DNA from: a virus
IMG/VR virus record: IMGVR_UViG_3300030451_003072
Coordinates: 1 to 28,265 of that record
Strand: one strand, 5' to 3'
DNA: 28,265 nucleotides
Both the position numbers and the translations under genes were made by a program. Shown piece by piece: positions 1 to 28,265 of the stretch. The notes under the pieces are model-generated. The model did no database searches, was not told the DNA's origin, and saw only the letters and a list, made by a program, of their open reading frames with translations. Each line of letters begins with the position of its first letter. Within the stretch, counting starts at the first letter, position 1.

Positions 1-2
1 AT

Positions 3-95
3 GATAAAGATTACCCTGCATGGAATTGGGGTAGACCTGCACCAAAGTGGTATATTGAAAGGATTAATAATGAAGATAGACAGCATGCAGTATAG
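3..95 (+). CDS. C-terminal fragment of an unidentified protein, cut by window start
   Basis: An open frame runs in from the left edge and ends at TAG 93-95. The visible tail of about 30 residues is rich in Trp, Pro and charged residues (WNWGRPAPKWYIERINNEDR), which looks like real protein. No start is visible because the gene begins before the window. It overlaps the next gene's start by 26 nt, an arrangement seen elsewhere in this genome. No family can be named from so short a tail. The main doubt is whether it is simply an open frame by chance. Confidence 0.5.
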   Translation, partial: DKDYPAWNWGRPAPKWYIERINNEDRQHAV

Positions 96-285
96 GGGGT
101 ATAAGTATGTGCCAAAAAACATACAGCATGATGAAGAAGTATGGAAGATATTCCATGAAATAGAAGATAAACATGGGGAACTTGTAGAAGTGTCGAAAGA
201 GTTTGAGAGATTATCAAGCTATGAGTATGCGACACCCAAACAATTTCAAAAAGAAGTAGATAAAATAATTGCTCGTAAGAAGTAG
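70..285 (+). CDS. Small hypothetical protein, 71 aa
   Basis: I chose ATG 70 over the in-frame ATG at 1 because GAAAGG at 57-62 is a reasonable ribosome binding site for ATG 70, and because bases 3-95 look coding in another frame. The product (starts MKIDSMQYRGYKYV) is charged, Lys/Glu rich and probably helical, with no signal peptide, membrane segment or cysteine pair. I do not recognise it. It is the last gene before a 122-base gap that carries a hairpin at 343-367, so it may end a transcription unit. It is probably a small phage early protein of unknown role. Confidence 0.6.
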   Translation: MKIDSMQYRGYKYVPKNIQHDEEVWKIFHEIEDKHGELVEVSKEFERLSSYEYATPKQFQKEVDKIIARKK

Positions 286-342
286 ATAAGTTGCGAGGGT
301 AAACAGAAACTTATCATTCGTTTTGTTCCTTATAAACAGTTT

Positions 343-367
343 TCCTAGTTTCTGTAAAAAACTAGGA
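343..367 (+). terminator. Hairpin in intergenic gap, weak terminator or mRNA end structure
   Basis: TCCTAGTTT (343-351) and AAACTAGGA (359-367) form a perfect 9-bp stem around a 7-nt loop. Only three bases follow as T (368-370) before the tract is broken; a longer T run comes at 385-390. The stem is AT-rich, so this is a poor intrinsic terminator, but its place between two genes in the only sizeable gap of this region suggests a transcript end or processing site. The rest of 286-407 holds no ORF, only the ribosome binding site AAGGAG (395-400) of the next gene. Confidence 0.4.
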
Positions 368-407
368 TTTATAGGGGATATTAATTTTTTTATAAAGGAG
401 AACTATT

Positions 408-620
408 ATGAGTAAAAAACAAAAGCAGAAACAAACATCAAGGTATCAGGAAGAAGTAGATGAATTTACGGATAGGTTGTATTGTTTATGTCGAGAGTAT
501 TGCGAGGTTCATCTTGATGAATTTGTTGTAACTAACAAGATGCTCGACACTTGGGGGAAGAAATTGTGGAATGAATTAAAACAATTTGAAGAAGTATATG
601 CTAGGAGGGAAACATTATGA
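408..620 (+). CDS. Small hypothetical protein, 70 aa
   Basis: A strong Shine-Dalgarno AAGGAG (395-400) precedes ATG 408 with the sequence AAGGAGAACTATTATG, close to the start modules of three other genes here. The protein begins with a Lys/Gln-rich stretch (KKQKQKQ) and continues as an amphipathic, acidic helical protein with three cysteines around residues 26-32 (CLCREYC). No family is recognised. Its stop overlaps the next start by 4 nt (ATGA at 617-620), so the two are probably translationally coupled and made together. Confidence 0.75.
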   Translation: MSKKQKQKQTSRYQEEVDEFTDRLYCLCREYCEVHLDEFVVTNKMLDTWGKKLWNELKQFEEVYARRETL

Positions 621-1687
621 ACAGACTATCTGATAAATTCGTAACGAGCCTTGATTACGAAAAAGCACTAAATAAATTTAACGATATGGATAAAGTTAGA
701 GGTTATCCTGAATCGTATCGTAGATGGGATACAAATTATAGAGTTGCTATCAAAGACGATACTGATGGTGGTGGATACATTAGCTTTTGGCAGTTTTATA
801 GTGGTATGACTTGTAGATACATAAACAATATTTTATACCATGATTTTGATATTAATACAGGGAAGTTTTTAAAGGATAACCCTAAACCCAACCATAGTTT
901 CGGTGAAGATAAAGGGGATTCTTATAATTTTCTTAACGATACATATTATAGTGTTGTTAGGGTATACAAGAATAACCATATCATGGCTAGTACAGGGCAT
1001 AGTGGTTCGCAAAATGCTATGGGTAGGGGTTTTGTGGCTCATCTTTTGGGAAAAACTTGGAGTGAAGACGATTTATTTTCAATGGAAAGAACTAATCAAT
1101 ATGATTATATTAAATTAGGGAGTAATGCATTTTACTGTTCTAATTTTCAAGGGTTAGCTATTAGAGATGGGTATATAACTAATGCTTACAGACCTAGAAT
1201 GATGAAAGGCGAGAGAAGTTTCTTTAATATGTCTGATTGTGGGATATATTGTGAGTTGATGAAACCATTCTACGAATGGCTAGTCGGTGTTATATCTACC
1301 TGTACTGATGGTGAGATACCTGAATTTGAGCCGATTGGTTGTGACTTTAATAGTTGGGGAACTGCTGATATAAGTGGGTATATTGATTACATAAAAACTA
1401 GATTAGCTAATAATAAATGTGATGATACAGATTACCTAAACCTAACTTGTTTTTTATTAAAGTATGCTTATAACACTTATGAGGATCATGGTGCGTTAGC
1501 ACAGGAAAAAAGAGGGGGAGGTGGAGTAAAGAGATTCCTACCTATGGACGAAATTAGGCATAATGTGGCGAAATTCTTTACCTTGAATGATACTAAAAAT
1601 CGTGACAAGCTGTATCGTAGCCCTGAATATGGTAAGAGAGCATGGGGTCAAGAGTATCCACAAAAAAGATGGATTTATTTAAACTAA
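617..1687 (+). CDS. Orphan hypothetical protein, 356 aa
   Basis: This is a soluble-looking protein with no membrane segment or signal peptide. It is unusually rich in Tyr, Asn, Asp and Gly, and has a Gly run (EKRGGGGVKRF) about 55 residues from the C-terminus. I see no nucleotide-binding loop, nuclease triad or zinc-binding pattern. GGAGGG at 603-608 serves as ribosome binding site, and the start overlaps the 70-aa gene by 4 nt. It lies upstream of the MoxR/VWA pair and may belong to the same accessory region, but a promoter at 1912 separates them. Function unknown; possibly a host-takeover or defence-related protein, which is only a guess from position. Confidence 0.75.
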   Translation: MNRLSDKFVTSLDYEKALNKFNDMDKVRGYPESYRRWDTNYRVAIKDDTDGGGYISFWQFYSGMTCRYINNILYHDFDINTGKFLKDNPKPNHSFGEDKGDSYNFLNDTYYSVVRVYKNNHIMASTGHSGSQNAMGRGFVAHLLGKTWSEDDLFSMERTNQYDYIKLGSNAFYCSNFQGLAIRDGYITNAYRPRMMKGERSFFNMSDCGIYCELMKPFYEWLVGVISTCTDGEIPEFEPIGCDFNSWGTADISGYIDYIKTRLANNKCDDTDYLNLTCFLLKYAYNTYEDHGALAQEKRGGGGVKRFLPMDEIRHNVAKFFTLNDTKNRDKLYRSPEYGKRAWGQEYPQKRWIYLN

Positions 1688-1703
1688 CTAGAGGGGAATG
1701 ACT

Positions 1704-1871
1704 ATGAGTAAAATGAAAGAGATACATATAGATATTGAGAATATCTTTGGGAGTGTGGAGAACTATAACGAGGTTTGTTATGAGTTGGATATTGATAAGC
1801 AAGATGATATCTATTATCGACCACATGATGTAAAAGCAATGGTAGAAAGAGGGAGTAACATGAATGGCTAG
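1704..1871 (+). CDS. Small acidic hypothetical protein, 55 aa
   Basis: ATG 1704 follows GAGGGGAA (1691-1698), a usable ribosome binding site. The product starts MSKMKEIHIDIENIFG and is acidic (many Asp/Glu), without cysteines or hydrophobic segments. Its stop codon overlaps the start of the following membrane-peptide gene by 8 nt, which argues for co-translation. Not recognised. Confidence 0.55.
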   Translation: MSKMKEIHIDIENIFGSVENYNEVCYELDIDKQDDIYYRPHDVKAMVERGSNMNG

Positions 1872-2004
1872 GTTATCAAATTTGTATAGAAAGCTGAAAT
1901 ATAGTGGAATCTTGCAAAGTGTAATATATTATGTTACAATGGTAGTATTAGTTATGGGGATAATTTTTTCTATGTTTGTGTTGTGGTTTTTAACACGAAT
2001 GTAG
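1864..2004 (+). CDS. Small single-pass membrane protein, 46 aa
   Basis: The frame from ATG 1864 has GGGAG (1851-1855) at a proper distance. The peptide has a basic N-terminus (MARLSNLYRKLK) followed by one strong hydrophobic span at about residues 20-43 and a short LTRM end. By the positive-inside rule the N-terminus should face the cytoplasm. The size suits many small phage inner-membrane proteins. A holin is possible but unlikely in an early, non-lysis context. Its coding sequence contains the promoter at 1912-1940, so part of the frame doubles as a regulatory region for the downstream MoxR gene. Confidence 0.5.
   Translation: MARLSNLYRKLKYSGILQSVIYYVTMVVLVMGIIFSMFVLWFLTRM
1912..1940 (+). 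promoter_or_regulatory. Probable sigma70 promoter upstream of the MoxR/VWA genes
   Basis: TTGCAA (1912-1917) is followed after exactly 17 bp by TACAAT (1935-1940). TG at 1932-1933 stands one base before the -10 box, giving an extended -10. Transcription would start near 1947 and give a leader of about 110 nt containing the palindrome at 2014-2031. The spacer contains GTGTAAT (1919-1925), whose reverse complement ATTACAC occurs at the same place in the promoter at 13089-13117. Confidence 0.55.
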
Positions 2005-2013
2005 ATTTCAACC

Positions 2014-2031
2014 TCCCTCGTATACGAGGGA
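2014..2031. promoter_or_regulatory. Perfect 18-bp palindrome, operator or 5'-leader hairpin
   Basis: TCCCTCGTATACGAGGGA reads identically on both strands. It is GC-rich against an AT-rich background. It lies between the small membrane gene's stop (2004) and the ribosome binding site (2042-2047) of the MoxR gene. As DNA it could bind a dimeric repressor. As RNA it would fold into a 7-bp stem with a TATA loop in the leader, stabilising the mRNA or affecting translation. No T-tract follows, so it is not a typical terminator. Confidence 0.55.
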
Positions 2032-2041
2032 ACAAACAAGT

Positions 2042-2065
2042 AAGGAGAACTTAATATGGCTACAA
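2042..2065 (+). repeat. 24-nt repeated translation-start module, copy 1
   Basis: The 24 bases running from the ribosome binding site through the first four codons of the MoxR gene (AAGGAGAACTTAATATG and on to 2065) recur exactly at 4483-4506 before the 392-aa gene. The flanking bases differ on both sides. Both proteins therefore begin Met-Ala-Thr. Shorter versions (AAGGAGAAC) precede the genes at 408 and 13152. Confidence 0.75.
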
Positions 2066-3195
2066 AAACTAAAATTCTTGAGATGTCTGATATCGAGATA
2101 ATTGATACAGCAATCGCTATGCGTGATGCAGAACTTAATCTTGGCATCAAACCAAAGACAATGACAATTAGAGGGGTAATGGGTAGTGGTAAAACTACAA
2201 TCCCAAAGAGAATCGCAGATAGACTAGGTCTAAAGTTAGTTGTGGTATCTCTACCTACTCAAGCACTTGGTGATACAGGCAATCCAATCGTCAAAGAGAT
2301 TGATGGTGTAAAGGTTACTACATTTGCTTGGAATGAATACTTTCAATTCCATAAGGGTGAAGCATTTGTATTATGCCTTGATGAGAAAGACAAGGGTATG
2401 TTGGAAGTGCGTAATCAATTTCTTGATGTTATCCAAAAGGGTGAGATAAATGGTGTGCCACTACCTAAAGGCACTATCGTAGTATGTACATCAAACCTTG
2501 AGGGCGAGGGAGTTGGAGATACTATTTATGCACATGAGTTAGATAGAGAAATAGCTGTCAAGATGAAAGACCCATCATTAAATAGTTTGCTTGAATATAA
2601 TTCTGAATTACCAATAGAGCAAAAGTATGACCCATTGGTGTTGGCATGGGCTAAAGAGTACGAGGGAAATGTATTTGAAAACTATCGTAGAAATCCAAAT
2701 ACAGTATGGGGTATTAATCCTAATACACCTACAAAGAAAGGTCTTTCAATGCGTGGGTTACATCAAGCATCTGACATCTTTAAGATCAGAGATAAATTAC
2801 CTAGCACAAATGCTTTCGAGTGTTTGATTACAGGTCTGATCGGTGATGTTGCAGGGTTGAGTCTGTTGGACTTCCAAAAGCATGAGGATAAACTTGTACC
2901 TATTGATGATATAAAGAATAATCCTGAAAAGGCTAGGATATCTGAAGATGCGATTGGTAAGTTATTGACTATGTTTAACTTATCACAGATGGTTGAGGAT
3001 AAAGAATCTTTAGCTACATTCAGTAAGTATATTGGTAGGTATGAGGAGAGGGAGTTTAAAACTCTATTTACTAAAACTTTAACTAGAAACAAATCTTTAC
3101 ATAAACATCTATTTTCTTGCAAACCTTACATGGCTATCGTTAAGGAATGTGGTAAGGGTGCAGTTGGTCTTGGTGAGAATATAGATTTAGTATAA
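2056..3195 (+). CDS. MoxR-like AAA+ ATPase, 379 aa
   Basis: The Walker A loop is GVMGSGKTT (residues 40-48), Walker B is FVLCLDE (104-110), and a sensor-1-like strand with Asn is VVCTSN (142-147). A charged stretch after it (ELDREIAVKM, 161-170) fits the arginine-finger region. This is the arrangement of MoxR-type AAA+ ATPases, which act as chaperones or remodelling motors and are usually paired with a VWA-domain protein. Such a protein follows only 10 nt downstream (3206), which strongly supports the call. ATG 2056 has the strong binding site AAGGAG at 2042-2047. No membrane segment is visible, so it is cytoplasmic. The substrate is unknown; remodelling of a host or phage complex is inferred. 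Confidence 0.85.
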   Translation: MATKTKILEMSDIEIIDTAIAMRDAELNLGIKPKTMTIRGVMGSGKTTIPKRIADRLGLKLVVVSLPTQALGDTGNPIVKEIDGVKVTTFAWNEYFQFHKGEAFVLCLDEKDKGMLEVRNQFLDVIQKGEINGVPLPKGTIVVCTSNLEGEGVGDTIYAHELDREIAVKMKDPSLNSLLEYNSELPIEQKYDPLVLAWAKEYEGNVFENYRRNPNTVWGINPNTPTKKGLSMRGLHQASDIFKIRDKLPSTNAFECLITGLIGDVAGLSLLDFQKHEDKLVPIDDIKNNPEKARISEDAIGKLLTMFNLSQMVEDKESLATFSKYIGRYEEREFKTLFTKTLTRNKSLHKHLFSCKPYMAIVKECGKGAVGLGENIDLV

Positions 3196-3205
3196 AGGGG
3201 GATAT

Positions 3206-4471
3206 ATGGAACAGAGGAGAGCAGAGGATATTATATCCACACTCAATTCGCAGATAAGTGATAACCCTACATTCTGTAGGTTAATGCGAGTTATGGTACA
3301 GACACCCTTCACAGTCTTGCGTGAGGGTGATAAAAAGTACGAGCAGATTCGCACAGGTGCTACTGATGGTAAGATGGTGTACTACAACATTGATTTCTTC
3401 AAGAAATTAAGTGTATCTGAACAGAGGTTTCTTATCTGTCACGAAACAATGCACAATGCTTTAATGCACATGGTGTTTTATCTTGATTATTTTAAGAAAA
3501 GCCCAATGCTTACTAATGTAGCTATGGATATGGTGGTTAATAATATTCTTATAAAGTGGAATAAGTTACATCTGAAGTATTGTAAACTGAATGGTTTACC
3601 TCAAGAAGATTTCATCACACTTATCGAGGGTGGTTGTTACGACCCAAAGTATGACAATTGGAGTTTTGCCCAAGTCTTTGATGACTTATATAAAGAGGGT
3701 GAAGAGGATAAGGATAAACAAGATGGTGATGGTGATGGTGATGGTCAAGGTAATGGTCAGGGTAAGCCACTTGATGACCACCTTTGGGAAGAGGCTAAAG
3801 AAATCTTTGACAACCCTGAAAAAGCAGAGAAGATGGCAGAAGAAATGCGTCAGGCACTTCGATCAGGTGAAGCCCTTGCAGGTGTCAGGTCAGGTCTGAA
3901 AGATGGTGACTTGGAAAAACTATTTGAAGTTAAGACTGATTGGATAGAAGTCTTGCGTAACTTTATTGTCAGTAGTTGTTCAGGGTATGGTGAGGTTACA
4001 AGACAAAGACCTAATCGTAGATCGCTAGGCAACGAGATACTCATGCCAAGTATTCAGAGTAAATCTGTTGGTGATGTTGTTATTGGCTATGATGCGTCAG
4101 GCTCTGTGCTATGTGATAAAGAACTTGCTACACGATTTGCGTCAGAGATAAAAAAGATTTGTGAGCAAGTCAAACCAAAATCACTTCGAGTGTTGTATTG
4201 GGATACTAATGTTGAGAAAGTTGAGTTTTATAAACACAACAAACTTTCTCGCTTTGAGGTCGAGGGGAGACCGAGAGGTGGTGGTGGTACTTCACCTGAT
4301 TGTGTTCCTAAATACTTGAAAGAAAACAATATCCGACCACAGGTAGTTATCATGCTGACTGATGGTTGGGTTGATGGTTGGGGTGATTGGAGTAAAGTTA
4401 ATGCACCTTTACTGTGGTGTATTAAGGGGAGTGATGACACCCCTGATGTTGGAAAAACAGTTGCGATTTAA
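3206..4471 (+). CDS. Metallopeptidase-like (DUF2201) plus VWA-domain protein, 421 aa
   Basis: The N-terminal half carries HETMH (79-83), an HExxH zinc-protease signature, in a context (RFLICHETMHNALMH) typical of the putative metallopeptidase domain found before VWA-like domains (DUF2201 family). A disordered acidic linker follows (DGDGDGDGQGNGQG, 173-186), encoded partly by four tandem GATGGT units. The C-terminal half is a VWA domain with the metal-site residues DASGS (296-300), Thr362 (in GGGGTSP) and Asp386 (in LTDG). Family knowledge: such proteins work with a MoxR ATPase, here 10 nt upstream. Binding site GGGGG at 3196-3200. Whether the protease is active cannot be told from sequence, although the HExxH residues are intact. 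Confidence 0.85.
   Translation: MEQRRAEDIISTLNSQISDNPTFCRLMRVMVQTPFTVLREGDKKYEQIRTGATDGKMVYYNIDFFKKLSVSEQRFLICHETMHNALMHMVFYLDYFKKSPMLTNVAMDMVVNNILIKWNKLHLKYCKLNGLPQEDFITLIEGGCYDPKYDNWSFAQVFDDLYKEGEEDKDKQDGDGDGDGQGNGQGKPLDDHLWEEAKEIFDNPEKAEKMAEEMRQALRSGEALAGVRSGLKDGDLEKLFEVKTDWIEVLRNFIVSSCSGYGEVTRQRPNRRSLGNEILMPSIQSKSVGDVVIGYDASGSVLCDKELATRFASEIKKICEQVKPKSLRVLYWDTNVEKVEFYKHNKLSRFEVEGRPRGGGGTSPDCVPKYLKENNIRPQVVIMLTDGWVDGWGDWSKVNAPLLWCIKGSDDTPDVGKTVAI
3722..3745 (+). repeat. Four tandem GATGGT hexamers in the VWA gene linker
   Basis: Four exact in-frame copies of GATGGT encode Asp-Gly pairs in the flexible linker between the metallopeptidase-like and VWA domains. Copy number could vary by slippage without breaking the frame. 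Asp-Gly linkers of this kind can bind calcium, but nothing shows that here. Confidence 0.7.
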
Positions 4472-4482
4472 TTTAATTTAAA

Positions 4483-4506
4483 AAGGAGAACTTAATATGG
4501 CTACAA
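4483..4506 (+). repeat. 24-nt repeated translation-start module, copy 2
   Basis: Exact copy of bases 2042-2065, covering the ribosome binding site and first codons of the 392-aa gene. The preceding bases are a low-complexity ATTTAATTTAATTTAAAA stretch. Two long identical blocks at separate gene starts suggest duplication or recombination of start modules, or selection for the same translation level. Confidence 0.75.
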
Positions 4507-5675
4507 CTAAAATAAAAAGTGGTAATCTTGTGCATTTGTTAAGAATCGCATTTGATGAAGTAAATAAGAAGTTTAAGGATAAGAAAGTTGAGTTTCAAGT
4601 GAGGTGTGCTTACAATCGTAAGCCCATGCAAATGGAAGAGTTTACCAAAAAACAAAATGAGTTTTGGTTAAATGTTGCTGAACATGGTCGTGACCCAAGT
4701 GTAAAGCTAGATGTAGTTAGAAAAGAAGCGATACATAACAAACCTAATCTACACGCATTTCCTGTAGGGTTTAATTTTGAGAAAGATTATTTACCCCTCA
4801 AGGTTGAGAATATTTTAAATACGAAAGATTATGATGAAGAGATTTTTGATATTCTTGAGATAAAAGAGAGGTATGCTAAAAGTCCTGATTCTAGTACCTA
4901 TTACCTAAAGACTAATTTTACTGATATCTTTAGAAGTTGTGAGGTAATGTTTCTTGTAGATAAAACTTTAGTTGGTTCAGTAGCAGTTAGTGTTTCTTAT
5001 AGAGGTGGATTTGGTGAAAGGTTTGAACTTTATTTTAAAGATAGTAAAGGGTATACGAGAGGTTCTACTGTAGTACCTAAAACTATCAGAAGGTTTATCC
5101 AAACACATATGTACGCATCTGAAAGAACAGAAGAAATGTTTTTTGAACAGAAGTTAAAACAATTAGAGAGTAGGTATCACGATAATCGTAGTTATAATGA
5201 TGAGGGTACAAAGGCAAGAACTTTTAGAGATATTAAACATGATATACAAAGCCTTGTATCAAAATACAATTTTAAAACAGATGAAGATAACTATAACAAC
5301 TTTGGTAATACATTAAATAATATAATTAATATGAAAGAGGGTGGTGAATACCATTCGGATTTACTTCTTTTTTCAGAAGCATATCAAGAGTTGCTAGACG
5401 AATATAACTATCTAGATTATTTCATAGATAAAAATACCCCTAACTCACGAAAGAATATTAAGTTTATTAACTATGTTAATAATAAGTATTCGATTGTTTC
5501 AGGTACAGATAGTGGTGCGTATGTTAGGGATTATTATGATTCACCTGAAGATTTTCCTGAAGAAATAAGAGATAAGTATGCACTATTGTCTACAAGTGAC
5601 GAGGATATTTTTTATGTTGGGTTTATATTAGGTGATTGTTACGCAGTTACCCTTGATCGAAAAGAAGGAGAATAA
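4497..5675 (+). CDS. Orphan hypothetical protein, 392 aa
   Basis: The protein starts MATTKIKSGN after a strong AAGGAG site at 4483-4488. It is charged and Tyr/Asp/Lys rich, with no membrane segment, Walker loop, zinc motif or nuclease signature I can see. A central stretch (VDKTLVGSVAVSVSYRGGFG and the following strand-like residues) suggests a beta-rich domain, and the later part (residues about 210-330) is helical and Asn-rich. It sits 25 nt after the VWA gene and shares its start module with the MoxR gene, so it is probably expressed with that pair and may be a partner or substrate. That is inference from position only. Confidence 0.75.
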   Translation: MATTKIKSGNLVHLLRIAFDEVNKKFKDKKVEFQVRCAYNRKPMQMEEFTKKQNEFWLNVAEHGRDPSVKLDVVRKEAIHNKPNLHAFPVGFNFEKDYLPLKVENILNTKDYDEEIFDILEIKERYAKSPDSSTYYLKTNFTDIFRSCEVMFLVDKTLVGSVAVSVSYRGGFGERFELYFKDSKGYTRGSTVVPKTIRRFIQTHMYASERTEEMFFEQKLKQLESRYHDNRSYNDEGTKARTFRDIKHDIQSLVSKYNFKTDEDNYNNFGNTLNNIINMKEGGEYHSDLLLFSEAYQELLDEYNYLDYFIDKNTPNSRKNIKFINYVNNKYSIVSGTDSGAYVRDYYDSPEDFPEEIRDKYALLSTSDEDIFYVGFILGDCYAVTLDRKEGE

Positions 5676-5677
5676 AT

Positions 5678-5857
5678 ATGTTAACAGAAACAGCAAAAGA
5701 ATCTTTGGAGTTGATTGATAAAGATATTATTAGGTGGACTAATAAAAAACTTCTTAATGAATGGGAGACTATAGATTCAGATTTTCTATATGATAGATTA
5801 CTAGAGGCGAGAATTATTGTAGAAGCTAGTAAACGAGGTATATTTTTGAGGAGATAG
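5678..5857 (+). CDS. Small hypothetical protein, 59 aa
   Basis: ATG 5678 lies just after the stop of the 392-aa gene, with AAGGAG (5665-5670) inside that gene's end as binding site. The peptide (MLTETAKESLELIDKD at the N-terminus) is amphipathic and helical, acidic in the first half and basic at the end (FLRR). It contains no cysteine or membrane span. It ends one base before the next ATG, so the two genes are likely coupled. Not recognised. Confidence 0.6.
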   Translation: MLTETAKESLELIDKDIIRWTNKKLLNEWETIDSDFLYDRLLEARIIVEASKRGIFLRR

Positions 5858-5858
5858 T

Positions 5859-6047
5859 ATGCACAAACATATCAGACAAAATTTAGATGGAGTAAATATT
5901 TATATAGATTCCAATGTTAAAAATTGTTGTGAAGATTGTGGGTATAGTGGGTATGTCTACGGAGAGTATGGCGAAAGTCAGGTACTCATTGATGAATCAG
6001 AAGTTGTTTGCCCAAAATGCTATTCAAAACAATATTATTGTTGTTAA
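5859..6047 (+). CDS. Small zinc-ribbon-like protein, 62 aa
   Basis: Two CxxC knuckles, C24-E-D-C27 and C51-P-K-C54, are spaced as in a zinc ribbon, with extra cysteines at 23, 61 and 62. The region between the knuckles is short, Gly/Tyr rich and likely beta hairpin. Such mini-proteins often bind nucleic acid or another protein. GAGGAG at 5849-5854 gives the binding site with only 4 nt to the ATG. It lies in a tight run of small genes leading into the replication operon. No specific family is recognised. Confidence 0.6.
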   Translation: MHKHIRQNLDGVNIYIDSNVKNCCEDCGYSGYVYGEYGESQVLIDESEVVCPKCYSKQYYCC

Positions 6048-6057
6048 AGGAGATGAA

Positions 6058-6318
6058 ATGAACACAAAAGAAATAATAGATAGTTTGGAGTCAATCCAAA
6101 ACAATTTACGAGAACAAAAAGAAAGTTTATTAAAACTTAAAGAAGTTTGTACTGATGTAGTAGCACCTACTGAAGATGTAGTTGGTCAGGAAGTACCCTA
6201 TGAGATCATAGAAACTGAAGATGACCACCATTATTTTTTAGAAGTGTATGCAAAATTACCGAATGGTAAAAAAGCATATCAGAGTGCTATTCGTATTGAA
6301 AAGAAAATCTTCAAGTGA
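6058..6318 (+). CDS. Small hypothetical protein with N-terminal helix, 86 aa
   Basis: I chose ATG 6058 over an in-frame upstream ATG at 5914, because AAAGGAG (6046-6052) precedes it and the longer version would overlap nearly all of the zinc-ribbon gene. Residues 1-32 form a heptad-like helix (coiled coil likely). The rest is acidic and then beta-like (YEIIETEDDHHYFLEVYAKL). No motif is recognised. The stop overlaps the GTG start of the nuclease gene by 4 nt, placing it first in the coupled replication operon. Confidence 0.65.
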   Translation: MNTKEIIDSLESIQNNLREQKESLLKLKEVCTDVVAPTEDVVGQEVPYEIIETEDDHHYFLEVYAKLPNGKKAYQSAIRIEKKIFK

Positions 6319-6602
6319 CACCTGAAAAGAAAGTAAAGAATAAAGTTGTTGCCATTCTAAAAAAGTTTGGTGCATATTATTTTTATCCTGTGATGAGTGG
6401 GTATGGTATGTCAGGTGTACCTGACATAATAGTGTGTTATAAATCTCGATTTGTAGCCATTGAGGTCAAAGCAACACCTAAAAACAAACCCACTCCATTA
6501 CAACAAAGAAATATAGATACAATAAATTCTAATGGGGGTATTGCAATAGTAGTGCATTGTGATAATATAGAAAGTGTAACAAAAACTTTGGAGGGTTTAT
6601 GA
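6315..6602 (+). CDS. VRR-NUC type PD-(D/E)xK nuclease, 95 aa
   Basis: The short protein has the compact VRR-NUC layout: an N-terminal helix (VVAILKKFGAYYF), then GYGMSGVPDIIV with the metal-binding Asp (PD, 36-37), FVAIEVKA with E50-x-K52, and a Gln-containing helix (PLQQRNI, 61-67). VRR-NUC domains are structure-specific nucleases related to Holliday junction resolvases and occur as stand-alone phage proteins. The length fits the family. The start is GTG 6315, overlapping the previous stop (GTGA). Role: probably branch cleavage or nicking during phage DNA replication, recombination or packaging. Confidence 0.85.
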   Translation: MTPEKKVKNKVVAILKKFGAYYFYPVMSGYGMSGVPDIIVCYKSRFVAIEVKATPKNKPTPLQQRNIDTINSNGGIAIVVHCDNIESVTKTLEGL

Positions 6603-6697
6603 GATCGTTTATGATTGGGTTTTCAGTATCAGTTATTTTTATAACGATAGTGTTGCCTTTAATACTTCTAATTCTAAATATATTAGAGGTGGGATAA
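6599..6697 (+). CDS. Very small single-pass membrane peptide, 32 aa
   Basis: ATG 6599 overlaps the nuclease stop (ATGA) and the frame ends in TAATG shared with the next start. After MRSF the peptide is almost wholly hydrophobic (residues about 4-29), so it would span the membrane once. GGAGGG at 6590-6595 is a good binding site. The double stop-start overlap is the best evidence that it is translated. Function unknown. Confidence 0.5.
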   Translation: MRSFMIGFSVSVIFITIVLPLILLILNILEVG

Positions 6698-6930
6698 TGG
6701 GGGGAGTAGATGTATTAATCGCCAAGATTAGTTTTTCTAAAATCGAAAGAATCGCTAAAGAAATTTTAGGAGATGATAAACTTTCTTTGAGTGAACAAGA
6801 ATTTTTATTTTCAAAAATGCAAGACAGAGTTAAAGATGCAGAAGGAAAATTTATAGCTGATGTCCATTACTATTCTGAACTTTTGAAATGCGAAAGGAGA
6901 GTAAAAGAAAGGAGACTAGGTGGTTCTTGA
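6697..6930 (+). CDS. Small hypothetical protein, 77 aa
   Basis: ATG 6697 overlaps the stop of the 32-aa membrane peptide. GAGGTGGG (6686-6693) is the likely binding site. The protein is charged and helical (KIERIAKEILGDD, then SLSEQEFLFSKMQDRV), with one cysteine and a basic C-terminus (RRVKERRLGGS). It has no membrane segment or catalytic motif. It overlaps the GTG start of the next gene by 11 nt. Not recognised; position between the nuclease and polymerase genes suggests a replication accessory role. Confidence 0.65.
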   Translation: MGGVDVLIAKISFSKIERIAKEILGDDKLSLSEQEFLFSKMQDRVKDAEGKFIADVHYYSELLKCERRVKERRLGGS

Positions 6931-7165
6931 TAAAAGAATAGATAAGTACATAAGAGTATTTGAGGGTGATGATGTCAAATATATTTTTATTTTAGATGAA
7001 TCGAAATCAATGGATATGGGGGAGGATATATGGTCAGCATTTGCTGGGAAAACTTACAGGACAGAGGATATAAGAAAATGGGCGAAGAAAAATGGGCTTC
7101 TAATGCAGATAGCTTTGAGAGCAAAACCGTCAGAGAAGAATACGAAAGGATATTGGGAGTCTTAA
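6920..7165 (+). CDS. Small hypothetical protein, 81 aa, GTG start
   Basis: The best start is GTG 6920, preceded by AAAGGAG (6908-6914). The first 55 residues look like real protein (DKRIDKYIRVFEGDDVKYIF, then an acidic stretch). The last third overlaps the next gene in another frame and reads less convincingly, so the protein may be real only up to there, or the two frames may be joined by a frameshift. No known domain is recognised. Confidence 0.5.
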   Translation: MVLDKRIDKYIRVFEGDDVKYIFILDESKSMDMGEDIWSAFAGKTYRTEDIRKWAKKNGLLMQIALRAKPSEKNTKGYWES

Positions 7166-7833
7166 ATGTCGAGATTACACCACCCCCATGCGAAACCCAT
7201 AATTGTAGATATAAGCCAAGATGTAAGAATGAATTACTTGCGTGTAAATCTTTTTTAAATTTTTTAACTACGGGTAATAATTTAGCATCGCCATCTCTAC
7301 CAACAAGGCAAATCTATCGAAAAGGTTTTTATGAATCGCCTTATAATGGCTCTAACAGAACAACACCTGACAATTTATCCCTCGTTAAGTTTGGAGATAT
7401 TGCCAAAAAAATTAGTGAATTTAATTATGATATAAATTCTGAAGAAGCAGAACTACAAGGAAAAGAATTTTTTAATTTATATAAACCACTTGAAGATGCA
7501 GGGGTAAAGAACCCATTACTATATTTAGCAAAAGAAAAAAATTGGGAGATAGGGTTTGTTTATAAGGGAGTAAAGAGATGGCTCACCATAACTTACAATG
7601 CTGATAAAAGAAAACTAGATAAACTCATAGAGCAACTAAAAGAAAAAAGTGTGAATTTGTTTTCAGGAAATGCACTTGCTTATAATTCAAGACAGCAAGG
7701 TGAAGCAAGAATGAGAAAAAAGATTCTACAAGTAGAGTATAGGAAAACATCAAGTAAATTATTATCGCAGTTTAAAAAAGGTAGAACTTTATTAGAGAAA
7801 GAAGAGAAAAGAAAAGCAAAGGGGAACTATTGA
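7078..7833 (+). CDS. Cysteine-motif phage protein of unknown function, 251 aa
   Basis: I prefer ATG 7078 (AGAGGA at 7063-7068) to the in-frame ATG 7030, which would overlap the previous gene by 136 nt; 7030 has a stronger GGAGG, so this is not certain. Near the N-terminus CETHNCRYKPRCKNELLAC gives four closely spaced cysteines, likely a zinc or iron-sulfur site, a pattern I associate with conserved phage proteins beside replication genes. The C-terminal half is basic and helical (RMRKKILQVEYRK, then a Lys-rich end), which suits nucleic-acid binding. The stop overlaps the TTG start of the DNA polymerase. Role in replication is inferred from position. Confidence 0.7.
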   Translation: MGEEKWASNADSFESKTVREEYERILGVLNVEITPPPCETHNCRYKPRCKNELLACKSFLNFLTTGNNLASPSLPTRQIYRKGFYESPYNGSNRTTPDNLSLVKFGDIAKKISEFNYDINSEEAELQGKEFFNLYKPLEDAGVKNPLLYLAKEKNWEIGFVYKGVKRWLTITYNADKRKLDKLIEQLKEKSVNLFSGNALAYNSRQQGEARMRKKILQVEYRKTSSKLLSQFKKGRTLLEKEEKRKAKGNY

Positions 7834-9641
7834 AGTTATTAACTATTGATTTTGAAACTTACTATGACAGACAATTTTCGTTGTCTAAAATAACAACAGA
7901 AGAATATATAAGAAGTGATGAGTTTGAGACTATTGGTGTAGCAGTCAAAGAAGATGGTGGAGAAACAAAATGGTATACAGGAACTCACCAAGAAATAAAA
8001 AAAGCCTTAAAGCAATATGATTGGGAAAATTCAGGTTGTTTGGCTCATAACGCAATGTTTGATTCTGCCATACTCACATGGTTGTTTGGCATAAAACCAA
8101 AGATGTGGTTCGATACTATGAGTATGGGTAGAGCATTGATTGGCTCATTCCATTCTGTATCCCTTGCGAATATGTCAAAGTACTACGAGGTTGGTGAGAA
8201 AGGCACAGAAGTTTTAAATGCGTTAGGTAAAAGAAGATTAGACTTTACAGAAGAAGAACTAGAAAGATATGCACAGTATTGCATTAATGATGTTGAGTTA
8301 ACTTATACTTTATTTTGTAAGATAGTCAAAGGATTCCCACATTCAGAATTACGGCTCATAGACCTAACAATAAAAATGTTTAGTGAGCCAATACTAGAAG
8401 TAGATAGTCAATTATTAAAAGAAGAATTAAAAACTATAGAAGAAAAGAAACAATCCTTACTAAATCAATCAGGTATGGATTCAAAAACCCTTGCTAGTAA
8501 TAAACAATTTGCAGAGTTTCTAGAATCTAGAGGTGTTAAAGTACCAATTAAAATAAGTCCAAGAACAGGTAAGGAAACATTTGCTTTAGCAAAGTCTGAC
8601 GAGGGCTTTAAAGAACTATTAAACCACGAAGATGAAGAAATACAAATAGTCGCAAGTGCAAGAAAAAATATAAAAAGCACAATCAATCAAACAAGAATAG
8701 AAAGATTTTTAGGTATAGCAGAGAGAGGTTCGCTACCTGTACCCCTGCGTTATTACGCCGCCCACACAGGTAGATGGGGTGGGTCTGATAAAATCAATCT
8801 ACAAAACCTACCAAAAAATAAAATACGAGAAGGTATTACTGTTCCATCAGGATACACACTTATAGATGCAGATTCCTCGCAAATTGAAGCAAGAGTTTTG
8901 TGTTGGTTTGCAGGTCAAGAAGATATGCTAGAAGCATTTAGAACAGGTCAAGACAACTACAAAATCATGGCAAGTAAAATCTATAATAAAGCAGTTGAAG
9001 ATGTAACACCTGCCGAGAGATTTATTGGTAAGACTTGCGTGTTAGGTTGTGGGTATCAGATGAGTTATTCTAAATTCAGAGGTACGATTAAAAATGCAGG
9101 GGTAGACATGACAGAAGAAGAATGTAAAAAGATTGTCTATGCTTATCGAGATTCTGCCAATCATATAGCAAGGTTATGGTACGAGGGTCAAGAATTACTA
9201 AAAAGTTTATGTCGAGGGCAAGTATCTGCCTTTGGTAAAGAGGGAATTGCTGTTGCTTTTCCTGATTCAATTCAATTACCAAACAATATGTTTATACACT
9301 ATAAAAATCTACAATCACATATAGTTGATGGTAGAAATGAAATAACCTATCGAGGAAGAGGTGGGGAGGCTAAATATATTTATGGTGGGAAACTAACAGA
9401 GAATGTAGTACAAGGATTAGCAAGAATTTTAATAGCAGATCAAATGTTGTTAATAGCCAAAAAGTACAAAGTTGTATTTACTGTGCATGATGCTGTTGCT
9501 TGTGTTGTACCTGTCGAAGAAACAGAAAGAGCAATGGAGTATGTTAAGAAATGTATGAGTTTTGTACCAGCTTGGGCAAAAGGGCTACCCCTAACTTGTG
9601 AGGTAGGTTGTGGGAAAAGTTATGGGGGGATATCAAAATGA
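7830..9641 (+). CDS. Family A DNA polymerase with 3'-5' exonuclease, 603 aa
   Basis: The N-terminal proofreading exonuclease has DFET (7-10), AHNAMFD (72-78) and YCIND (150-154), the DEDDy set. The polymerase half has motif A DADSSQIEAR (346-355), motif B RFIGKTCVLGCGYQMS (397-412) and motif C VHDA (552-555). These are the catalytic landmarks of E. coli Pol I-like enzymes and all key residues are present. Length is close to phage polymerases lacking the 5'-3' exonuclease, and none is seen. The residue matching Pol I Phe762 is Leu405. TTG 7830 is the start, overlapping the previous stop (TTGA) with AAAGGGG at 7818-7824. It is the replicative polymerase of this phage, working with the primase-helicase at 14670 and the SSB candidate at 13553. 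Confidence 0.95.
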   Translation: MKLLTIDFETYYDRQFSLSKITTEEYIRSDEFETIGVAVKEDGGETKWYTGTHQEIKKALKQYDWENSGCLAHNAMFDSAILTWLFGIKPKMWFDTMSMGRALIGSFHSVSLANMSKYYEVGEKGTEVLNALGKRRLDFTEEELERYAQYCINDVELTYTLFCKIVKGFPHSELRLIDLTIKMFSEPILEVDSQLLKEELKTIEEKKQSLLNQSGMDSKTLASNKQFAEFLESRGVKVPIKISPRTGKETFALAKSDEGFKELLNHEDEEIQIVASARKNIKSTINQTRIERFLGIAERGSLPVPLRYYAAHTGRWGGSDKINLQNLPKNKIREGITVPSGYTLIDADSSQIEARVLCWFAGQEDMLEAFRTGQDNYKIMASKIYNKAVEDVTPAERFIGKTCVLGCGYQMSYSKFRGTIKNAGVDMTEEECKKIVYAYRDSANHIARLWYEGQELLKSLCRGQVSAFGKEGIAVAFPDSIQLPNNMFIHYKNLQSHIVDGRNEITYRGRGGEAKYIYGGKLTENVVQGLARILIADQMLLIAKKYKVVFTVHDAVACVVPVEETERAMEYVKKCMSFVPAWAKGLPLTCEVGCGKSYGGISK

Positions 9642-9988
9642 GTGATCTATCTTATCTAGCAGGTTTGTTTGATGGTGAGGGGAGTGTGAGGTATAAGTGT
9701 ATGCCACGCACAAGACACGATAGACCGAAAAAGCCAATCTACAATACATGGGAGATTAGGTTAGAAATAGCCATGACAGACAAAAAGATAATTGATTGGG
9801 TTCATAAGTTAGTGGGAGTTGGAACTGCAAACCCACGAAAAGTCAAAAAAGGTATGAAGCCACAATGGAGATGGATATGCAGATACAGAGATGCGTTACG
9901 GGTATGTAAATTACTTTCTCCATACTTAAAAATAAAGAACGGCGAAGTAGAAAAAATTATTAACCATTATAAAAGGAGAGGTAAATGA
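9638..9988 (+). CDS. Free-standing LAGLIDADG homing endonuclease, 116 aa
   Basis: YLAGLFDGEGSV (6-17) is a clear LAGLIDADG motif with its acidic residues, followed by beta-strand residues (WEIRLEIAMTDKKIIDWV) and a basic, Trp/Arg-rich stretch (KPQWRWICRYRDALRV) typical of the DNA-binding face. One motif in about 116 residues means it would act as a homodimer. I chose ATG 9638 over TTG 9608 because GGGGGG (9624-9629) precedes it and it makes the usual 4-nt ATGA overlap with the polymerase stop. It is not inside an intron or intein, as the polymerase is uninterrupted. It likely cuts related phage DNA lacking it, spreading itself or its flanks. Confidence 0.85.
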   Translation: MSDLSYLAGLFDGEGSVRYKCMPRTRHDRPKKPIYNTWEIRLEIAMTDKKIIDWVHKLVGVGTANPRKVKKGMKPQWRWICRYRDALRVCKLLSPYLKIKNGEVEKIINHYKRRGK

Positions 9989-10296
9989 GTTGGAAGAAAA
10001 ACAAAATAGAAAAGGAGGAAGTTGATGCTAGTAATAAGCCGATGGACATGGAGAAAGATGTACAAGAAGATATGGTTAACCACCCTCCGCACTATAAGGT
10101 GGGTGGTATCGAGACCCTTGATTTTATTAGGGCTAAACTTAATTCTGATGGGTATGTTGGTTATTGTGTTGGGAATGTTTTGAAGTATCTATCAAGAGCT
10201 GGGCATAAAGACAGACAGAAAGTACAAGAAGATTTAAAGAAAGCTGAATTTTATCTAAAGGAAGCTATTTTGATTGGCGAGAAAGATGACGGATAA
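9985..10296 (+). CDS. DUF3310 (SaV-like) protein, possible nucleotide kinase-like, 103 aa
   Basis: After a charged N-terminal tail of about 28 residues comes the DUF3310 core: VNHPPHYKVGGIETLDFI (31-48), GYCVGNVLKYLSRAGHKD (59-76) and a helix DLKKAEFYL (83-91). This small family is common in phages. I recall that phage T7 gene 1.7, described as a nucleotide kinase, belongs to it, but whether this homologue has that activity is unknown. ATG 9985 overlaps the homing-endonuclease stop by 4 nt with AAAGGAGAGG at 9972-9981. Confidence 0.85.
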   Translation: MSWKKNKIEKEEVDASNKPMDMEKDVQEDMVNHPPHYKVGGIETLDFIRAKLNSDGYVGYCVGNVLKYLSRAGHKDRQKVQEDLKKAEFYLKEAILIGEKDDG

Positions 10297-10537
10297 AATA
10301 AAAGTATTACCAACAGTAAAGAAAAAAGAAGTATCAGGTGTAGAAAAACTTCTAGAAGATTTCAAACAACAAATTAAAAATAAAGAGGGTATGTCGAATT
10401 GTATTATAATTAGTTTTGGTGCAGATGGAACTAACCCGTTAATCAGTTATGGACTTACAAAAGACCTACCTTTGTTTGAAGCTATAGGAGTGTTAGAGTA
10501 TATGAAACAAGAATTAACTCTTGGTGGTGAGGGGTAA
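10286..10537 (+). CDS. Small hypothetical protein, 83 aa
   Basis: ATG 10286 is favoured over the in-frame TTG 10274. It overlaps the DUF3310 gene by 11 nt. The protein has a Lys-rich N-terminal helix, then a short beta-like segment (NCIIISFGADGTNPLISYG) and an amphipathic helix (PLFEAIGVLEYMKQEL). The Gly/Asp loop is not a Walker motif. No family is recognised. It is part of the coupled replication operon between DUF3310 and the RecB-like nuclease. Confidence 0.65.
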   Translation: MTDKIKVLPTVKKKEVSGVEKLLEDFKQQIKNKEGMSNCIIISFGADGTNPLISYGLTKDLPLFEAIGVLEYMKQELTLGGEG

Positions 10538-10540
10538 TTT

Positions 10541-10591
10541 ATGTATACTCTCTATTACTGTGTAGATAGCGCAAAGAGGTACAACATATGA
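10541..10591 (+). CDS. Possible 16-codon ORF before the nuclease gene
   Basis: GGTGAGGGG (10526-10534) precedes ATG 10541, which opens a 16-codon frame (MYTLYYCVDSAKRYNI) ending in an ATGA overlap with the nuclease start at 10588. That geometry would couple its translation to the nuclease gene. It is Tyr-rich and too short to judge as protein. It may be a leader peptide or chance. Confidence 0.3.
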   Translation: MYTLYYCVDSAKRYNI

Positions 10592-11250
10592 GTTTAGCTT
10601 GGTCATATTCTAGTTTAAGTCTTTTTCAGCAATGTCCGAAGAAATACTACCACCTAAAAGTAGCAAAGGATATTAAAGAAAAACAAACACAAGCACTTAT
10701 CTATGGGAATGAAGTACATAAAGCCGCTGAAGAATATGTGGCGAATGATGTAGAACTTCCTGAACAATATCAGATATTTGCAAAACCCATACATAAAATT
10801 AAAAATATGAAGGGGGAAAAACATTGTGAATTAAGGCTGGGTATGACCAAAGACTTTAAACCATGTGGTTTTTTAGCTGATGATGTATGGTGGAGAGGTA
10901 TCATTGACCTCTTGATTGTTGATGGCGATAAGGGTAAGATAATAGACTACAAGACAGGGAAAAATAGTAAATACGCAGACACTAAACAACTCGACTTATT
11001 TACAGTAGCGGCTTTTACTCACTTTCCCCATCTTACTTCTATAAAGGCAGGGTTGCTATATTTAGTGACCAACGATTTTATCACAAAATCTTACGAAAAG
11101 GGAGATGTTATCGGTATAATGTCAAACTTTTGTAAAGAAGTAGATATCATGGACACCTGCTATAAAGAAGATGTTTGGAACGCAAAACCAAATTTTACTT
11201 GTTACAAGTTTTGCCCTGTGCTACATTGCCCACATAATGGTAAAGGATAA
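10588..11250 (+). CDS. RecB/Cas4-like PD-(D/E)xK nuclease with Fe-S cysteines, 220 aa
   Basis: The opening SYSSLSLFQQCPKKYYH with C16, His44 in GNEVHKAAE, Asp107 (GIIDLLIV), D120-x-K122 in IIDYKTG and Gln134 form the RecB-family nuclease core (PD-(D/E)xK, as in PF12705). C16 plus C205, C209 and C214 (TCYKFCPVLHCPH) have the spacing of the Cas4/AddB iron-sulfur cluster. Such enzymes degrade or trim single-stranded ends. In a phage replication operon the natural role is recombination or end processing, not CRISPR adaptation; no CRISPR array or cas1 is present. AAAGAGG at 10573-10579 serves as binding site. Confidence 0.85.
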   Translation: MSLAWSYSSLSLFQQCPKKYYHLKVAKDIKEKQTQALIYGNEVHKAAEEYVANDVELPEQYQIFAKPIHKIKNMKGEKHCELRLGMTKDFKPCGFLADDVWWRGIIDLLIVDGDKGKIIDYKTGKNSKYADTKQLDLFTVAAFTHFPHLTSIKAGLLYLVTNDFITKSYEKGDVIGIMSNFCKEVDIMDTCYKEDVWNAKPNFTCYKFCPVLHCPHNGKG

Positions 11251-11252
11251 TT

Positions 11253-11522
11253 ATGGCTACAAAAAAGAAAAAACGTAATTATAAAAAAGAATATCAACAG
11301 CAGAAAAAAAGAATTGCTAAAAATAAAGGTGTACATAAAGCAAGAATGGAAAGACAGCGGGCAAGAAGAAAGCTAGATAAAAAGGGTGTCAATAGAAAAG
11401 GTAAAGATATTGCACACAAGAAAGCATTAAGTAAAGGGGGGTCAAATAAAGATGGATATAAATTAGAAAAACCTAGTAAGAATAGGTCATTTAGAAGAAA
11501 TAAGGACAAGTCTGTAGCATAG
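11253..11522 (+). CDS. Small highly basic HNH-like protein, 89 aa
   Basis: The first half is extremely Lys/Arg rich and helical (MATKKKKRNYKKEY onward). The second half, DIAHKKALSKGGSN (52-65) ending in KNRSF (76-80), matches the core pattern of small phage HNH proteins (DH-x-x-PLSKGGSN ... NR), but the usual first Asp-His pair is D-I-A-H here and no zinc cysteines are present. It could be an active minimal HNH nuclease or a DNA-binding relic. It follows the RecB-like gene by 2 nt (AAAGGAT as binding site) and touches the helicase gene directly. Confidence 0.6.
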   Translation: MATKKKKRNYKKEYQQQKKRIAKNKGVHKARMERQRARRKLDKKGVNRKGKDIAHKKALSKGGSNKDGYKLEKPSKNRSFRRNKDKSVA

Positions 11523-13082
11523 ATGCAAGTAGTTAAAGATAGGGGGTTACTAGCTAGAGTGTATAACCCCGAACGCATAACAGACACTATTTCAAAAAGT
11601 AAAATAATTAAAAAACAGGGGGATATTTACGAAGTGTTAATACATTGGGATTTGGAGAACGCACAAAAATTAGCAGGTATAGGTTTAAAGAATGTTATCT
11701 CTACTATTGATAGGGATTATGAATATACGGGAATGCATAAACCTTTTGACCATCAGAAAAAGACTGCATCATTTTTAACATTATATAAAAAAGCATTTTG
11801 TTTTAACGAGCAAGGCACAGGTAAAACTATGTCAGTAATTTGGGCATGTGACTATTTAATGAAAATGAAACAGATAAAAAGAGTATTAATAGTTTGCCCT
11901 TTATCTATTATGCAATCGGCATGGCAAAACGATATTATGAAAACTACGATCCATAGAACCTGTGATATTGCCTATGGCACGGTCGATAAAAGGAAGAAAA
12001 TATTAGAACAAGGCGCTGAATTTACTATTATAAATTTTGATGGTGTAGAAATATTAGAGAATTATATAAAATACGAGGGAGGGTTTGATTTAATTATAAT
12101 TGACGAAGCTAACGCATATAAAAATCCACAAACAAAAAGATGGAAGGCAATGAATAAAATTATACAAGCGAATCCTCATATGAGATTATGGATGTTAACA
12201 GGTACACCGGCGGCTCAATCACCTGTAGATGCTTATGGCTTGGCAAAATTAGTTAATCCAAATAAAGTACCTAGATTTTTAGGCGCATGGAAAGATAAAG
12301 TTATGTTGAAAGTATCTCAATTTACTTGGATACCTAAATCTAATTCTAGTGAGCAGGTGCATAGGGTGTTACAACCTGCGATACGATTCACAAAAGAAGA
12401 ATGTATGGACTTACCTGATATAACCTTTCAAACTAGAAAAGTACCACTTACAAAACAACAACAAAAATATTATAACGATATAAGAAATAGAATGTATATC
12501 GAAGCCGCTGATGAAGATATATCGGCTGTAAATGCCGCCGCTTTAATGCAAAAACTACTTCAGATAAGCTGTGGTGCGGTCTACTCGGATAGTAAAGAAA
12601 CCGTACGATTTGATGCTAAAGATAGGTTAAAAGTTATAAAAGAAATTATTGATGAAACTTCAAATAAAGCACTTATATTTGTGCCTTTTAGAAATGCGAT
12701 AGAAATGGTTAGTGAGTTTTTAAATAAGAAAAAAATTAATAATGCAATTATAAACGGTGCAGTTTCTGCAACAAAAAGAGCCGATATATTTAATAAGTTT
12801 CAAACAGAAGATGACCTAAAAGTATTAATTATCCAACCCCAATCAGCATCGCATGGAGTTACTTTAACTAGAGCAGATACGGTAGTTTGGTTTGGACCAA
12901 CAACAAGTTTAGAAACATATATCCAAGCTAATGCTAGGGTACATAGGGCAGGACAAGTTAATAAAACCACAATCATAAACATAGAAGGGAGCGCCATAGA
13001 AAAAAGAATATATACTCTATTAAAAAATAAAGAGAATATACATAATCAAATGATTGATTTATATAAACAAGAAATTAGTTAA
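11523..13082 (+). CDS. SNF2-family superfamily 2 helicase, 519 aa
   Basis: Two RecA-like lobes are visible: motif I EQGTGKT (96-102), motif II DEAN (194-197, in IIIDEANAYKNP), motif III LTGTP (225-229), and motif VI QANARVHRAGQ (468-478), the SNF2-type arginine-finger motif. The Q-tip region FDHQKKTASF lies before motif I. Phage SNF2-like proteins are DNA translocases and may act in recombination, fork remodelling or removal of bound proteins. The ATG directly follows the preceding stop (TAGATG), with no clear binding site, which suggests translational coupling. It ends 6 nt before the promoter at 13089, closing the transcription unit. Confidence 0.9.
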   Translation: MQVVKDRGLLARVYNPERITDTISKSKIIKKQGDIYEVLIHWDLENAQKLAGIGLKNVISTIDRDYEYTGMHKPFDHQKKTASFLTLYKKAFCFNEQGTGKTMSVIWACDYLMKMKQIKRVLIVCPLSIMQSAWQNDIMKTTIHRTCDIAYGTVDKRKKILEQGAEFTIINFDGVEILENYIKYEGGFDLIIIDEANAYKNPQTKRWKAMNKIIQANPHMRLWMLTGTPAAQSPVDAYGLAKLVNPNKVPRFLGAWKDKVMLKVSQFTWIPKSNSSEQVHRVLQPAIRFTKEECMDLPDITFQTRKVPLTKQQQKYYNDIRNRMYIEAADEDISAVNAAALMQKLLQISCGAVYSDSKETVRFDAKDRLKVIKEIIDETSNKALIFVPFRNAIEMVSEFLNKKKINNAIINGAVSATKRADIFNKFQTEDDLKVLIIQPQSASHGVTLTRADTVVWFGPTTSLETYIQANARVHRAGQVNKTTIINIEGSAIEKRIYTLLKNKENIHNQMIDLYKQEIS

Positions 13083-13088
13083 AAATAC

Positions 13089-13117
13089 TTGCACATTACA
13101 CATTAAAAGTGTATAGT
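13089..13117 (+). promoter_or_regulatory. Probable sigma70 promoter for the coiled-coil/SSB/primase genes
   Basis: TTGCAC (13089-13094) and TATAGT (13112-13117) are separated by exactly 17 bp in one of the few gaps of the plus-strand module. The spacer carries an inverted repeat, TACAC (13097-13101) and GTGTA (13109-13113), that touches the -10 box, as an operator would. ATTACAC here is the reverse complement of GTGTAAT in the spacer of the promoter at 1912-1940. The rest of 13083-13151 is leader sequence with AAGGAGAAC at 13140-13148. Confidence 0.6.
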
Positions 13118-13151
13118 TAAGTTTTGGGGATACAACAAAAAGGAGAACACT

Positions 13152-13553
13152 ATGTCAGAAGAAAAGATTGACTTGGATAAGTTAGTCAAGATTTACATTA
13201 CTATAAGAGATAAGAAAGAAAATCTTACTAGTAGCTATAAAGAAGAAGTAGCTAAACTAGAAGAAAAAATGGATGTTATAAAAAGTAAGCTAGATGATGT
13301 ATTTGAATCAGGTCACATGGATTCGATTAGCACTAAATCAGGTACAGCTTATCGTAAAGTGGAAACTACATATACTATTAGTGATTGGGAGGGATTATAT
13401 GAGTTCATAGAAGATAATAAACTACCGCAAGTTTTACAAAAAAGGTTAAATCAAGGGGTACTAAAAGAGTGGTTAGAAAGTAATCCTACAATAGTACCAA
13501 GAGGTTTAAATTCGTTTTCAAAACATAAAATAACCGTGAGGAGAAAGTCATAA
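13152..13553 (+). CDS. Conserved coiled-coil phage protein, 133 aa
   Basis: Residues about 8-50 form a strongly charged heptad helix (KIYITIRDKKENL, then KEEVAKLEEKMDVIKSKLDDVF). The second half contains SGTAYRKVETTYTISDW and ends PRGLNSFSKHKITVRRKS. I recall this arrangement, ending in a TVRR-type strand, from conserved unknown proteins next to replication genes in other phages. AAGGAGAAC precedes ATG 13152. It is first in the unit led by the promoter at 13089 and overlaps the SSB candidate by one base (TAATG), so a replication role with that protein is likely. Biochemical function unknown. Confidence 0.75.
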   Translation: MSEEKIDLDKLVKIYITIRDKKENLTSSYKEEVAKLEEKMDVIKSKLDDVFESGHMDSISTKSGTAYRKVETTYTISDWEGLYEFIEDNKLPQVLQKRLNQGVLKEWLESNPTIVPRGLNSFSKHKITVRRKS

Positions 13554-14371
13554 TGAGTGATATGATTCCATTCAAAGATGGTAAACCTTCAAGTTTACCT
13601 AGTTATATTAAAGAAGCATCTATAGATTCTACCAATGCTTTAGTTGGTGGAGAAGCAAGTTCGTTTAAAAGAATATCTATTAAAGGTAATGTATTTCGCC
13701 TAATAGATGGTGGAGAAGAAGTTGCTACTAATGATGAAAGAGCAATGAATGTTGTTATTGTCGATGTAGCAGATAACACTAGTAGATTATACTATTCAGG
13801 TTCTTATAAAGAGGGAGAGAATAGTGGACCAACTTGTTGGTCATCTGATGGGGTATCACCTGATGATTCAGTTGAAGAACCACAATCAGTCGCCTGTGCG
13901 TCATGTCCTAATAATATTTCATCTAAAGATAAAGGTGCGGCTTGTAGATACCAACATAAGATAGCAGTTGTATTTGGCGATGATTTAGAAGGTAACGTTT
14001 ATGCTATGAATATACCTGCTAAATCTTTATTTGGAAAGGCACAAGGCTCATCTAAAATGGGAATGCCACTAAAAGCATATGCTAAATATTTATCTAATGC
14101 CAAATTACCTATTGAAGCAGTAGTAACAGAGATGCGTTTCGATTCTAATTCACCTGTACCAAAACTACTATTTAAAGCCGTTGGATTAGTGCCTGAAGAT
14201 AACTTTGGTATAGTTTTAAGAAGAAAACAAGAAACAGAAACTAAAAAAGCAGTGGGTAAAATGGGTAGCGATGAAAAAAAGAGCGCACCTGAACCTGTTA
14301 AAGTTAGTAAACCTAAAGTAGATAGTAAAGACCAAAAGCTAGATGATATTCTAGACGAATTTGATAACTAA
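13553..14371 (+). CDS. Probable zinc-containing ssDNA-binding protein, 272 aa
   Basis: After a short tail, beta-rich residues (FKRISIKGNVFRLIDGG, 38-54) begin a conserved phage domain with C95 (GPTCWSSDG), C115-x2-C118 (ACASCPNN) and C131 (AACRYQHKIAVV), a likely zinc site. The last 40 residues are Lys/Pro/Asp rich and end in an acidic tip, DDILDEFDN, as in SSB proteins where such tips recruit partners. Together with its place between the polymerase/helicase genes and the primase-helicase, this supports an SSB role, but I do not see a classical OB-fold signature, so the function is inferred. GAGGAG (13538-13543) is the binding site. Confidence 0.65.
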   Translation: MSDMIPFKDGKPSSLPSYIKEASIDSTNALVGGEASSFKRISIKGNVFRLIDGGEEVATNDERAMNVVIVDVADNTSRLYYSGSYKEGENSGPTCWSSDGVSPDDSVEEPQSVACASCPNNISSKDKGAACRYQHKIAVVFGDDLEGNVYAMNIPAKSLFGKAQGSSKMGMPLKAYAKYLSNAKLPIEAVVTEMRFDSNSPVPKLLFKAVGLVPEDNFGIVLRRKQETETKKAVGKMGSDEKKSAPEPVKVSKPKVDSKDQKLDDILDEFDN

Positions 14372-14380
14372 TTAATTAAA

Positions 14381-14397
14381 GGGGGGTTTATCCCCCC
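14381..14397 (+). terminator. G6/C6 hairpin downstream of the SSB candidate
   Basis: GGGGGG (14381-14386), a 5-nt loop TTTAT, and CCCCCC (14392-14397) form a short but very stable stem in the gap after the stop at 14371. On the plus strand the stem is followed by ACTACTTTAGG, not a T-tract, so full termination is doubtful. It more likely protects the upstream mRNA end or lowers read-through into the regulator gene. On the minus strand TTTAATTAATT follows, but no minus-strand gene ends here. Confidence 0.45.
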
Positions 14398-14415
14398 ACT
14401 ACTTTAGGAGGTAAT

Positions 14416-14667
14416 ATGGCGCTATATTTGAAAACGCAACAGCGGATTGATTCTATCTTAAATGATAAAGATAAATTAAGTTTAGGGGAAACACTCTATG
14501 ACTTTCTTATTTTTATAAAAAATAATGGTCTGCAAATAAATTCTGTAGCTGAAGAATTAGGATTAACAAAAAAGACTATTTATAATTGGATAGAATGTAG
14601 AAGTAACCCAACAAAAAATACGATATCTAATATACAAAATTGGTTAGCTAGTAAACAGGAGCGCTAA
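14416..14667 (+). CDS. Small helix-turn-helix DNA-binding protein, 83 aa
   Basis: Residues 40-60 (QINSVAEELGLTKKTIYNWIE) form a clear helix-turn-helix with a recognition helix TKKTIYNWIE, followed by a Cro/CI-like continuation SNPTKNTISNIQNWL. The first 35 residues form a separate helical segment that may give dimer contacts. The start has a near-perfect Shine-Dalgarno, TAGGAGGTAAT (14405-14415). It stands alone between the G6/C6 hairpin and the primase-helicase gene. It is a candidate regulator of the two promoters and the palindrome in this window; that link is only inferred. Confidence 0.75.
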   Translation: MALYLKTQQRIDSILNDKDKLSLGETLYDFLIFIKNNGLQINSVAEELGLTKKTIYNWIECRSNPTKNTISNIQNWLASKQER

Positions 14668-14669
14668 TC

Positions 14670-17534
14670 ATGGATATAAAACAGTATTTCACCGAGGTAC
14701 TGCCGGAGGAGAAAGAGGGTTGCTACTATTGTATATTAAGATTTCATGGTAAGTTTCCACAATCAACTTTATTTGTACAGACAAAACAAGATTTATATAA
14801 AGAAGTAAATAACTGGCAAAATTCAACCCGTAAATTTACAAGAGAGTCTGAAATATTTGTATGTCTAGCTAATTTAGATGATAGTAAAAATCGTAATCAA
14901 GATACGGCGGTTTCACTTAAAACACTATTTATTGATATAGATTGTAAGGGTTTAAAATCTGCAAAAGAAGATAAGGATTTTCATTACAACTCACAAGAAG
15001 AAGCTATAAAAGCAATTGATGTATTTGTAAATACCATGAACCTACCTATGCCTACGATTATTAGTAGTGGGTATGGACTGCACGTCTATTGGGTTTTAGA
15101 TAAATCAATCCCATCGACAGAATGGAAAGTATTAGCAAATAAATTAAAGCAAGCTACGGTACGGCATGAGTTACATAATGATAGAGGATTAATAGCTAAC
15201 TCAGCTAATATTTTACGACCACTTGGGACATATAATTATAAAGACCCTGACAATCCAACACTTGTAAAACTGTTAAGAAAAGGAGTTATTACATCTCCGG
15301 AACATATGGAAAAATCATTAAGCCATTCTAAAGATGATTTATTTTCAGCAGTTAGAAGTAGCATAGGTATGGCGGCTACAAATGCTCTAGCTGATGGGGG
15401 GTATAATTTTGATTTTTCTTTTGACAAGATAGTGCGTAAAGGGAGTACCAACCCAAAAGAGGGGTGCGCTCATATACAATATATGATTAACCATCCTGAT
15501 AAGATAAAAGAACCATACTGGAGAGCGGGTATAAGTATAGCGGCTAGATGCGTAGAGGGTTTCGATGCTGTGCATTTTTTATCTAAAGGTTATAAAGACT
15601 ACAGTAAAGATGAAGCATTTACTAAAATGGAAAACTTTTTAAAGTCAGACACTTTCGCATATAAATGCTCTACCATACATGATGTAGCACCTACAGAAGC
15701 CGCTAAGTTTTGTAAGGATTGTAAGAACAGACCTAAAGTTAGATCACCAATATTTATAGGTAAGATAGCACCAAGTATAGAAATACAAGATGAAAATGTT
15801 ACCGAAGAAAATGCTGAAACAAAAGAAGTAGTAACTTACAAAATACCAAACAATGAGGAGTTACCGGCAGGGTATATAAAAGGAAGAAATAATTCTATTT
15901 TAAAGCAAGGGTTAGATGAAGATGACGACCCTGCTGTAGTTTACCCCCACCCGTTATATGCTGTAAAAAGATTAGACGACCCAGGTGAAGGGCAAAGTTT
16001 ATGGATGCGACTTCACACAAAAATGGATGGTATAAATGAGTTTATGCTTCCGTATACTACTGTGGTCAGTACAGAAGAATGTAAAAAAACTTTAGCTGCA
16101 AGGGGTATTATAGCCGCACAACCTATTCTACAAAGACAGATACAACAATACATAGTCGATTATGCAAACATGCTACGAGAAAAACAAAAACTAGAACAGT
16201 TGCATGTACAGTTTGGTTGGAAAGAGGACTACCAAAAATTTGTTGTAGGAGTAAAAGAGTTTGATGGTGAGGATATACACTACACTCCCCCCGCAAGTAC
16301 AATGAATAACTTACTAGAATATTTCGATAAGAAAGGCAGTTTAGAAGAATGGAAAGATGTATTTAATCTTTATAATAAACCAGAAAATGAACCACAAGCA
16401 TTTAGTCTAATGAGTGCGTTTGGTGCGCCTTTGTTAGAATTTACCGACACCAAGGGAGTTATACTACATTTAACAAGTGCCGATTCAGGTGCAGGTAAGT
16501 CTACCATTCAAAGATTTATTAATAGTTTGTATGGCAATCCTGATATGGGGTTAGTACATCACGATACTAAATTATCTTCGTTTCATACTTTTGGTGTGTT
16601 ACGCAATCTACCTTTTTGTATTGACGAAGTAACTGACATGAAACCCGAAGCGGTCTCCGACCTCGCATATGCGATTACACATGGTCGAGCAAGAAATAGA
16701 ATGAGTTCATCAGCTAATAAATTAAGAGAGAATAAATTTACTTGGAAATCTATTTTAGTTACTACAGGTAACTCATCTTTCTATGATAAATTAGCCGAGC
16801 ATACAGAGTTTTCTGATGGTGAGATGATGAGAGTTTTTGAGATTAGAATACCTTCGGGATCGTCAAAAGAACAGCAAGACGATAGATATAATAATATAAA
16901 TAAAAACTATGGGTATGCAGGGGAAGTATACATACAAGAAGTTATAAAAAATATAGATAAGCTAAAACAAAGAATAATGAAGAAGAAAGAACAGATAAGA
17001 AAAGATTTTGGTTTATATAGTAAAGAAAGATTTTGGACAGATTTAATAGCAGTAAATTTAGTTGGTGGGGAGTTTGCAAAAGAGATAGGTTTACATAACT
17101 ATAATATTGATAAAATTTATAATTGGTTACGAAATAATATAAATGTAATTAGAAAGAAAACTGAAATAACTAGAAATGAATTATTAAGTTTTATAGGTAT
17201 ATTTATGAATGAGCATGAAGGTAATCAATTGGTTGTAAGAGTGCAAGAAAAAAATGGCTTGGTCGGAGGTGTTATAAAAGAGCCTAGAGGTAAATTACTT
17301 ATCAGGATAGAAGAAGATGTAGATAGAGTATATTTCCCTGCGTCTACATTTAGAAAATGGTGTTCAGAAAAACGAGTACCCTATTCAGATGTTATGTTAG
17401 AAGTAGAAAAAACAGGGGTACTTCTTGGCACAAAAAAGAAAAGATTAGGTAGCGGACACGCAGGTAGTTCAACTGCACCTTCTGTAATGTGCCACGAATT
17501 TGATGCGGCATTATTAACGCTGGACAATAACTAA
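14670..17534 (+). CDS. Primase-helicase: RepB/AEP-type primase plus DUF927-like helicase, 954 aa
   Basis: The N-terminal third fits an archaeo-eukaryotic-type (RepB-like) primase: FIDID with D89/D91, SSGYGLHVYW (132-141) and LRPLGTYNYK (182-191). A probable zinc site follows (C333, C348, C351). The C-terminal half has an ATPase with Walker A ADSGAGKST (604-612), Walker B PFCIDE (648-653) and a sensor strand VTTGN (697-701), resembling DUF927-type helicases of phages and plasmids. One protein thus would unwind DNA and make primers, replacing the T7 gp4 type of fusion. AGGAG at 14657-14661 precedes ATG 14670. It is the end of the recognised replication genes. The C-terminal 150 residues are not recognised. 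Confidence 0.85.
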   Translation: MDIKQYFTEVLPEEKEGCYYCILRFHGKFPQSTLFVQTKQDLYKEVNNWQNSTRKFTRESEIFVCLANLDDSKNRNQDTAVSLKTLFIDIDCKGLKSAKEDKDFHYNSQEEAIKAIDVFVNTMNLPMPTIISSGYGLHVYWVLDKSIPSTEWKVLANKLKQATVRHELHNDRGLIANSANILRPLGTYNYKDPDNPTLVKLLRKGVITSPEHMEKSLSHSKDDLFSAVRSSIGMAATNALADGGYNFDFSFDKIVRKGSTNPKEGCAHIQYMINHPDKIKEPYWRAGISIAARCVEGFDAVHFLSKGYKDYSKDEAFTKMENFLKSDTFAYKCSTIHDVAPTEAAKFCKDCKNRPKVRSPIFIGKIAPSIEIQDENVTEENAETKEVVTYKIPNNEELPAGYIKGRNNSILKQGLDEDDDPAVVYPHPLYAVKRLDDPGEGQSLWMRLHTKMDGINEFMLPYTTVVSTEECKKTLAARGIIAAQPILQRQIQQYIVDYANMLREKQKLEQLHVQFGWKEDYQKFVVGVKEFDGEDIHYTPPASTMNNLLEYFDKKGSLEEWKDVFNLYNKPENEPQAFSLMSAFGAPLLEFTDTKGVILHLTSADSGAGKSTIQRFINSLYGNPDMGLVHHDTKLSSFHTFGVLRNLPFCIDEVTDMKPEAVSDLAYAITHGRARNRMSSSANKLRENKFTWKSILVTTGNSSFYDKLAEHTEFSDGEMMRVFEIRIPSGSSKEQQDDRYNNINKNYGYAGEVYIQEVIKNIDKLKQRIMKKKEQIRKDFGLYSKERFWTDLIAVNLVGGEFAKEIGLHNYNIDKIYNWLRNNINVIRKKTEITRNELLSFIGIFMNEHEGNQLVVRVQEKNGLVGGVIKEPRGKLLIRIEEDVDRVYFPASTFRKWCSEKRVPYSDVMLEVEKTGVLLGTKKKRLGSGHAGSSTAPSVMCHEFDAALLTLDNN

Positions 17535-17557
17535 TAATTGTAGTAAAAATATATATT

Positions 17558-17641
17558 ATGAATCCCCTAAATCGTCCTAGCCCACTTCTCATTAAGTTCT
17601 CCAATGCTAGGAGCTGGAACCGTAACCAGCACTTCTTATGA
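17558..17641 (+). CDS. Possible 27-codon ORF overlapping a structured element
   Basis: ATG 17558 opens a 27-codon frame (MNPLNRPSPLLIKFSNARSW then NRNQHFL) whose stop overlaps the next ATG at 17638-17641 (ATGA). The stop-start overlap is the genome's usual coupling style, but no ribosome binding site precedes ATG 17558. The same bases form two hairpins, so selection could be on RNA structure instead. An 8-bp direct repeat TTATGAAT marks both ends (17556-17563, 17636-17643). Confidence 0.3.
   Translation: MNPLNRPSPLLIKFSNARSWNRNQHFL
17575..17630 (+). ncRNA. Candidate structured RNA: two abutting hairpins at module junction
   Basis: Hairpin 1 pairs TCCTAGC (17575-17581) with GCTAGGA (17606-17612); inside its loop ACTT (17584-17587) pairs with AAGT (17594-17597). 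Hairpin 2 begins at the very next base: GCTGG (17613-17617) with CCAGC (17626-17630), loop AACCGTAA. The two stems would stack. No T-tract follows on either strand, so it is not a simple terminator, and it lacks tRNA arms. It lies between the primase-helicase stop and the last plus-strand ORF. It could be an mRNA 3' structure, a small RNA, or chance pairing. Confidence 0.35.
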
Positions 17642-17823
17642 ATAGGATATCTGAAGTGAAATTACATACATATAATGTATTAAAAGACATGGAAGTTGAA
17701 GCAAGAGATTTGCGTGATAAATTAAAAGAGTTACAACAAGTAAAAGCGGATAAGGCTCAATCTCTTAGAGAGCAGAGTTTAAAAAGAGCTATATCTGAAG
17801 ATAGGATTGATGTAGAAGTTTAA
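17638..17823 (+). CDS. Small coiled-coil hypothetical protein, 61 aa
   Basis: The protein is a single long charged helix (VKLHTYNVLKDMEVEARDLR and onward), Lys/Glu rich with heptad-like spacing, and acidic at the end (EDRIDVEV). No clear binding site precedes ATG 17638, so translation may depend on coupling to the ORF at 17558, or on an in-frame GTG at 17656. It is the last plus-strand gene, and its stop overlaps the stop of the giant minus-strand virion gene by 3 nt. Function unknown. Confidence 0.5.
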   Translation: MNRISEVKLHTYNVLKDMEVEARDLRDKLKELQQVKADKAQSLREQSLKRAISEDRIDVEV

Positions 17824-20800
17824 ATATTTTCGCTCTTACCAAACGGACCGTAATCTGATAGTCTTTCTTCGGTAAATCTCAGCATATTTGGGTCTAACCT
17901 CATACCACCTAGACCGTACTGTGCGTTAAGAAACTCATTTCTTTGTGTCATTTTTCTAGACTTTTTAAGAGAGCTAAATTTTATTCTAGCCATTGGATAC
18001 TCTTTACTAAACTCTTGTATTTCACCCAATATTTCTTCCATCTGTTCATTATCCCTTGCTATGGAAGCCGCTGTATATGCAGTGATTAATTTTAATCTTT
18101 TATTGAAAACCGCATCACTTAATACTTTTCTAGCATTATTTAACTCATACTGCCTAGCTACTTCTTGAGGAGTAAAACCTACTAACTGCATAAAGGCTTC
18201 AAATTTAGAAACTTCATCAACAATAGGCAATCCTTTTCTAGTAGTAGCAGTGCCTTCTTCTACGTACCTAACCGCTTTCATTGTATTCTTTAAAAATAAA
18301 GGTGTTGCGGTTTCAAGTCCTCTAGCAAAATCTCCTTCAAGCATCATATTAGCCCCTCGACTTAGATTTGTAGTCAATCCTATTAGGGGTCCTCCGAACA
18401 TAGTAAACATATTATATACAAAATCTTCATTTTGCCCGTAAGGTACTCTGACTGGAGCTTGACCATAACCAATTCTATCTGAAAGCGCAATATCTGTTAT
18501 ATACTGTAAAGCACCGCCATAGAATAATTCCCCTGTATTTCTTCGTATAAATTCTGCACCATCAACGGGCTCATCATCTCCAATCCCTAATAATGCTTCT
18601 AGCATAAACTCTAACGCAAAATACATGGGGATACCTTTTAAACCCGCTGCAACAAAAGCATAACCTAACATAGAAAATAACTGTTTCTTTGCTTCCTGTT
18701 TAGTTTCTTCAGAAATATTAGGGTTATTCTTTACCCAATCTTTATACGCAGTATAATAGTTATAGTACATAAATAAAGGAAACTTTTTAAACATCAAAGC
18801 TGATTTCGCAATTATATTTGGGCTTTTAAATGCAAGACCTGCATTATTATAAGAGTAATCTCCATGTGCTTGGTCTGTAATATGCGTTGCATATTCAAAG
18901 GCATCTTTATATTTTTTACCTTTTTCTAAAGCTGATGGGTCTTTTTTAGCAAGTCTATAAGCAGCTAGGAATGTAACTTCTCTGTTAAGTTGTTCCGCTT
19001 TTGGAAAAGCGCCAAATAAGAAATCCATAACTTTTCCAGCTTTACTTTGCCCTATTGCAAATTCTGTTTTAGATTTAGTAAATGGAGCATCTCCTTCAGG
19101 CATTGTACCTATAGTGCTACCTACTTGACCTAATTCTGATATTGTTCTATCTAGTATAGCTTTAGCCATTGCTTTTTCTTCTTCTTTATTCCCCAGATTA
19201 GGCACTGCTACAGTATATTTTCTATTATCTAATTTTTCATTACCAGTTTTACCGAACAATTCTGCATGGGTATAAACTCTTTTTGGTCTCTTTTTTGTTA
19301 GTCCTCTTTTAAAAGATTGTTTTGATACATCAGATAATGCTTTTCCTATTTCAGAGAAAACTTTACTTTGACTAAATTTACCAACCATATGCGCTGATGC
19401 ATGAATTGGTGTATGTAATACGTTAACAATAGCCGCTGCTGGAGTAGCAAGATACCAAAAGAATCCTAGTTTACCTGCCATTGTTGATGGATTAAGTTTT
19501 TGTCTACCCCAAATAGGTATATCAAATTCGTAGGTTTTACCCACATCAGGATTTTTAATTAAGGCATACTGTTTAGCCATATTAGTATATAAATCTCTAT
19601 CGCTTGTGCCTTGCGTTTCTTTTTCTACATTAGTTAATTCTTTTTGTATAAGGCTATCGTATTCTGCATTGGCTTGTTGCCTAGCCATAGCAAGTGCTTT
19701 TGTATTAAACATATCTACAAAATCTGTATCCTGAAAGCCTAGTTTTTTAAATCCTAATATATTCTGTCTACCTTTCATCATTGAACGAAGCATAGATTGT
19801 TCTGGTAGAGAGTTTAAATACATTTGTGTTATATCATCTACTATTCTGTTTTTAGCTTGCGGGTTATCTTTTGCCCCTTTTCTAACTATATCTAGTAATT
19901 TACCTAGAGTAGACTGATTATTTATAGACCCACTAATTTTATCTAAAGACTTTTCGGCATTTTTACTATTAGTAAAGTCATACTCGTCTATCTCACTTAT
20001 TTTTAAATCAGGTCTTCTTCTTTTTATAGCTTCTATTTGTACTTTAGCAGCGCTTCTTTCAGCATCAGTTCTAAATGCCATTTTAACTGGGTCTTGCCCT
20101 TCACCTATATCCCACTTTAACCAATAGTCTCCAGACCTTTGGAATGGGAAATAAAAATTCATTTTTTTATTCTCTGAGAATAATGTTTCTAATTTATCTG
20201 TAGCCTCTTTTTTAGCAGCTTCTGTTAGTTCTGAATCTTGTACTTTTTTAATGAGAGCTTCTTTTAGTAGCGTGTAATTATTATCAAAATGGTTTTTGAT
20301 ATCTTTATAGATGGTCTTTGCTTCTTCATCTAATCTGTTATATTCTGCTCTCTTTTTTGTATATTCTTTTTGTTGTTCGGCGTTGGTATATCCAGGGTCT
20401 GGATTACTTGCATCCACATCATAATAGCTAGATTCTAAAATTAAGTCTATAAATTTATCGCTTTTGGTTGGGTTTGTTTGTAGGTAGGATTGTATTCTAT
20501 CAGTAAGTACCTGCACTTCGTTAAGGTATCTATTAAATGTTTTACTTCTCTCATTTATTAAATCTGCGGCATTTTTTATACTATTGTATTTTTCTCCCCA
20601 AATTTGCCCTACCTGTTTGACAGTTGCAAAAAATAAATATGTTTTTCTAGCCGTGCCTTTTAAGCCCCTAAAGAAGCCTTTTTGTTCTGGTGTAATATCT
20701 TCAGGAGTGGTTGCAGCTCCTTCTCTAAATATTTCATTTAAATCATCTAGTGGATTTGATTTAGTTCTTTCGCCTTCTTGTACTCCCCTATCAGATTCAG

Positions 20801-23084
20801 TAGTTGGTCTTCTATCTCTATCCACGCCTCGTTTGTCAGCTCTTGTAGGTCTTTCGGTAGACTCTCCCCTAGGAGAAGGTGTCTCCATGCTTTTTCTAGT
20901 TGTTTGCTGTTTAGTTTTAGTACCATCTGTTTTTTTCTCCTTTACAATATTTTTACCATATCCACCTTTTTCTTTTTTAGGTTCTATAATATTAACGTCA
21001 TTGGTATTTAGACGTATTAAAGCATCTTGTTTAGATATAGCATCGCCTATCATATTACCTTGTATTGGTATTCTAACTAATTTTCCATCTTTAGTTCTTC
21101 CTTTGGGTAATGCACCTGTTTCAGTAAACGATACAATTAAAGGTTTTTTGTTAGCAACAGCTTTTGTTATTTCTGCTGGGTTTCCATACCTATATACATA
21201 TTTTCTACCTTTTAGGTTATCAGCAAAAGATTCTTCTATACTTTTAGTTCTACTATCTACATCATCAAAAAATCGGTTTAATTTATTTTTTTCAGCTTGA
21301 GTTGCTAATTCTAAAGCTGTTTCTTCTTTTATTCTTTGTTGTTCGTTGGTTAACTCTTGCTTGGTTGGTTCTAGTCCAAAATCTAAAGCCATTTGTTTAC
21401 GGCTTATTTCTTCAGGAGGACTCATAAATCTCTTTATACTGTCTTCCATAATTTTAAGTCTTTGCTCAACTTCTTCTATAACTTCAAGAGACTCTAGACC
21501 TTTTAGAGATGACTTTGGTATACCTAAAATACTAGCGGCTTTGTTTGCACTTGACCTACTTGGTGGTTTGCCAACACCTTCTGAGCTTTTCCATGTATTT
21601 GCTTTATCTATAGTATTTCTAACTGACTGTATTTTTGAGGGTAAGAAAGCATCTATATCCCCTTGCGTTAAAGCATTTTCTTCTATTTTATTATCTAAAC
21701 CTACAACTCTTTCTCTTAGTTGATTAACTAAATCAAGGTACCCTGCTTTTTTAGGTGGTGTTACACCTAAACTAGTTAGCGCTGTTATTACTCTACTTTT
21801 ACCTCTATTTATAGGCTCTCTTTTTAAATCACCTTTGTATATATCATTAACTAAAAAGTCTTTTGCTTTTACAAAAGATGTATCGACAGGAGCATTTTCA
21901 AACATGTCTATCTGCTCTGGAGTCTTTGGTTCAGGTGCTGCTTTCTTGCCTGTTTTTATTATTGTTTTTAAAAAGTCTTGTTCAGAAGCGGTTTCGATTT
22001 CTTTACCTGATGGCATTGTAAACCCTTGAGGGCTAGGTAAAAGAGGGGTTGGTTCAGGAGCAGGTAAAGCAAGTTGTTGCTCTTCAGGTTTAGTTTCGGC
22101 TTTTAGTTTAGCTTCTTCCTCTGCAATAGCTTTTTTAATACTTGGGTATTGGTTTATAGCACCTATAGGTGCGCCTAGTAAAGCAGCGCCCGCTGCTGTT
22201 TCTATATATTCTTTTACTGCACCTTCATCGGTAAGTGATAAACCAGCTTGCGCTCTTTCTAAAACAGTCTGCCCTAGTTCTTGTGGCACCTCAAATGCAA
22301 TACCTTTACCAGCACCTTTCTTTAGACTTTCTTTTGTAATAGATAACGTTTTTTTGATACCTTCTTTTTTAGCTGTTTGTTTTGCAAATTCTTCTGAGAC
22401 TGCTTCGGTTGCTGCTTTTTGTGCAGCTAGCCCTTCAAACCCAAGCATTTTTGCTATACCTGGGAAGAATCTAAGACCAAATAAATCTAATGCAGTTTGC
22501 CCTGCAGCACTCCCTAGCGCTGCATTAATGGAGGCATCTCTTTGTAATTCACCTGCGTCTACTCTAGCTTTATTTTCTTGCGCCTGTCTACCCAAGTTGG
22601 TAGTCAAATACTGACCTAGTAAAGTTATACCACCTGCCACAGTACCTGCGAGAGGGTTTATAAATTTAGTAGCAGCTACCGCTGCACCGGCTGCAGGGGC
22701 AATAAAACCTAATGATTGACCTGTTAATTGCCTAGCCCAATTAAAAAAGTCTTTTGGGCCTCGTATATCAAAAAAACCTGTTGTATCTCCTGCGCTTTCA
22801 GCTTCTTTTATTAAAGCATCTCTCGTTGAGTCGTCATTACTAATACCATATTTAAGAGCTTCAGGTAAATCACCAAGAGTAGTAAAACCCTCTGCAAAAG
22901 AAGATATAAGCCCCATTTGTTTTTTAGGGGTATCAACTGGCTCAACAACAGTAGTAGGACGAGTAGTAAGTGCTTCGGCTACTTTTGAGTAATCTACAGG
23001 GTCTTTTTCTCTTTTACCTAAAAGTTCACTCGCACCGACTTCAGGTAGTTCGTAGTACGACCCGTCAGGAAGTTGTATTCTCAT
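17820..23084 (-). CDS. Giant internal virion (ejection-type) protein, 1754 aa
   Basis: It is the last and largest gene of the minus-strand module, in the position of T7 gene 16 (1318 aa). Gly/Ala-rich hydrophobic segments near residues 123-160, 186-220 and 296-312, and again around 1200-1235 and 1465-1500, could enter a membrane. Between them lie Pro-rich (about 339-352) and very polar Ser/Thr/Arg/Lys linkers (about 710-775), giving a multi-domain chain. The C-terminal third resembles the large polyvalent phage proteins that are packaged and injected. I see no lytic transglycosylase motif at the N-terminus, unlike T7 gp16. Its ATG overlaps the previous stop (ATGA). Role: DNA ejection or injected effector, inferred. 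Confidence 0.75.
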   Translation of the reverse strand: MRIQLPDGSYYELPEVGASELLGKREKDPVDYSKVAEALTTRPTTVVEPVDTPKKQMGLISSFAEGFTTLGDLPEALKYGISNDDSTRDALIKEAESAGDTTGFFDIRGPKDFFNWARQLTGQSLGFIAPAAGAAVAATKFINPLAGTVAGGITLLGQYLTTNLGRQAQENKARVDAGELQRDASINAALGSAAGQTALDLFGLRFFPGIAKMLGFEGLAAQKAATEAVSEEFAKQTAKKEGIKKTLSITKESLKKGAGKGIAFEVPQELGQTVLERAQAGLSLTDEGAVKEYIETAAGAALLGAPIGAINQYPSIKKAIAEEEAKLKAETKPEEQQLALPAPEPTPLLPSPQGFTMPSGKEIETASEQDFLKTIIKTGKKAAPEPKTPEQIDMFENAPVDTSFVKAKDFLVNDIYKGDLKREPINRGKSRVITALTSLGVTPPKKAGYLDLVNQLRERVVGLDNKIEENALTQGDIDAFLPSKIQSVRNTIDKANTWKSSEGVGKPPSRSSANKAASILGIPKSSLKGLESLEVIEEVEQRLKIMEDSIKRFMSPPEEISRKQMALDFGLEPTKQELTNEQQRIKEETALELATQAEKNKLNRFFDDVDSRTKSIEESFADNLKGRKYVYRYGNPAEITKAVANKKPLIVSFTETGALPKGRTKDGKLVRIPIQGNMIGDAISKQDALIRLNTNDVNIIEPKKEKGGYGKNIVKEKKTDGTKTKQQTTRKSMETPSPRGESTERPTRADKRGVDRDRRPTTESDRGVQEGERTKSNPLDDLNEIFREGAATTPEDITPEQKGFFRGLKGTARKTYLFFATVKQVGQIWGEKYNSIKNAADLINERSKTFNRYLNEVQVLTDRIQSYLQTNPTKSDKFIDLILESSYYDVDASNPDPGYTNAEQQKEYTKKRAEYNRLDEEAKTIYKDIKNHFDNNYTLLKEALIKKVQDSELTEAAKKEATDKLETLFSENKKMNFYFPFQRSGDYWLKWDIGEGQDPVKMAFRTDAERSAAKVQIEAIKRRRPDLKISEIDEYDFTNSKNAEKSLDKISGSINNQSTLGKLLDIVRKGAKDNPQAKNRIVDDITQMYLNSLPEQSMLRSMMKGRQNILGFKKLGFQDTDFVDMFNTKALAMARQQANAEYDSLIQKELTNVEKETQGTSDRDLYTNMAKQYALIKNPDVGKTYEFDIPIWGRQKLNPSTMAGKLGFFWYLATPAAAIVNVLHTPIHASAHMVGKFSQSKVFSEIGKALSDVSKQSFKRGLTKKRPKRVYTHAELFGKTGNEKLDNRKYTVAVPNLGNKEEEKAMAKAILDRTISELGQVGSTIGTMPEGDAPFTKSKTEFAIGQSKAGKVMDFLFGAFPKAEQLNREVTFLAAYRLAKKDPSALEKGKKYKDAFEYATHITDQAHGDYSYNNAGLAFKSPNIIAKSALMFKKFPLFMYYNYYTAYKDWVKNNPNISEETKQEAKKQLFSMLGYAFVAAGLKGIPMYFALEFMLEALLGIGDDEPVDGAEFIRRNTGELFYGGALQYITDIALSDRIGYGQAPVRVPYGQNEDFVYNMFTMFGGPLIGLTTNLSRGANMMLEGDFARGLETATPLFLKNTMKAVRYVEEGTATTRKGLPIVDEVSKFEAFMQLVGFTPQEVARQYELNNARKVLSDAVFNKRLKLITAYTAASIARDNEQMEEILGEIQEFSKEYPMARIKFSSLKKSRKMTQRNEFLNAQYGLGGMRLDPNMLRFTEERLSDYGPFGKSENI

Positions 23085-24943
23085 TCTTCTCTATGAAAAT
23101 CAAAAAGGCTTTTAGGGTTTCTATTTAACTTAGTTATCCCCCCTTTTTTCATACCTTCTGGCACTGGGAGGCCTAGCTGTACAAAAAGCGATTTATTCAT
23201 ACCTTGTAAATACTCTTTATATCTATTTAAGATAATATTTCTTTGGTCTTCTGGTACATCTACAAAAAGTTCAGGTTCATTTTCTAATTGTAATACTTTT
23301 AAAGACATTGCTTGATAAGTACTTACTGCATCTTGAGCAGCTTTGGTTGCAGCAATACCTTTATTCGTATCAATTTCGTATTTCTTTATAGCGGCAGTAA
23401 ATGCATTTTGCACTTCTTGAGCTTTATTATTTAGGGTCGCAACGAGACGTGTCTTATTATCATCTGCGGCTAGAGTAGCTATCTTAAAGCCTAAATCTGC
23501 TTCGGCTACAGCTAGATTATCCTTTCTAGTCTGATATGCTTCTTTCAATCTTCTAGCTTCTTGCATATCACCTCTTTGTTGCGCATCCATCATACTATAA
23601 AGGTTACCCATAGCTTCACGCTTCATTCTTCTAATTTCTCTAGCTTCTTTCTTCTGGTCTTGGAACACACCTAGCGCTTTAGCAGCACCATTTACAAACC
23701 CTCCAAGAAGTCCTTGGCCTGGGTCTCCTGAAGCTATACCTATACCTAACGCAATAAGAGCATTTGGAACCGCTTGTAGTTCCGCTTGCCTAGCCTCATC
23801 TTCGATACCATCTATAAGACCTTTCATTTTTTCTGTGTAATCTACTTCTCTAAGGTCTTTAATTTCCTGCATGTACCCACCGAGAGTTTTATCCTTACCT
23901 AATTTAGGGAATCTATCCAAAATGTCTTTTTCTATTTGTTTATAATCTGTAGTGAGCGTACTAGTTGCAAATTCTTCAAAATTAAACTTTGGAGCTTTTT
24001 CTTTTGGTTCGTCTTTAGGTTTTTTTGTTTCTGGCGGCGCTGTTTCATCAGCTCTATTTGCTTGGTCTTTTGCTACTTCTTCAGTTATAGAAGGCGCTTT
24101 TCCTTCTTCATAAAGAGAAACTCGTCTTTCTTCAGCGGTGTTTCTTTGATTTATTAATGCTTGTTTTTCAGGACCGTCTTCCATATTTGCTATTTGTTCA
24201 TCCATAGCCTTTATGTTTCTTGTAAGTGAATCGGCTTGACCAAAGTAAGGAAAATCTACAGCTATACCACCTCTAGGTTGTGAATCTAATTTTTCTCGTT
24301 GTTCTGATAATTGGCTTAAAAGGTTTTGTTTCATTAAAAAAGATGGGCTACCTGGATCAGGATCACCTAGTTCTGCTATTCTAGCTTCTAATACTTCAGT
24401 ATCTGTATAATCATCAGGAGCTAAACCATACTCATCTTTTTCAGAAAACAATCTACTAAAAGGCATAAATTTACCAAGTCTTTTATAAAAAGGTAATTTA
24501 TAGTCCTCTTCCTCTTTTAGTCTATCTTCACCAAATCCACCTCTATCAAAAGATACTCGACCACCTTCAAACATTCTAACAGCCGCAGGTACACCCATAG
24601 TTTCTTGTCCGCTTGGTTCTTCATAATTACCCTTCATTTGCATACCTGTAGGTACCCCAGATCGAGTTCCTTGAGATGCTATACCCGTCATAGGCATTTC
24701 GCCAGGAGCAGAGCGACCTACGTTTTCTACCGCAGTTGCTTCTTTTATTGTTCTTTCAGCGACAGTTTCTTGTGGTGTTTGTTGTGATGCTATACCAGCA
24801 AATTGTTTTTCCATAGAAGTTCTACGGCTTAGTTCACTAACCACTAAATATTGAGGGTAATTACCTGAAGGCATAGTTGCTTCTTTAATTAAAAAATCTT
24901 TTGGTACACCCTTTAAATATTCTGAAATCTGTAATATATTCAT
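23081..24943 (-). CDS. Internal virion/structural protein, 620 aa, gp15 position
   Basis: The N-terminal 45 residues (MNILQISEYLKGVPKDFLIK, then PSGNYPQYLVVSELSRR) match a pattern I recall from many uncultured marine phage structural proteins. Short motifs GIAS occur at 50-53 and 87-90, EGGRV at 126-130, and KKGGITK near the C-terminus (599-605). The middle is Glu/Lys/Pro rich and helical. Around residues 384-467 a Gly-rich hydrophobic stretch (LIALGIGIASGDPGQGLLGG) is followed by a basic helix. It lies in the slot of T7 gene 15 (747 aa), between the gp14-like and gp16-like genes. TAGGAGC precedes the ATG, which abuts the prior stop. Core or ejection protein is the likely role. Confidence 0.65.
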   Translation of the reverse strand: MNILQISEYLKGVPKDFLIKEATMPSGNYPQYLVVSELSRRTSMEKQFAGIASQQTPQETVAERTIKEATAVENVGRSAPGEMPMTGIASQGTRSGVPTGMQMKGNYEEPSGQETMGVPAAVRMFEGGRVSFDRGGFGEDRLKEEEDYKLPFYKRLGKFMPFSRLFSEKDEYGLAPDDYTDTEVLEARIAELGDPDPGSPSFLMKQNLLSQLSEQREKLDSQPRGGIAVDFPYFGQADSLTRNIKAMDEQIANMEDGPEKQALINQRNTAEERRVSLYEEGKAPSITEEVAKDQANRADETAPPETKKPKDEPKEKAPKFNFEEFATSTLTTDYKQIEKDILDRFPKLGKDKTLGGYMQEIKDLREVDYTEKMKGLIDGIEDEARQAELQAVPNALIALGIGIASGDPGQGLLGGFVNGAAKALGVFQDQKKEAREIRRMKREAMGNLYSMMDAQQRGDMQEARRLKEAYQTRKDNLAVAEADLGFKIATLAADDNKTRLVATLNNKAQEVQNAFTAAIKKYEIDTNKGIAATKAAQDAVSTYQAMSLKVLQLENEPELFVDVPEDQRNIILNRYKEYLQGMNKSLFVQLGLPVPEGMKKGGITKLNRNPKSLFDFHREE

Positions 24944-25867
24944 TTATCTTGCTCCTAAATATGCACCCAAACCTGCGACACCTAAACCTAACATTTGCTG
25001 GAATGGGCTTGGAGGTGTTTGATATGCTTGCGTTGTTACAGGAGATACAGGGCCTAATCCTCTAATAGCAGATGAGTAAGCCGCTAGCTGTTGATATGGA
25101 TAATCTTGTTGTCTTAAGAAATCTTTATATCGTAAATCTAACAATCTTTGTGCTTCTGCTTGTTCTAGTGTACCTGCTCTTTCTAGTGCTTGTAATCTTT
25201 GAATCTCTGCTTGTTGTTGCGCTCCACCTATCGCTGCAAGTTGACCTGCACCTGCTAATTTAGCTTGTCTATCTCTCTCAAATTGTTGTTGAGCATTTTG
25301 AAACGCTGCTTCACTACCTCTAGCTTGTATATCTGATAATCTTTGGCCTAAGTTAGCAATTTCTTGAGATTCGATTAACCCTTGTCTTGAACCTCCAAAC
25401 GCACCTGCTCTTGCAGCTTGTGATCTAATTTGTTGTAGCGCTTGTTGGCCTTCTGTTGTAGCTTTTCTTTTTGCAATATCTGTTACGGCTTGTTGATAAG
25501 GTGACATATAAACTTGAGCTTGTGGTGTACCAAACTCTTGTGTGCCTTGCAATGCAGCTAGTCCAGCAGCGGGGTAGTATTGTGATGGCCCCATTGCTTT
25601 TGTTTGCTCTAACGCACTTATTTGTGCATCAGACATCCCTGCAATTCTTTCTCCTCTATATGGAGTGTACTGTCTAGCAGATAATCTTTGCGCTTGTTGT
25701 GCTATATCTTCAGCATAAGGAACAAGAGACTCTGGCATTTGCACTTGGTATGCAGTTTGCTGTGTAGGCGCTCCTCCGCCACCTCCGCCACTTCCACCAT
25801 AGAAGCAAAAAAAGTTTTCCTGTAACCACCTTATACTAAAAATTTTAAAAATTAACATACTTTCCAT
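24944..25867 (-). CDS. Gln/Ala-rich internal virion protein, 307 aa, gp14 position
   Basis: I start at the ATG at 25867 (AAGGA 7 nt upstream on the minus strand, 2 nt after the previous stop) and not at the TTG 18 nt earlier. A hydrophobic/aromatic N-terminus (MLIFKIFSIRWLQENFFCFY) leads to a glycine run (GGSGGGGGG, about 24-32). Then follows a long Gln/Ala-rich helical region including MSPYQQAVTDIAKR and AGAFGGSRQGLIESQE (about 154-169), which I associate with podovirus internal or tail-associated proteins. The C-terminus is Gly/Leu hydrophobic (MLGLGVAGLGAYLGAR). Order after the gp13-like gene supports a T7 gp14-like ejection protein, though it is longer than T7's 196 aa. Confidence 0.65.
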   Translation of the reverse strand: MESMLIFKIFSIRWLQENFFCFYGGSGGGGGGAPTQQTAYQVQMPESLVPYAEDIAQQAQRLSARQYTPYRGERIAGMSDAQISALEQTKAMGPSQYYPAAGLAALQGTQEFGTPQAQVYMSPYQQAVTDIAKRKATTEGQQALQQIRSQAARAGAFGGSRQGLIESQEIANLGQRLSDIQARGSEAAFQNAQQQFERDRQAKLAGAGQLAAIGGAQQQAEIQRLQALERAGTLEQAEAQRLLDLRYKDFLRQQDYPYQQLAAYSSAIRGLGPVSPVTTQAYQTPPSPFQQMLGLGVAGLGAYLGAR

Positions 25868-25869
25868 AG

Positions 25870-26295
25870 TTATTTCCTTAACCAACGACAGTCATTTTTA
25901 TGCATTTCTAATATTATCAAATCGCCACCATTTTCATGCATATTTTTCCATCGAGTTTTTTCTCTAAACCCTAATTTTAAATCAAAATTTAACGCATGTA
26001 CATTCATGCTATTAATAACACCAATAAGCAAATCGACATGCAAAACATTAAAAGGAAAGTCAAAAGCAGCATACAATAACTGTCTCGGTCTTGTTTCATA
26101 TCCTCTAATGCTAGCAATATGCATTTGAACGCTTCTACCAAGAAAGTTGTTGTAGCCAACAACCCATCTAATGTAACCTTTTTTGTCCAACCAAACCAGA
26201 GTTTTAAGGTCCGGAGTGTATTGAACACCTGCTTCTTCATATAAAATCTTCTCTGCCGCTAAACGGTCTTCTTTCCTCCTTGGTATTATGACCAT
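25870..26295 (-). CDS. GNAT-fold / T7 gp13-like virion assembly protein, 141 aa
   Basis: The pattern of strands and helices (GYIRWVVGYNNFLGRSVQMH, then LHVDLLIGVINSMNVHALNF, then DLKLGFREKTRWKN) fits an acetyltransferase (GNAT)-type fold: the N/A-rich helix followed by LGF is typical. The length is almost that of T7 gp13 (138 aa), a virion assembly protein with the same kind of fold that is encoded just before the internal core genes, exactly the placement here. No canonical acetyl-CoA loop (RxxGxG/A) is visible, so enzymatic activity is doubtful. ATG 26295 follows the previous stop by one base and its binding site is weak. Confidence 0.7.
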   Translation of the reverse strand: MVIIPRRKEDRLAAEKILYEEAGVQYTPDLKTLVWLDKKGYIRWVVGYNNFLGRSVQMHIASIRGYETRPRQLLYAAFDFPFNVLHVDLLIGVINSMNVHALNFDLKLGFREKTRWKNMHENGGDLIILEMHKNDCRWLRK

Positions 26296-26296
26296 A

Positions 26297-28189
26297 CTAT
26301 GCTGGCATGAACTCCTCTGCTTCTATTTCTGGTGGTTGAGTCTTTTTACCTGTCCTTGCCATTCTAACTCTATCCATCATTTCATATAATTTAGAAGCAC
26401 CAGCATTGCTAGAACCATTACCTAAACCTGCTACTACATCAGCGGGTACAATAAATTCATCTTTAGATAATGCTACTTCTTGTTCGTTTTCAATATCTCC
26501 ATAAACTTCATCTGACATTCCATCACCATCGCCCTCTACTTGGCCTTCTGTTTGAGGTAGTGAATCTGTTTGAGGTAGTGAAGCTACACCACCTTCTTGA
26601 AACTTAATTGGTCTTGTGCCATATCTAAACTGACCTTTACCACTACTATCGCTATATGGGTTATAGCCAGGTACTGTGTATCGTGTTTCTCTTGTGTAAA
26701 TTGGCTCACCACTCCCTGTATAACCACTAATAACATCTCTAAAAACTCTATTACTTTGCCCAGGAATATTTGCCCGTTCACCTAATTCACTAAAAGATGT
26801 ATATTTAGTGTAGGGTTTAAAAGTGCTAGTGCTTCTACTACCTGATGCTTTTTTTGTATCTGCGATAACATTTGGGCTACCTGTAACTTGTTCGCCTGAA
26901 CCTGTACCTGCACCTATACCTACACTTGGAGCGGAACCTGTTCCTACTGGGCTTTGATAATCTTGCGGTACAAAACTTCTATAATCATATCCACGAATGT
27001 TTGGATTAAATACATCATACCCAAATTCTGTAGTGTTAACAGGTCTTGCGGCTGGCATAGCACCCATACCATATCTAGCTCCACCTAAAATACCAGGAGC
27101 AAACGACATTAAATTACCCTGAAATGCGCTAGCTGGAACGTTTTCCATAAAAACAGGGGAAGGGCTACTTGGTAGTATATCTTGTACTGTAGTTGTTTGT
27201 ATTTCTTCAGGCATTGGAGCTGCTATACCTACATTTTCTACAGGTGCTGGCGGTTCTCCCAAGCCTAATTCGCTTGGGCTAGGTGGAGGGGCTAACGCAG
27301 GGGCAGCATCAACAATACCGCCTTCTTGCATTTGTTTTATATGTCCACCTTCTTTAGCGTATAAGCCATATCCTGGGCCAAAATAACCATACTCACCACT
27401 ACCATAACCTGCACCTGGGTAAGAGACAGGATCGCTATATGGTCTAGCTAATTCAATTTCTTTTCTTCTCCTTCTTCTAATCGCTTCTTGTTCTTCTGGT
27501 GACCTACCCATCATTGTACCAGCCGTAGCTGCTAAAGCACCTGGGACTACATTTCCATAACCACCTAATCTATCAATAATTCCAGGGCCTTGTGGAGCAG
27601 TAGTAACTGTATCACCTACAGTATAAAGTGGTTTTTCTGCCGCTAAACCAAATGAAGCTGCCGAGCTAGGATTTGATGGGTTATAAGTATTAACTTGGTT
27701 TATAGCATCAGCACCAGTCTCTCTTACTACTTGTGTTTTTGTTGGGTCGGTAGTGACTGTTTGATCTGCGCCTTTCATAGCTTGACCTGCTTTAGATGCT
27801 AGACCATATGTTAGACCTGCGGTTAGTCCTGATGAAAGAGCTTCTTGTTTATTAGCACCGGTAAGTAAACCACCTATAGCTGTACCTGCACCAGCCATGA
27901 TTGCTCTACCTGCTGTTCCGCCTAAAAATTGTGTTAGACCGCTTCCTGCTCCTAACCCCGTTGCTATTTTAGGGGCAAAATAAGGCATTGCAATTGATAG
28001 TCCTATTGGCGCTGCAAACTTTAAAAAGTCTTTAAATTTAAACATCTCAGGTAATCCTGTTTCAGGATTGTTTGTTATACCGCCTGGGATTAAAGATGCT
28101 ATACCTGCAACTTCTTCGGGTGCCATATGCACGAGCATACTGTCGCCATATCTACCTTTACTTGCTAATTCTTGTGCTGTTTTATCCAT
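26297..28189 (-). CDS. Gly/Pro-rich virion structural protein, 630 aa
   Basis: Residues 57-130 are hydrophobic and Gly/Ala rich, with possible membrane-active helices. The centre (250-450) is Pro/Ser/Gly rich and probably disordered. Short EGG motifs occur at 280-282, 289-291 and 532-534 (KEGGHIK, QEGGIVD, QEGGVAS), and GIA motifs at 29-31 and 321-323. The C-terminal block LSKDEFIVPADVVAGLGNGS (574-593) followed by a helix and basic end is a pattern I recall from uncultured marine phage structural proteins. AAAGG on the minus strand precedes ATG 28189, which overlaps the upstream stop by one base. It lies between a fibre-like protein and the gp13-like gene; precise role unknown. Confidence 0.65.
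   Translation of the reverse strand: MDKTAQELASKGRYGDSMLVHMAPEEVAGIASLIPGGITNNPETGLPEMFKFKDFLKFAAPIGLSIAMPYFAPKIATGLGAGSGLTQFLGGTAGRAIMAGAGTAIGGLLTGANKQEALSSGLTAGLTYGLASKAGQAMKGADQTVTTDPTKTQVVRETGADAINQVNTYNPSNPSSAASFGLAAEKPLYTVGDTVTTAPQGPGIIDRLGGYGNVVPGALAATAGTMMGRSPEEQEAIRRRRRKEIELARPYSDPVSYPGAGYGSGEYGYFGPGYGLYAKEGGHIKQMQEGGIVDAAPALAPPPSPSELGLGEPPAPVENVGIAAPMPEEIQTTTVQDILPSSPSPVFMENVPASAFQGNLMSFAPGILGGARYGMGAMPAARPVNTTEFGYDVFNPNIRGYDYRSFVPQDYQSPVGTGSAPSVGIGAGTGSGEQVTGSPNVIADTKKASGSRSTSTFKPYTKYTSFSELGERANIPGQSNRVFRDVISGYTGSGEPIYTRETRYTVPGYNPYSDSSGKGQFRYGTRPIKFQEGGVASLPQTDSLPQTEGQVEGDGDGMSDEVYGDIENEQEVALSKDEFIVPADVVAGLGNGSSNAGASKLYEMMDRVRMARTGKKTQPPEIEAEEFMPA
26547..26582 (-). repeat. Two exact 18-bp direct repeats in the 630-aa gene
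   Basis: TCTGTTTGAGGTAGTGAA (plus-strand reading) occurs twice head to tail. In the protein it yields two SLPQT[DE] units at about residues 537-547, just after the EGGVAS motif. It keeps the frame and is probably a recent slippage duplication in a disordered linker. Confidence 0.7.
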
Positions 28190-28265
28190 TACGCTACCTT
28201 TAGTGTGCCACTATCATTGTAGATTGTACCTGCAGCTAATCCTGACGCTGACGTGGGTAAGTTAG
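28189..28265 (-). CDS. C-terminus of a probable tail or fibre protein, cut by window end
   Basis: On the minus strand a frame enters from the right edge and ends with TAA at 28191-28189. The 24 visible residues include LPTSASGLAAGTIYNDSGTL and end KVA. This LPTS...GxxYNDSGTLKV ending is a pattern I recall at the C-termini of phage tail, fibre or head-decoration proteins. The stop shares a base with the next ATG (TAATG), so it is in the same operon as the virion genes. Confidence 0.65.
   Translation of the reverse strand, partial: NLPTSASGLAAGTIYNDSGTLKVA

Follow-up and report, generated by a model that had tools for sequence, protein, structure and literature searches.

A phage MoxR–VWA gene pair of the N4 gp24/gp25 type within a cassette of diverged partner families

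The DNA analyzed here, referred to as the window, is a stretch of 28,265 nt, positions 1 to 28,265 of IMG/VR virus record IMGVR_UViG_3300030451_003072, whose source phage is marine. The locus of interest consists of a MoxR-type ATPase gene, a gene for a metallopeptidase-VWA protein and their neighbors, with the following features:

617-1687, + strand: P356, tentatively a probable divergent member of family F7, by profile comparison and position
1698-1871, + strand: 57-aa protein overlapping the membrane protein gene, found in this lineage only
1864-2004, + strand: 46-aa single-pass membrane protein, probably a passenger, found in this genus-level lineage only
2014-2031, no strand assigned: perfect 18-bp palindrome TCCCTCGTATACGAGGGA, 5' of the MoxR ribosome-binding site
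2042-2065, + strand: 24-nt leader of MoxR (ribosome-binding site and start), AAGGAGAACTTAATATGGCTACAA, same as that of ORF392
2056-3195, + strand: MoxR-type AAA+ ATPase, 379 aa, phrog_1297, counterpart of N4 gp24
3206-4471, + strand: DUF2201-type protein, 421 aa, with an N-terminal putative metallopeptidase domain and a C-terminal VWA domain, counterpart of N4 gp25
4483-4506, + strand: 24-nt leader of ORF392, AAGGAGAACTTAATATGGCTACAA, same as that of MoxR
4497-5675, + strand: ORF392, 392 aa, cassette partner and divergent F5 member by profile comparison (C-terminal half, residues 231-380)

The preliminary description, made from the sequence alone, had read the two central genes as a MoxR ATPase followed 10 nt later by an HExxH/VWA fusion. 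The ORF list places both genes, and the 10-nt gap, where they had been put, and the profile matches agree with the reading. The ATPase matched phrog_1297, annotated 'ATPase', with an E-value of 1.5e-31 and PF00004 barely over the cut-off, and the top PDB matches of its profile were midasin (5e-11) and the MoxR structure 2r44 (2e-5). The VWA protein matched PF13203 (2.9e-21) followed by PF09967 (9.3e-12), both exceeding the cut-off; its matches to solved structures were weak (MJ1213, E ∼0.05). The label 'HNH endonuclease', which comes from PHROG 1314, was rejected for this protein, as it carries no HNH match. The catalytic residues of both proteins are intact. The ATPase contains Walker A (GVMGSGKT), Walker B (CLDE), the sensor-1 residue N147 and the arginines R164 and R233, and the corresponding positions are kept in 19–21 of the 21 phage proteins compared. 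The VWA protein contains HExxH at residues 79-83, H88 and a complete MIDAS (D296-S298-S300, T362, and D386); among the diverse VWA proteins compared, the HExxH and MIDAS residues were present in 22/22 and H88 in 20/22.

Adjacent ATPase and vWFA genes belonging to PHROGs 1297 and 1314 are also found in phage N4, where gp24 (ATPase) and gp25 (vWFA) are already known (PMC4193335, PMC2784036). As in the window, the MoxR-type ATPase gene of N4 is followed by that of a metallopeptidase-VWA protein in the neighborhood of helicase and DNA polymerase genes, with the VWA proteins being ∼25–30% identical. These are core genes of the N4-like phages (Schitoviridae); unlike the window, the N4-like loci examined contained no ORF392/F5 homolog nearby. 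At least 391 phage records and no fewer than 495 IMG/VR contigs contain a pair of this type. At each of the 56 VWA loci where gene order could be tested, MoxR immediately precedes VWA. For jumbo phages of group 2.2, the same domain fusion and gene pair were reported in 2021 (Iyer et al., PMC7824862), with a proposed role in virion assembly and, in the part of that report available to us, no mention of DUF3150, F5, or F7 partners. Hence, the suggestion of an undescribed system does not extend to the pair, which is not undescribed; the novelty lies in the cassette that the pair forms with its partner families. As a separate observation, several phages have true HNH genes within the MoxR and VWA genes or in the interval separating them, and in N4-like phages HNH homing endonucleases may flank the pair genes or break them up.

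ORF392 had been taken for an orphan, and direct database searches with it indeed returned nothing significant. Comparison with the F5 profile gave an hhalign value of 2e-7, against ≥0.15 for reversed and shuffled controls, and an hmmsearch value of 5.9e-5, the next best being 0.094. Residues 231-380 agree by both motif and profile with the C-terminal F5 motif dLP..I..K...L.....VG...gd. On this profile evidence, ORF392 is a diverged member of the fast-changing F5 family rather than a true orphan. The mean distance among F5 proteins was 0.81 versus 0.51 for the VWA proteins of the same loci, and the divergence of ORF392 extends to synonymous sites; ORF392 looks to have been exchanged between lineages. 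A match of ORF392 to 'terminase small subunit' (0.0068) was weak, had no further support and was attributed to chance, and S-TIM5 gp54 (407 aa), encoded downstream of the S-TIM5 VWA gene, was unrelated. Direct comparison of ORF392 with P356 and with a 285-aa protein of one relative (G003) showed no relation. AlphaFold2 predictions from two-sequence alignments were uninformative, with pLDDT values of 40 for ORF392 and 36 for P356.

The genomic linkage of F5 with the pair runs in two directions. A search made with F5 only recovered VWA, MoxR, and DUF3150 together in 36/36 testable loci, from which it follows that ORF392 belongs to the cassette, and the gaps between VWA and F5 in these loci range from 72 to 3107 nt. 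Conversely, F5 was present in 28, an F7/F15 protein in 35 and DUF3150 in 41 of 45 VWA loci. The 80 loci compared are those of the closest relatives and include near-duplicates. ORF392 homologs were absent around the pair in ∼20 more distant phages, N4-like ones included, which indicates that F5 is not a universal part. The proposal that the 392-aa gene travels with MoxR/VWA in related genomes is thus borne out at the level of the family. The same comparison went against the 46-aa membrane protein, with its one hydrophobic segment, as a part of the system: its gene and that of the 57-aa protein occur in the window and two near relatives and at none of ∼78 other loci. Hence, the membrane protein gene is probably a passenger, outside the cassette beyond the two nearest relatives.

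The position of the DUF3150 gene varies (before MoxR, between the pair genes or after VWA) but remains within the cassette. Neither the window nor its relative G001 yielded a DUF3150 match; accordingly, a usual cassette part is either missing from this lineage or has been replaced. P356 occupies the slot of the F7 gene, which usually lies immediately 5' of MoxR, and its comparison with F7 gave values of 1.4e-4 (hhalign) and 0.008 (hmmsearch), against ≥0.034 for shuffled controls. This signal came from the F7 family profile only, as P356 compared as a single sequence with the upstream gene of G003 gave nothing.

MoxR and ORF392 had been described as having the same start module, and the two leaders are identical over 24 nt. 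A leader common to MoxR and the post-VWA gene recurs in other genomes, with F15 or F10 as the latter. The palindrome ascribed to the cassette is a real and perfect 18-mer; genome-specific palindromes are scattered over gene starts in the phages of this group, and the 18-mer is an instance of these rather than something peculiar to the pair. At the homologous site, a relative carries a different palindrome between flanks identical to those of the window. The origin of the window palindrome as a copy of a wider element was rejected, the exact matches among viral contigs being two unrelated contigs. A promoter of its own could not be upheld for the cassette, as the region contained 12 promoter-like matches compared with 18.5 in shuffled sequences.

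It could be argued that MoxR and VWA alone form a unit and that ORF392, P356, and the DUF3150 protein are neighbors kept by descent. The distances of MoxR, VWA, and DUF3150 correlate beyond those of DNA polymerase (partial r 0.75–0.83), but those of DNA polymerase correlate almost as strongly (0.88–0.92), so that part of the linkage reflects shared descent; the lack of ORF392 and the 46-aa protein near the pair in the ∼20 distant phages also favors this explanation. However, simple descent does not sit well with the 36/36 co-occurrence of F5 across variable gaps, with the shared leaders, or with DUF3150, which shifts position but remains and adjoins MoxR-VWA even in the distant loci L011 and L013. 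It is therefore considered unlikely.

The DNA polymerase gene of the window lies ∼3.4 kb downstream of VWA, and the cassette precedes DNA polymerase in SBP1, K479, PJNP053, and RHph_TM27B as well as in the window. N4 gp24 and gp25 are middle genes (PMC4193335). This placement among replication genes, together with the middle-gene counterparts, points to an action in early-to-middle infection, for which the replication machinery or a complex of the host would be a likelier target than the virion. It bears directly on the alternative that MoxR-VWA acts on structural proteins, in their folding, assembly or proteolytic maturation, which is the role put forward for this fusion type in the group 2.2 jumbo phages (PMC7824862). 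Structural genes lie near the RPP1 counterparts of gp24/gp25 (PMC4193335), and in the Acidianus two-tailed virus (ATV) the MoxR ATPase p618 binds the VWA protein p892, which stimulates its activity, as well as virion proteins (PMC4124505). Unlike the window pair, however, the ATV proteins belong to an archaeal virus, are a virion component and lack a peptidase domain. Moreover, the pair lies among replication genes in several isolated phages as well, the window pair is on the strand opposite to the virion-type module, and smaller Vibrio N4-like phages have been reported without the gp24/gp25 fragment (PMC9525291), which would be odd for an essential assembly factor. A virion role thus appears improbable.

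The explanation that we favor, tentatively and at somewhat less than an even chance, is that the cassette encodes an ATP-driven remodeling or proteolytic machine of early-to-middle infection, in which the motor is conserved and the partners that recognize the target can be exchanged. We infer that a MoxR AAA+ hexamer would work in complex with a VWA co-chaperone that bears the MIDAS as well as the metallopeptidase-type domain. Powered by ATP hydrolysis, the machine would exert a pull on a protein presented to it by the VWA domain together with accessory proteins; the role of the HExxH domain would be either to cut this target or to hold a metal. The partners would be ORF392 as the F5 member, P356 as the likely F7/F15-type protein of this phage and, for the majority of relatives, the DUF3150 protein, with ORF392/F5 and the others possibly serving as target-recognition or adaptor parts. 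A conserved motor and VWA protein against a highly divergent F5 and an apparently exchanged ORF392 is what would be expected of such parts.

Dedicated targets are known for the cellular pairs RavA-ViaA, CobS-CobT, and NorQ-NorD, each comprising a MoxR ATPase and a VWA partner; to our knowledge, these lack the HExxH-DUF2201 fusion seen in the window pair. Several bacterial MoxR-VWA pairs, CoxD among them, act in metal insertion or metalloenzyme maturation. A CobS/CobT-, NorQ/NorD- or CoxD/CoxE-like maturation of a metal cofactor or metalloenzyme, for example one of nucleotide metabolism, is quite unlikely here in spite of the possible metal site in HExxH and the thymidylate synthase gene close to the pair in S-TIM5 and KP13-7, as no CobT/CobS family match was obtained (for CobT, up to E 1 in Pfam or 0.1 in NCBIfam) and no conserved metalloenzyme was found in the cassette.

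The target-recognition explanation could include, as a special case, a counter-defence machine that dismantles a host anti-phage complex named by the diversified partners. The partners are diversified and exchanged, and the cassette is widespread, with some related phages reported not to have it; among the partners, no gene with a link to defence or counter-defence was identified, and this special case is given a low probability. The MoxR-vWA ternary conflict systems with VMAP likewise combine MoxR and VWA with a diversified third component (PMC7159879). Unlike the window cassette, they are bacterial and carry effector and VMAP domains; ORF392 and the partner families showed no Pfam match to VMAP, iSTAND, effector, or peptidase-cascade domains. 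An extended form of the favored explanation, in which gp24/gp25 would constitute a remodeling protease, phages would swap F5/ORF392, F7/F15, F10, and DUF3150 for different host complexes, and palindromic leaders particular to each genome would bring the genes under common regulation, is speculative and rather doubtful.

The gp24/gp25-type genes belong to the core of the N4-like phages and are also widespread among viruses that have not been cultured. The connection of the pair with DUF3150 and with the undescribed families F5 and F7/F15, all of which occupy a defined gene slot, provides concrete and testable partners, and the apparent orphan ORF392 finds its explanation as a diverged member of a family that travels with the pair.

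The window is a 28,265-base virus record from IMG/VR. All genes named in a preliminary description were found in it at the positions given there; together with P356 they are as follows:

617-1687 (+), P356
1864-2004 (+), 46-aa membrane protein
2056-3195 (+), MoxR, an AAA+ ATPase
3206-4471 (+), VWA, an HExxH metallopeptidase/VWA fusion
4497-5675 (+), ORF392, a 392-aa protein described earlier as an orphan

The window ATPase is MoxR-like and matched phrog_1297 ('ATPase', 1.5e-31); a four-sequence ATPase profile gave midasin and the MoxR structure 2r44 as best matches. The gene following it was confirmed to code for a metallopeptidase/VWA fusion, a DUF2201 protein, with PF13203 (putative metallopeptidase) and the VWA-like PF09967 both above cut-off. 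Among 22 aligned phage VWA relatives, HExxH was kept in all, a further histidine (H88) in 20, and the MIDAS residues D296, S298, S300, T362 and D386 were invariant. The Walker and sensor residues of MoxR were likewise kept among aligned phage relatives, and judging from these residues both proteins appear active. The label 'HNH endonuclease' (PHROG 1314), widespread in phage records for the metallopeptidase-VWA protein, was rejected as the protein showed no HNH match. Genuine HNH genes adjoin or interrupt the pair in Pollock, SBP1 and K479; in phage Pollock (L033 2094-3882) MoxR is split by an HNH homing endonuclease gene, and it is in two pieces in loci L092 and L111.

The VWA protein was matched in at least 391 phage records (tblastn), most of them from phages that have 70-80 kb genomes and infect Vibrio, Pseudomonas, Klebsiella or enterics, several being Schitoviridae; jumbo phages and cyanophage S-TIM5 were also represented. 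Wherever looked at, an ATPase gene lay beside or close to VWA, with an ATPase profile match in 21/22. The window pair and its phage relatives are counterparts of the ATPase and vWFA proteins gp24 and gp25 of phage N4, two of 14 genes listed as core to N4-like phages (PMC4193335; PMC2784036). The same type of fusion pair is described in jumbo phages by Iyer and colleagues, who proposed a role in virion assembly (PMC7824862). As the pair is already known, the suggestion of an undescribed system does not hold for MoxR-VWA itself.

A VWA profile scan retrieved at least 495 viral contigs, the best 80 of which were analyzed; among these, MoxR preceded VWA in 56/56 loci with sufficient upstream DNA. 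Clustering of the gene neighborhoods yielded recurrent protein families, including VRR-NUC nuclease and DNA polymerase families that are also common to the window.

Recurrent cassette families around VWA loci
F2: ~290 aa; 72 loci; DUF3150
F7: directly before MoxR; 35 loci
F15: directly after VWA; 19 loci; profile kinship with F7 (8e-11)
F5: ~285 aa; 39 loci
F10: ~180 aa; 29 loci

One F2 member exceeded the Pfam cut-off for DUF3150, the remaining members being weaker, and representatives of F5, F7/F15 and F10 had no significant match. In the 45 loci with enough flank, DUF3150 was present in 41, F7/F15 in 35, F5 in 28, and F5 or F10 in 41. DUF3150 lay after VWA (49), before MoxR (22) or between them (2); neither the window nor its relative G001 showed a DUF3150 gene.

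Searches of Pfam, PHROGs, NCBIfam and 50,697 phage records returned nothing significant for ORF392. Neither it nor the 46-aa protein had a homolog near the pair in about 20 distant phages, and both were therefore at first suspected to be passengers rather than the proposed parts of the system. For ORF392, this was overturned by the broader locus scan; its C-terminal half (residues 231-380) matched the F5 profile (E 2e-7; reversed F5 alignment, 0.23; best of 20 column-shuffled versions, 0.15). When the ORFs of both genomes, window and relative, were searched with F5 (hmmsearch), ORF388 (2.6e-6) and ORF392 (5.9e-5) came out on top, the next being 0.094, and the F5 motif is the conserved tail common to ORF392 and its relative, SPEDLPEDIRDKY...VGF.LGD. 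By profile, ORF392 is thus assigned to F5. The strongest evidence that F5 belongs to the cassette came from the reverse scan of viral contigs with F5 sequences alone (80 loci): VWA, MoxR and DUF3150 were present in 36/36 loci with at least 4 kb upstream, VWA lying upstream on the same strand at gaps of 72 to 3107 nt. The expected co-occurrence in related genomes was therefore borne out for MoxR-VWA and an F5-type partner. The loci of both scans are closest relatives, some contigs being near-duplicates or common to both, and shared descent accounts for part of the linkage. Upstream, P356 matched F7 (1.4e-4; hmmsearch, 0.008); since this is weaker than the ORF392-F5 match, its placement in F7 is tentative.

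Comparison of the window with its nearest relative gave 83-97% identity for MoxR, VWA, the small genes, VRR-NUC and DNA polymerase, whereas ORF392 and P356 reached only 45%. ORF392 and P356 were likewise far less conserved at third codon positions (0.51 versus 0.70-0.97 for the compared neighbors), and the two look like alleles swapped in from a more distant lineage, beyond mere fast evolution. Across the same loci, mean distance was 0.81 for F5 versus 0.51 for VWA. MoxR and VWA distances correlated at 0.94 (partial, polymerase removed, 0.75), and the corresponding partial correlation for DUF3150 was 0.82-0.83 (coefficients only). This contrast of conserved motor and diverged partners suggests that the latter are adaptors or targets.

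The promoter ascribed to the pair was not above chance. The palindrome ascribed to it is real (18 bp, single copy in the window) but is one of a class of genome-specific palindromes. At the homologous site 5' of MoxR, with the same flanks, the nearest relative carries a different palindrome, TGCCGACATGTCGGCA, repeated in that genome. Genome-specific palindromes in at least 4 copies (up to 11) were observed in 27/80 loci and in contigs G003 and G004, comprising 17 stem families (stem at least 6, center 0-4 nt, up to 14 permitted); block-shuffled sequences yielded at most 2 copies.

Palindrome and leader sites
2014-2031, window, palindrome
L005 2313, 2412, 4775, 6793, 7974, 10502 and 12310, palindromes
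L028, L030, L050-L124, palindromes
2042-2065 (+), window, 24-nt leader of MoxR
4483-4506 (+), window, identical leader of ORF392

The palindromes are compact and dispersed over gene starts, with a stem sequence particular to each genome and a preference for MoxR, F7/F15 and VWA. Tallied per stem family, a palindrome stood no more than 120 nt 5' of the gene for MoxR in 11/16, F7/F15 in 7/10, VWA in 6/16 and DUF3150 in 5/14, and for DNA polymerase in 0/11, RecB in 0/9 and F5 in 0/10. One copy (L005 12310-12327) falls within a 91-aa ORF, in a stretch unlike the window counterpart, as if inserted. They may be RNA hairpins, operators or mobile elements. The start module shared by MoxR and ORF392 is present but not unique to the window: in several genomes a 22-32 nt leader is common to MoxR or VWA and the gene after VWA (F15 or F10). 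Cassette genes of one genome often share 20-30 nt around the ribosome-binding site (L049, L057, L063, L071, L103, L122). The base just ahead of ATG in both the MoxR and the ORF392 copy is T in the window and C in the nearest relative.

The cassette lies 5' of DNA polymerase in the window, SBP1, K479, PJNP053 and RHph_TM27B, N4 gp24/gp25 are middle genes (PMC4193335), and a gp24/gp25 fragment, there named rIIA/rIIB-like, is reported absent from some small Vibrio N4-like phages (PMC9525291); host takeover or replication would therefore fit better than virion maturation. Other window genes include a small helix-turn-helix-like protein amid replication genes (14416-14667), a possible regulator ~50% identical to its nearest-relative counterpart; an HNH-endonuclease-like gene (9608-9988, phrog_5046) overlapping the DNA polymerase 3' end, with no counterpart in the nearest relative; and an acyltransferase-like gene (25870-26295, (-), phrog_4470) within a virion-type block. 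Overall, the initial observation stands and its interpretation does so in part, the pair being known and the promoter unsupported but the linkage of ORF392 upheld. An unexplained core phage gene pair thereby becomes a cassette with named, testable partners.
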